Origin: Lepiota brunneoincarnata
Lineage: Eukaryota > Basidiomycota > Agaricomycetes > Agaricales > Agaricaceae
Direction of reading: 5' to 3'
NCBI GenBank assembly: GCA_023014365.1
Contig: JAEBUN010000013.1
Coordinates: 186,001-250,000 of the forward strand
Length of the DNA: 64,000 bases
This document shows positions 1 through 64,000 of this stretch, piece after piece. How positions within the stretch are numbered: position 1 is the first letter of the stretch; every line of letters begins with the position of its first letter. The notes under the pieces were generated by a model that was not told the origin of the DNA, made no database searches, and saw only the letters and a list, made by a program, of their open reading frames with translations. Both the position numbers and the translations under genes were made by a program.

Positions 1-460
1 CTGAGTAGAGTAGAACATATGATGTCAAAGTATGGGGGCGATCCAGTTAGAATTTCGCGGGCTACTTTCAAAATAACATATGGAGAATAAATACGCGGTT
101 GGTGGGAAGTGTTTCACTACTTTCTTGCTACAGCGGTTTGAGCCTGAACCACTCTAACTAGGGACTAGTGACGGGCTGACATTACCATCTAATTACAGGG
201 TTTTTTAGGTGAGCTCAGATACTCGTCCTCCCAGTCCCTCGGCCTAGAACTCGGCTCATGCTGTAATATCGGGCGTCCAGGGGATTCGCGCGTTTCTCAG
301 ACAGATGGAACGCTGATGGTAACCTAGGCGTCTATGGTCACGTGGGTGTAACGTGTATTGGCAAATGGCAACAGTAGACGCTACAGCACTCACATATCTC
401 TCCGCGTTACACAATGTAAGAACCCTTTTCGTTACCTGGACCGCCATGTGTCCTTCCGCC

Positions 461-2195
461 ATGGTCGATACCAACTATACTGCTCTTTCGTCTTTCCGGT
501 CGAATGATGGCGGTCCGCATCCCAAACCTAGCTCTATCCGACTCCCCAAGCAAAAACCGCAAGCGCGAAGCTTGCTCGAGTCCAAGTATGCCTTTCTCCT
601 TCGCGTGGGCGCATTCATTATCCTCGAATTCGGTTTCATCATTCTTGCGTCTGTGGTCGTGACCCGCCCACTTCCGCTCAACCTATCGTCTGATACCACG
701 GTCACCGAAGCCAAAGGTGGTGTCACAATCATTTCCGTCGCCTGGCATGCTTTTGCCATCATAATCATCAAGGACGTCATCCTCCATATTTTCAGCGCGG
801 AATGGATAGCCCAGTATCGTAGGACAGGGAAGATACTGCCCGGAGACACCGACATCGTTTCCCGGATGACAGCAGGCCTCATCAGCCAGATTCGACACTT
901 CACCTCCAGAAACGCGACACTTCCCTATCGCCTTGCATTTATTTCGGCGATGCTGCTTATGGTGGTGAATGGATTGGGACCCAGTGCTATCACCGTCAAC
1001 CCTATCCTTTCTCAGTATCCCCTCAACATTCAGGTGGCTAATCTCACCATTACTGAAAACCTCTCTTTACAAGGTTCCACTACGTTGGCAGTGGATCGCG
1101 CTAACCTCATTGTGAGGTTGGAGCAGTTGGAAAACGCGATATATGGCTTCAGGACGCAAGGCAACGTGCTAATACCCTGGCCCCCGTCCGACCTGACTTC
1201 GGCCAATGGATCCATCAAATACGAAAGCGATGTGGTGAACTACAATTTTAAATGTTCGTGGAAGCAGCCAACTATGGGGGAGAACCTGATCCGGTGGACT
1301 ATTGACAATAAGCGGTGGTTTGTCTATACCAGTATCAGCATTGACCCTAGCTCCAGATCTTTCGACGACGCAAGTGAGTACTGCTCCCCCTCCCCCTGGG
1401 CTCTATCTTATATATATACAAATAGCAATCCTACCGATGGAAGAGGAGCGTATCTCCGGTGGCACCGCAGATAGTCCGCTTATTGCTTTCCTTTTCCTTG
1501 GGAGCAACACCACTCTCTCAGAGCACGTCGTGCTGAACCTTGAAGGGCTACCTACGACATTCCTCGCCCCATCCTCTTCCAACGATACTATTTCCAATTC
1601 AAGCCCGGCGCTCGCCACCATCCTGCTCTGCGACCCTCAATCAAGGGTTACCCCCGCTACAGTTACGCTATCACGAGGCACTCTTCTCGCAGACACCCAT
1701 TCCGGTCCCCCATTGACCAACAACGTCCCGCCAACAGCAGCAAACGCGATTTTCTCTCAGAGCCTCCTTGATGCCACATCATCGCCGGATAATTACGGCG
1801 ACCAGTCCCTCGTGAACCCCATAGCACGAGTCTTATTCCTCACCGACCCCTCATTCTCGCACGAAGGTAAAACTGACGGGATCAAACCGCTCTCGCTGGA
1901 TCAAATCAACGAAAAGATGAATAACGTGCTTCCCTCAGCGGCAAAAGCCTATCTGAGTGGGTATAGACCCAATGACGACAACCTTACATTTCCTTCATTC
2001 GAGACGCTTTCTACTGGTGCGAGAGCGGATAAGGAGGCATTGGCACTTGTTGGGAGCAAGCCGTTTCTGATAGCACTGATTGTGGTGGTGGGATTGTTGG
2101 TAGTGTTGTTGATTGCACTTGTAGTGATGGTGAGGGCTGACGAGCTGCAGACCTTTGATTTGGAGAACATCGAGAAGGCACTGCATGTACAGTGA
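461..2195 (+). CDS. Family A membrane protein with large ectodomain, two exons
   Basis: Predicted 560-residue integral membrane protein of unknown function; I do not recognise a named domain. Exons are 461-1373 and 1426-2195. The 52-bp intron begins GTGAGTA, ends ATAG and interrupts a codon after its first base. I chose the ATG at 461 because it sits in the context CCGCCATGG; the reading frame is open further upstream but only from a GTG. Membrane segments lie near residues 44-67, 88-110, 157-177 and about 516-540, with a basic N-terminal tail and a short C-terminal tail. Between the third and fourth segments is a domain of about 340 residues with several N-x-S/T sites, so it is probably extracytoplasmic. 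Family signatures are FSAEW followed by LPGDTD after the second segment, and LLCDP in the ectodomain. Paralogues lie at 28.1, 32.5, 40.6, 56.8 and 58.7 kb. No frameshift or stop is visible. Confidence 0.75.
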
Positions 2196-2675
2196 TACAT
2201 GGTATCTTGCGTTGATATAGGATCACAGGGGATTGGTTACCCGCGAGGCGCCAATTATAGCGTGAAGGCGTATGGCGGAGGTGTGTTATGTTATGCTTCC
2301 AGTGGGTGCAGGCAGGGTTCTCGTTCCAGGCTGTCAGTCCTGGTACTGTCAGCCACTAATCCCAAAGTGTGCTTCGTGTATGAACCGTTCTTGGCCGTTG
2401 ATCGTAGCAGTGTAGACATTTACGAATCCACAACCCGGTACAAGATGCCTGGAATAAATACTGAAAGGACCGTCCGTGTGCGTAATGACAAAAAAAAAGA
2501 AAAAAGGAAGGGATGTAGCAATGTCCGAGCGCGAGCGAGAGGTAAGAGTCGACATGAAATGAATGTGGTAGATAACTACAAGCAAAAGCTGATACCCCAA
2601 TCCGTGAGTCCAGCAACTGTGAGCCAGAACAACATGCGAACTCACTTTGAAACTTGAAACATGAATGGAGCCCAG
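2196..2675. other. Intergenic, no gene seen
   Basis: Sequence between the family A gene and the candidate minus-strand gene. It contains an A-rich run near 2489-2505. Open frames on both strands are short and lack homology to anything I recognise. Confidence 0.5.
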
Positions 2676-3143
2676 CTACGATGCGTCCGTCTTGGACTTT
2701 CCGCTCAACGTCACACCTTCACTTGCTTTCGTCTCCGGAACCAACGAACCACCAGGATCCATGCTCCTCCTCATATCGTTGAACGGCTCCAACGGTCGTA
2801 GCTCAGGCAACGGTGGCAGCGTTGGTTGCATCTGCATTTGCTCCCTGCTCGCATTGTTGTGTTTATCACGAAACGTCCCGACTTGTCTTTCACGTATTCT
2901 TTCGCCATGAAGGCGTCGTCCACTTGCTGCTCTTTTGGATGCCTCTTTCCCGCACCGTGAAATTGGTTTTCATCCGCGCTAGGCTCCGTTTTGAAGCAAC
3001 CTGCGGTTCGAAAAAAACCAGCAAAAGAAAATTGAAATTAGGGCAAAAAACCGTAGTGGGCGGCGGGCGGCTGACGAGTCAGGGAAAATGAACGTACAGC
3101 ACCAACCACAGAGGTATGCAAAGCAGAGTCCTATGTCTCCCAT
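2676..3143 (-). CDS. Candidate small Cys-rich protein, two exons, uncertain
   Basis: Low-confidence model on the minus strand. Exon 1 (3143-3098) starts at an ATG and encodes a Cys/aromatic-rich stretch (MGDIGLCFAYLCGWC). A 97-bp intron (3097-3001, GTACGT to CCGCAG) joins in frame to an exon encoding a hydrophilic segment containing DDAFMAKEYVKDKSGRF. Read without a shift, the protein ends at 2771 after 91 residues. A -1 change near 2848 would instead give a Pro-rich tail (TLPPLPELRPLEPFNDM) that stops at 2676 and looks more protein-like. Either there is a frameshift or a splice I missed. I do not recognise the protein. Its 3' end converges on the plus-strand family A gene. Confidence 0.3.
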
Positions 3144-4430
3144 GTTCGAATCCAATGGGATAACTTGGCTTGGGCGGTGTGGGGAGGAGGAGGAGATGAC
3201 GGTTGGAGACGAAGAAGTTGATGTCCTGACATTAGTGATGTGGAGTCCAAGAAGCCGGTTAGCCCAATTTAAATCTATTCGTGACACCAAACATCGCTCC
3301 CGAAATGGGATCCGACATTCAGCCTGTCGGTCATTCGCCAGCTCACAATTAGAACGCTCGGATTCACATCTGGGACCTTGGTGACAATTGATGACAAGCT
3401 CCCTCGAAGACCTTCAAAAAAAATACTGTGCGCTGTCTCCTACTGCCCATGGTGGTAAATGTATATATCTCGTAAGGTTTTCCGGGAACCAATGGTGGGC
3501 CAGGGCCAAACTGTAGGCTTAGAAATTACCATTCTGACAGTTGAAAATGCAATTTCCAACAGTTGGCGCAACAATTAATTATTCCCACATATATACCCCT
3601 GATCGATCTCGCAAAACTACCAGCGAGCGCTCAAGAAGAAGCGACCATACATCGGATTCGGTCCACCACAATTAAATCAGGGAAGGTCAACCGTCCTGCG
3701 CCGGATACGGGGGGGATTCCATCGCCGAAAGTAATCATAAGTATAATATTTTTGTTTTTAATCAGGTGTCAACCACCCGACCTACGAGGGTGGAACAGTA
3801 CAGGCATGCTATACCTTGGCGGACTGATGATATAGAACTTGTGTTTCATAGACTCTACCTCGACGTCTGTCCACACACAACTCGAGCTGGAAGATATGAG
3901 GCCTTGGGAACCAAAGGGGTAATAAACAGGGGTGTTTTGTGTTAAATTCTGATGCAATGTCAGAAGTCATTAATTCCCTCTTCCGAGATAAACATAACTC
4001 AGGGAAGCTAGGATCAGAAAAATGCGCCAGAGGAACAGCCGGGGCCTGCTGAGCTCAGGGTGGTCAAGGCACAGCCACATCAGCTTGGTAATCCGAGCCC
4101 ACATGGGCCGCACACAGGTTGCAACTCTCAAGTTCACGTTTTCAGACGCAAACTTGTCCCACGCCTTTCGCCCTTCCATGCTGGTTGGCGTTCACGCCTA
4201 TCAAATGCTTTCATTTTTCGGAGTAAATTAGCCGTTTCTCCTCGCCAAGCTCAGGTTATTCCTAGGACGAGCCAGTAGCCTCGGTCCATGCTAAGCGATC
4301 TAGATATCCGTCGGGCCCTCCCCCTCGCTTCATAATTTTTAAATATTGTAAATTCGCATTAATTTAGCTCGAGAGCTGGAGCAGAGACAATGATTTGAGG
4401 TATCCGAGCTGAGATATATAAAGGACCGTT
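3144..4430. other. Intergenic with short dispersed-repeat relic
   Basis: No convincing gene. The stretch at about 4065-4200 resembles segments at 53.69-53.84 kb and, more weakly, 55.62-55.79 kb (shared AGCCACAxCAGCTxGGTAA and a following GATGCAAA-like block), so it is a decayed copy of the material flanking the family A and B relics downstream. Confidence 0.4.
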
Positions 4431-4439
4431 TCTCAAATA

Positions 4440-4860
4440 TATCTGAACAAGAATCACGACACCTGCGCTGGCTCATCAGAACACTCTAATCTTGCCAGTC
4501 ACAATCAAGAAAAGGTCACGTATTCTCCAGACAACATATTGCATTCCCCGCTACAGATTCCAGACACTACCATTGACTTGCCCATCAACCCAATCAACTG
4601 TCCAACAATCGTCTAGTGAGTGGAAGGAAATTCTCAGTACATCGATCTTGGGATAACTGAAAGAGATCAGGTACATGTGTATTTTGATGATCCTTCTCCT
4701 CATTGCTAGTGGAGTCCAGTCTTGCGATCGACAGGCACAGCTGAGGATGTTGGCAGCATGTGCGGGAGCCGTTCAAGCTATAGCTCTAATTCTTCAGGTT
4801 TGCTGTTCATGGCCAGCAGCGAGCACAGAGGTGGATCCAGACTCCAGTGTCTAGGTGCAG
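4440..4860 (+). pseudogene. Family B (7TM-like) gene fragment
   Basis: One of at least six related fragments, with others near 24.6, 31.1, 48.4, 52.0 and 61.9 kb. Shared landmarks in order are ACACCTGCGCTGGCT, a block ending in a GTCTGGTGAGTGG-like 5' splice site, CTCAGTACATCGATC, and CTATAGCTCTAATTCTTCAGGT. The last block encodes a hydrophobic helix ending A-L-I-L-Q. The frame is broken by indels and there is no full ORF. By position it corresponds to an internal membrane helix of the better preserved copy at 37.4 kb. The 7TM assignment is an inference from the hydrophobic pattern, not a named domain match. Confidence 0.55.
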
Positions 4861-4917
4861 GGAGCTTTTGAGCCATTCCAGTTATCATTATGCTGACAAG
4901 TTGATCTAGTGACCATA

Positions 4918-6322
4918 TGTTATGATCCGTGCTCCTTCTGTATCTGAGGATAACTGGAGACAGCCTTCAATCACTCTGCAAGGTGTCCAAGATGGTTGGC
5001 CTTGTAGAGCTTAGTGGATCACGCTCAATGAGATAACAAGGGAACACACCAAGTTAAGGCAGAGAGGGTTAACAACTGCTGTTAACAAGATTAAAGCTTA
5101 GGGCTTTAATCTCTACTTGTACAGGCTGTTATGATCCGTGCTCCTTCTGTATCCGAGGATAACTGGAGACGGCCTTCAATCACTCTACAAGGTGTCCGAG
5201 ACGGTTGGCCTTATAGAGCTTAGTGGATCGCGCTCAATGAGATAACGAGGGAAGACGCCAAGTTAAGGCAGAGAGGTAAACGACCGCTGTTAACAAGATT
5301 AAAGCTTAAGGCTTTAATCTCTACTTGTACAGGCCTTATATACCTATGAGGTGCTATATACTCGTTATAGGTTACTTGGCTGTTCTACTGGTCGTGCACA
5401 GTCCTGACCATGATGCACATCCTGGCTGATGGCATCCTAGTGTTATTTATATTACAATGAGTCAGTACTCTCGCTACTGCTGTGCGATGTTCCATCGCTT
5501 TCCTCTGACTCATAATCTTCTTCTCCCGATTGTATCTCCATGGAGTCCTCTCCGTTCTCGCTCTCCATTCTCTCGGTGCTTCCATCCGTATCGGAGGTTG
5601 GGTCGGTTGATCCATGGTTATCTTCCTCGTCCTCGGGGTATTCCAATATATCCTCCAAGGTTATCTCCATTCCTGCTTCTCTCGCCAGGTCCTGCATGGC
5701 AGTGTAATATTCCCCTTCTTCGTCTTCGTATTCTTGTGCCCGTAGTTGGTCTGTAGTCTCCTGTACCCATCTTGTAAAGTCAAACAATAGTTCTTGTTCC
5801 TCCCGGTCTGGACTGTTCATAACACAGGCCTTATATACCTATGAGACACTATATACTTGTTATAGGTAGTTGGGCTGTTCTACTGGTTGTCCACAGTCTT
5901 AACCATGATGCACATCCTAGCTGATGGCATCCTACTGTTATTTATATTACAATGAGTCAGTGTCCTCATTCTTACTGCTGTGCGATGTTCCATTGCTTTC
6001 CTCTGACTCATAATCTCCTTCTCCCAATTCTATCTCCATGGAGTCTCCTCTATTCCCGCTCTCCACTCTCTTGGTACTTCTGTCTACATCGGAGGTTGGA
6101 TCGGTTGATCCATGGCTGCCCTCTTTGTCCTCGGGGTATTCCAGAATATCCTCCAGAGTTATCTCCATTCCTGCTTCTCTTGCCAGGTCCTGCATAGTGT
6201 TACAATATTCCCCTTCTTTGTCATCATACTCCTGTGCTTGTAACTGGTCTGTGGTCTCCTGTACCCATCTTGTAAAGTTGAATAGTTGTTCCTGTTCCTC
6301 TTGATCCAGACTATTCATAACA
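4918..6322 (-). repeat. 3' LTR of element 1, split by a nested solo LTR
   Basis: The LTR begins TGTTATGATCC at 4918 and ends CATAACA at 6322. It is interrupted at 5127-5824 by a younger LTR of the same family, so its real length is about 700 bp (4918-5126 plus 5830-6322). It differs from the other LTRs at many sites, mostly C to T or G to A. It still carries the U3 reading frame that stops at 5947. Confidence 0.85.
5127..5824 (-). repeat. Solo LTR nested in the older LTR
   Basis: A complete 698-bp LTR with TGTTATGA and TCATAACA ends, flanked on both sides by the 5-bp target-site duplication CAGGC (5122-5126 and 5825-5829). Removing it restores a continuous older LTR. No internal element sequence is attached, so it is a solo LTR left by LTR-LTR recombination. 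It contains the intact 122-codon U3 frame (5452-5820, minus). Confidence 0.93.
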
Positions 6323-6335
6323 TTATCCCCTTCGT
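6323..6335 (-). promoter_or_regulatory. Purine-rich tract next to the 3' LTR of element 1
   Basis: On the minus strand this reads ACGAAGGGGATAA directly before the LTR start TGTTATGA. A purine tract here is expected as the plus-strand primer in LTR retrotransposons. It lies inside ORF3 and encodes part of PYEGDN. In element 2 the equivalent segment has been replaced. Confidence 0.6.
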
Positions 6336-6773
6336 AAGGTCTGATGTCCTCATCAGACATATCCTCAGTATAGTCCGACAGGCTCTCCTGTGATATTTGA
6401 TTTGGTGACAGGATCCCAGTCATAGTAAGGGTCGGGTTCTGGAGAGTCGCTTCGGTAGCTTGGTGGTTTGGGGACAGCAGGTCTTGGGTGAGGTCAATGA
6501 CAAGGGGTTCTCTGGAGCGAGTGGTGACAGGTGTGTTGAATGACCGATTCAGAAAGTCAGTGGCTTCTACCAGTAGATGTGGTGGTGGCGTTGGTGGCCG
6601 GAATGATGACAGGGGCACCTTGAATTCAGGTGCAGAGGGGTCTGGCTGAGGTGGGGCGCTGCTCGGTGTTTGCAATAATGTGTCAAATATTGTTGTTTGT
6701 GGTTTCGCGTGTGAGGGATCAAGCTCTGCTTGGTATTCCTTGTGGGCAGCGATACAGGCCAGGTGTTATGATC

Positions 6774-7462
6774 CGTGCTCCTTCTGTATCCGAGGATAAC
6801 TGGAGACGGCCTTCAATCACTCTACAAGGTGTCCGAGACGGTTGGCCTTGTAGAGCTTAGTGGATCGCGCTCAATGAGATAACGAGGGAAGACGCCAAGT
6901 TAAGGCAGAGAGGTAAACGACCGCTGTTAACAAGATTAAAGCTTAAGGCTTTAATCTCTACTTGTACAGGCCTTATATACCTATGAGGTGCTATATACTC
7001 GTTATAGGTTACTTGGCTGTTCTACTGGTCGTGCGCAGTCCTGACCATGATGCGCATCCTGGCTGATGGCATCCTAGCGTTTATTTATATTACAATGAGT
7101 CAGTACTCTCGCTACTGCTGTGCGATGTTCCATCGCTTTCCTCTGACTCATAATCTTCTTCTCCCGATTGTATCTCCATGGAGTCTTCTTCGTTCTCGCT
7201 CTCCATTCTCTCGGTGCTTCCATCCGTATCGGAGGTTGGGTCGGTTGATCCATGGTTATCTTCCTCGTCCTCGGGGTATTCCAATATATCCTCCAAGGTT
7301 ATCTCCATTCCTGCTTCTCTTGCCAGGTCCTGCATGGCGGTATAATATTCCCCTTCCTCGTCTTCGTATTCTTGTGCCTGTAGTTGGTCTGTAGTCTCCT
7401 GTACCCATCTTGTAAAGTCGAACAATAATTCTTGTTCCTCCCGGTCTGGACTGTTCATAACA
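6774..7462 (-). repeat. Solo LTR inserted in ORF3 of element 1
   Basis: A 689-bp LTR flanked by the 5-bp target-site duplication CCAGG (6769-6773 and 7463-7467). The sequences on either side join without gap to match element 2 around 21076-21120, which proves the insertion. Few CpG changes are visible compared with the host element, so it is younger. Confidence 0.93.
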
Positions 7463-8267
7463 CCAGGTACCATACTTGCGGGTTGATGTTGGTAAGGGTT
7501 TCTTTCACAGTGCTTCTTGTAATGGCCAGGGGCAATCTTTCGACAATATTGACATTGGTAGCGTGGGCATCCTGCCTTGATATGGCCATATTGATGGCAG
7601 CAGTTGCAGCAAGTTCTGGTGTTGGGTAGGTGGTTGGTGGTAGTCCCAGTGGGGGCATTATTAGAAGCAGATATAACTTGTATAGCACTTGGTGGTTGGT
7701 TATATGTATCCACCATGGGAGGGTTGGAAGGTTGGGTGGCGGTCCCAATAGGTAGGACAGGGCAGTCCTGACTTCCGCTTCCATTGCTCGTGCTTGGGAT
7801 CATACTCTCGAATGGGAATTCAGTGAGAGCAGTTGATAGCATGGCAGAAATGGTAGCGCAGTCCTGTTCCTCTGTTGCACTAGAAAGAATAGTGGTGTAT
7901 AGTTCTTGGAATTCTGTTGTTCGGTCGTAGACAAGGCACTTGTGATACAGAAGAGCAGTAAAATGTCTTCCAGCAGGTGTTGACCAGGGGTACCATCGCT
8001 GGACTGCATTTAAGACGGGTTCTGGTAATATGAAAGGGAACTTCATGTAAAAGGATGGATCGTATTTCAGGTTGATTGGAGGGAAGGAAGGTATGCTGGA
8101 TGATATAAGGACTGTTGGTCCTGTCTGGTTGGTTGTCAATGGTATTGGCAGCAGGGCCAGGTTGGCTATTTCCTGTGACATGGTTTGCCAGGGATATGAT
8201 TCTTTCCCGGATGAGAAGGCGTCCATCATTGTCTGGTTCTGGGAGGTCTGGAGTGGTTGCTTGAGTA

Positions 8268-11200
8268 TTAGGTGGTTGGGTCATTGGTGGGGTTGTCTAG
8301 TTTGTGGGCCTTTTTATATTCTTCAATGATTTCCTTGGCATTCTCCAGGTTTGCTTCTGGCTCCCAGGAGTCCTTGGTGGGAAGGTATCCTTTCCATCTG
8401 ACTAGGAATTGGTATTTGTTCCGGAATCTTCTGTGGTGCAGTATTGACTCAACCTTGTATTCTTCTTCTCCATTGACAAGGTCGGGGGGCGGGGCTGTGT
8501 TGTATTCCCCATGTGTGTCGTTCCCTTCTGCAGGCATTAGGAGGCTTGCATGAAACTTGTTGTGGATCTTCCATTTGATGGGTAATTTTAGCTCATAGGT
8601 AACTGGTCTGAGTTTTCTTGTTATGGTGAAGGGACCTTCTTGGCGTTGGGCCAGTTTCTTCAAGGTGTACTGAATTGGGAGGTTGCAGTTGTCTAGCCAA
8701 ACCTTTTGTCCAACTTTTAGATTGATATCTGGCTGGTTATATCTTGCAGCCATTTTTAGTCTGGCTTGTTCATGCGCAGCTTGAGCTTCTTGGTGTATCT
8801 TGGCAAGGTATTTAAACTTTTCTCCTATTGCTGGAATATTTGTTAGCTCCTCGGAGGTCGGAAATCCTTTGGGGGTTGATCCATAGAGGAGTTCAAATGG
8901 GGTATGTTGGCGTTTGGCATGTGTCTTTGAGTTGTGAACATATTCTAGGAGTGGAAGTGCCTTTACCCATTTGTTTGGGTTTGATGAGCAATAGATGCCA
9001 AGGTATAGTTCTATTTCTTGATTGAATCGCTCTGTTTGTCTGTCTGTCTGTGGGTGGTAGGCGGTAGAGAGTGCTTGTTCAATTCCAAGTTGTTTGTAGA
9101 ATTCTTTCATGGATTTGGCAGTGAATCTGGGGTCACAATCGCTGAGAATCTTCTCAGGGAGGCCAAATCTAGAGAATAGCTGTTTGATAAGAATTTCGGC
9201 AATCTTGTCCGCATTGGCAGTTTTCACAGTAGGTTCTAGAATTATCCCCTTTGTAAGCTGGTTGACCATGACCAGTATAGAATCATGGGGTCTGTCCGGG
9301 GGTAGGTCTGTGATGAGATCCATCGAGATGTTTGAGAATGGATGGGTAGAGCAGGGTCCAGGGATAGGTTGAAGCAGTGGCTTCAGGGGGTGGCAATTGA
9401 TTTTGTATTGTTGGCAAGCACCACATCCTCGGACATAGTTCTTGACAAATGATTGCATCCCAGGCCAATAGGTGTACTCCTGGAGTTTTCTAGTAGTTTC
9501 TGCAATTCCAGGGTGTCCTGCGGTTGGTGAGTCATGTACTCTTTGCAGTAGGTGGCATCTGAGATGTAGATCTTGAGGTATAAATAGCTTTCCATGGACA
9601 CATGGGTGTCCTGAGTCATCTTCTTGAGCAATGTTGGTTTGTTTCTTCTTCTTCTATAGCTCCTTTATTTCCTGTTTGGTAGTTTCATCAATAATACAGA
9701 TGTGCTGTGGTTGTTCTGGGGTGAAGAATTTATTGGGTAGGGCAATAATCTGTTTGTTGTCTTTTATCTTGGGTTCATGGTCGGGTTGTCTTGAGAGGGC
9801 ATCCGCTGGTCCATTTTTCTTTCCAGGGATGTGCCGGATTTCGATGTCAAATTGTTGCATGTAGGCAATCCATTGAGCTTGTCTTCTACTGAGATCCTCG
9901 GGTTTTCTCCAGCGGCAGAGGTTGTCATGATCTGACCATACAATGGTCTTGTGAGATGATCCTTCTATGTGATGGCGCCATTCCTTGAGTGCTCGGATTA
10001 TGGCATTCAAATTTGCATTTCTCAGTCTTGAGGTATAGATCATTGTCTTTGAGTATCTTGAGTACCTCTCTTGTAAGACGTTGGAGTTCTTGTTTTGTTT
10101 TTGCATGGATGAGGATGTTGTCCATGTAAACAATTACTCCTCCATTATCAATGAGTTTTTGGAATAGCAAGTCCATCATGGTTTGGAAGGTTGCTGGGGA
10201 GTTGCACATTCCGAAAAACATGACCATAGGTTTGAATAGTCCTTGGGGTGTTCTGAATGCTCCTTTCCATTCATCTCCTTTGCATATACGGATGTTATTA
10301 TATCCTGCTTGTATGTTGACTTTGGTAAAGTATCTTGATCCTCGGAGTTTGTTGAGAATATGTGAGATGAGGGGAAGATTGTATGCGTTCTTGACAGTGT
10401 GTTCGTTAAGATACCTGTAATCTTGACAGGGGCGTAGTTTTCCATCTTTCTTCCCTACAAAGAAGAAGGGTGAGGCCATTGGTGACTTGGATGGTCGGAT
10501 GTATCCTTTTTGAAGATTTTCCTCAAGAAACGTGTCGAGTTCCTTTTTTTGTTAAGGGAGAGTTGGTAGGATTTCATAGCAATTGGTTTGAATGATTCTT
10601 TGAGTTCAATCTTGTGATCCCATGGTTGTTGTGGGGGGAATTGTTTGGCTTGTTTCTTGCTGAATACCAGAAGATATTCATGGAATTCTGTCGGTACAAC
10701 TTTTCTTGGGTCGTTGTTCTTCTTTTCTCCATGTTGTACAGCAAGGAATTGCAATGCTGAGGCTTTGAAGTTGATTTCTTCAAAGCTAGTAGGCTCAAGG
10801 GTGGAGATGTGATTGAGTTGGTCATTATATATCCAATCAGGTTCCATAGATTGGATGAGCTCTCAGTAGATAGTGTTGTCCCAACGTTCGTTTCTCCAGT
10901 GTAATTGTTTGGTGTCCCAGTTGATATCTGGGTTATGTTCTGCAAGCCAGGGGAATCCAAGGATGAGTCTTGGGCTTCTAAGGGAGACTACTTTTGGTTT
11001 GATCTCCATATCCTTTCTGTTAACCGTTAGGTTGAGAATTGTATAATGGGTGGCTGTTCCATTTTCATTAATGGATCTGTCAGCATTTTGTACTTCAATG
11101 GGTTGATCAAGGGGTATTGTTTTGAATGAATGTTGTCTGACCATTCCAGGGTCAATGAAATTTCCTGCTGCTCCTGAGTTGAGTAGGGCAAGTAGTTCCA

Positions 11201-11370
11201 CGCTTTCGGGTCCTTCCTTAGTGATTTTGTGTTTTTGGATTTGGCAGGGTAGGTGTATTACACATGCTGACGATTCCTGTAGTTTTACGACATTAATATC
11301 ATTATGTGGATAGTGAAAGGAAGGGGGTCTTTGTGGAGGGCTAGACGTGGTGGCTAGTCTCCTTAAGCAA
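8268..11370 (-). pseudogene. Element 1 pol (protease-RT-RNase H-integrase-chromodomain), broken
   Basis: Homologous throughout to the intact pol at 16730-20398. Visible lesions are: a CGA to TGA stop near 10869-10871; a 1-bp loss in an A-run near 10546-10552 that shifts frame; an RT catalytic motif changed from YMDD to YMDN; a deletion of about 460 bp at about 10003-10008 that removes the end of RT and the start of RNase H; and a TGG to TAG stop at about 9654-9656. The integrase and chromodomain portion (9458 to 8268) remains open and ends with DNPTNDPTT. Many Arg codons have become Cys, His or Gln, as expected from CpG decay. Confidence 0.9.
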
Positions 11371-11571
11371 AGTCCTTAACCAGAGGGGCATCTGGGTGGT
11401 TGGATTCATTTGCAAAATGTTCGTAAATGTCCTTGACTTCTTAGTTGGTTGCATTTTCTAGTATGTTGTATAGGGAATTCTTCTTCCTATAACTTGCTTG
11501 TCTTATTCTGGATATTGCATTTGACCGGTTTCTGGCATCCAAATTGTGGGGTAATTTGGATCGGTGATATA

Positions 11572-13176
11572 CAGTGACCCACAAAACTGTTCCAATGTTT
11601 TATACTTTTGACTTAAAGTAGTAATAGCTCAATGGATAAAATGACTAAATTTGTGAAAATATTTATAAACATAGCCAAACATGTCATATCTGACCCTGCA
11701 AAGTCGCATTATGTAATACTTCCAAATTGGGCAATTATGAATTTTGTAAGCATGTTGAGTCATTGGAACAGTTTTGTCAATGACATATTATACCAGGCCA
11801 TCATATTATTTCTAGTACTTAGAGTGGCTCCCTTTGGCTTTGAGAACAGCTGCTACTCTCCTAGGCATACTTTCAATTAACTTCTGATACTCAGAAGCTG
11901 AAATAGCATCCCACTCCTTCTCTACCTCCTACTACAACTCCTTTATACCCTTGAGAGGAGATTCATACTCTCCCAGCATTCTCTTCACATAATCCCATAA
12001 GTGGTCAATGGGATTGAGGTCAGGTGATGTGCTGGCCAGATTAGCAGCCTAAAATGATATTTTTGAAACCATTCTGGGGCCAATACACTCTTGTGTTTGG
12101 GATCATCATCTTGCTGGAAGATGATATCTTGGGGTTTAAGCTTGTACCACTGGAGACTCTTCTTCAAATCCTCCTCCAAAATTTGCACAAACAACTCTGC
12201 ATCCATCCTTCCATCAATCCTCACTGCATAGCCTGGGCTATCCCACAGTATACAACCCCAAACTATCACTGATCCTCCTCTATACTTCAGAGTTTCCTGA
12301 ACCAGTCTTTCACTGAGCCCCTCTCCCTTCTTTTTCCATGCCCACTTCCTCCTATCTGACCCCAAACAATTGATTTTGGTCTCATCAGACCATACAACCA
12401 GCTTCCAGTCTTCCACAGTCCAATGCTGGTGTGTCAGAGCAAAATCCAGCCTAGCTCTCCTATGCTTGTCAAAGGGTCAAGGCTTTTTTTGCTTGACTAT
12501 AGCCTTCATTCCTGCCTGTTTGAGATGCCTTAACACAATCTGTGAAGAGACTGATGTTCCAATGATGGGAACAAGAGATTTGGCTATATCTACAGCAGTT
12601 TCAGCCTTGCCAGCAGAGATAAGATAGATAGTATGCTGGATATTGGTAGTAGAGAGTTTTGAAGGATGTCCTCCAAGTGATTTGGTAAGGCTGGAACAAT
12701 TTTTAGAGGCTAGCCTGGATATGGTACTGTGCCCAACACCAGCAATTGCCTCAATTTTAGTATAGGAATGGTGAGAATTTAGCATAGAGAGGATGGTTTT
12801 CTTTAGAATAGAAGATAATGGTTTTATGGTAAGTGGAGGGGTTGAGAATGATAGGACATGGCTGTTAGCACATCTATTTATATGTCAAAGACACATAGTC
12901 ACATGATCTTATTGATTTACAATCAACAGAGTCATGTAATTGCTTGAATTAGTATCAAAAATTACCATTGACAAAACTGTTCCAATGACTTAAAATGCTT
13001 ACAAAATTCATAATTGACTCATTTGGATGTATTACATAATGCGAATTGGCAGGGTCAGATATGACATGTTTGGCTATGTTTAGAAATATATTCACAAATC
13101 TATCCATTTCATTCACTGAGCTATTACTACTTTAAGTCAAAAGTACAAAGCATTGGAACAGTTTTGTGGGTCACTG
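11572..13176 (-). mobile_element. Tc1-like DNA transposon (1605 bp) inside gag of element 1
   Basis: Flanked by TA target-site duplications (11570-11571 and 13177-13178). Joining the flanks restores the gag sequence seen in element 2, apart from point changes. The terminal inverted repeats are 211 bp each (11572-11782 and 12966-13176), beginning CAGTGACCCACAAAACTG. Inside each repeat the site ACAAAACTGTTCCAATG occurs at the outer end and, inverted, at the inner end, giving four copies. The single transposase gene is broken. Confidence 0.95.
11812..12785 (-). pseudogene. Tc1-like transposase, one stop and one frameshift
   Basis: Starts at the ATG 12785-12783. The N-terminal part is a helix-turn-helix DNA-binding region (about residues 1-100). 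An in-frame TGA follows KQKKP near 12477. The frame continues into the catalytic domain: the first Asp is in WSDETKI, the second in FQQDDDPKH. A 1-bp loss near 12040 shifts the frame just before SPDLNPIDHLW. Counting from the second Asp to the third acidic residue gives 34 intervening residues, and that third residue reads as Asp, so the signature is DD34D instead of the usual Tc1 DD34E. The frame then runs, with two further stops in a row, to TAG at 11814-11812. Inactive. Confidence 0.88.
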
Positions 13177-13996
13177 TATGGTTTTCTTGGTGGGGCATTC
13201 ACAGGCGAAGTGTCCAGTTTTGCGGCAGTTGAAGCATCTCTTCTCCTTGAGATCCCTTCTCTGGGCATCTGTGAGGATTGTATTGAGGGCTTTGCAGGTG
13301 TGCTCCTGTACCAACTGGTGGAGTCTGTCTTCTTTGGTCTCCTCATCTTCATCAGCTTCCTTGGTGAGTAGATCTGGCTCTTCCTCGAAGTCGAGGTTGT
13401 AGACCGCTTCGGCAAGTTGGTCAATATCCATTGCGTTAGGGTCTGTCACTTGATAGGGGAGTGGGACATGGCACGTAAAAGCATTCCTTTTCCCTTTAAA
13501 TGAGCAAGGGTGCAAAGTTGTTGGAAATGAGGGAGCTCCTCGAGTTTGCATATAGTCACATTGAGTTTGTAATATTTGATATGCTGTTTGAGCTTGCTTG
13601 AACCAGTCGTTGAGTTTGTTTCCAGGATTGAGGCTAATTGTCTTGATTGTGACGGGGTGATCCAGCCCATTCTTGAAATAGTTGACTGCCGCCACTCCAT
13701 CTCCAAGGTCGGCCTGATAGGCAAGTATCTGGAACTGGGATATGTAATCGTCGATATATTGTCCATTGTGTTTGAGGTGGCGGATTCTGTCCATTGCGTC
13801 TGCAGGGACATTATTTGGGGCAAAGGATGTGTTGAGTCCTTCCAGGAATTTCTTCCATGTTGGAAGGGTCTGGCTTCTGTCAAGTTCCTTGTTTGATTCC
13901 AAGAATGCTCCTCTCCATGTTGCGGCGGGGTCAGTGGACATGTATGAAAGGGCAAATTGTATCTTGGTCTTGTCATCAGAAAAGGCACCAGGTGTT

Positions 13997-14365
13997 ATGA
14001 ACAGTCCAGACCGGGAGGAACAAGAACTATTGTTCGACTTTACAAGATGGGTACAGGAGACTACAGACCAATTACGGGCACAAGAATACGAAGACGAGGA
14101 AGGGGAATATTACACCGCCATGCAGGACCTGGCGAGAGAAGCAGGAATGGAGATAACCTTGGAGGATATATTGGAATACCCCGAGGACGAGGAAGATAAC
14201 CATGGATCAACCGACCCAACCTCCGATACGGATGGAAGCACTAAGAGAATGGAGAGCGAGAACGGAGAGGATTCCATGGAGATACAATCGGGAGAAGAAG
14301 ATTATGAGTCAGAGGAAGGCGATGGAACATCGCACAGCAGTAGCAAGAGTACTGACTCATTGTAA
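13997..14365 (+). other. U3-encoded acidic reading frame in the 5' LTR
   Basis: A 122-codon ORF whose ATG lies at the fifth base of the LTR. The product is very acidic, with LLFDFTRWVQETTDQL at the N-terminal end and a Ser/Glu/Asp-rich C-terminal half. In this LTR it is upstream of the promoter and probably silent; the functional copy would be the 3' LTR one, fused to ORF3. The frame is open in all LTR copies here. Confidence 0.6.
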
Positions 14366-14474
14366 TATAAATAACACTAGGATGCCATCAGCCAGGATGT
14401 GCATCATGGTCAGGACTGTGCACGACCAGTAGAACAGCCAAGTAACCTATAACGAGTATATAGCACCTCATAGG

Positions 14475-14481
14475 TATATAA
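14475..14481 (+). promoter_or_regulatory. TATA box of the 5' LTR promoter
   Basis: TATATAA within GGTATATAAGGCC, repeated at the matching position in the 3' LTR (22023-22029). The position inside the LTR fits a Pol II promoter that drives the genomic RNA of the element. Confidence 0.6.
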
Positions 14482-14690
14482 GGCCTGTACAAGTAGAGAT
14501 TAAAGCCCTAAGCTTTAATCTTGTTAACAGCGGTCGTTTACCTCTCTGCCTTAACTTGGCGTCTTCCCTCGTTATCTCATTGAGCGCGATCCACTAAGCT
14601 CTATAAGGCCAACCGTCTCGGACACCTTGTAGAGTGATTGAAGGCCGTCTCCAGTTATCCTCGGATACAGAAGGAGCACGGATCATAACA

Positions 14691-15617
14691 TTAGATTAAA
14701 GCTTCCTTTGGACAACCTCCATCGTACACCCCGTGGTATCGGTACGCCTTGTCGCTACCCTTCCACACCGGCAGACGATACGCTTTATCGCTATCCGAGT
14801 GCCAACCGTATCTGACGACACGCCTTGTCGCTGTCCGGTGATACACCCCCGTAGAGCAGGCCACCATACCCTCTGCACCCTTGGTCAGATGCACCGAAAG
14901 CGTTGATAGGTCATCCACACCTTTAAGTGTTGATTGGGATAACGCACCCGTAAGCGTTGTATACAGGTCATCCGCACCTTCAAGCATCGATTGGGATAAC
15001 GCACCCGCAAGCGTTGTTTACTCACCCTCACCTTCACCTTCGACTTCTTCCCTCTTCACCCTGTCTACAAACCGAAACGACCCCCTTGCCACCGACTACG
15101 AAGAATCCAACAGTTCTGACTGGTCGACAACCGACTCCAAACCCAACTTCACACCCCCTCCACCACGGACCCTAAAAAGAAAACAAAACCTATACCCCTC
15201 ACTCGTTCACCCTCTGGTTCCGCACCATACCCTACACAACCTACCGAGAGAGTTCAACGTCGAACAGAAGACCCAGGATACCCAGCACCCCCAGCATCAG
15301 TTCTTCAATCCCTACCCAAACAACCACCACCTGAAAGAACTGCCACCTCTACCCGCTCAAAGCTCGGGGAGCCGATTCATAGAACATCTACCCCATCCTC
15401 TGGTCCTCAACCCTCAACAAGTACAAGAACTAGCGACAACACTTCGCAACAGAAACCCCCAAGAACATTCTCACCCCTCACATCACCACTTGGATCACCG
15501 GTACACTCACCGCCTCGATCCAGTTCCCCTGTACAATCCGAACCATCCGAAGTTAGCCCCACTACCGGGTCTATTCACACTTCCGACGAGGAATCCACAA
15601 CCTCTGACATTAACAAT
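14691..15617 (+). other. Leader of element 2 with repeats and an open Ser/Pro-rich frame
   Basis: Region between the 5' LTR and the first gag ATG. 14700-15020 contains degenerate short repeats; the translated form repeats DWDNAP-x-SVVY. From about 15120 the gag frame is open upstream of the ATG and encodes a low-complexity Ser/Pro/Thr-rich stretch (for example SPLTSPLGSPVHSPP) that joins gag without a stop. A related frame (+1 to gag) is open from 14881 to about 15170. gag may therefore once have started earlier, with a frameshift near 15170, or the leader may be noncoding now. Confidence 0.5.
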
Positions 15618-16742
15618 ATGGCCTCCTCCGCAAAAATCAACACACCCCCAACCTTTAATGGAGAGACCGACTACTTCCGCCTCTGGAAGGATGCAGTACA
15701 ACTATACATCGATGCAAAGCCAGGAGCCTTTTCCGATGACAAGACCAAGATACAATTTGCCCTTTCATACATGTCCACCGGCCCCGCCGCAACATGGAGA
15801 GGAGCATTCTTGGAATCAAACAAAGAACTTGATGGAAGCCAGACCCTTCCAACATGGAAGAAATTTCTCGAAGGACTCGATACATCCTTCGCCCCAAACA
15901 ATGTCCCCGCCAATGCAATGGACAGAATCCGCCACCTCAAACAGAATGGACGATATATCAATGATTACATATCCCAGTTCCAGATACTTGCCTATCAGGC
16001 CGACCTTGGAGATGGAGTGGCGGCGGTCAACTATTTCAAGAACGGGCTGGATCGCCCCGTCGCAATCAAGACAATTAGCCTCAATCCAGGAAACAAACTC
16101 AGCGACTGGTTCAAGCAAGCTCGAACAGCATATCAAATACTACAAACTCAACGCGACTATATGCAAACTCGAGGAACTCCCTCGTTTCCAACGACTTCGC
16201 GCACTCGCCCATTTAAAGGGAAAAGAAATGCTTTTACGCGCCGTGTCCCACTGCCCTATCAAGCAACAGACCCTAACGCAATGGATATTGACCAACTCGC
16301 CGAAGCAGTCTACAACCTCGACTTTGAGGATGAGCCAGATCTACTCGCCGAGGAAGCTGATGAAGACGAGGAGACCGAAGAAGACAGACTCCACCAGTTG
16401 GTACAAGAACGCACCCGCGAAGCCCTCAATGCAATCCTCACGGACGCCCAAAGAAAGGATCTCAAAGAAAAGAGATGCTTCAACTGCCGCAAGACTGGAC
16501 ACTTCGCCCGCGAATGCCCCACCAAGAAGACAATATATCGCCGATCCGAATTACCCCGCAATTTGGATGCCAGAAACCGGTCAAATGCGATATCCAGAAG
16601 AAGACAAGCAAGCTACAGGAAAAAGAACTCGCTATACAACATACTAGAAGATGCAACCGACGAAGAAGTCGAGGACATCTACGAACATTTTGCAAATGAA
16701 TCCAACCACCCAGATGCCCCTCTGGTTAAGGATTTTGCCTAA
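15618..16742 (+). CDS. gag: Gag polyprotein of element 2
   Basis: A 374-residue capsid/nucleocapsid precursor that packages the element's RNA into virus-like particles. It starts at ATG 15618 (MASSAKINTPPTFNG). The retrotransposon gag capsid region spans about residues 15-200 (FRLWKDAVQLYI, AATWRGAFLE, YISQFQILAYQADLG). An acidic linker follows near 215-260. Then comes one CCHC zinc knuckle, C-x2-C-x4-H-x4-C (CFNCRKTGHFARECP, about 289-303). It ends at TAA 16740-16742. The reading frame is open upstream of the ATG, so a longer N-terminus cannot be excluded. It is intact, unlike its homologue in element 1. Confidence 0.93.
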   Translation: MASSAKINTPPTFNGETDYFRLWKDAVQLYIDAKPGAFSDDKTKIQFALSYMSTGPAATWRGAFLESNKELDGSQTLPTWKKFLEGLDTSFAPNNVPANAMDRIRHLKQNGRYINDYISQFQILAYQADLGDGVAAVNYFKNGLDRPVAIKTISLNPGNKLSDWFKQARTAYQILQTQRDYMQTRGTPSFPTTSRTRPFKGKRNAFTRRVPLPYQATDPNAMDIDQLAEAVYNLDFEDEPDLLAEEADEDEETEEDRLHQLVQERTREALNAILTDAQRKDLKEKRCFNCRKTGHFARECPTKKTIYRRSELPRNLDARNRSNAISRRRQASYRKKNSLYNILEDATDEEVEDIYEHFANESNHPDAPLVKDFA

Positions 16743-19700
16743 GGAGACTAGCCACCACGTCTAGCCCTCCACAAAGACCTCCTTCCCTTTCCTATTCACA
16801 AAATGATATTAATGTTGTAAAGTTACAGGAATCGTCAGCACGCGTAATACATCTACCCTGTCGAATCCGAAAACACAAGTTCACTAAGGAAGGACCCGAA
16901 AGCGTGGAACTACTCGCTCTACTCGACTCAGGAGCAGCAGGAAACTTCATTGACCCCGGAATGGTCAAACAACATTCATTCAAAACAACACCCCTCGATC
17001 GACCCATCGAAGTACGAAATGCCGATGGATCTGTTAACGAAAATGGAACAGCCACCCACTACACGACCCTCAACCTAACGGTTAACGGGAAGAATATGGA
17101 GATCAAACCAAAAGTAGTCTCCCTCGGAAGCCCAAGACTCATCCTTGGATTCCCTTGGCTTGCAGAACACAACCCAGACATCGACTGGGATGCCAAACAA
17201 CTACGCTGGAGAAACGAACGTTGGGACAACACTATATTCCGAGAACTCATCCAATCCATGGAACCCAATTGGATCTACAACGACCAACTCAACCACATCT
17301 CCACACTAGAGCCCACAAGCTTCGAAGAAATCAACTTCAAAGCCTCCGCATCACAATTCCTCGCCGTACAACACGGAGAAAAGAAAAACGACGACCCAAG
17401 AAAAGTTGTACCCACGGAATTCCACGAATACCTCCCAGTATTTAGCAAGAAACAAGCCGAACGATTCCCCCCACAACAACCATGGGATCACAAAATTGAA
17501 CTCAAGGAATCATTCAAACCAATTGCCATGAAGTCCTACCGACTCTCCCTCAATGAAGAAAAGGAACTCGACACGTTCCTAGAAGAAAACCTTCAAAAGG
17601 GATACATTCGACCATCTGAATCGCCAATGGCATCACCTTTCTTTTTCGTAGGAAAGAAAGATGGAAAACTACGCCCCTGTCAAGACTACAGGTACCTCAA
17701 CGAGCATACCGTCAAAAATGCGTACAACCTCCCCCTCATCTCTCATATTCTCGACAAACTCCGAGGATCAAAGTACTTTACCAAACTCGACGTACGAGCA
17801 GGATACAACAACATCCGCATACGCAAAGGAGATGAATGGAAAGGAGCCTTCAGGACACCCCGAGGATTATTCGAACCCACGGTTATGTTCTTTGGAATGT
17901 GTAACTCCCCAGCAACATTCCAAACCATGATGGACTCATTATTCCGAAAACTCATCGACAATGGAGGAGTAATCGTTTACATGGACGACATCCTCATTCA
18001 CGCAAAAACAAAACAAGAACTTCGACGCCTCACAAGAGAAGTACTCAAGATACTCAAGGACAACGATCTATACCTCAAAACCGAGAAATGCGAATTCGAA
18101 CGACAACGACTCGAATATCTAGGAGTTATTATCACTCCCGACTCAGTTTCGATGGACCCAGCAAAGCTCAAAGGCATCGCTGAATGGCCAACACCAACTA
18201 CCCCGCGCGACGTACGAAAATTCATAGGATTTTGCAACTTCTATCGAAAATTCATACACCAATACGCCACATGGGCAAAACCTCTCAATGCCCTAATGTC
18301 CAAAACCAAGAAATTCGAATGGACAGAAGAATGCCAGAACGCCTTCGATACTCTCAAGAGAAAATTCCAAAACGAACCGGTACTAATGGTCCCCGACCGA
18401 GACAAACCCTTCGAAATCGAATGCGACGCATCACTATTTGCATCAGGAGCAGTCCTACTTCAACGCGACAACAATGGAGTTAAACACCCAGTCGCATACT
18501 TCTCGAAAGGATTCTCACCAGCCGAACGCAACTACCATTGCTCCGAACAGGAACTCTTTGCCATTATCCGAGCACTCAAAGAATGGCGTCACCACATAGA
18601 AGGATCATCACACAAGACCATCGTATGGTCAGATCACGACAACCTTCGCCGCTGGAGAAAACCTGAAGACCTCAGCAGAAGACAAGCCCGATGGATTTCC
18701 TACATGCAACGATTCGACATCGAAATCCGACATATCCCTGGAAAGAAAAATGGACCAGCAGATGCCCTTTCCAGACGACCCGATCATGAACCCAAGACAA
18801 GAGACAACAAACAGGTCGTTGCACTCCCTGACAAATTCTTCACCTCAAAACAGCCACAACATATCCATATTATCGACGAAAATACTAAACAGGAAATAAA
18901 AGAGCTGTGGAAGAAAAAGAAACAGACCGACATCGCCCAAGAAGATGACTCAGGACACCCACGTGTTCAAGGAAAACTATTTATACCACAAGATTTACAC
19001 CTCAGATGCCGCTTACTGCAAAGAGTACACGACTCACCCACCGCAGGACACCCTGGAATCGCAGAAACAACTAGAAAACTCCAGGAATACGCCTACTGGC
19101 CCGGGATGCGATCATTTGTCAAAAACTACGTCAAAGGATGTGGTGCTTGCCAACAATACAAGATCAATCGCCACCCCGTAAAACCACCGCTCCAACCCAT
19201 CCCTGGACCCCGTTCTACCCGTCCATTCTCGAACATCTCGATGGATCTTATCACAGACCTACCCCCGGACGGACCCCATGATTCTATACTGGTCGTGGTC
19301 GACCAGCTTACGAAGGGGATAATTCTAGAACCTACTGCGAAAACCGCCAACGCGGACAAGATCGCCGAAATTCTTATCAAACGGCTATTCTCTAGATTTG
19401 GCCTTCCCGAAAAAGTTCTCAGTGATCGCGACCCCAGATTCGCTGCCAAATCCATGAAAGAATTCTACAAACAACTTGGAATCGAACAAGCACTCTCTAC
19501 CGCCTACCACCCCCAGACAGACGGACAAACAGAGCGATTCAATCAAGAAATAGAACTCTACCTCGGCATCTATTGCTCATCGAACCCGAACAAATGGGTA
19601 AAGGCACTCCCACTCCTGGAATATGTCCACAACTCGAAAACACATGCTGAACACCAACATACCCCATTTGAACTCCTCTATGGATCAAGCCCCAAAGGAT

Positions 19701-20398
19701 TTCCAACCTCCGAGGAGCCAACGAACATTCCAGCAATAGGAGAGAAGTTTAAATACCTCGCTAAGATACGCCAAGAAGCCCAAGCTGCGCATGAACAAGC
19801 CAGACTAAAAATGGCTGCAAGATATAACCGGCCAGATATCAATCTAAAAGTTGGACAGAAGGTTTGGCTCGACAACCGCAACCTCCCAATTCAGTACGCC
19901 TCAAAGAAACTGGCCCAACGCCGAGAAGGTCCCTTCACCATAACAAGAAAACTCGGACCTGTTACCTATGAACTAAAATTACCCACCAAATGGAAGATCC
20001 ACAACAAGTTTCATGCGAGCCTCCTAATGCCTGCAGAAGAGAACGACACACATGGGGAATACAACACAGCCCCACCACCCGACCTTGTAAATGGAGAAGA
20101 AGAATACGAGGTCGAGTCAATACTGCGCCACAGAAAATTCCGGAACAAGTATCAATTCCTAGTCAGATGGAAAGGATACCTTCCCACTGAGGATTCCTGG
20201 GAGCCAGAAGCAAACCTGGAGAACGCCAAGGAAGTCATTGAAGAATATAAAAGGGCCCACAAATTAGACAACCCCACCAATGACCCAACCACCCAACACT
20301 CGAGCAACCACTCCAGACCTCCCAGAGCCAGACAACGATGGATGCCTTCTCATCCAGGAAAGAATCATATCCCTGGCGAACCGCGTCACGGGAAATAG
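16730..20398 (+). CDS. pol: Pol polyprotein of element 2 (PR-RT-RH-IN-chromodomain)
   Basis: Continuous frame encoding all pol activities. The aspartic protease motif LLDSGAAG starts near 16919. The reverse transcriptase active site YMDD is at 17978-17989, followed by RNase H (ECDASLFASGAV, about 18418). The integrase has an HHCC zinc finger (19024-19160) and a DDE core in MDLITDLP, LSDRDPRF and TDGQTERFNQE. A C-terminal chromodomain (EVESILRHRKFRNKYQFLVR with a WKGY motif, about 20110-20250) should direct insertion to modified chromatin. No ATG precedes the protease. The frame opens at 16730, overlaps the gag stop by 13 bp and lies in the -1 frame, so a -1 ribosomal frameshift or reinitiation is likely. 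It overlaps ORF3 at its 3' end. Confidence 0.95.
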   Translation, partial: GFCLRRLATTSSPPQRPPSLSYSQNDINVVKLQESSARVIHLPCRIRKHKFTKEGPESVELLALLDSGAAGNFIDPGMVKQHSFKTTPLDRPIEVRNADGSVNENGTATHYTTLNLTVNGKNMEIKPKVVSLGSPRLILGFPWLAEHNPDIDWDAKQLRWRNERWDNTIFRELIQSMEPNWIYNDQLNHISTLEPTSFEEINFKASASQFLAVQHGEKKNDDPRKVVPTEFHEYLPVFSKKQAERFPPQQPWDHKIELKESFKPIAMKSYRLSLNEEKELDTFLEENLQKGYIRPSESPMASPFFFVGKKDGKLRPCQDYRYLNEHTVKNAYNLPLISHILDKLRGSKYFTKLDVRAGYNNIRIRKGDEWKGAFRTPRGLFEPTVMFFGMCNSPATFQTMMDSLFRKLIDNGGVIVYMDDILIHAKTKQELRRLTREVLKILKDNDLYLKTEKCEFERQRLEYLGVIITPDSVSMDPAKLKGIAEWPTPTTPRDVRKFIGFCNFYRKFIHQYATWAKPLNALMSKTKKFEWTEECQNAFDTLKRKFQNEPVLMVPDRDKPFEIECDASLFASGAVLLQRDNNGVKHPVAYFSKGFSPAERNYHCSEQELFAIIRALKEWRHHIEGSSHKTIVWSDHDNLRRWRKPEDLSRRQARWISYMQRFDIEIRHIPGKKNGPADALSRRPDHEPKTRDNKQVVALPDKFFTSKQPQHIHIIDENTKQEIKELWKKKKQTDIAQEDDSGHPRVQGKLFIPQDLHLRCRLLQRVHDSPTAGHPGIAETTRKLQEYAYWPGMRSFVKNYVKGCGACQQYKINRHPVKPPLQPIPGPRSTRPFSNISMDLITDLPPDGPHDSILVVVDQLTKGIILEPTAKTANADKIAEILIKRLFSRFGLPEKVLSDRDPRFAAKSMKEFYKQLGIEQALSTAYHPQTDGQTERFNQEIELYLGIYCSSNPNKWVKALPLLEYVHNSKTHAEHQHTPFELLYGSSPKGFPTSEEPTNIPAIGEKFKYLAKIRQEAQAAHEQARLKMAARYNRPDINLKVGQKVWLDNRNLPIQYASKKLAQRREGPFTITRKLGPVTYELKLPTKWKIHNKFHASLLMPAEENDTHGEYNTAPPPDLVNGEEEYEVESILRHRKFRNKYQFLVRWKGYLPTEDSWEPEANLENAKEVIEEYKRAHKLDNPTNDPTTQHSSNHSRPPRARQRWMPSHPGKNHIPGEPRHGK

Positions 20399-21453
20399 CC
20401 AACCTAACCCTGCCACCGATACCGCTGACGACCAACCAGACAGGACCAACAGTCCTTATATCATCCGGCATACCTTCCTTCCCTCCAACCAACCCGAGAT
20501 ACGATCCATCCTTTTACACGAAGTTCCCTTTCATATTACCGGAACCCGTCTTAAACGCAGTCCAGCGATGGTACCCCTGGTCGACACCTGCTGGAAGACA
20601 TTTACTGCTCTTCTGTATCACAAGCACCTCGTCCACGACCGAGCAACAGAATTTGAAAAACTATGCGCCACTATTCTTTCTAGCGCAACAGAGGAACAGG
20701 ACCGCAATACCATTTCTGCCATGCTATCAACCGCTCTCACCGAATTCCCGTTCGAGAGTCCGATCCCAAGCCCGAGCAATGGAAGCGGAAGTCAGGACCG
20801 CCCTATCCTACCTATCGGGACCACCACCCAACCTTCCAACCCTCCCATGGTGGATACGAGTAACCAACCATCAAGTGTTGTACAAGCTATATCTGCTTCT
20901 AATGACGCCCCCATCGGGACTACCACCACTCACTTATCCACCACCCGAACTCGCTGCAATTGCTGCCGTCGATTCGGCCATATCAAAGCAGGATGCCCGC
21001 GCTACCAATGTCGATATTGTCGAAAGATTGCCCCAGGCCATTACGAGAAGCACTGCGAGAGAAACCCTTACCAGCATCAACCCGCAAGTATGGTACCTGG
21101 CCTGTATCGCCGCCCACGAGGAATACCAAGCAGAGCTCGATCCCTCACACGCGAAACCACAAACAACAATATTCGACACATTGTTGCAAGCACCGAGCAG
21201 CGCCCCGCTTCAGCCAGACCCCTCCGCACCCGAATTCAAAATGCCCCCGTCGTCATTCCGACCACCAACGCCACCACCACATCTGCTAGCGGAAGCCACC
21301 GACTTCCTGAATCAATCCTTCGGCGCACCCGCCACCATTCACTCCAGAGAACCCATCGTCATCGACCTCACCCAAGACCCGCCATCCCCAGACCACCAAG
21401 CTACCGAAGCGACTCCCCAGAACCCGACCCATACTTCGACTGGGACCCCATAA
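20338..21453 (+). pseudogene. ORF3 of element 2, zinc-knuckle protein with a 1-bp deletion
   Basis: Third ORF after pol, starting at ATG 20338 (MDAFSSRKESYPW) and overlapping pol by 61 bp. A T-run near 20601-20604 has three Ts where element 1 has four, so the frame breaks after STPAGRH. The correct frame then continues through two zinc knuckles (CNCCRRFGHIKAGC, then CRYCRKIAPGHYEKHC; about 20954-21050). After MVPG the likely continuation moves to the other frame, with PSSFRPPTPPPHLL and a VIDLTQD motif, and stops at 21453. An intron at 21088-21133 (GTATGG to AGCAG, 46 bp) would make exactly this change of frame. In an undamaged element the frame would run on into U3. It is in the position of env but has no signal peptide or membrane segment. 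Function unknown; RNA binding is plausible. Confidence 0.7.
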
Positions 21454-21540
21454 TGCTCCTCTCCATGTTGCGGCGGGGTCAGTGGACATGTATGAAAGGG
21501 CAAATTGTATCTTGGTCTTGTCATCAGAAAAGGCACCAGG
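21452..21540 (-). repeat. 89-bp misplaced copy of antisense gag before the 3' LTR
   Basis: Identical to 13904-13992, the antisense element 1 gag segment that precedes the 5' LTR. It replaces about 110 bp of native ORF3 and the purine tract. Together with the following LTR it makes a block of about 787 bp duplicated at both ends of element 2. Confidence 0.9.
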
Positions 21541-22238
21541 TGTTATGAACAGTCCAGACCGGGAGGAACAAGAACTATTGTTCGACTTTACAAGATGGGT
21601 ACAGGAGACTACAGACCAATTACGGGCACAAGAATACGAAGACGAGGAAGGGGAATATTACACCGCCATGCAGGACCTGGCGAGAGAAGCAGGAATGGAG
21701 ATAACCTTGGAGGATATATTGGAATACCCCAAGGACGAGGAAGATAACCATGGATCAACCGACCCAACCTCCGATACGGATGGAAGCACTAAGAGAATGG
21801 AGAGCGAGAACGGAGAGGATTCCATGGAGATACAATCGGGAGAAGAAGATTATGAGTCAGAGGAAGGCGATGGAACATCGCACAGCAGTAGCAAGAGTAC
21901 TGACTCATTGTAATATAAATAACACTAGGATGCCATCAGCCAGGATGTGCATCATGGTCAGGACTGCGCACGACCAGTAGAACAGCCAAGTAACCTATAA
22001 CGAGTATATAGCACCTCATAGGTATATAAGGCCTGTACAAGTAGAGATTAAAGCCCTAAGCTTTAATCTTGTTAACAGCGGTCGTTTACCTCTCTGCCTT
22101 AACTTGGCGTCTTCCCTCGTTATCTCATTGAGCGCGATCCACTAAGCTCTATAAGGCCAACCGTCTCGGACACCTTGTAGAGTGATTGAAGGCCGTCTCC
22201 AGTTATCCTCGGATACAGAAGGAGCACAGATCATAACA
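21541..22238 (+). repeat. 3' LTR of element 2
   Basis: A 698-bp LTR nearly identical to 13993-14690. Visible differences include G/A in the ILEYPED/ILEYPKD codon, T/C near 21966 and G/A near the end (GCACGGATC versus GCACAGATC). It contains the U3 frame at 21545-21913 and the TATATAA box at 22023-22029. The right flank ATGGA does not match the left flank. Confidence 0.92.
21545..21913 (+). CDS. U3-encoded acidic protein segment in the 3' LTR
   Basis: 122 codons, ATG at base 5 of the LTR, stop TAA followed by TATAAATAACAC. The N-terminal half looks helical (DFTRWVQETTDQL, MQDLAREAGMEITLEDILEY); the C-terminal half is Ser/Asp/Glu-rich. In element 1 the upstream ORF3 frame enters it directly (PYEGDN then VMNS), so it is probably the C-terminal tail of ORF3 and not a separate protein. 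No known domain. Confidence 0.5.
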   Translation: MNSPDREEQELLFDFTRWVQETTDQLRAQEYEDEEGEYYTAMQDLAREAGMEITLEDILEYPKDEEDNHGSTDPTSDTDGSTKRMESENGEDSMEIQSGEEDYESEEGDGTSHSSSKSTDSL

Positions 22239-23390
22239 ATGGAAGTTCTAGCCAACCTTGCTTAGTACTCATCAGCCAGCAGGATGTCGCAGCAGCCCAC
22301 TCAAAAACATAACCCTCTGACCATTTTACAGCTCTGGTGGGGGGTCATATTATGGGATAAGAGCAATGCTGGTGTTAATCACTGGTGATGTGTACCACCA
22401 ACCCTCAATTTTCCCATTGTATGTGACTCGGATCTCCTTTTCCCACTACATCCCAAGCATATATGTAATGTGGGTATTGTGGCTCAGGCTTCAGGAGTGT
22501 GGAAATCCAGGTGGACAAGGGGTTGTACCAAAAATCTAGTATCACCTTGCTTAGTAGGCACATCAATCTCAGGATGACCAAAACAGATTAGGAGCACATG
22601 TAATTCAATCACCCTTCTCCTCCTCAATGTTACAAAGGGTAGCCTTTCCAGTAAATGGGAAAAAATGCGGACCAAGGCTCTTGTGGTCACATATTCATTA
22701 TCAGCTCTATCACTTGGACTAGTGCCCCAGGGGAACCATGCTTCGGCTGCATCAGATATAGATAACTCTCTTTGTCTTCTAATTTGGTGCCATTGCTCCC
22801 ATGTCTTTCTAGAAATCCTTGCAATTGATGCATCTGACAATATATATATATATTCCATCCAGTATGTACCCTACAACACATCCTGATATGTTGAGTTCAG
22901 GCGGTTTAGTCCACAGCCACATCCTCACCTTGACTTGGTAATTATAGTCTACATGGGCCATCTGTTGTTTGCATCCCTGGAAACTCTCCCAGTTTATTCC
23001 CTACTCTAAGGCTCATCTTTCTGAATAGGTTGTGTCGCTGAAAGTCAGATGTCATGTGTCACTCTGCTATGCATGGCATGTGCTTCAGTAGATTCGTCGG
23101 CAGTTAGCTTTCCTCCTCACATGTGCTCTTAAACTCATCACCGCATGAGCGCACACTTATGGTACCAACTTCCCTCAGACTGCAGCCCTATGCAACACCC
23201 TTGACCCCAAACACAACCTCATGCCCATATATCCCCAGTGGGATCTTGCTTGTAAGTCCAGGTTGTCCAGCAGCAAGTTGCTCGATTGACGCCATGCATC
23301 CTTATCACTATGACATCGCATGTCCATCCATTTATACAGTGGAAATACATCCCCAACAGCAGCAGACTGTCACTTTTATCGATCCCACAG
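22239..23390 (+). pseudogene. Mixed relics of unrecognised and family B genes
   Basis: 22390-22510 matches, in inverted orientation, part of the minus-strand relic at 44.89-45.02 kb (shared CATCCCAAGCATAT and CAGGAGTGTGG). 22590-22740 encodes broken hydrophobic stretches (VTYSLSALSLGLVPQG) resembling the family B helix VLVIAYSLSALALGL at 37.5 kb. 22738-23000 is similar to 55.47-55.75 kb, including the conserved ATGCTTCGGCTGCATCAGAT block. No intact gene. A short (TA)n run lies near 22841-22853. Confidence 0.5.
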
Positions 23391-24060
23391 ATGCTTTGGG
23401 TCACCATGCGATCATACACCCCTCCGCACATGGCTCACTGACTCCTCCGCAATTCCCCTTCCCCCCATAAACATCACCCCATACCGTCATTGCTGTAATA
23501 TTATCAGCTGTAGTTGCCTTATGTGCTGGATAGACTTGCCTGTCTCTAATCATGGACTAGCTGCCGCCAAACAAACTGCTGGCATGTTTTCCCTGGGCAC
23601 TCTCGGCCTTTGTTGTGACCATGATTGTTGTTGCCTCACTTTCTGCGGATTTGGCTTTGGGGACTGGATTCGCATCTTCAGGGTTTCACTTGGCCATTCC
23701 TTATGGAGGGCTATCTGTCATGGACCCACATCTGCTTTCAAACTCACAGCCTGGCTATGAGGGTCCTGCCTCCATGGTCGCTTGCAAACAAAACCAATTC
23801 ACGTCTTCAACCAGGGGCAATTGGTGTGTCTATACTCAAGTCAATGCCACTGATTATACAATAACAAGACCATCTTTGGCAATCTCATCAAGCACACTGG
23901 GCCCATGATTGTCTTGGAACAACTGAGTGTAGCAATCACTTGTCAAAGGTCACTATGGTGGCTGGGCAGGTGGACATGGAATTGCTAGAATGGAATGCCA
24001 CATGGCTTTCTGATGGGTAAGTATGTCCGGTATCGTTGGGTATCCTGTAGAGAGGTTCAT
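23390..24060 (+). pseudogene. Family A relic
   Basis: Translated pieces match family A landmarks. PGAIGVSI near 23816-23840 corresponds to PGAIDLDDVSI of the 56.8-kb gene, and LEWNATWLSDG near 23989 corresponds to LTEWNTTWFAGG. Between them indels and stops break the frame. 23390-23660 is duplicated at 26420-26690 with about one change in ten. Confidence 0.55.
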
Positions 24061-25138
24061 CATCGGGGGCTTGGTCGATTGCACCATTCCTCACACTGTT
24101 TATTGTTGTCTTTCAAGAATGGATCCACATCGTTCCAAGAGTCCGCTTTACCATTTCTTATGCCAGGTCATCCATCATGCACCAAAAGTTAAGCCCTCGG
24201 CCATGGGATGCCTTGGATTGTTTGGGAGTTCTGGCAAAAGAATGACTTCTGCCCCATAAGTGTATCCCTTTATGCAGCGGTTTACCCCATATCCCTAGTT
24301 GCCAAAATACTTTTATTTTCTGAACAAGAGCTAAACTAGCCATGTATCCTTGTCAAGCTAGGGTAATCTCTGGGGCAAGCTGGTATCCCTGCTCTGCATC
24401 CCATACACACCACCAATGTGCTAAGCAATCCAAATATCCATCCAGCCATCCCCATCCATGCTTTTCAAATATTAGAACAAATGTTCGCATGGTTATGGCT
24501 CAAGGGCTGAAGCAGAGATAAGGGGTTGAAGGCCATGAATTGGGAAATGTAAATCACCTGCTATTTCTCATGGAACAGAAATACATATAAGTTATAACCA
24601 GAGACTGGCGGTATGCACAACACCTGCGCTGGCTTGGCAAAGGATCCTATTCTTGTCAGCCACAAATCAAGGCAAGATCATGGATTCTCCTGACAACTGC
24701 GTTGCTTTCCTGACCACAAGCCCCAGACATTGTGGGCAACTTGCTCATAAACCAATCATTCATCTGATTGTCTGGTGAGTGGAAACAATTTTCTCAGTAC
24801 ATCAATCCAGGGATGACGGAATGGGATTATATGCAAGCATATACCTTGATGATCACTCCCTTCCTTAATATCAGCATCCAACTTCACAATCAACATGCAT
24901 GGCTGTGGGTTATGGGGATGTCAATGGCATGTGCAGCTCAGGCAATAGCCCGAATTCTTCAGGTCACCTTCAATTGCCAGCCCTGAATTCCCACCACACT
25001 CACATTATTAATAAGGTATCCAACAAAAAGAACAGACCTGGCACATCCACCAGTGAGTGAAGATTCTGCATCATTTTCCTCCCATTATGCTCAAGATGTG
25101 GGAAGGGTTTCCTGGTCAACTCCATACTTGACATTAGT
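24045..25138 (+). repeat. Segmental duplication, copy 1 (partner 30505-31602)
   Basis: About 1.1 kb collinear with 30505-31602; most differences are C/T or G/A. It includes a family B fragment (24610-24985) with the hydrophobic helix MGMSMACAAQAIARILQV, a preceding 5' splice-like site after GTCTG, and the ACACCTGCGCTGGCTTGG landmark. No long ORF survives. Confidence 0.8.
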
Positions 25139-25500
25139 TTATAGTCTCGCTGACATTAGGTACCTCACTGCTTCGCTCCATTCTTTTTACAGCTGAAATT
25201 TACCTGCGGTCCTCCAGAGCGGGGCCCTCCCACAATCCCACATTCGATCAGTCCCAGAGCTCCATAGCCATACCAGGACTCACCCCATACTTTTCACCCT
25301 ATGCCCCCGACCTCGCTGGTCCCATCCCCAGTTTCACTGACCCAAATGGACACCTGGGCACAGACCCCCTCCCTCCCCAACCCCCTACTTGGAATGACGC
25401 AGTCCATGCCCTGAGCCTGCTGCCAACAACCTACCCACAAATGGGGCCAACTTACTATTTCCCCAACACCACCACCAGTCAAGTGTGCACCCAAGCCCTG
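25139..25500 (+). pseudogene. Pro-rich tail relic, probably family B
   Basis: A Pro/Ser-rich broken frame (PPERGPPTIPHSI, PHTFHPMPPTSLVPSP) directly downstream of a family B helix. A similar Pro-rich stretch follows the family B fragment at 62.45-62.76 kb, so it may be the cytoplasmic tail exon of that family. The assignment rests on position and composition only. Confidence 0.35.
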
Positions 25501-26410
25501 TGATTCGATAAGCAGGCAGGTTACTCTTCAATTGTGGGGAGGGCAATTTGAATAGAATCATCATAGCAGGAAATGGGAGGAGGGTACAAATGGACACCAT
25601 GGAGATTCAAGGGTAAATTTGAGCTGGACAACACCACAATGCCACTGGTGATGAGCTAGACATGACCTCCCTCACGCTGAAAAGGAAAATGATGGACTCA
25701 CATTGCTGAGTTATTTTTCTTGCCAGCAGTTCATGCTCCACGTCTCAGTCCCTGTTGCCTCGCTGCTGCTGACACAGTGGCGATGGTGGCCAAGGATCAG
25801 TGTGCTCACCTTGTACACTTGACGTTTTGAAGGCGATTAATTCGAATTTTGGAAATCGTTGGAGGTGGTGGGGTTGGATGGAGAATTACTCAGTAGGGTG
25901 GTCATTTCATGGGGGAAGAAGATTGCAAAGGTTGGGAGAGGAATTCAAGTTTGTCAGCAAGCTTGAAGCTGGGCGAATGGCCTCGTCACTAGCCAGGTGC
26001 TGGTCTAGGCGGTTGTGTCCTAGGACTTGGTTACTGGATTGGGCATGGCGGAAGGGAAAATGGTGACTGGGTTAATTTTTGGCGGTTGGCTGTTCGAGGA
26101 GTTGCATGGGAAGAGGGGGTCCCCCAAATTTTGTGACTGAGGACCACATCACGTAAAATTCTCTGATCTCATTTTGTGGAAGGAGCTGGGGTAATGCTTA
26201 TTGTTGCACTGTATGGGCATGGCGGTGGTTAGACTCACTCAGCTTGGCAAAGGCCCATGGACATTAGTCTAGAAAATGATGCTGAGGGCTAATAGTAGCT
26301 GGTATATTTCCATCACTCTCCGAGTCTTTGTACCACCCTTCCAACTCCTTGCTGGTATTTGACACGAGTGTCCTCCTGGTTTCAAGTCCCAGAGAAAATA
26401 GGATGAGGAG
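25501..26410 (+). repeat. Dispersed repeat R, copy 1
   Basis: Collinear with 35015-35940 (direct); weaker copies are at 45.4-46.1 kb (direct) and 52.6-53.0 kb (inverted). Landmarks are CTCTTCAATTG, GGATGGACTCAC-TTGCTGAGTTATT, GACGTTTTGAAGGCGATTAA and GAGAAAATAGGA. This copy has lost most CpG sites that copy 2 keeps. No gene recognised; short open frames occur on both strands. Confidence 0.75.
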
Positions 26411-26419
26411 GGGTTAGGG

Positions 26420-27180
26420 TAGATGCTTTGGGTCACCACGCCATCAACACCCCTCCTCACATGGCTCACTGACTCCTCCGCAATTCCCCTTCCCCCCATA
26501 AGCATTACTCCATATCGTCATTGCTGCAATATTATCAGCTATAGTTGTCTGATGTGCTGGATAGACTTGCCTGTCTCTAATCATGGACTAGCCGATGCCA
26601 AACGAACCGCTGGCATGTTTTTCCTGGGTCCTCTTGGCCTTTGTTGTGACCATGATCATCGTTGCCTCGCTTTCTGCAGATTGCACCTCCATAAATCCTC
26701 AGTCTATGAAGCTGCAGCCCCAGCGCTATATGCTGGCACAGATATACAAGTCATCGTGCTAGAAAACGGGGACGGAGACATTTGGTCTGGACTCAAGGTG
26801 ATGTGTCATAATCATCGTCAGGGATGGCTATGGAAGAAGGCATGTCTAACTCCCAGAGATAAAGAAGCGATTGGTGGACCAGAATCGATTAGTGATGATT
26901 GGGGGACATGACAATGTATGGCGGGGTCTGTATCTATTCGATTCTTTTCCTTCATATGGTTGGTTGATTCTATCTGAAATGGTAGTGTGGTACCCCAGCT
27001 TTTGCTTGGATCATACACCCACGTCTTTGCCTCCTCAGCCATACCCACTGCATACATGTCAGGAGCATCAAGCTCACTCAAAAGAATGGTAGGGTAATTA
27101 CCCTCATACCACTTTTTCCGTACTTCGCACTAGCTCCTGCCATGTCACATCCTTTCACTACTCAAGCTGAAGCTGAACTT
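26420..27180 (+). pseudogene. Duplicated family A relic and unassigned sequence
   Basis: 26420-26690 repeats 23390-23660 (CTGACTCCTCCGCAATTCC, GGATAGACTTGCCTGTCTC). The rest has no recognisable gene. A frame at 26423-26911 is open for 162 codons but is composed of material that is out of frame in its paralogue, so I do not call it a gene. Confidence 0.4.
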
Positions 27181-30100
27181 GATGGCTGGACCCACTTCCT
27201 CCAGTTGCTTGCGCCCCGCCGCTTTCCCCTTAGCTTATCATTTATGTTGCACCAGTATTTGGCATCAGGAGCGTGTCTTTGTTAAGTTGGTACATATTTG
27301 TCCTGGTCCGTCATTAAGCATGAAGGATGGAGAGAAGAGGTATATCTGGTCAAAACAGAATCTATGTACGCCAACATATCAGATGAGGCTGTATGGACCC
27401 AGATGGAAAATGGCAAGCGGAGAGGTTGCAGAGCCTCTGGCAAGCCAGGAGCCAGATGCTCCACAGAACACCACTGTTGGTTGCCCAAGTCACTCGACTG
27501 GGATCAATCACCTTGGTGGCTAGCATCATAAACTCATCAGGTAGGTGCACTCCGGGCTCTCACTAGAGGTCAAGCAGTCGATCAGGTATCTCGACATCAA
27601 GGTTCTCAGGTCAAATAATGGTTTCTCCTAGGCAACTGCCAAGATGCGGCACTAGGGCTTATTCCGGATGATCACAAAAACACGGATAATGGCAAGCACC
27701 CCACACATGATGGTTAGTAGTTTCAACCCAGATTGACATTCCTTATTCAGCCTCAAATGAGCTTACGATATCCTAACAAGGCCACACTAAACCATTCTGG
27801 GTTGCGATATCTACATCTTTTGGATATATATTGCTGATTAAATTACTTCCTTATTTGGCCTGTATATAAAACTGGGGTGATTGGAAAAATGGCTGTGAGG
27901 AGAACCTGGCTAAAATATATGCTACGTCTCCTGTGTTAGCAGGGGAGGAGACCTTCAGAATCATAGCTGGTGCCCAAGGATCAATCACACTGATTGTTGC
28001 CTGTTGGATGGTGGATCAAGACCCAGTTTCACATCTGGTTTGAAGGGTTTGCAATAACTGCAGGTGCTGGTCTCATGTTTAACATGACTCCAGCCACCAT
28101 GCACTCTGGTACTCGCTATTCTTACCTCGAACCCAACTGTCCTGCGCAGGGCCCAATTCATTCAAAGTGCTCCAAATGCTCTATTACCTCAGAACACACA
28201 ATCCACCGTTGACCCACGCATCGAAAACCAACACAAACGTAAAATCTATGGTCATGCAATGGCATTCATTCTATTCGAGTCTGCCTTCCTCATATTCACA
28301 TATTACTGCCTCTTTCACCCTATTCCCCTCCAATCATACCCCAGCAATGACCTAGAGATGCTATCTTCATTCAACGTCACCCTGACCGAATTCAAAGCTG
28401 GGGTCACAGCCATGTCAGTGGTATGGCATGGCCTTGGCTTGTCTTTTCGTAAAGGAAGTCATTGCGATAGTTTGTAGCAGTGGAGTGTATGGCCCAGTAC
28501 CAGCGACTTCGGTGGGCTCAAGCCTGGAACATCGGACCGAATCTCGACAATTACCAGTGGACTATTGGACAACCTGGTCCATTTCAGTCGGGAGCTCAGC
28601 AACTGGTGGGTTCCTGTGTTGCCTTCATGACGATGCTTATTGTGATGACTATTGGACCTGCTGGGTTTCGGGTATCATCACAATTGACGATCAATGGGCC
28701 CAACTTCCTTCACTGTGGCATAATCCAGCTCTCTTCTGAACTTGACCAGACTAAACTATGTTGCTATTTTTGATCCCCCGGGTAATGTTAGAGATTGTGG
28801 TACGCTTCTTCCAATTTTCCTAAGTCCCAGAACACTGAATCATGCAATTTGGCTTGGATAGGGATTGTTGCGTTGTTTGACCTTAGCAGCTTAGACATCC
28901 CTAGCCATACAAATCCCACATTTTTATTTTTCAACTGGGTCAATACTGATCCATCCCATATACCATACTTTTCTGGGCTTCTGGAGACATTCTATATGAA
29001 CATCAGTACCACTGGTCACAATCAATGGTGCTGTTTTGACTTGCACCCAAACCAGTTCAGTGGTTCCTGCAGAGATTACACTGTCACAGAACTTGCTTAC
29101 AGTGGGGCAGTTGGTTGAGCCCACCGACAAGCCAACCTGGATGGGCAATATTGCACCAGCAGGAGGAAGCGTGCTCACAGATGCTCTTGGGCTCAACTTC
29201 AGCCTAAGCAGTGTAATTTCCAACGACATTATAGAGAACATGTTTCTCAAGCTTCGTCGAACCTTCAATGTCACATATTATGATGATCAATTGGGGTCGG
29301 AACTGGAGCCACTGCCTTTGGGTGAGATCAGCGGGAATATGGAGCTTTATATGCAGTCAGCTGCAAAAGCATATCTCAATGGGATTGCACCCTCGCCGAA
29401 TGGTACAGGCTCAATGGTATCCGCGACAATAGATCAAACAGCACAGATAGTCTTCATAGTTGCAACTCTCATTTCAAGCAAACCATTTCTCATTTCTTTC
29501 GCTGCAGTTGTTGGGTTGACATTGATTCTCCTCACTGCATTATTATGGACCATTCGATGAGTTGAACCCCATCTCTTTAATTTGAGAAGTCTTATACAAG
29601 TATCAGAGTTGAGTTAATGTTATTCATGTAGTATACGGACTCTAACTGTTTGTGCTGAACACCTGTGAATCCCCTCAGAATTGCCCGTAGTCGACTAGGG
29701 CTTTTGTAGATGCTATACATGTACTATACTCAAATCTGACTCAATGGATGTACAGTTACTCAAGCCACTGTATTCATTTACTCAAGATCCAAGTCAAAAC
29801 GAGAAACAGAAACTCACTATATTAATTCAAATGAGATGATAATCAACATCATCGAGGTCAGTTGATCTCAAAATCCCCTGTGCATACCAAAGGGACTGAC
29901 TGTGTGATCTGACAGTGTGAGGTTGCCGTTCTCGCCGGGTGCAGCCTGCCTGTGATTGCTGCGCTAGCATGTTGTAGTCTGCTGCTCAACAATGCCCTGC
30001 CCTCACTGATCACATGTCGGGTACTTAGCGGGGATGGTCACCCAAGATAGGACCCTGGGGTGCTCTACTGGTAGTGGGTCATATGTCACGTGCCCCTTTG
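27181..30100 (+). repeat. Segmental duplication, copy 1 (partner about 39.97-42.6 kb)
   Basis: Collinear with 39.97-42.6 kb over most of its length, including upstream sequence (CCTGGTCCGTCATTxAGCA), a family A gene and the family B C-terminal exon. It lacks about 250 bp of the ectodomain present in copy 2 and has about 220 bp extra after 29620. Confidence 0.85.
28099..29560 (+). pseudogene. Family A pseudogene (28-kb copy)
   Basis: Starts at an ATG in good context (CCACCATGC, 28099) matching the N-terminal sequence of the 40.6-kb paralogue (GTRYSYLxPNC). Membrane helix 1 is recognisable (FILFESAFLIFTYYCLFHP). The frame is shifted near 28430 and an internal stop follows in TGTAGCAG. About 250 bp are deleted near 28715. 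The 3' half is open (29036-29557) with GNIAPAGGS, SAAKAYLNGIAP and the C-terminal helix SKPFLISFAAVVGLTLILL. It ends at a TGA where the paralogue has CGA, a typical CpG transition. Confidence 0.85.
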
Positions 30101-30130
30101 ATTAGCACATGCTTCAATAGATCATCGTCA
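29600..30130 (+). pseudogene. Family B C-terminal exon relic
   Basis: At 29918-29990 the sequence encodes C-E-V-A-V-L-A-G-C-S-L-P-V-I-A, matching CGVAILGCNLPVIVALVHS of the 37.9-kb copy. Related exons lie at 42.47 and 63.17 kb. 29630-29860 is extra sequence with no recognisable content. Confidence 0.5.
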
Positions 30131-30131
30131 G

Positions 30132-30481
30132 TTAACATACCTTCCTCATATCTGCTCTTAAACTTGTCACAAGGTGAGCACAGGTTTTCCAGCCCCTTCT
30201 GATAGTTTTCGACCTTGAGTGTGTCTCTCTCGCTTGTTGACTCCCAAGGGGTATATGGTATCGTTTCTCCACCCCTGGAAATTTCCCATAAAGTACGAAG
30301 GACTCATATTCTTCACATCCGGAGCCACCAACTCGCATAATATATCTGGCATCAGAGACCTGAATTCCGTCAAACTCATTACGCTGGCGGCTTGGATGAG
30401 ACTGCCCACTGGTAACTCGTGCATGCTACATAGATTGCCGACCAGGCCATTCCATCGGAAGGGTCCTGCTACCCACGTCAA
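30132..30481 (-). pseudogene. Minus-strand relic related to 38.5-38.9 kb
   Basis: On the minus strand the frames encode pieces (LYGKFPGVE, then KTCAHLVTSLRA) collinear with FHGKLPEAG and ETCAHATINLRA of the 38517-39187 relic. The other frame has IQAASVMSLTEF matching SQAASVMSSPKF. Not recognised functionally. It lies tail to tail with the family B exon. Confidence 0.45.
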
Positions 30482-30504
30482 CGTTACAATGGCTATCAGA
30501 AACA

Positions 30505-31602
30505 GGATTCGAGAGGTTCATCATCGAAAGCTCGTACGATTGCACAATTCCTCACACGGTTTATTGTTGTCTTTCAAGACTGGATCCACATCATTCCAAG
30601 AGTCCAGCTTTACCGTTTCTTATGCCAGGCCAGTCCGTCATGCACCAACAGCCAAGCCCTCGGCCATGGGATGCCTCGGATTGTTCGGGAGTTCTTGCAA
30701 AAGAATGACTTCTTCTGCCCCATAAGTGTATCCCTTTATGCAGCGGTTTACCCCATATCCCTAGTTGCCAAAATACTTTTATTTTCTGAACGGGAACTAA
30801 ACTAGCCACATATCCTCGTCAAGCTAGGGTAATCTCTGGGGCGAGCTGGTATCCCCGTTCTGCGTCCCATGCACGCCACCAATGTGCTAAGCGATCCAAA
30901 TATCCATCCAGCCATCCCCATCTATGCTTTTCGAATATTAGAACAAATGTTTGCGTGGTTATGGCTCAAGGGCTGAAGCAGAGAAAAGGGGTTGAAGGCC
31001 GTGAATTGGGAAATGTAACTCACCTGCTATTTCTCATGGAACAGAAATACATATAAGTTATAACCAGAGACTGGCGGTATGCACAACACTTGCGCTGGCT
31101 TGGGGGATCCTATTCTTGTCAGCCACAAATCAAGGCAAGATCATGGATTCTCCTGACAAACACATTGCTTTCCTGACCACAAACCCCAGACGTTGTGGGC
31201 AACTTGCTCATAAACCAATCATTCATCTGATTGTCTGGTGAGTGGAAACAATTTTCTTAGTACATCGATCTTGGAATAACAGAACGGGATTAGGCACAAG
31301 CATATATCTTGATGATCAATCCCTTCCTTAATATCGGCGTGCAACTTCACAATTGACATGCACAGCTGTGGGTTATGGGAATGTCAATGGCATGTGCAGC
31401 TCAGGCAATAACCCTAATTCTTCAGGTCACCTTCAATTGCCAGCCCTGGATTCCCACCACACTCACGTTATCAACAAGGTATCCGACAAAGAGGACAAAC
31501 CCGACGCACCCACCAGTGAGTGAAGATTCTGCATCATTTTCCTCCCATTATGCTCAAGATTGGGGAAGGGTTTACTGGTCAACTCTATACTTGACATCAG
31601 TC
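30505..31602 (+). repeat. Segmental duplication, copy 2 (partner 24045-25138)
   Basis: Direct duplicate of about 1.1 kb. It contains a family B fragment at 31080-31450 with GMSMACAAQAITLILQV. Frames are broken. Confidence 0.8.
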
Positions 31603-32340
31603 AAGTAAGCACCAGAGCCCTGTGTGGAACATATGTTCCGAATCCACCATCGGAGAATGTCGAAGGACACAACTCCATTAACTTTCCTAGGGACCTTGGC
31701 TCAACCGCCTCATTAGTCCCTCATCAGGATATCTATGCTTCGGCTGCATCAGGTCTAGATGATTTTCTTTTCATTATTCCCATACAATGCATCTTATAAT
31801 GCATATTCCATTTGGTATGCACCCATGACACATCCAGTGTAGGAAAGAGAATCATCCTCCAAGACAATCATAAGGGCAAGGTGTGATTGATGAAACAACC
31901 ACGGGCTCATCTTCTCGACTTCGTGGGAGTAAGTAAAAGTACAACTCCAGTTGAGTGAGAGACTGTAGGGAAACTTGAGAGAGCGAGAGAGAGATTGACT
32001 GAGTGAGTGCAACTGAGAGAGTGAAACTGAGGGAAGAAACTGCAGGTCCATTATGCTGTAGCCTATCAGAGGTCTTATGGCAGTGGAGACATCCTCATCG
32101 TTAGGAGCTCAGGTATCTGAGTGAAAATGTGCTACTTAAATACCTAAACGAAAATATGATGCAGGGACCAATTCTGCGCGCAGGCAAGTTTCCTCCCTCA
32201 CACCAGTTGTGTCGAGCTCAGGCTGTTGAGAACACAGCGACATCATCGATCTTGACTTGGTAATCACAATCGACAAGGGCCATCATTCAGCTGCATCGGG
32301 GTTTACTTTTCTAAACGAAAGCCTCTCGCCCTTGTTTCCT
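31603..32340. other. Relics and GA-rich low-complexity tract
   Basis: 31735-31754 holds the conserved ATGCTTCGGCTGCATCAGGT block. 31855-31930 on the minus strand encodes EVEKMSPWLFHQS, similar to EKQDKDSPWLFEKC at 39.1 kb. 31970-32040 is a GAGA/GAGT-rich low-complexity run. No intact gene. Confidence 0.45.
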
Positions 32341-32507
32341 ATTGCCCTATGTGTCATACGGCGCTGATTGGGGCCAATCAGCGTATCATGCCGCCAGAAT
32401 GAGTGGATCAGGTAACTCACACATTCATAAGTCACCAACTTCTGAATTGACAATATATATCACAGGTGAAAACCGCATCCTATATAAGAGGAAGTCGACC
32501 TTCCACG

Positions 32508-33310
32508 ATGGCTTTCGACAACCGCCCAGCCATAACCCGGTTGTTCCCAGAATATGACCCGGCCCTCAGGAGACGGTGCTTGGTCCAGCTATCAGTATTC
32601 CTCTTTATAGAGGTCGTGTTGATTGCTCTTGCAATGGCATGTTTCACCAATCCAATCCCTTACAACCTCCCGGTCACCTCCACGCAGGCAAAAACTGGTC
32701 TTATCCTGGTCTTCATCGTCTGGAACACGGTCGCTACTATGAATGCACAAAATATCATCATACACGGTTTCGCAGCGAATGGCACCTCTGCTTTCTGGAG
32801 ACAAGACGTCTTGTGCCCAGTGACACAGATTTCGCTTTCACCGTTAATTCCAGTTTTTTGGATCACATCGGATATTTTCTAGAAAAAGAGGCAAGTATAA
32901 TGTGTCAACTGCCCTTCCTCACTACTTGAGTACTCGTCGCTCTGCGAGGTATGCCGCCTGTAGCAGTCGACCTCGATGACGTGTCCATATCGACTCCGAC
33001 GACAATCAATGTCACAGGTGGCACGGGTGATCTCATCCTCCTTAATCCCATTGTACGGGTTGGCCTCGTGCTCGATCTCGAACAGCGAATGCAATCACTT
33101 TTGGGTTCATGACGCAGGAGAGTATGATCGTTGGGTGGCGCAATGTGTCGGTTGCTGATTTGACTGGGAATCTGTGCTTCGCCGATGATATCCTAGTAGT
33201 ATTCAACATGTCTTGTTGATGGGGACGTCCATCGGTCAATTTGATGGAGTAGAATATTACGTCTGGTATGTCTGGAGAATATGTGATGTTGCCTTGATCG
33301 TTACCGACAA
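32508..33310 (+). pseudogene. Family A pseudogene (32-kb copy), truncated
   Basis: Starts at ATG 32508 with TATATAAG at 32481. The protein is collinear with the intact 56.8-kb gene: MAFDNRPAITR matches MAFDNHPAKTR, then helix 1 VQLSVFLFIEVVLIAL. Frame changes occur near 32780 and 32860, a stop replaces Trp near 32927-32929, and several segments are missing. It ends around the position of the conserved intron. Upstream sequence from 32341 is also shared with 56.65 kb. Confidence 0.85.
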
Positions 33311-33355
33311 GACTAGTATATTCTGGTGAGCCAGCGCAAGTGCGGTGATTCTTAT

Positions 33356-34750
33356 TTAACTCCCTACGAAGAGCAACAACTCCGTTGTCGCAAAGGTATC
33401 ACTATCGATAAGGGACATGATGTTTGACTGGCGCTGAATGACATCTCCATCGGATGCGTTGACCATGAGAAACAAGGTGAGGTCCAAGTCAGGATTTGAG
33501 TCCGGGTGGCCAGTGACGATTGTGGGTTGAGAATCTTGAACCAAGCATGTGCCGCCAACTTGACCCGGAAATGGCGTACTATGATAAAAATCTGAACTTC
33601 CGCGCGCAGCGATGACCATGTACAACAAGGAGAGGTTGGCAACTGGGAGCATCCTGTGTTGGTCATGGGATGCATGAATTAGGATGACCAACACACCTAG
33701 TCTCACTGCTAGCTGTTCGCATGATATCTTGTCCCCTTGACGCGCCTATGTTGGTCGGCACCAAAAAGCGGAAATATCTGGAAAAGGTCGCCCTGTTATA
33801 TGCACGCCCTTATGCGAGTTCGATACCCAAAAGCCCGTAGAAATCTGTTTTGATGCAACATACTTGGCCCGTACTTTCACGAGGCTATGCCTCGCGATGG
33901 TTATAGAAGTAGGTGGGATATGTTGGATGGCGCTCGATATTCTCCCTTCCCTACTTTGGCCCAGGGTGAGGAAACGCAAATTGTGCGGATCTCTATATCG
34001 GAAGGGTGACTGTTGTGTACATACTTGAAACGAGGTGGGAATAAACGTATTTTGACCATTTTCCTGCCACGTCAAAATGACCCTGTAGCCGTTAGTCGCA
34101 GAAGAGGCGTCCGATACATGCAGACATGCTACTGCCCGAGCTCAAAGTATCAACAGCGTTTATTCTGATGTGTTCGGAGCGCAGTAGGGGACTTACATTG
34201 AGTAGAAAGGTGACATGTTTGTTCCTCGTAATCGGCGCTTAAGTCGATGACGCGGGATATTCAACATAAGGTCTTGTCTGCCCGCGTCTCCACACGCCAG
34301 ATATGAGGGTAATGACGACCGAGTTGCAGGCATGCTTGGGATGTCGGAGGAAGGGAAGGTCCGGGGTACATCCGATGGAAACTTGAAAGTTTGAGGCACA
34401 TGCCGTTGGCTATTAACAGTTGTGTTGCTCTTACGCCCATAACGTGCCACCCGCCACAGTTTTAGGACAGCTCGATAGTCGTGGTTGAGTGTGAGCTGCT
34501 GCCCCATCCTCCTGGGTCTTGAGTACCAAACGAGATTGGCCGGCACTCGCACTGTATCAGCTCGAGAACACTTGTATGCGATGATAGCTGATTCCGTACC
34601 CGAACTCCGTTCCTGTTATAACAACTTTCCAGCACGGCGGTAGAATGTCCCAAAGACGTGCTAGAGATTAGACATTCTAGAATGTCAGCGAGCGGGTTCC
34701 ATGGCATTTCCCTGGCCCCAAGACGAAGCCCCACAGAGCTCCAGGGCACG
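33356..34750 (-). pseudogene. Unrecognised minus-strand gene relic (family C), copy 1
   Basis: Collinear with 43.6-45.1 kb (direct) and in part inverted at 53.0-53.5 kb. Minus-strand frames encode LVILIHASHDQHRMLPVANLS and a hydrophobic LLYMVIAARG, an ISAFWCRPT block, and an upstream exon (SSLPSYLACGDAGRQDL) followed by a GTAAGT 5' splice-like site at about 34196. Stops and indels prevent a full model. I do not recognise the protein. Confidence 0.5.
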
Positions 34751-35014
34751 GCTTAGCCCCATAACTGGACCAGAAAGTCTAGTATTATAAAACAAACGTC
34801 AGCAAAACATAGGTGTAGGTATTATTGATTTAATCACCGCAAACTGCAACGTCGAGTCCTCGCCCTCCAAAGGAAAGCAGGATCTCTTTGACCTCCTACT
34901 AGGAGTGTACGCATTGCCTCTTGTCCTTCAACGGCCCAAGGTAGGTGACGTTTAATGTCGAGGCTGGATATCCGGGCAAGGGCGAGGGGTCAATGCCAGG
35001 TCTTCTCAGACGTC

Positions 35015-35940
35015 TCGATAAGTATGCGGGCTACTCTTCAATTGCGAGTGGGGCGATTTGAATAGAATCATCGTAACGAGAAGTGGGAGGAGGGTACGAA
35101 CGGACGCCGTGGAGATTCAAGGGTAAAGTTGAGCTAGACAACACCACAATGCCACTGGTGATGAACTAGACAAGACATCCCTTGCGCTGAAAAGGAAAAG
35201 GATGGACTCACGTTGCTGAGTTATTTTTTTCCCCAGCGGTTCATGCTCCACGTCTCAGTCCCCGTTGCCTCTCTGCTGCCGACACGGTGGCGACGGCGGC
35301 CAAGGATCGGCGCGCTCGCCTTGTCCACTTGACGTTTTGAAGGCGATTAATTCGAATTTTGGAAATCGTTGGAGGTGGTGCGGTTGGACGGAGAATTACT
35401 CGACAGGGTGGTCAGTTCATGGGGGAAGAAGATGGCGAAGGTTGGGAGAGGAAATTCGAGTGTGTCGGCGAGCTTGAAGCCGGGCAAATGGCCTCGTCAC
35501 CGGCCGGGTGCTGGTCTGGGCGGTTGTGTCCTAGGACTTGGTTACTGGATTGGGCATGGCGGAAAGGAAAATAGTGGCTGGGTTAATTTTTGGCGGTTGG
35601 CCGTTCGAGGAGTTGCACGGGAAGAGGGGGTCCCCCAAATTTTACGACTGAGGTCCACATCACGTAAAATTCTCCGACCGCGTCTCATTTTTTGGGAGGA
35701 GCTGGGGTAAAGCTTGTTGTTGTATGGGCATGGGGTGGGGCGGTGGTTAGGTTCACTCAGCTCAGCAAAGGCCCCACCCAGGGAAATTAGTCTACAAAAT
35801 AATGCTGAGGGCTGATAGTAGCTGGTATATTTCCATCGCTCTCCTAGTCTTCGTACCACCCTTCCAACTCCTCGCTGGTATTTGACACGAGTGTCCTCCT
35901 GGTTTTAAGTACCAGAGAAAATAGGACGAGGACAAGCCGA
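35015..35940 (+). repeat. Dispersed repeat R, copy 2 (least decayed)
   Basis: Direct duplicate of 25501-26410, richer in CpG (for example GACACGGTGGCGACGGCGG where copy 1 has GACACAGTGGCGATGGTGG). It continues to the right into sequence shared with 46.2-46.6 kb. No gene recognised. Confidence 0.75.
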
Positions 35941-36900
35941 ATTTGGATCCGAACCTTGCGGTATCATGGAGGGTTTCGATTGATTCTGGAACCTCACAAG
36001 ACGCGCGCCCAGACGAACATGACCACATTTTTACCCTTCGTTTGATTGATTACTAGATTTTCCCCCCGGATTTAGGTTCGATATGATCGGCCCAAGTCAC
36101 CGGCGCCCGCATGCTGTCGCTAAACCCTTGCCAGCAGTCAGGCTAAATGCAATCCGCATGAACCATTTCGTATCGAGGAGCATAACCTCAAGTTCCTTGG
36201 GACTCTGTATGGTCCAAATGTCCCTGAGGGAACCTCTATCCTCAGTTCAGAATCTTAAATCAACGACCTCGTCTGCACAAGGCACTTGTCCCTCCTGTGG
36301 AGTGCGCCAGGGCGTCCATCCGCACCCATTCATTCCAGGTTGGATCGTCGTATGAACGTGAAACATCAGGCTCGTTGAATCCCACAAACCATCCCTTTTT
36401 AGGTCATATGTCATCCCTCAGCCGCCGAAACTATTTAACATTCACAGTAGCCGAAGGCCGATACCACAACTTGTCCGATTTTGAGAAGGGCGTTGAGGCT
36501 AGAACAACTTTCCGCCGGCAGTCGGTTGGGAATACATGATTTCGCAAGGCGTTTGGAGAATTTTGATGTGAAACGGAGAACACGAACATAACATAAGCGT
36601 GGGTGGACAATTGCCACAGAAAGCCTAAGTTCGCGCATTGCATAATTACCCCAAGCGACATGTCGTTGTTCTTCAGGGCTGTATCTATAAATCGCCAGTG
36701 CGGGGATCTACTTGACATTTTCTTTCGTATGCGGTCACACGCTGAAGATCGAGAATTGTAATTAAACCACTCCCAACACAGAATGAATAGGAAATTTTAG
36801 GGCTAGAGAAAATTCCCCTGTCCTGTGCTCGTCCCTTGACTGGTCGTGTGTTATATCTTTACGGGTTGGAGTGACCAGACTTATATACCGAGCGAAGAAC
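35941..36900. other. Duplicated noncoding sequence
   Basis: 35975-36130 matches 46.33-46.51 kb (GATTGATTCTGGAA, GCGCGCGCCCAGA, GGCGCCCGCATGCTGT). 36300-36700 has no recognisable gene on either strand. Confidence 0.4.
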
Positions 36901-36901
36901 T

Positions 36902-38160
36902 TTGAATGAGTCACCGCGCCATGAACCCTCACTCCATTCAAGCTGTTGTACAAGGTATCCGACGCTCCTTGCTATAACCTTCATAGCTTTACTAACCGAA
37001 AGCCGGCTAGCCATCTCGCTGTGTTTCACAGTGATATCCTTGTTGGTAACTGGACTCCGTGTCTATGTTCGCGTCTTCCGAACCGGGGAGGAGGGACAAC
37101 CTTCCCGGCTTTTCCGTTCCAATGTGATCTCCGATGTAAGACACTTGTCGTTTGGATAATAAAATTGAATATTGAACAGTTGTGAAAATAGTTATGGGCA
37201 GTCCTGGCAACACTCGCGCAGGCCGCTGCCACCACGCTGTTCTTTATGCCTCCCGGTAAGTCACGACAAATCCAGGTCGCACACTCTGCTGACAAGTCCG
37301 TTATTTACTGATTCTAGATGCGGCCAGGTCACTGGCTCAGATCCTACTATTTTACCTGATCATCTGGTAAGCGGACCTATTTCCCTGGTATGTGAGTCGA
37401 TCCCAGGATGACCAAAATGCAGGAGCACACGGATTTCAATAATCCTACTCCTTCTCTATGTAGCCAAGGGCAGTCTGTGGATTGGGACAGGGGCAGAAAT
37501 TCGGATCAAGGTCCTTGTAATCGCTTATTCGTTATCGGCCCTAGCACTGGGCCTCGAGGCCGCCATCACTTGCCAGGGGCCGAAACGAATGGAGATCGTT
37601 GCCGTTTCCTCGCTGCCCACTTGGGAGAAATGTAGCGATTGCGCAGTATGCAGGTGAGCTGATTCTGATCATCATGTTCTTTGAAGGCCGAACTGATGGA
37701 CCCATAGTGGACTTGTCTGCAGATCTCGCCATTGTATTAGTGGCCCGCGCCCTCCTTTGTTTCGGTGAGGGTGGCTCCGCATATAAGTGGAGAGTGCTAG
37801 GGGCATTCAGTGCCTATGGTTCCACCACACTGGTCTCTCTCGTACATTCTACTTTTCTCCTAACTGGTGGGCAGTCAGGTGAGGTGATTACGAGTGTCGT
37901 TGAGGTCAGTAATTCTCAAACTCTTCGTGCTTGCCAGGGCTAACCATCTTACAGTGTGGAGTTGCAATTCTCGGGTGCAACCTGCCCGTGATTGTCGCAC
38001 TAGTGCACAGCAGGCTGTCGCCTGGTAATGGGGCAGAGCTCACCTCAGTTGTCACTGCTGCACCCTCGCTATCTGATATTCCGAGTAGAAACTCTCGTGA
38101 GCGGGGACTGAGCACTCATTGGTACAGGATACAGGAGCTCAGGGGGCAGGAGTTGGGATG
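36902..38160 (+). pseudogene. Family B (7TM-like) gene, best preserved copy, frameshifted
   Basis: Plus-strand multi-exon membrane-protein gene. A first helix lies at about 36965-37080 (LLAITFIALLTES and SLCFTVISLLVTGLRVYV). A second region at 37434-37600 encodes IILLLLYVAKGSLWIG and VLVIAYSLSALALGLEAA. After a frame change near 37600 comes CPLGRNVAIAQYAGELILI, then DLSADLAIVLVARALLCFGE and AFSAYGSTTLVSLVHSTFLL. A clean intron (37905-37954, GTCAGT, branch-like GCTAACC, CTTACAG, phase 0) joins to CGVAILGCNLPVIVALVHS. At least seven hydrophobic stretches suggest a serpentine plasma-membrane protein. Fragments occur at 4.5, 22.6, 24.7, 31.2, 48.5-49.9, 52.1 and 62.1 kb. Confidence 0.6.
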
Positions 38161-38516
38161 CCACAACTACGCCTCCCCTCGCCTCCTAGTTCTCTGAGTG
38201 GTGCATCCAGTCCGTCTACAAGATCGGACCCTGGGTGTTCAACAACATCATTAGTGGCGAGTCGGCAGAGGCGGTTGAGTGCAGCGTGAGCCACCCCAAC
38301 CGATATCCCCAATATATTCCCCTGCAATTACTACGAGCATGTTATTTATCATACCGTTGCACACAATTTACACTTGGTGCTTGTCGCGAAGCTTTTCCCC
38401 ATCGTCACTCGCAGGTGTCACCTGTCATGTGACACTCCCATATGGCACAGCACGCACTCCAGTAAACCGTCATCGGATCCTTTGTCAGTTTGCTTTCCTC
38501 CTCCTATAGCTGCTCT

Positions 38517-39187
38517 TCATGCTCTTAAATTTATCGTCGCGTGAGCGCATGTTTCCCCAACCTCCTCCGGTACTTGTTTTGACCCCACGCGACCTTCGAG
38601 CTTGTCAACCCCCGGGGGTTTCTGTATGGTATAATTTTCCGCAAAGCTCATGGCCTCCAGACTGCCGGCCTCAGGAAGTTTCCCATGAAATGCGAAGTAC
38701 TTATACTCATAGAACTCAGCGCTGTCAGATCGCATGACATATCCGCCACACGGAGCCCAAATTTCGGTGAGCTCATCACGCTGGCAGCTTGGGATACGAG
38801 ACCGCCCACCAGCAACTTCAGACGTACTCTGCGTATCATCAACTGGCCCATCATCAACGATTCCCTCAAGAATGATTAGCACCATACAGCGTGGCGACTC
38901 GGGTGCTATCATCATCTGCCACTCCTAATTATACCCGGTCGTCGGCGTAACCGAGTGTCCTGAATGGGAAGTAGCATCCTAACCATCACCAACGCCAACA
39001 CCGGTGCCAACCTTGCTGCCAGAAAGGCACCAATCCATATTCCATCACTTGCCAACAATCTCCGGCCTCCACCCTCCCTCGACACTTGAAAGTCAAACCC
39101 CTCAATGAACCGGACTTCCGAATACATAACCGCTGTCGGACACTTCTCAAACAACCATGGCGAGTCCTTATCCTGCTTCTCAACCAA
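38517..39187 (-). CDS. Unrecognised minus-strand gene with one membrane helix, possibly broken
   Basis: Two overlapping minus-strand frames appear to belong to one gene. 39187-38912 encodes EKQDKDSPWLFEKC followed by a single membrane helix (WIGAFLAARLAPVLALVMVR) and a basic stop-transfer. 38915-38517 starts at an ATG and encodes a 132-residue acidic hydrophilic tail (ILEGIVDDGPVDDTQS, YEYKYFAFHGKLPEAG). They differ in frame at about 38915-38950, with no good intron between, so a frameshift or separate genes are possible. Partial homologues lie at 30.1-30.5 and 31.86-31.93 kb. It could be the C-terminal end of a larger receptor-like protein whose ectodomain is lost. Confidence 0.4.
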
Positions 39188-39960
39188 TCACATAGGGTTC
39201 GTCTCTCCCCTCCCTCTTTTTGACATTTGTTGTATGTAGATTATACACCAGCGATTCACTATCGGTTTACGCACCCTCTATCTGCCTCGCTATGGGTTAT
39301 GTGCCCTCTCCCTACCTCGCTATTGGCCTACACTACGTCTATCTGCCACGAGGCCATGCACCTTGTTACTATTTGAACTGCCTTTTGGGGTGAACACCCC
39401 TCGTCAATGCCATGTCAGGTGGGTGACCCAACCACGCTTCCTCCTCGGCCTTACCACCCGGGATCAACGAGGCTTGAGGAAAGCCCTGTCCCCCTCTCTA
39501 GCCTACACGGCATCGAGTTCTATCACTCTATGTCACTTGCAATTTATAATTCATATCTTATTTTATCCGGACCCCTCACAACGTAAGATTATACCTCTCG
39601 TTTGATACAAACAGACTGTCCTTGACGATTTTTCTGGTGCTTGCAGGGCTCAGTGTTAGCTTTGTCTGAGAACCTATGCCACGGCACTTGTCTGCAATCC
39701 GTACACTTGAAAAATGGGATATTTCGATAGGCGTTGCAGCCCCACCGACGAGGCCCACATATGGGGCCCTCCCGGCATGGTCAAGGGGAATCGCGCTAGG
39801 GGCGATGGTTATCCCTGCCTACACCAGTGCTACTGATTTAACAACAGCGAGGTCATCCCTCCCGTGTCAAACGAAATCCGAGCTATGGGTGTACTGTACT
39901 GATACAATTGACATACCAAGCGCTGGCCTCCTATGCCTATACAGCACGATCCATTATAGC
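39188..39960. other. Intergenic with a weak family A trace
   Basis: No intact gene. 39815-39870 (ACCAGTGCTACTGATTTAAC followed by GTCATCCCTCCC) resembles family A relic blocks at 50.9, 54.4 and 55.1 kb. Confidence 0.35.
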
Positions 39961-39969
39961 ACAAGAACC

Positions 39970-42600
39970 TCCAACCGAGGATGGCTTGACCTGCTTCCAT
40001 CGTTCCTTGCGTCCTGCCGCTTTCCCCCTAGCTTCTTGTTTGGGTTTCACCACTCTGATTCTAGTAGCCTCCTCCGGATTGCGTCAATAGCACGTGTGTT
40101 TAGGGACAACAGTCCATCTTGCGTGACAGTCGCCATGGGCTTTCTTACAGTATCAACAGTATTTACCATCCGAAGCCCGTCCTTGTTAAGTTGGTACATA
40201 TTTATCCTGGTCCGTCATTGAGCACGACGGATGGAGAGAAGTAGGTATACTTGGCCAACCAGAATCTATGTACACACCCACATATCGGATCAGGCCGTAT
40301 GAACCCAGATGGAAAATGTCAAGCAGAGAGGGTGAGAACGCCGCGCTGCCGGGTTGTTTTCCCAGGATCACTCAACCACGGACTTCAGCTCACATCAGCC
40401 GACGCCGACCTGGCGACTGGCATCTCAGGCTAGCTTAAATCTCATCAGAAAAAGGTGTGCTACACCTCCCATGTCACCAGTGGAGTCCTTAGGAACCATG
40501 GCGGTGCACAAGTCAATCACATTGATTGTTACCGTTGGATGATGGATCAAGACTCAGTTTCGCATCTGCTCTTAATGGCTACAAGAACCACCGGTTCTGA
40601 TCTTGTGTTTAACGTGAGTCTAGTCACCGTGCACTCCGGTACTCGCTATTCTTACCTAGCACCCAACTGTCTTGCACGGAGCATGATTCGTTCAAACCAG
40701 TTCAAATCCTCCTCTACCGCAGAACACACAAACTCTATCAACCCAGGCTTCGAAAACCGACACAAATGCAGAATTTATGGTCATGCAACGGCGTTCATTC
40801 TATTCGAGTCCGCCTTCCTCATATTCGCGTATTACTGCCTCTTTCACCCTATTCCCCTCCAATCATACCCCAGCAATGACCTCGAGGTGCTATCTTCGTT
40901 CAACGTCACCCTGACCGAATTCAAAGCTGGAGCCACAGCCGTGTCGGTGGCGTGGCACGCCTTGGCCTGTCTTTTCATAAAGGAAGTCATTGCAGCAGTC
41001 TGCAGCGCGGAGTGTATGGCCCAGTACAAGCGACTCGGTGGGCTCAAGCCTGGAACATCGGACCGAGTCTCGACAATTACCAGTGGACTATTGGACAACC
41101 TGGTCCATTTCGTCGGGAGCTCGGCAACTGGTGGGTTCCGTGTTGCCTTCGTGGCGATGCTTATTGTGATGACTATTGGACCGCTGGGTTCGAGTATAAT
41201 CACAATTGGTACACTCTCTGTATGGGGGAACAAACAAATCTCGGTTGCCAATGTCAGTTGGGAGGCCTCCAGAGAGGTATCCGAGCGGGCCAACCTTGCC
41301 ATACGCCTAGAGAGACTAGAAAATGCCATCTTTGGGTACGACATGAGCTCAGCAAACGTACTCATCCCATGGCCAAACATGAATACAGACGGACTGCTCG
41401 AGCAGAGTACCCTCATTTATCGGAGCGACATCATGCATTTTCACTATCAATGTGCCTGGGTAGCAAGTAATGGGCCCCACTCCTCTCAGCACGGTGTAGA
41501 CTGGCTCACTTTCGAAGTCGGCCAGACGAACTATACCGTTTATTTTGATGATCTGCGTAGTGTCCAGGATTTTGGTACGCTTCTTCCAAATTTCCTAAGC
41601 CCCAGGACATGAATTCATACAATTTTGGCTTGGTAGGAATTGCTGTGTTGGACAAAGTCGATCGAGAAATCTCTGGTCATGCCAATCCCACATTTTTATT
41701 TTTCAACCAGGTCAATACTGATCCATCCCATATACCGTGGCGTAATATGTCCCTTTCTGGGCTTCCAGAGGTGCTTTATATGAATACCGATACCACACTC
41801 CCGCTCAGTGGTGCTGTTTTGAATTGCCCTCTGGCCAGTTCAGTGGTACCCGCGGAGATCACACTGTCGCGGAACTTGCTTATAGAGAGGCAGCTTCCTG
41901 GGCCTATCAATGAGCAAACCCTTATGGGAAATATTGCGCCTGGCAGAAGGAGTTGTGCTCACAGATGCTTTTGGGTTCAGGAATAGCCTAAGCGATGAAG
42001 TTTCCAGCGACCTCATAGATAACTTGTTTCTCAAGCTTCATCGAGCCTTCAATGTGCCAGGTATGGATGGTCTATTGACGTTGGAGATGGAGCCACTATC
42101 TCTGGATGGGATCAGCAGGACTATGGAGCTTTATCTGCAGTCAGCTGCGAAAACGCTGCTCAAAGGGATCGCACCCCCGTTGAATGCCACAGGCTCGGTG
42201 GTACCAGTGACATTCAATCAAACGGCACAGATAATCTTCCCAGTTACAGATCTCATTTCAAGCAAACCGTTTCTCACTTCTTTCACTGCAGTCATTGGGT
42301 TGACGTTGCTTCTACTCGCTGCATTATTATGGACCATTCGACGAGTGGAGCTCCATCTCTTTAATTTGGGGAGTCTCATAAAAGTACTGGAGTCGAGTTA
42401 ATGCTATTCCTGCAGTATACCGTCAGTCTCAGAATCCCCTGTGCATGCCGAAGGGACTGACCGTGTGATTGACAGTGTGAGGTTGCCAGTCTCGGGTGCA
42501 ACCTGCCTGCGATATCCCAGTGCAACAATTGCAGGCTGCTGCTCAACAACGCCCTACCCTCGGTGGTCATATGCCAGGTACTAGCAGGGATGATCACCCA
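39970..42600 (+). repeat. Segmental duplication, copy 2 (partner 27181-30100)
   Basis: Contains the family A pseudogene below and the family B C-terminal exon at 42460-42560. 42600-42780 is shared with 63.34-63.47 kb (CCAATGTATTCTCATCTGCA, then CATGCATA). Confidence 0.85.
40575..42401 (+). pseudogene. Family A gene with one frameshift (40-kb copy)
   Basis: Nearly intact. Exon 1 is open to 41574, the intron is 41575-41636 (GTACGC to GGTAG, phase 1, same position as in the 0.5-kb gene), and exon 2 continues to 42401. Helix 1 is FILFESAFLIFAYYCLFHP, followed by CSAECMAQYKRL and KPGTSD, helix 3 GGFRVAFVAMLIVMTIGP, and the C-terminal helix SFTAVIGLTLLLLAALLW. One extra base at about 41943 (after GNIAPG) shifts the frame relative to the 29.1-kb copy. 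The ATG used as start in the 28-kb copy is GTG here (40629). An ATG at 40575 could replace it but lies in sequence that is noncoding elsewhere. Probably a recent pseudogene, unless the frameshift is a sequencing error. Confidence 0.8.
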
Positions 42601-42789
42601 AGATAGGATCTTGGGTGCTCCAATGCCGAGTATGAGTGTAATGTGGGCTGGATTGTTGTGCTATCAATTTTCGTACTTCCAATGTATTCTCATCTGCACT
42701 TACCACCAGTTTTTCATTTTTTGGTCCCATGCATAGATTATACTTATTTAAATTCGATCTCTGATCCATGGGATTAGCGCATGCTCGAC

Positions 42790-43230
42790 GGAGCGTAACT
42801 GGCAACTATCATTAGCGTGACCTGTAGTAACAGTCACAGTATTGCCTTCCAACGCACAACACAGAGACCGTTCAGATTTGTTCTGTCCTGTGACGCTAAG
42901 TTAACTCTACTCCGGAACGCAAACATGCTTCAGACACACGACCTCAAGCCCTCCACCCCTCAACTCTCTCTCGGGCTATCCGACAACTTGATTTGATTGC
43001 ACGTAAGGAGAATTTCTCTGGGTCAGCGACTATCTGGGCCCGCTGCAGAGCCAGCGATGACAGACCAACATCGTCACCATCTCGAGTAAGTGCTAACCTT
43101 CCAATGTTAATGTCTACTCGTACGTTTCGACGAACAACCGCCGCACCAATGGAGACCGGGCCTTGCTCGACCAACCCCAAGAGGGCAAGTGACGTTGCAA
43201 ACGCGGGTTTTAAGCTATTGCATGATTCGC
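42790..43230. other. No gene seen
   Basis: Unique-looking sequence with short open frames on both strands and no landmark shared with the repeats. Confidence 0.35.
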
Positions 43231-43236
43231 CACGAA

Positions 43237-45100
43237 TTAAGAAGCCGAAACGGTCGAAGAAGTAGGGAGTGAGGCTTGAGACCTGATCTGATCCACATCA
43301 TTCGAATCTTGGAGTGTTATTCCCGTGCGCGACCACTGGACCGACCATTCGTTGCTGAGGATGTCGGAAACTGGAGAAAATTTCCGGAATATCGGAACCG
43401 ACGGTAATTCCTTATTGCTGGGGGTGGTAATGTAGGGACTCTGCGCCTGGCGAAGAGGACCTAGACCGAGAAAACTGTGCCCGACGTAGCCCCCAGCGCC
43501 TATGACATACTGCTTGGGAGGCGAGGAATTGAGCAACTGGCTGTGTTACTTGGATATGTCGTCGTCCAGACATTCATCCGAAGTGTCAATATACTAACCC
43601 AATTCTGGAAATGAGGAATGGTTCCATCGTCATAATGGTACTATTCATAGGGTGCATGTTGTTTGACCAGTACTGCGGGATTGATAGATTCAATTTCGCC
43701 GAGAAAAGACATACTACGATGCTTCCTCACCATAAAAGTCTCACAGACCACATTCGATGATGGCTGAGTAAATGTCCGTAAGCCGCGATGACGATGTAAA
43801 ACAACGAGAGCCTTGAGTCGGGATTTGGGTCCGGGTAGACAGTGACCGCGGGGTGGTAGCCTGGGAATGTTGAACGGAACACGTTGTTGTCGGGACTTGT
43901 CGGACCTCCCCTGTTGTGTGCGAAGGGTGCGGTAGTCGGTGGGGGCAGAGCTTACAGATTCCTACGAATTAGAAACGTCAGACTGCAGGAAAATACGGTT
44001 GCCTCAAGGAGGTGGGGCGTACCATGTTCTGATAGAGAATACTCGGAATGATCTTGTTGGCAAGGGGAGGCGTCCCGCGCTGTTCATGGAACCCACAAAT
44101 TAGACGACCAAATTGCTCTAGCTGGCTAACAGCGGACCTAGTCTCACTGCCAGATGTTCGTAAAAAACCCGTGCCTGTAGATCCGCATAAGCTTGGAGCA
44201 GGCCTGCGGCTATGTATCCTGACTCACTAAGACTATCCGTCAGGGATGACCGTACCACGCCCAAATAACACACTCTCATGAAGCTACTCCCATGACTCGC
44301 TAATAGCTCGTCCCTTTGGCGCGCAAGTGTTGGTCGGCGCCAAAATGTGGAAAGATTTGGGGAAAGCCACCTTAGAGTATGCACGATCTTAAGTGAGCTG
44401 AGCCCGATACCCGAAGGCCTGTTGAAGTCAGTTCTAATGCGACAACACACTTATACCCCGCCTAGTGATGGATGGTTCAGGAGGCCGCGCCCGCGAGGGT
44501 CACAGCACGAGCTGGGTTATCTTGGACGGCACTTGACACTTTGCCTTACTTGCATAGGTCCAGGGTGGAATACACACGAACTATACGAGTTGTTATCTGG
44601 GAAGCGCAACTGTTATGTATCTGGGGCGGGGTGGGAATAAACGTATTTCTGACCTCTTGGTGCCACGTCAACATGAGCCGATGACCGTCAGTCATGAAGG
44701 TACCTGATACGCGCATATATGTTAGCTCCCAAGGTCAAAGTATCAAATCCCATGGTTCTTACGGGCTTGTAATATAGCAGAACATGTATGTCGAGTGCCA
44801 AAGCGAAAGTTTTGTCGTACACGTCGTCGGCGCTTGTGCCAGTGGTTCAAGCTCTTGGCGCCCGCTGAGCGAGGCGACACAAGATTTTCGGCACAAGTTC
44901 TCGTCCGCTCCCATTTCCACACTCCTGAGGTCCGAGCCACAATCTCCACCTTGCAGATATGCTTGGGATGTCGTTGGAAAGGGAGATTCGAGGCACATAC
45001 AATGGAGAATTTGAATGTTGGAGGTCCGCATCGCTGGCGATTAACATTGGTGTTGTTCTTACCCCTATAACATCGCCCCCTGCCACAGTTGTAGAACGGC
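43237..45100 (-). pseudogene. Unrecognised minus-strand gene relic (family C), copy 2
   Basis: Partner of 33356-34750 with about 110 bp extra near 44170-44290. Minus-strand pieces include an N-terminal exon near 44.75-45.07 kb, STFWRRPTLARQRDELLA near 44.3 kb, LAVRLGPLLAS near 44.13 kb, and LSLFYIVIAAYG near 43.78 kb (a likely membrane helix). A 99-codon hydrophilic frame (43536-43237) contains VPIFRKFSPVSDILSNEW. Stops and indels prevent a single model. Function unknown. Confidence 0.5.
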
Positions 45101-45399
45101 CAAAGAGTTACGTTTGGGTGCGTGCTGCTGCGACGTCTTGCTGGCTGCTGAGGAACAAGCGAGGTTGGCTAGAGCTTCTGTTGCATCACCTAGGGATCCC
45201 TATGTGATAACAGCTGGTTTAATACCAGGGGTCTGCTGTTCGTGCAGGGCTCCCCCACAAACACGTCAGCGCCATAGCTGGACGTGAAAGTCTGGCACTG
45301 TAAAACGAGCATTAGCAAAAAGATTGATGAAGGTAAAGATACGCATATTATTCACACGTACACCACAAGGCGGATTGTCCTCTCTCCTGAGGAAAAAAC

Positions 45400-46650
45400 A
45401 ATCTTTTTGATCCCTTCCGGGGGTACATATGCCGTCTCTTGGTCTTCAATGGCCCAAGGCGAGTGCCGTGACTATATGTGTTGTATATCCGGGAACGGTT
45501 GAAAAGCCAGAGGTAGGCGTCCAGGCTGCCCTTCGGTGATGGGGGGGGAGGGCAATATATGACGGCCAGAAGGAGGGTGGGAAGCAAGGATGATTATAGA
45601 ATGTGGCGGGGGGTATGGCGGTTCGAGGGTGGGGGTGAACTGGATTGTCCAGTACACCATGAGTGATGGACTAGACAGGGCCTCCGGTAATCGGTTCAGA
45701 AGGGTCTTGCAGAGGTGCTTGAACACACATACCGTGGCTTCGTGCTGGAGAATACTCAACTCACATTGCTGGATTTTTCTTTCGCCGTTGGTTCGTACTC
45801 CAGTCCCCCCCCCCAGTTTCTGTTGCGTCGCTATCGCCGACCGAGTGGCAACAAAGGCCAAGGTTCAGTGTGTTTCTTAATCCACTGGACGTGTCGACGG
45901 GTATGAATTCGAGCTTTGGAAATCATTGAAGGTGAATGGGTTGCTATTTGACCGGGGGAGGCGTGGCCTGTCCATAAGTCGGAATGATGGGGAAGAGCGA
46001 GAGAGGAACAGCACATCACGTAAAACCCTCCGACCACATCTCATTTGGTGGGTGAGCGGGGTTTAAGTTTTTTGTCGGATGAGGGTGAGATGGGAGGCGT
46101 GGTTGAATTCGCGTGGCTCAGCAAACGCCACGCCCATGAAAGTTAATCGAGAAAATAATACTGAAGATTGAGATCACACAACACAGTAGCTGGTCTGTTT
46201 TCCTATCGCTCCCCAGTCCTCGCACTATCCTTCAGACTCCTCTCTAATATTTGGCGCGAGTTTCCTCCTAGTCTCAAGGTACAAGGGAACTAGCCGAGCC
46301 TGGATCCGAACCCTGCGGTATTTTCTTTTAAGATCCCGATTGATTCTGGAAACTCATGAGGCGCGCGCCCAGATAAACATGACTATATTGTTACACTTTG
46401 CTGTGATAGATCAATACTGTATATTCCCCCCTGGAATTGGGTTCAATATGATCGGCGGAGGTCATACCAAGCAGTCACCAGTGCGGCGGCGCCCGCATGC
46501 TGTAGCTAGGCCCTTTGCAAGTACTCAAGCTAACCGTCACCCACGTCAACCTTTCATGATGGGTCTCGGGTTCTCTGGGGTGTGTGGTCCAAATGCTTCC
46601 GCGGAAATTTCTACCCTCAGGTTCTGACGCCTGTGGTCAATGACCTCGTC
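45400..46650 (+). repeat. Dispersed repeat R and flank, copy 3
   Basis: More diverged copy. Landmarks are CAACTCACATTGCTGGATTTTTC (45760), TGGAAATCATTGAAGGTG (45918), CACGTAAAACCCTCCGACC (46016), then the flank GATTGATTCTGGAAACTC. It includes a run of nine C near 45806. It shares order with 35.0-36.4 kb. Confidence 0.65.
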
Positions 46651-46779
46651 CACATGAAGCGTCCATTCGCATCCATCTATTTCGTTTCAGGTTGGTTCAT
46701 CTCACGAGTGTGTAACCATCCAGGTCCGTTGAACCGCATGGACCACCCTCAGCTGCCGACACTATTCAACATTGACGGT

Positions 46780-47235
46780 AGCGGAAAGCTGTTACTACAA
46801 CTCATTACACCGGTCCCACCGATGTTACGATAGCAAGGCCATTCTTCCCAATCGCATTATCCGAACTAAGCTCATACTCAATTTTGTAACTATCGATTGT
46901 CGCAATCACTTATTCGGGTTCACGACATGTGCTGATCTAGTGGTTGGGTGCAGTGTATGGCTGCTGCTTTGATTGTTGAGAGGGACAATGCATAGCCTCG
47001 TAGGGGGCATGTCTGGTATCTTCCCTGTATTCTATCTTCTAGACTCATGGTTTTGGTCATAGGTCGTCTGATCTCTAAGCTCCGACTCACGCTATCAACT
47101 AATTAATTAAAGGATAATACACTATATGGGTTTGATATTGACCACTGCAATCTTCCCGTGGACCGAAGATCACCAACACACATCAGGCTACATTACCCTC
47201 CATGTTATTTATACAACTTGTTCAGTATGACTAGA
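46780..47235 (+). pseudogene. Family A relic, left flank of the ribozyme insertion
   Basis: Collinear with 50.89-51.27 kb: ATAGCAAGGCCAT, then GCTGCTGCTTTGATTGTTGA, GGTATCTT, and CTCACGCTATCA. Weak family A translation only. Confidence 0.5.
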
Positions 47236-47661
47236 TGGGGGACTTATGCGGGTTTCGCCCTTGCGAAGGGGCTCATCAGAGGGCTTAACCGCTGCCCTAA
47301 CCCGCCTTGGCTCATGTAGCGACAGGATTAGACTACCTAACTTAGGGTGGCTGTAGGGGTGTATGAATCAATATGTTATTTGATCTGCCGGACCGGCTAG
47401 CGCGCTGGGGTGCCTCCGGGACCCCGTACAGGTAGGTAGGATAGGGGGACTGGGCCTGGGGCATCCCTCCCCCTCGGACCCCTCACGACACAATGCCTGA
47501 TGAGAGGCCGGCCCACTGCGTAGTCTTTTACACTACGCCTTTTTCGTCTGTCTGTCTGTGCGTAATCCTCCAGCTAGATCCTTACTTAAGCGTCAGGCCG
47601 GCCGTCTCCGAAGATAGGGCAGCAAGCTGCGAAAGTGCGAGGTCTTGGAATCGAACCAATC
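47236..47661 (-). mobile_element. 426-bp insertion carrying a hammerhead ribozyme
   Basis: Defined by comparison with the paralogous segment at 51.27 kb: flanking sequence reads TATGACTAGA on the left and CTCTTCTTGACAG on the right, while the empty site reads TATGAATAGACTCTTCTCGAC without interruption. The insert is GC-rich compared with its surroundings and has no ORF. In minus orientation it starts near a perfect Pol III B-box-like GGTTCGATTCC (47648-47658). It contains a perfect 7-bp hairpin (stem GCGTAGT, 47517-47537) and two GGCCGGCC palindromes near 47505 and 47597, and it ends with the ribozyme. No clear target-site duplication. It could be a SINE, a retrozyme-like element or a captured viroid-like RNA. 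Confidence 0.7.
47248..47305 (-). ncRNA. Hammerhead ribozyme (type III topology)
   Basis: On the minus strand, 5' to 3': stem III strand GCGGGU (47305-47300), cleavage-site base U (47299), stem I AGGGC (47298-47294), a 9-nt loop, stem I GCCCU (47284-47280), core CUGAUGA (47279-47273), stem II GCCC, an 8-nt loop, stem II GGGC, core GAAA (47256-47253), stem III CCCGC (47252-47248). Stems I (5 bp), II (4 bp) and III (6 bp, including the A15.1-U16.1 pair) are all perfectly complementary. All invariant core bases are present. The cleavage triplet is GUU, which obeys the NUH rule, so cleavage is predicted between 47299 and 47298. No other match to this core with pairing stems was found in the window. 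Confidence 0.88.
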
Positions 47662-48400
47662 CTCTTCTTGACAGTCCCCCTGGTGTTTGTATGGCTCGGT
47701 TCTATCCATTTCTGGGAAGCCATGGCTCAGACTTTCCTTGTCTGCGACCTGTACATGTCTTTAACTACGTCTGCATATGACCCCTAGCGTGATCCGTCCG
47801 GAGATTGCAACAAACTTTGTAAGTGCCGCGGAGGAGCCATCATCGCTGCAGTCTGTGAGGTGTCCAGCTTTCCATGAGAAGTTTGGAGAATATGATGTAT
47901 AAACGGGTCGTGGGAGGAGGGTTATCGTGGAACATGACAATTTCTGATTGAGACATCGCTTATCTGGTGTGCGGTTGACATTGGGGACTAGATCCGTGCA
48001 TCGTCCGGGTTTAACTTGACATTCCTCATAGAAGACAGTCTGCCATGGACCCAGAGCTGACGTTTCAACCATTGAAGTCGCAGATTAGTAGGAATTGCTG
48101 GTAATAGAACAGCTTCCCCAGCCCCATAAACACGCTCCTTTATGCTATCCGTATTGCCAGTAATGAAGTCTTTCCGAGTGAGGAACTGGATTAGTAATGT
48201 ACCCTGTCAAGCTCCGGTAATCCACAGAGTGGGCTACTACCCTTACGCGGGTCATAGATATTCAAAACAGAAGCTACTCCCTCCTTGCTATCAATTACAG
48301 ATTCTTGAAGCCTGGGAATTGAGATAACTTAGGGTGCGAAGCACACATTGTTCACATGGTCTCTTCGGAACTGAAATTTGAGCACCCCTAAAACAAGAAT
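47662..48400 (+). repeat. Segmental duplication, copy 1 (partner 51.28-52.05 kb)
   Basis: Collinear blocks are GTTTGTATGGCTCGGT, ACTTTCCTTGTCTGCGA, TCCGGAGATTGCAAC, CATCGCTGCAGTCTGTGA, and GAAGCCTGGGAATTGAGATAA. No intact gene; frames are short. Confidence 0.7.
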
Positions 48401-49880
48401 CGGCGATATTCCAACACATGTGTAGGCTCCGCAAAATACCCTATTCTTACTCGGTCACAGATCCAAGTCAAGTTCCAAGGGTCACAACATTCTCCGGATA
48501 AATACATTCTACTTCTGGACGCTGACCCCAGACATGGTCAGTAACTTGGCCACACACCACTCGTACTATCCGGTCATCTGGTAAGTGAAAACTACTCCCT
48601 AGTACCTTTGATCTTGGAAATGACCGCGAGGGACTAGGCATAGGCATGCTTTGATGACCATTCAACTCGTTGATATCACGGCCCAATCTGTCGATCGGCA
48701 GGCACGACTTAGGGGTAGGGGGATGCTAATGGCATGTTCGGAAGCTACCCAGGCTCTAGCCTTAATTCTTCAAGTCGCCTCGGCCGGCAACAGTCAAAAA
48801 CCTTACCATTGCCCAGCTCAGACGTAAGGCACTTGTCATTCGTATAGTTGGGTCAAAAATTGAATGGTTGCGAAATAGGGATGGGCGGTCTTCACAACCC
48901 TCACACAGGCTTGAATGCCACAACACCGGCACCCTCAGTTCCCTCTCGCTTATATTATCTATCGTATGGACAATAATAGCGGTCTCAACCACTCTAGTCC
49001 GGTGGGTGTGCCGGAATCCAGAACGCTGGACCCGCCGCGTTGTTTTGGAAAAAGGAATATATTATGAGGTGAGTGGCATCATACAGAGTCGGAATTTCGT
49101 CATGAGTCTAAGATGAACTTCGTTGATAACAGGTTTTCATGGTGATCACGCTAATTGTGCACATTTTCCAATGTGCCAATTTCCTCATCGCCTCCGTCGA
49201 CTGTGCGCCCTATTCCCTGCGCATTCCTCTCTCTCCCATCCGTTGACTGGCGATTTTCTAGGGGGAGTCCGGGGCTCCTATGTTCGCATAGTAACATTTT
49301 ACATTATCATTTGGTTTGTACCCAAACACGTTTCAATTACTACTCTTGCTCACATATCCATACCTCTAGGTGCAGCAGGATAGCATTGATTAGTCCATTT
49401 GCTATGAAGCCGAGCCACCGAGTGGACCGGTGGTATACCACCCACTTCCGGGTGATGATCGCTTTATACCCGGGACTTATGGCTGGTCTGATCACACAAG
49501 CTGTGATCACATGTCGGTCAGGGGAGGGGGACTGGAATGTTGGGGAGAGTCCCCAGTGCCGACTTGGGCCACAAGTGGCGATTACTCATTACATCGGTGC
49601 GCTTGTCCCCTCTACCACTCCTCTCTCTCTCGCTCTCTCACTAATCATGATCTCATGTATGGAACAGCCGACCTCGTAGCCGACTCATATATGTTGTACA
49701 AAGTTGGCTCACTCCTCCATCTCCTCCAGGGCAACGAAAAATGGCGGATCATTATCTCATTCATGAGCTACGTCCTGACCATTTTAGCTTCGGTGGTCCA
49801 CGCGACCTTCATCCTGAAGACGGGTGGTCCACATGAAGTTATTGCCGGTATTGTTGAGGTAAGTCATTAATCACAGCCTT
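48400..49880 (+). pseudogene. Family B (7TM-like) gene relic (49-kb copy)
   Basis: 48400-48800 carries the family B landmark block with a helix ending QALALILQV. 48930-49070 encodes LSLILSIVWTIIAVSTTLVR (first helix) and RWTRRVVLEKGIYYE, followed by a GTGAGT site at 49069. After an acceptor near 49131 comes VFMVITLIVHIFQCANFLI. 49455-49600 encodes VMIALYPGLMAGLITQAVI and RLGPQVAITHYIG. 49660-49858 encodes LVADSYMLYKVGSLLHLL, ISFMSYVLTILASVVHATF and EVIAGIVE, then GTAAGT. It has the same order as the 37-kb copy. Stops near 49240 and frame changes make it a relic. Confidence 0.55.
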
Positions 49881-50890
49881 TGCATACCCGCACATTTTTC
49901 AACACTACCCGATTCCAGATGGTGATCAATTTATGGCTAGTGTGAGATATCACCAGAATCATGCTTCGGCTGCATCAGATATAGTGAATTTTCTGCGGCA
50001 TGCACTTCCCAACCTCTTCTGATAACCACCTTAGACCCTTGTGAGAAACACGCCTACATGCACAGCTCGATGCATGCTCCCTCCTCAGCATTGTTGCTCC
50101 TGGTGGCACAATATCCTCCTCTCCTGAACGTAGTTTGTCTCTTTTGTATCCGTAGATACACATTCCCTTTCTCTCACGACTTATTCTACATTTTGTAGCA
50201 AATTGTTCCAACTCTGTAGTATAAATCTGGGTGCTCAAGCACCTCGCTAACAGTAGTCTACACCCCTTTCCTTACTCTCACTCCTCGGACCCATTGTCAT
50301 TACTCGCTATGCTTTAATCACACGCGCTTTCTCTCACTCTCTCTTTCCTTTGACAGACTTAAGCCCCAGTGACCATACTGTCAGGTCACATTCATTTTGT
50401 TGCGAACGGGCCTTCTCATTCTATACCCTGCGTCTCCTTCTCACCTATCAGCCTCCGCGGAGTAGATCTCTCACTGGCAACTTCAGATGTACCGGGCGGC
50501 AATGCACACAGAAGACCCTCCGCGTGAAACGGTGTGAAGGAACCGGCAGCCCCGTTGGCTCTATGGGGGCCAATTTTGGCTGCTTGTGACGCAAGAAAGG
50601 TAGTTGCAAAGACCAGACGGACTTGGATAATCCATCAGAAAAAAAGCTATCCCTGAAACCTTCTCTTGATGTGGGTCTTCTCATCGACGGCGATTGAGGA
50701 GCTCAGCGTGGTGACTTTGCAGGTGGGATCAGGACTTCGTAGGTCGCTATTTTTGGACCTATATCGAGTTCACAAGATCTCGCCTCCGTAGTCGCTTGCA
50801 AACAGGACGAGTTAATTTCCGTGGAGTGTCTGCTTTTACCATCGGCTAGTTGGACACCACTGTACTAGGAGGCATGGCACGCGGTACCAG
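49881..50890. other. Unassigned sequence with one conserved block
   Basis: 49961-49980 is the ATGCTTCGGCTGCATCAGAT block, preceded by TGTGAGATATCACCAGAATC, which is shared with 53.51 kb. The remainder (50.0-50.7 kb) contains no recognisable gene. 50770-50890 has a weak family A trace (GTAGTCGCTTGCAAACAGGA). Confidence 0.4.
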
Positions 50891-52450
50891 TCCTACTGAT
50901 TCTATGATAGCAAGGCCATCCCTCCCACTCACATTATATAAATCAAGCATGTGCTCAATCCTGTAACTACCGATGGTCGCAATCATCCGTTCGGGCTCAC
51001 AATAGCTGCTGCTTTGATTGTTGAAAGGAACCTCCCAGCGGGTATGTCTGGTATCTTTTGTATATTCTATCTTCTAGCCTCATGATTTTGATGATAGGTT
51101 GTCCGATCTCTAAGCTCTGCCTCACGCTATCATGTAATTGATTAAACGATAATACACTATCTGGGTTTGATATTGACCACTGCAATCCTCCTGCCGCAGA
51201 TGATTATCAGTATGCATAGGGTGCGGTGCCCTCCATGTTATTTATACGACTTGCTGCTCAGTATGAATAGACTCTTCTCGACTGGCTCCCTGGCGTTTGT
51301 ATGGCTCGGTCCTACCCACGTCTGAGAAGCTATGGCACGGACTTTCCTTGTCTGCGATCTGTACGCATAAATATATCGATACCAACTGTGTCAGATCTTC
51401 CTAGTGTGATTTGTCCGGAGATTGCAACAGCTCCATAGGTACTGAGAAGGAGCGATCATCACTACATTCTGTGAAGATTCCAGCTTTCAAGAGATGTTTG
51501 GAGAATCTTGACATGAGATGGAGACTATGGTGTTAACAGGTCGTATTTGGAGGGTTACCCTGAAATGGGGCAATTCTTGCACTTGGGGACTGGATCCATG
51601 CGCCACCCGGGTTTTGCTTGAGCATTTCTTACGGAAGGCCGTCTGTCATGGATCCCAGATCTGGGGTTTTAACATAGGGGTCCCAGAATTGCTGGTCATA
51701 GAATGGCCCCCGGTCCCATCAGCACGTTCCTTTACGCTTCCCACATTTCCAGTAGTGAAATACTTCCGGCCGGGGAGCTGGCTTAGCCAGTGATGTATCC
51801 CATCAAACTCAAGTAGTCCACAGGGCAAGCTGCTATACTTCTATTATCTTACGCAAACCAGGGATGTTCCAAACGAAACCCGCTCCCTCCTTGCTACCAG
51901 TTACAGAATCTTGAAGCCTGGGAATTGAGATAACTCCGGGTGTGAAGCACACATTGTTCATATGTTCGCTTCGAAACTGGAATTTGAGTACACCTAAAAC
52001 AAGAATTGGCAATATTCCGACATATGTGTAGTCCTGATAAACGCGTTCTACTTCTGAAGGTTGACCCCAGACATGCCCAGTGACTTGGCCACACACCACT
52101 TGTACTATCTGGTCATCCGGTGAGTGACAATTCCCCAGTACTTTTGATCTTAGGATGACGACGAGGGACTAGGCACACGCATAGTTTGATGACCCTTCAA
52201 CTCATTGATATCGTGGCCCAATCGTCTGATCGGCGGGCACGACTGAGGGGTAGGGAGATGCTAATGGCATGCCCGGAGGCTGCCCAGGATTTAGCCCGAA
52301 TTCTTCAGGTCTCATTCGCTAGCCACCATCGAGTCGCTGTCATTGGCCTGAATCCGATGTAAGGCACTAGCCATTCATGTAGTCGGGTCAAACATTGAAC
52401 AGTTGCGAGAATAGGGATGGGCAGTCTTCGCAACGCTCGCATGGGCTGCA
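50890..52450 (+). repeat. Segmental duplication, copy 2 (partner 46.8-48.85 kb)
   Basis: Collinear with 46.8-48.85 kb but without the 426-bp insertion; the empty site is at about 51271-51273. It includes a family B fragment at 52000-52340 with the usual landmarks (GGTGAGTGACAATTCCCCAG, ATTCTTCAGGT). Confidence 0.75.
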
Positions 52451-52589
52451 TATGGAATGTTACTTTACTTGCCTCGAGCTAAGTCACAGACCGTATAATG
52501 TTTCATCAAGGCCCACCCATCACCAATGCAATGTGGCGACATTTTGACTATCCCGGGTATGATAAAGGTTTCCTGCTCCTCATGAGCTT

Positions 52590-53520
52590 GCTTATATTAT
52601 TCAAAGTAGACACTGGTGGAAGAGGGGGACGAGTGTCTGTAGGTGCCCATAGAGAATGGACAGGGGCAGGGATTCCGTCGTTCGAGGCTGAGATGCCCAA
52701 AGGTATGGCTAGTGGCGAGGCCACTCGCCCGGCTTTGAACTCGCCAACAAACTCGAATTCTTCTTCGATCCATCACCATCTTCCCCCATGAACTGACCAC
52801 CCCATTGAGTAATCCCCCACCCAACCCCACCACCCCAAACAACCTCCAAAACTCAAATTACTCAACTTCAACATGTCAAGTGGACAAGGCAGGCATGTCG
52901 ATCCTTTACCGCCATCGCCATCTCGGCAGCAGCGACGAAACAGGGATGGAGGCATGGAACACGAACAGCTGTCAAAAAGAATAACTTAGCAATGTGAGTC
53001 CATCATTACCCGGTTGTTATTACTCTCATCTCAGGCATGTGGAGATAAGGGCAGACAAGACCCTATGTCGAAAATCTCCCGTCACCGACTTAAGTGCTGT
53101 TGACGCATAACAAGCATTTCACCTTCCCACTCGATGTAAGTCCCCTGCTGCGATCCAAACAGATCAGAATAAACACTGTTGATACTCTGAGCCCAGGAAG
53201 TAGCATGTCTGCGTTTATCGGACACATCTTCTACGACTAATGGCCACAGGCTCATTTTGGCGTGGCAGGAAATGGTCAAAAATATGTTTATTCCCACCTC
53301 ACCTCAAGTACATACACAACAGTCACGCTTCCGATATAGCAATCCGGATAATTTGCATTGCCGAGACCTGGGCCAATGTGGGGAAAGGAGAAGAATATCG
53401 AGTACCATCCAACAAGATATCCACCACTGCTGTAACCTTCGCGGGTGTAGCCTCGTGAAAGGCCGGGCCAAGATTGGCAGTTTCGACACTACTCAGCAGC
53501 ACTGTCTACAGAGAGTGAAA
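52590..53520 (-). repeat. Inverted copy of repeat R plus family C relic
   Basis: Reverse complement of sequence at about 33.85-35.45 kb, in the matching order: 52740-53015 is repeat R (CAAGTGGACAAGGC, GCAATGTGAGTCCATCA), and 53030-53500 is family C (GGGCAGACAAGACCxTATGT, GGCAGGAAATGGTCAAAA, TATTCCCACCTC). This is the only large inverted member of the array. Confidence 0.7.
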
Positions 53521-54190
53521 TATCACTGGAATCATGCTTCGGCTGCATCAGATACAAAGAATTTCTGTTTTCTAATTTGGTATTACCACCTCCATGTACT
53601 TTTCCAAAGCCCCATTAATCATGATTGGCATGTCCCATAATATACATTGCGCTAGATATGTACATACTTACCCCATGGTGGCTTCCGCACAGCCACACCA
53701 GCTCGGTAACCAGAGTCCACACAGCCCGTCCTCTCATTTGCACCAGCTACACAGTCGCAGCTCTGAGGTTTACCTTTGCGATGCAAAGTTCTCACCCTTG
53801 CCTTGTCCACACCTTTCATCCTGCATGCTAACTTTGATCATCAGATGGCATTCACGTGCGTGCAGCTCTTATGAGTTCTCCAGCAGACTCTGAATACTCG
53901 CTTATGCGATGACAAAAGTCCTCATGTACCGGCTGCGAGCCAATCCCAACGATTTAATCCAAATGGTTTGCTGCCTACGTTGTCTTGCGCTGGCCGCAAG
54001 AAACGTGAGCCCCGAGACTGTGCGTTCAGACGATCCAGCGCGGGAAATCTCCTCAAGGGTCTAGTAACCAGCAGGGACTTTAGGGGGAAAATTGAACCGC
54101 GTTTACACGAGGAAATATGATTATGGGGATAGACTCTGGGCAACTCGTGCGGGACAAGTTTTGGGGTGAGGTGTCTCGCCACTGGCTATT
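53521..54190. other. Decayed flank sequences
   Basis: 53534-53553 is the ATGCTTCGGCTGCATCAGAT block. 53685-53840 resembles 4.07-4.20 kb and 55.62-55.80 kb. 53920-54190 shows nothing I recognise. Confidence 0.4.
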
Positions 54191-54199
54191 GAAAAGTTT

Positions 54200-55330
54200 A
54201 GTAAGATGATTTTCTAGGTTGGATTATATCGCTAGTCGTCTGCTTTCGAACTCATGTCCTGACCCCGAGAATCTCACCTCTACGGTCGTTTGCAAACAAA
54301 ATGCATTGATTCTCTGGACTCTGGACTGATTCTCCCTTCTGACCGCTAATCAGTCGAGGGTGGTCACACCAGGAGCAATTGACGTTTCCATATCCGCACC
54401 AATACTACCAATTTTACAATAGTGAGGCTGTTGTTCCTAAACTTGTCGTACACACTGGACCTGTGTTCCACCTTGGACCACCAGTAGAGGTCAATGCAGT
54501 GGTTATGCTGCCGGATCTAGAATTGCTAGATTAAAATATTGTGTTGGTTGCTGGCGGATCTATCTAGTATCACGGGGTCTCCTGCCTTCTGGATTTTTCT
54601 TTCTGATGCCACAATTCGCTTGGTCTGAGAGCACCGAGTCTGTCTTGCTGGCTCACATGTGGAGGTTTGGTATCAGTTGCCGCATTTGCTGTGCCCCGGT
54701 TGACAATTTAGATAAGCTAGATATCGGGTCCCCCATGAATGTCGCCCTGACATATAGCCTTCGATACTAGTTGGCGTTCGCGTCTGTACACAGCACCATT
54801 CAGATAAAGTTCCCATATACCGCTGACCAGATCAGAAGTTACAAAGATGAGCTTCGAGTGACCCGTTGGGTTGATCCTCGGGGGTGGTTTTGGAGTGAGT
54901 CATCTGGTCTCTGTTTATTGAGAAGTAAGCAGGGCGTTTTTTCAGGCTAATCGTCTGCTTTCAGACTCATGTCCCGGCTGCAAGGATATTACCTCTGCAA
55001 TCACCTGCAAACCAAATGAACAAATCTCCTGGAGCGTGACCCTCTCCTCACCTTGATTCATGTGTCCATACTCACATCAGTGCCACCTATTTTGTGATAA
55101 CGAAGTCATCCTTCCCAATCTTGTCGCGCGCACTCGGCCTGTACTCGATTTTGGAACTACCGAGTGTGGAAACACGTGCATCCAATATCGTCGGGTGCCC
55201 GATTATCCAGACTCCTCCTTATGTCGCAGTCTCCGAGCACCGACTTCGCTTGATTCCACGACTACATCCAAGCCTATCCAAGAGTCCGCTGGATCATTTG
55301 TTATGCCGGGCCATCCGCCATGAACCCGGA
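54200..55330 (+). pseudogene. Two tandem family A relics
   Basis: First relic about 54210-54620, second about 54960-55330; both begin with TCTGCTTTCxGACTCATGTCC. The first encodes PGAIDVSISAP (54369-54400), matching APGAIDLDDVSISTP of the intact gene. Frames are broken throughout. Confidence 0.5.
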
Positions 55331-55859
55331 GCTGGGCAATGGGGCTCCGGTTATGGGGGGCCTATATGCGACATCGTACATGTGGCCAATAAACCTTCTC
55401 CTCCATTTCGCGAAGGTGAGTCTTTCTAGCAAATGGGTGAAAATGGGGATCAACATCAGAGGAACTATGCTTCGGCTGCATCAGATCCAGATAATTCTCT
55501 CTTTCTTCGAATTTGGTACTATTTCTCCCATGTTATTTCTAGAAAGCCTTATTATCGACGCATCTGATAATATACATTCCACTCGGTATGGTGCCCCACG
55601 GTGAGCTCAGGTGGTTTACAGCACAGCCACATCATCACTCTTGACTTGGTAATCACAGTCCACATGCCGTCTTTTGTTTTCCCTCCAGTTTATTTTCTAC
55701 TCTGAGGCTCACCTTTCTGAACGCAAGGCTCTCGCCCTCGTCTTGTCCACGCCTCTTGCCCCGTATGCTATCTGCCATCGCCAGGTGGCACTCGTGCGCA
55801 AGTCCATTCGCGGCCAGATCTGCCCCCACCCGTGCCCTTTCCAATCGCCATTATTAGGA
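55331..55859 (+). pseudogene. Family B-type fragment and shared upstream block
   Basis: 55385-55440 encodes LLLHFAKVSLSSKW, similar to 22.6 kb. 55467-55486 is the conserved 20-bp block. 55620-55800 matches 22.91-23.03 kb and 32.24-32.33 kb (CTTGACTTGGTAAT, AGGCTCACCTTTCTGAA). Confidence 0.45.
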
Positions 55860-56378
55860 ATGCTCCAGGCAGAGCCTGAAGGGTATACAGCCACACTTTT
55901 CGACTCACCCGCAAAAATAGCCGTTGTAGCAGGAGAGATGCTTGTCTTGCAGGAAGCGGATTTTGCCGGGCTCGTTGCCCTGGCCAAGCAAACCAAGGAT
56001 CTACCACCCACCGGAAGCTTCAGGAAGTGGGTAATTGACCAGCCCTTGGCCAGTCGTCCCATTAAAAGGGCCTTGCTGCCCAAGTCAACGAATGCTGAGA
56101 TCGGTGACGAGGCGGACTACGTTCAAACCAGCGTGCAAGGGTTTGAGGGGGTGACGATGCACATGCGAAAGCCAGTCGGAACAATCGAGATGCTCCCGGC
56201 AGTGCTGCAGGAGCTGGCTGGGCTACTTCTGGAGGATAGGGAAGGTGGTGATGGAGACAGAGAAAACGTTGTGATCAGTCAAGTTACATCTATCCTTGGA
56301 AATGTCTTCTCATGTGAGTTTTTCATTATGCGCTTGTTGGGCGGGCCCGTAGGCTTATTTTCAGGCTAGGTCCTGCTT
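55860..56378 (+). CDS. Candidate gene of unknown function
   Basis: A frame of about 160 codons with protein-like composition and no paralogue in the window. The ATG is at 55860 (MLQAEPEGYTATLFDSPAK); the frame is open upstream but enters duplicated sequence. Features are an acidic/helical segment EMLVLQEADFAGLVALAKQ, FRKWVIDQPLASRPIKR, and GTIEMLPAVLQELAGLLLED. A plausible 50-bp intron (56315-56364, GTGAGT to TTTCAG) gives a short second exon ending at TGA 56376-56378. Without splicing the frame stops at 56369. No domain recognised. It is followed by the promoter region of the intact family A gene. Confidence 0.4.
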
Positions 56379-56833
56379 GATTGTATGATGTCGATTACCA
56401 GCACCAACGTAAATGAAATACGCATAGCTTATGAGTGGATGGTGGCTCGACTTTCCGAAAGCTTGACGCGCAGATTACTATCACTGTGGTGCTTTTGTCG
56501 AGAATCATCACGCCGTCATCACATTTTTATCATGGATCAGTATCAACAATACTGCTTTCGCCGTTTCCGTCCGTTTGACATTTCTTTTTTTACGGCTACT
56601 GATGAATTGCAGGCAATTACTACCCAGGTTGAGATGATCGGATTCCCAGTGGCAACCCTCGACTTCAACACTCTCAGCATCATCTGGTGGGCAAATTGGG
56701 GTACATCAGTATATCATGCCACCAGAATGAATGCATCAGGCAACTCCCACATTCATGAAGCACCGACTTCTGAATCGACAGTATATATCACAGGTGAACT
56801 GCGTCCCATGCTAGAGGAAGTTGATCTTCCGCG

Positions 56834-58645
56834 ATGGCTTTCGACAACCATCCAGCCAAAACCCGGCAGTTCCCAGAACACGACCCGGCCCTCAGGAGAC
56901 GGCTCTTGGTCCAGCTGTCAGTATTCCTCTTTCTAGAGGTCGTGTTCATTGCCCTTGCGGTGGCATGTTTCGCCAATCCAATCCCTTGCAACCTCCCGGT
57001 CACCTCCACGCAGGCAAAAGCTGGTCTTACCGTGGTTCTCATCATCTGGCACACAGTTGCTATCATGAATGCACAAAATATTATTATGCACGGGTTTAGC
57101 AGCGAATGGTACCTCCGCTTTCTGGAGACAAGACGTCTTGTGCCCGGTGACACAGACGTCGTTTCCACCTTTACTTCCAGCACTTTGGACCACATCAGAT
57201 ATTTTCTCGCAAAAGAGGCAAGCATAACCTATCGACTGTCTTTCCTCGCTACTTGGGTACTCGTCGCCCTGGGAGGTATCGCACCTGGAGCAATTGACCT
57301 CGATGACGTGTCCATATCAACTCCGACGAGGCTCAATGTCACCAATTTCACGGTCACGGGAGGCGATACGGGCGATTCAGTCCTTCTCAATCCTATCGTA
57401 CGGGCTGGTCTCGTACTCGATCTTGAACAGCGAATGCAATCACCTTTTGGGTTCACGACGCAGGAGAATATGATTGTTGGGTGGCCGAATGTATCGGTTG
57501 CTAATTTGACTGGGAACTTGCACTTCGACAGCGATGTCCTGGTATTCAACATGTCCTGCTGGTGGGAACGTCCTTCTGTCAATTTGACGGAGTGGAATAC
57601 CACGTGGTTTGCCGGTGGGTATGTCTGGTATCCATACAATACCCCACTTCCCGATCTCACGTTTTTGGGTGGTAAGTTGCCTGATTACTACGTTTGCCTC
57701 TATACTATCAATTCACTCAAGCAATCGATTCAAGGGATGATGACAATGTATCGTTTTGATATCAACCAGGATCATCCCGTCCCAGATGATTATCCAGACC
57801 CATTCGGTGCGGTACCTCCCATGGGTCTATCGGGATACGTCTTCTTCGGCAGAAATAGCACAGTTCCTGATGAGTTGGAAACCAGGGGAAAGACATTGAA
57901 CTTTGACGGCCTGCCGACGTTGTACGATCCCAGAGGATTCAACTTTACCGATGTGGAGGGAGCAACAGCGCTTTTTCAAACACCACTCGCGACTTTCCTT
58001 CTCTGTGATCCACAGGCACAGATCATGGATGGGAAGGTGTTGCTCAACCCAAGCGACACAAGTATCACGGTCCTCGAAACAACCCCAATAGTTAATGGTT
58101 CTCCGAGGGTTGGCAACATATCCCCGGACGCTGCGAATGCAGTGCTTTCGTTGAGTTTGATGGATGCTTTGGAAGTTGACGATGATACCGACGACATGCG
58201 CGTTGGAGCTCGTGCAGCGACTGTGCTGCTCAACGATTCCTCGTTAAACTTCGATGATGGTTCCTCGAGATCTGGTCCGACCTTCGACATGGGTATGTTG
58301 CCACTGGACGCCATCCAACGGAACCTCACCAGGTTCCTGAACTCAGCTGCGAAGGGGTTTTCGTCATATGTGAGGGACTATGACAAGGACCCCGCCACTG
58401 ATTCCGAGTTGTTTTTCATTGGCGTCCAGGGGATGGTGGACGGCCCCGGAGCGGCGTTGGTGGCGAACACAGGGCTGATGGTCACCACCGTTGTGTTGGA
58501 TGCGCTCATTGCGTTCATTTTAATCGCAGAATGTGCTTATCTGAGGGTTTGGAGGGTACCAGGATTCAAACTGGAGACTCTTATAAAGTATGGGGAATTA
58601 ACCAGCTCCGAGAAACAAATGTATGTTCTAGTTTTCTGCGAATAG
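56834..58645 (+). CDS. Family A membrane protein, intact copy
   Basis: Continuous 603-codon frame from ATG 56834 (MAFDNHPAKTRQF) to TAG. A 63-bp stretch at 57672-57734 starts GTAAGT and ends TTCAAG, falls at exactly the phase-1 position where three paralogues have introns, and is a multiple of three. I infer it is an intron that does not break the frame, giving 582 residues. Helices are near 24-46, 64-88, 134-153 and at the C-terminal end (TTVVLDALIAFILIAECAYL). Family signatures FSSEW, LVPGDTD, APGAI, FLLCDPQ and SPDAANAVLSLSLMDA are all present. The ectodomain has many N-x-S/T sites, so surface exposure is likely. Function unknown. Upstream sequence is shared with the 32-kb pseudogene. Confidence 0.8.
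   Translation: MAFDNHPAKTRQFPEHDPALRRRLLVQLSVFLFLEVVFIALAVACFANPIPCNLPVTSTQAKAGLTVVLIIWHTVAIMNAQNIIMHGFSSEWYLRFLETRRLVPGDTDVVSTFTSSTLDHIRYFLAKEASITYRLSFLATWVLVALGGIAPGAIDLDDVSISTPTRLNVTNFTVTGGDTGDSVLLNPIVRAGLVLDLEQRMQSPFGFTTQENMIVGWPNVSVANLTGNLHFDSDVLVFNMSCWWERPSVNLTEWNTTWFAGGYVWYPYNTPLPDLTFLGGKLPDYYVCLYTINSLKQSIQGMMTMYRFDINQDHPVPDDYPDPFGAVPPMGLSGYVFFGRNSTVPDELETRGKTLNFDGLPTLYDPRGFNFTDVEGATALFQTPLATFLLCDPQAQIMDGKVLLNPSDTSITVLETTPIVNGSPRVGNISPDAANAVLSLSLMDALEVDDDTDDMRVGARAATVLLNDSSLNFDDGSSRSGPTFDMGMLPLDAIQRNLTRFLNSAAKGFSSYVRDYDKDPATDSELFFIGVQGMVDGPGAALVANTGLMVTTVVLDALIAFILIAECAYLRVWRVPGFKLETLIKYGELTSSEKQMYVLVFCE
57672..57734 (+). other. Inferred in-frame intron of the intact family A gene
   Basis: GTAAGT at the 5' end and TTCAAG at the 3' end, 63 bp, phase 1, located between LTFLGG and MMTMYRFDIN. 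Paralogue introns at 1374-1425, 41575-41636 and 59515-59561 occupy the same place. The extra 21 residues have no counterpart in the paralogues. Confidence 0.7.
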
Positions 58646-60571
58646 GTTCTGCCCTGACCCGTAACCGAGCAGGCCCTTCTAGTGAAGTACCAGCCAGGCT
58701 CCTCAATACCAAGCCGCAATTCCGCAACCTCATTTCCCGCCTTCCTCGTTTTCCTTGTGCTGGAAACCTCGTTCACGGCCCTCGTCTTTTCGTGCGTCCT
58801 CTCATCCGATTTTTATATCGGTGCCCCTCTCCTGCCTCGGAGATCAAAGGCGGATTCACAGTCCTCTTTCATCTGCTGGCACGCGGTTGCAATCTTCCTC
58901 CTCTCCACCGCGACCTCTTTCGCGTTCAGCAGCGAATGGTCTCGCCAACGACGCAGGTTCAATATGCTTGTTCCGGGGCTTACAGATCGCGTGTCAAGAC
59001 TGACATCAGGTGGGAATGACCGCGCGAGCTATTTCTTTGGCCCCGGAAAGCCGAGTCTCACATTCAGGGTGGCTTTCATCGTATCCCTCGTCCTGGCGGG
59101 GCTGAATTCTATAGCGCCTGGAGCATTGTCTGTGGTCAAGCTCAACCAAAAAATCGACGTCAAGGTGAATGTTGCAGATCTAAGGGCCTTAAACCCAGGA
59201 CAGGAACCTGGAGGTTCGAATAACTTGGACTTCTTGACAGACAGGGCGTTCACTTTGGGGATGATAGAGCACCATGAAGATACCGTGTTTCAGTTTGATG
59301 TTGAGCCGAATTGGCTCATACCATGGGTAGACAGGAAGTCAATTCGCGCGGTGGCGGGTGACAGTCGAGTATCCGACGGATTTGGTAGCGTTTAGACATG
59401 ACTGCACCTGGAAGGTGCCGCAGATACAACTCGGAGAGGATACGGTGTGGGTAGTCGATGGACAAGCTTGGGAGCCCTGGAACGAACCTTTAGCGAATAT
59501 GCCGTATCGCGGAGGTGAGCTTGTGACTGTCTCCGTATTCGAAGATCTGATGTTGGAGTAGGAGTCTTGCCTATGTATCGCGACGTTGATGTGCAACCCG
59601 ACTCACGAACTGCGTACCTGTTCGTCGGTACGAATGACTCATTCGTTCCCAGCAGCGATGAGGACCAGCGCTCCATTATCAACCTCAATGGACTGCCTAC
59701 TCTCTTTCATCCTTTTGGGTTCGAGATGAACGTCTCGGACACTGGAACTTCCAAGTGGATCTCACCACTTTCCGCGTTCCTTCTTTGCGACCCTCACGAA
59801 ACGATCTCGGGCGGTCGTGCACGGCTATCGATTACGAATCAGTTGAAAGTCGTCCAATCGGGCAATTCACTAATCGGAAATATACCGCATGGGGCTGTCA
59901 ACACTATCTTCTCGAGCTCGCTCCTCAACACGCTCGATATCCGCGACTTGACTATTGATACGTGGACAACTATTCTCTCTACTCGTGTATTCCTGCGGGA
60001 CACCTCGATGGACTATGACAACTTTCCGCAAGGTGTCCTTCCGAACGACCTAGACACTATCAATGCCAATCTCGACAGCTTCTTCCTTTCTTCCAGCAAG
60101 GCGTATACAGATGGACTACACGTCGATGCCACGGACCAGTCTAAGATCGCACCACAGACAATTTCAGTCGTCGGTTTCGCTGAAGTAGAGAGCCTAGCAT
60201 TGGTGGGTACAAAGTCACTTGGGAGTGTGGCACTGGTTCTTTGGGTGCTTGCCATGATGACATCTGGTTGGTTGGCATGGATGATCACAAGGGATATGGG
60301 CGCGACTTTCGATTTGGCCCATTTGGTGGATTTGGTTGGGGACGAATTGGAGGGTAGTCTCAAAAGGTGCATTTTACACTTTAACCATGCGATAGTGGAT
60401 CCTAACCAGTCTTTTCTTTTGCACAGATCTCCAGTCCTTTCAAAGCTTTATGGATGTAAAATAGAATTAAAAACCTCTGAATTAACAGGGCACCCGAAGC
60501 TCAATATGAGCACATACTTTGCAAGCATCTTCATGTTCAGGAAATTTCACCCGCTTTCGTGTACAAGATAG
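58646..60571 (+). pseudogene. Family A tandem paralogue, frameshifted
   Basis: Starts only 37 bp after the previous stop if the ATG at 58682 is used. The proper N-terminal sequence appears to begin in another frame (ARLLNTKPQFRNLISRLP) and shifts near 58745 into FLVFLVLETSFTALVF. A second shift near 59360, between IPWVDRKSIRAVAG and VEYPTDLVAFRH, has no splice alternative that works. A 47-bp phase-1 intron at 59515-59561 (GTGAGC to GAGTAG) is intact and leads to VLPMYRDVDVQPDS. The C-terminal helix region is near 60205-60290 and the frame runs on to 60571. Signatures FSSEW, LVPGLTD, FLLCDPH and IPHGAVNTIFSSSLLN are present. Pseudogene unless both shifts are sequencing errors. Confidence 0.8.
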
Positions 60572-60579
60572 GAAGATAG

Positions 60580-61900
60580 AACAGAGAAATAAACTCAAAG
60601 AGAGAGGAGCTCAAGCTTGAGGGTGGATCTATGTTATTCATGGAGTGGATACGAACCACAGGAGGTGGCCTCATTCTACGGGAGTCACGATACATTAGTA
60701 CCTCGAGCATGTTGCGTGCAGAGTAAAGCGAAACTGATGGCAGAATTTGGCCGCAGCCCGGGATTTGCCGTCTCTATGGCAGAAATGGTCTCCTAAACCC
60801 TCACGCTGGCCGCCCAGGGGATCACTAATTTAGATACAGGCAGGCGCAGCCAACATCGGGCACTCCTTTGCGGCAGTATCTCGCTCTCTTTACACGATAG
60901 ATACGAACGTACCTTCCCGTGGATGATGGGCTGGGCGAAGGATGGCGCCGACATCAAGGCTATCGATAAGCAAGCATCTCGTGGAGATCAACCGTGGTGA
61001 ATCCAGCAATCAATAAGAACCTCAGGCTATGGTGTGGGAGCAAGCGCCGGCCATAAAAATGGCTCGGAATAGTACCTACTACACCGTGGAGGTTGCTGGC
61101 GCGTATGTCTAGTATCGCTGGGTCCCCTGTCTTCCGGGTTCTCCTTTCGTATACCACAGTTCGCTTGGTCTCTGAACACTGATTCAATCCTGCTAGCCCG
61201 CATACGGGGGTTTGGTATCAATCGCTGCATTCGTTATGCCCTGGTTGACAATTTATACAAGTTGGATATTATGTCCCTTACGAATACATACTGGATGCCT
61301 CATCTTCGGTACAAACAGGCTGCTCCTGGCGCTGTTCTTGGCAGTCAACAAATCTATTCTACCTTGCGCAGGAAGCAACGGCATAGACTCTCCTTGTCTG
61401 CAATTCTTACATGTATCACGCGATTTATCGACGGGTAGGATCATGGCCCCATCTACAATGCCCGTGCTTGAAGGGGATGATTTCCCGAGAACCACGACAA
61501 TTCTGAAGACACCTTTGATAAGCCGTCACGCCTGTATTCTGTAGCGTACCCCAACTTTCCGCGGAATGTTGGGGATGTAAAGCACCCAAGTTTGATTGTA
61601 CAATTGTCCAAGCGCATTGTTGTTGCCTTTCGGGAATAGATCTATGCCTTTGCGGAAATCCGCTCGACTGTGTTTATCCTAGGCCATTCACTGTGGGAGG
61701 CCTCGGGTTCATCGAAGTTTTGGTAACAAAGCGACTTCCTCTGTCCCATAAGCACATTCCTTATGCAGTGTTTGTGCCCCATGGGGCTAGTAGCAGCAAT
61801 CCGACAGAGCCTTGATGCTTTGAAGTCTGCGAATCGAGATGCTTTCAGATTGCTTGCTTATACGTTCTCATAGAAATCTAAAACAATATCAATGACACTT
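60580..61900. other. Mostly noncoding, weak family A traces
   Basis: 61050-61145 (GAATAGTACCTACTACACCGT, TATGTCTAGTATCGCTGGGT) matches family A relic blocks at 24.0 and 54.55 kb. 61.19-61.27 kb resembles 54.66-54.72 kb (TTTGGTATCAxT, GCCCxGGTTGACAATTTA). 60.6-61.0 kb shows nothing recognisable. Confidence 0.4.
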
Positions 61901-62440
61901 GCACAGGCTCGGAAATAAATCCTATCCTTGTTCCCTATGGATCAGTCACAGAAATCAAGGCAGGGTCACGTATTCTCCCGACATATAAATTGGATGTATT
62001 TCTCGCTGCAGGTCCCAGGCGCTATCGGTGACTTGCTCATAGATCATTTGGCTGTCCGGTCGTCTGGTGAGTGGAAATAATTCCCCAGTATATTGACCTC
62101 GGGATGACAGAAAGGATTGTGAACATGCATGTTTCCATGACCGCCCTCCTCCTTGCTATCAGAGTCCAGTATTCCGATCGACAGGCATGGCTCATGAGGA
62201 TGTTAGCAGACTCCACTGGAGCTACACGAGCTATAGCCCTAATTCTTCAGGTCGCCTCTGATGGCTAGCAGTGAGCACTGAGACGGATCTCCATCATCCC
62301 GGCACTGACTTTCCCCCTAAGCTCCAGTCCGCCGATCTGACCATTGTATTGGTGGTCCGGTCACTCCAGCGCTTCGGCGAAGGTGCGTTTGCCTGCAATA
62401 GAGGGTACTGGGGGCATTCTCCCCGGTCTCATGAAAGCCG
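61900..62440 (+). pseudogene. Family B fragment (62-kb copy)
   Basis: Landmark block with GTCTGGTGAGTGG at 62062-62074 and a helix ending RAIALILQV near 62250. It continues to 62310-62420, which encodes LQSADLTIVLVVRSLQRFGE, matching DLSADLAIVLVARALLCFGE of the 37-kb copy. The intervening exons are missing. Confidence 0.6.
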
Positions 62441-63100
62441 CGCTCAAACATGATCATAGGTCCCACTTCCTGGTTCGACCTATATCGGCCATGCCCTTCC
62501 CAGCAGACCCAGAACAGCCATCCTCTTCCACGAACCCCCAGAATTCCTTCCTCCATATCCCATCATTCCGCTCATTAACAACACAGGGGGAAGGCCACCC
62601 ACCTCCTAATCCCAAACCGCCCTCTGGGTACCAACATCGTCCTGACCTCAGGAACATTCTGAACCCCCTGTCAACCATGATCTACCTGCCTGCCACCAAC
62701 CCCCTTCCTGGCTCTACTCCCCTGCCCTCCACTTCTGTCGCTCCCTGTGTGCCAGTTTAGCACTTAACTGAACCGGAACTTTTTGAATTGGACTACAGGA
62801 TTTTTCTCGGGCTTGCACATGTAAGTCTTGCAAGCTGTATGAGCCTATTGTATGGTGGTGCTAACTTCCCATTGAGCGGGCTAGGAAGATCATTGCAAGG
62901 TCAAAAGGAGATATATTCTCCACCAGAGGTTCTTGAGAATGTTTTCAGATGGAGTCCTGATTTATGCAGGTGAGGATTTTCGTGAGGTTCGCTCAAGGAA
63001 CATCAGGTTAGTGGTCTGATGAATATTAGACATCTTGTTGCCAACACTTCATTTCATCTGTAGGGAGTGCACACACCCATGACCATCAACCTCAGGGCTG
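62441..63100 (+). pseudogene. Pro-rich tail relic and unassigned sequence
   Basis: 62460-62760 encodes a Pro/Ser-rich open stretch (HPPPNPKPPSGYQHRP) ending at TAG, in the same relative place as the Pro-rich relic at 25.2-25.45 kb. 62.8-63.1 kb contains splice-like signals (GTAAGT at 62821, GGTGAGG at 62969) but no gene I can model. Confidence 0.35.
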
Positions 63101-63109
63101 GTGCACTGC

Positions 63110-63640
63110 AGCGAGCTCAACGACATCAGCGATTGGGACAACCCCTTGCCGGTCCCCAATCCCTCGCCCTACCTGCCTGTGATTGCCGTGCTAGCACACA
63201 GCAGGCTGTCATAGGCAATGCCATATGATTAGCACCCAACAGCAGTAGCTTCCGGTGGATAGAGCAGGTAGGCATTGTTGCTCAGACTGTTCTCTGCAAC
63301 ACCAGCTGGGTCATGGGATAGTGTCCCATCCTGTCTTTACTTCCTAGAAAAACACTGTTATGCCATCAATTTTCATACTTCCAATGTATTCTCATCTGCA
63401 CTTACCACTAGCATTTTATTTATTGTTCCCATGCATAAATATACTTATTTAAACTTAATTCCCTAACCCACAAAATTAATACATACTCACAAAGACTTTT
63501 CATATAGTCATAAAAAAATACATAAACATCATATACTCGAAGAAAGACATTATTCTTCCTATAAACTTATAATCACATATAAACAAACTTCCAACCTCCT
63601 CTTATAACCACCTTCCACCCATGCATCCTCCTCACTCAAC
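63110..63640 (+). pseudogene. Family B C-terminal exon relic and AT-rich flank
   Basis: 63170-63215 (CCTGCCTGTGATTGCCGTG, AGCAGGCTGTC) matches the exon encoding CNLPVIVALVHSRL at 37.98 kb. 63345-63470 is shared with 42.66-42.76 kb. 63480-63600 is AT-rich with no gene. Confidence 0.45.
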
Positions 63641-64000
63641 GGGTTATGGAAAGTCTGTACATGGCACAAATTTCGGCGGGTCTATCCCTCCTTACGGCGG
63701 TTCCGATGGGAGATATACTGGCCATTGACAACCCTAGTTATGTTAAGTGTATTTTCGACTATCCTCCAGTACCAAGATTCCATAGAAGGGTGTACCACCT
63801 AGGTCAACTTACTCTGGACATGGGAAGACGACCTACGACATAGTGTGCACAGCAGGCCCGTTGTGGGAAGTGGTGCCAATTGTCTAGGAACTCCCAGCGA
63901 CTCTGCAGGGATCAATTGCGCTGCTGTTAACAGTGAGGAAAGGTAATTACGAAGGTAGACTCCAAGTGATCCGTCAAGTGAAACCTATCCCCGATATCGG
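63641..64000. other. Unassigned right end
   Basis: A 65-codon frame at 63646-63843 has no recognisable features. Nothing else can be supported. Confidence 0.3.

Follow-up and report, generated by a model that had tools for sequence, protein, structure and literature searches.

A type III hammerhead motif at the 3' end of a dispersed, SINE-sized element with tRNA-like parts in Lepiota brunneoincarnata

In tRNA-derived SINEs, an A box is followed by a B box within the 5' head of the element. Retrozymes, which are likewise non-autonomous and non-coding, contain a pair of direct repeats, both with a hammerhead ribozyme, together with LTR features and 4-bp target duplications. They are known from plants (LTR type, with type III hammerheads) and from animals (non-LTR type, with type I hammerheads), as described in passages of PMC7761336. 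The metazoan non-LTR retrozymes are tandem, at ~150-300 bp, and sections of PMC7229834 and PMC7761336 liken them to SINEs and have a tRNA ligase as the enzyme thought to close their circles. Helenus TRIMs, short non-autonomous fungal elements with tRNA-derived sequence that are also found in Agaricus and Coprinopsis, have LTRs, PBS/PPT, and 5-bp duplications according to portions of PMC10886601, where the word "hammerhead" occurs once, in a reference title. As to hammerheads in fungal genomes, hammerhead-associated interspersed repeats are mentioned for Yarrowia (in part of PMC3088659) and five Hammerhead_3 hits for Pleurotus ostreatus (in part of PMC5040776).

The element analyzed here lies in a 64,000-nucleotide stretch of Lepiota brunneoincarnata DNA, the whole of which is called the window (Table 1). 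It resembles retrozymes in being non-autonomous and non-coding, with a type III hammerhead and dispersed genomic copies, but it has a single hammerhead instead of at least two bounding a repeat unit, no LTRs were found in it, it shows no target duplications, and it carries tRNA-like promoter parts. Like the metazoan non-LTR retrozymes, in the passages that describe them, it is short and non-LTR; unlike them, it is type III, monomeric, and ~428 bp long. With tRNA-derived SINEs, as characterized in portions of PMC10886601, it shares its size, its dispersal, the lack of coding capacity, and tRNA-like A and B boxes (here putative promoter boxes), but its B box comes first instead of following an A box in a 5' head, and it has neither a simple-sequence tail nor an excess of target duplications. 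Since it fails the defining tests of retrozymes (tandem hammerheads) and of SINEs (box order, target duplications), we file it under neither. With Helenus, as those portions describe it, the element has in common that it is short, non-autonomous, and fungal and contains sequence derived from a tRNA; the LTRs, PBS/PPT, and 5-bp duplications of Helenus set the two apart. Yarrowia and Pleurotus offer other fungal genomic hammerheads, those of Pleurotus being type 3 and in an agaricomycete; the likeness is one of description, the passages concerned giving no element anatomy. Fungal genomic hammerheads are thus already known, and the original prediction, which knew of no described fungal genomic element of this type, is incomplete in view of those two passages. 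A tRNA-related, SINE-sized carrier was not found in searches of the open-licence literature, nor was any description of a hammerhead-bearing SINE in fungi.

Table 1. Features of the element copy in the window and of the corresponding empty site
Feature	Position in window	Strand	Basis
Whole element copy, 426 bp (family ~428), 5' end at 47661, 3' end ...CCCCCA at 47236	47236..47661	-	copy alignment, empty site, 5'-end match C7:233661
Type III hammerhead motif	47248..47305	-	sequence, RF00008 match, descriptor search
CUGAUGA core, stem II with loop, and GAAA	47253..47279	-	sequence, RF00008 match, genome pattern
Stem I with 9-base loop, also readable as tRNA D-arm (GGGC AGCGGTTAA GCCC)	47280..47298	-	sequence, shuffle test
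A-box-like sequence TAGGGCAGCGG, one deviation	47289..47299	-	sequence
Predicted cleavage site after GUU	47298..47299	-	sequence only
ACCTCGC, acceptor-like, 6/7 pairs with ribozyme GCGGGTT (47299-47305)	47637..47643	-	family consensus
tRNA T-arm hairpin at the 5' terminus, containing B box GGTTCGATTCC	47643..47661	-	copy alignment, shuffle test, 5'-end pattern
Empty insertion site in diverged paralogous segment of the window	51271..51272	.	duplicate alignment, flank comparison

The hammerhead motif is real and not a product of chance. Read on the minus strand from 47305 to 47248, the sequence is GCGGGU-U-AGGGC-AGCGGUUAA-GCCCU-CUGAUGA-GCCC-CUUCGCAA-GGGC-GAA-ACCCGC, with 6, 5, and 4 Watson-Crick pairs in helices III, I, and II, no mismatch, an A15.1-U16.1 pair, and a GUU cleavage triplet. 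The original prediction of a minus-strand hammerhead with intact core and perfect stems was borne out by the presence of all core bases and the three helices; its type III topology, A15.1-U16.1 pair, and NUH triplet could be read directly from the sequence, and its cut between 47299 and 47298 agrees, as a matter of sequence position, with the placement of the GUU. In the minimum-energy fold of the segment the three helices were all present, helix III being longer by one U-A pair, and the folding energy was ordinary (z = -1.09; 29 of 200 shuffles were equally stable).

A type III descriptor (CUGANGA, GAAA, U16.1, H17) applied to both strands of the window returned this single site. Dinucleotide shuffling of both strands, repeated 300 times, gave 1 hit when every stem had to have at least 4 pairs and 5 hits when at least 3 sufficed. 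Genome-wide, the pattern CTGATGAG-N8-24-CGAAAC had 212 matches against 2 for a reversed control pattern; the 212 include a second hammerhead-bearing element, described below. In an 801-base search, the Rfam model RF00008 (Hammerhead_3) matched exactly the span of the motif at 33.0 bits (E = 4.1e-5), below the curated gathering cut-off of 48.5 bits, a score that nothing in the 64-kb window reached. The covariance-model check suggested with the original prediction thus returned the exact span together with a score under the threshold, the latter being half of the refutation set out for it. Set against the RF00008 type III family, the motif has the invariant core, the NUH triplet, three helices, and an open helix III, and falls short of the gathering cut-off. 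Scores for five further copies were 35.7 (L084), 24.1 (L094), and 23.4 bits (L092), with no match at E 0.1 for L085 and L093. Searching the genome itself with RF00008 gave no match, a result that is uninformative since control genomes likewise gave none.

The motif is not a lone ribozyme: it forms the 3' end of a dispersed, non-coding element of ~428 bp, 13 bases from the terminus. The assembly comprises 55.6 Mb in 95 contigs. A 451-base query around the motif gave 174 candidates, 40 of which were scored, and all 40 matched. A 43-base pattern running from the core to the 3' end was found at 77 places in the genome with at most 3 mismatches, and a 35-base pattern of the 5' end at 75 places with the same tolerance (control, 0 in both cases). 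In alignments, the copies share the start TCTTGGTTCGATTCCAAGACCTCGC and the end GAAACCCGCATAAGTCCCCCCA, while their flanks differ on both sides, and they reach 98% identity to the reference copy L008 across its 428 bases. The original prediction had the hammerhead as part of a fungal genomic element, and the type III motif is indeed common to many copies; what it missed was the place of the motif as the 3' end of a tRNA-related dispersed repeat, along with the additional reading of stem I and its loop as a tRNA D-arm and A box.

Among the 77 copies, 66 different 3' flanks were counted, or 59 once near-identical ones are merged and copies without a readable C run are dropped; some copies have common flanks because of segmental duplication. 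In L005/L006, L019/L029, L046/L054, and L039/L040, one flank was common and the other was not, as if breakpoints of ectopic recombination or duplication lay inside the element. No tandem or dimeric copies were detected: end-to-start junctions numbered 0 genome-wide (exact with a gap of 0-30, or adjacent with at most 3 mismatches), and the 77 loci, taken with ~1-1.5 kb of flank, contained no head-to-tail second copy. A ribozyme 3' end lay within 1.2 kb of 37 of the 75 5' ends and was absent for 38. Inspection of 35 of these 38 revealed a diverged or partial ribozyme region in 11 (L080, L082, L084, L085, L092, L110, L111, L112, L114, L121, and L123) and no ribozyme region at the expected place in 24. 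Truncation at the 5' end is a mark of target-primed reverse transcription. As proof of that process it was dropped, because unpaired 5' ends were about as numerous as unpaired 3' ends; with 37 of 75 5' ends paired and 38 not, 5' truncation is not established.

The window contains a diverged direct duplication (46809-49991 and 50886-53564; blocks 73-90% identical, 3.5-4.1 kb apart). It also contains two reading frames of chromodomain Gypsy-type LTR retrotransposons, at 8268-9458 on the minus strand (integrase, chromo) and at 16904-20398 on the plus strand (integrase, chromo, reverse transcriptase, RNase H). For a retrotransposon protein encoded in the window, the named relative of highest identity was from Agaricus bisporus (69%), and the best E-value went to a frog record of 47% identity; we take the element to be that of an agaric, on this and on the relatives of the telomeric protein described below. 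One half of the duplication carries the element and the other is the empty site, at which the flanks of the window copy meet with a distance of 0, which means a blunt insertion with neither duplication nor loss. The empty-site paralogue is 76 and 80% identical to the flanks, and 2 and 1 flank bases lie beyond the alignments. With L002, the duplicate filled locus, the flanks meet there at a distance of 4, with 6 flank bases beyond the alignments.

Flanks were compared in 39 insertions, namely those of the 77 copies with a complete 5' end, a readable C run, and non-repeated flanks. Target-site duplications showed no excess over permuted flank pairs in this set: flank likeness was 4.17 against 4.00 (equalled or exceeded in 718 of 5000 permutations), and with wider flanks it was 4.35 against 4.40 (3199 of 5000). 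The lack of an excess is unusual for SINE retrotransposition. A flank word of 6-7 bases was shared in the single insertions L034, L022, L015, L020, and L013. The base after the C run was A in all 39 insertions and in 55 of 59 in a wider set, within a weak target motif, A-N-C-T-A-T-G, following the C run (C 31, T 28, A 22, T 35, and G 26 of 59). A resemblance of the 3' flank to the element start, as from template run-on past base 428, was unsupported: there were 143 matches against 102.9 expected, and 10 of 105 letter arrangements of TCTTGGT matched as well or better. Helitrons begin with 5' TC, end with 3' CTRR, and insert between A and T. The element has the 5' TC, but its 3' end is CCCCCCA and the bases flanking the 39 insertions are not fixed as A and T, and a Helitron was rejected.

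The two ends of the element carry parts of a tRNA in permuted order. At the 5' end, a T-arm with a canonical loop and the B box, which stands at base 5, takes up the initial 19 consensus bases; the window copy starts with GA where the family has TC, and two outer T-arm pairs are consequently lost. At the other end, stem I of the ribozyme and its loop satisfy the D-arm criterion and contain the A-box-like sequence. We take the two box sequences to be an A box and a B box on comparison with the consensus sequences. The acceptor-like strand ACCTCGC lies directly behind the T-arm, and GCGGGTT directly ahead of stem I. In the consensus, the sole T-arm is the 5' end and the sole D-arm is inside the ribozyme, so that the element opens with what is the 3' part of a tRNA and has the 5' part, with the A box, near its 3' end. 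Joining the ends, in a circle or in tandem, restores an A box followed by a B box, 69 bases apart as counted on the sequence.

Among 20000 shuffles of both ends, 2455 contained a D-arm, 20 a T-arm, and 1 both (with 4 acceptor pairs), and none of the 20000 reached the 6/7 acceptor pairs of the real sequence; taken by itself, the acceptor strand is paired equally well by 4139 of 100000 random 7-mers. The T-arm is the strong part of the tRNA evidence, and the D-arm criterion alone is weak. ARAGORN at default settings detected no tRNA spanning the junction of the two ends; with its threshold lowered, it gave a tRNA-like fold there, plus others that included one on the opposite strand.

These parts raise the alternative that the 3' tail is derived from, or mimics, a tRNA and is recognized by a reverse transcriptase or by Pol III factors, the resemblance to a hammerhead not being catalytic. 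Such a tail would account for the D-arm formed by stem I and its loop, for the T-arm at the 5' end with acceptor-like pairing across the ends, and for the RF00008 score below the cut-off. A tRNA, however, needs no CUGAUGA, second 4-bp hairpin, GAAA, or 6-bp closing helix in hammerhead register, a layout that arose once in the 300 window shuffles, and the ARAGORN fold appears only at the threshold that also yields the opposite-strand one. We regard this alternative as the strongest competitor, and as unlikely.

The condition of the ribozyme was examined in 83 copies, namely the 77 found with the core-holding pattern and 6 others, segmental duplicates included. Alignment was gap-free in 71 of them, and 32 of the 83 were ribozyme-competent by sequence, with an exact core, 15 pairs, and NUH. 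Within the core, G>A in GAAA, a CpG site, was the most frequent change (11 of 71 copies). Across 46 distinct sequences, 35 single changes break a pair and 17 leave G-U. Transitions at G-C pairs that keep a wobble (15 C>T) and those that break the pair (14 G>A) were balanced, so inserted copies decay neutrally, and only source copies of the element can be under selection. The same 46 sequences had 7 double Watson-Crick changes, all at two CpG-bearing stem III pairs; covariation was not counted as proof of structure, given this location and the balance of single transitions.

Among 18 older copies, chosen by the neighboring core and having a body <90% identical to the consensus (2 or more duplicate pairs included), the 5' half of the ribozyme, positions 358-383, which lies outside the search pattern, was more consensus-like than the body in 14, and the stretch 310-380 in just 11 (means 0.831 and 0.816). 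A duplicated insertion, L112/L114, has a stem III (ACTGGT/ACCAGT) in which both sides have changed, with a transversion among the changes, and still pair; this insertion lacks the usual element 3' end, and the change is possibly a truncation artefact. L060, L061, L073, and L085 have AAAA for GAAA in the core with a re-paired stem III (GCAGGT/ACCTGC), and they represent either a lineage lacking the catalytic G12 or a pattern of CpG decay.

Our preferred reading, to which we give a probability of about 0.55, is a SINE-sized, non-coding, non-autonomous, retrozyme-like mobile element of a fungus, the hammerhead at its 3' end processing its own RNA. It builds on features observed directly, namely copies with the same two ends, the hammerhead, the 5' T-arm with its B box, the D-arm- and A-box-like stem I, and one blunt insertion. 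To judge from its sequence, the element RNA probably self-cleaves at the GUU. A linear monomer cut there would lose its final 64 bases and with them the fixed 3' end, and the ribozyme therefore makes most sense on a circular or multimeric RNA. The element RNA would be transcribed, the hammerhead would trim or open its multimeric or circular form, and the processed RNA may then be ligated to a circle, the least certain step. A reverse transcriptase encoded elsewhere, we infer, would copy the RNA in one round from the CCCCCCA end, and the cDNA would integrate, leaving genomic monomers that are permuted relative to the transcription unit. The permuted tRNA order would follow from a circular RNA, and this order and the place of the ribozyme agree with the copying of a circle, but the absence of tandem copies counts against a circular or multimeric route. 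A circular intermediate is a tentative proposal, somewhat doubtful in our estimation. A bolder version would be a fungal retrozyme of new architecture, in which a single RNA arm serves both as hammerhead stem I and as the D-arm with A box of a Pol III promoter, the RNA is circular, and once-around cDNAs are permuted, hence a B box at the first bases and an A box near the last; we think it rather unlikely.

An active ribozyme might instead merely excise the element RNA from host read-through transcripts, with no circle. The failure to find a single tandem copy fits this, as does the 5'-end processing proposed, in passages of PMC7761336, for ribozymes that start other retrotransposons. Those ribozymes sit 5', however, whereas the cut considered here takes away the last 64 bases and the fixed 3' end, which makes mere excision improbable. 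Another possibility is that the copies are integrated DNA from an infectious, viroid-like fungal RNA, which would agree with a length of ~430 nt, a hammerhead, and no coding capacity; against it stand a descriptor motif on one window strand only, a circular fold of the consensus with no extra stability (z = -0.72; 100 shuffles), on which a viroid-like rod was rejected, the tRNA promoter parts, and the lack of any exact match to a 26-base piece among IMG/VR contigs, and we consider it very improbable. Chance resemblance to a hammerhead, in favor of which the ordinary folding energy of the segment can be cited, is the least credible of all in view of the shuffle and genome-wide counts given above, the latter including the second hammerhead element.

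That second kind of hammerhead, CTGATGAGTCTTTATAAGACGAAAC, which is located in telomere-associated elements, was found among the core-pattern matches listed. In these listed matches, it lies at most ~46 kb from a contig end and points inwards, with the exception of C5:159211. It runs into one or a few CCCTAA units in L086, L087, L088, L090, and L106; L089 and L091 have no clean CCCTAA units, and the L095 sequence ends early. A 5-kb stretch at L106 has two such hammerheads, separated by 4733 bases, and a reading frame of 1200 aa, which matched reverse transcriptase without reaching the curated cut-off (E = 0.024) and has close relatives in Agaricus (61% identity) and Leucoagaricus (57%). The motif appears to be of type I, with a long stem III ending in GUU; this label is our own reading, since Rfam gives only weak type III matches (RF00008, 23-25 bits, E 0.02-0.09). 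Telomeric Penelope-like elements with hammerheads are described in a passage of PMC7761336, and the second family fits them.

The ~428-bp element itself would work like a retrozyme, if it works. Ribozyme-bearing retroelements of the retrozyme sort would then extend to fungi, in a monomeric, tRNA-related, type III form, and the element would be a natural case in which one stretch of RNA is at once an arm of a Pol III promoter and a helix of a ribozyme. It would also be a possible genomic source for fungal viroid-like RNAs. These results suggest a possible fungal counterpart to the ribozyme-carrying mobile elements of plants and animals.
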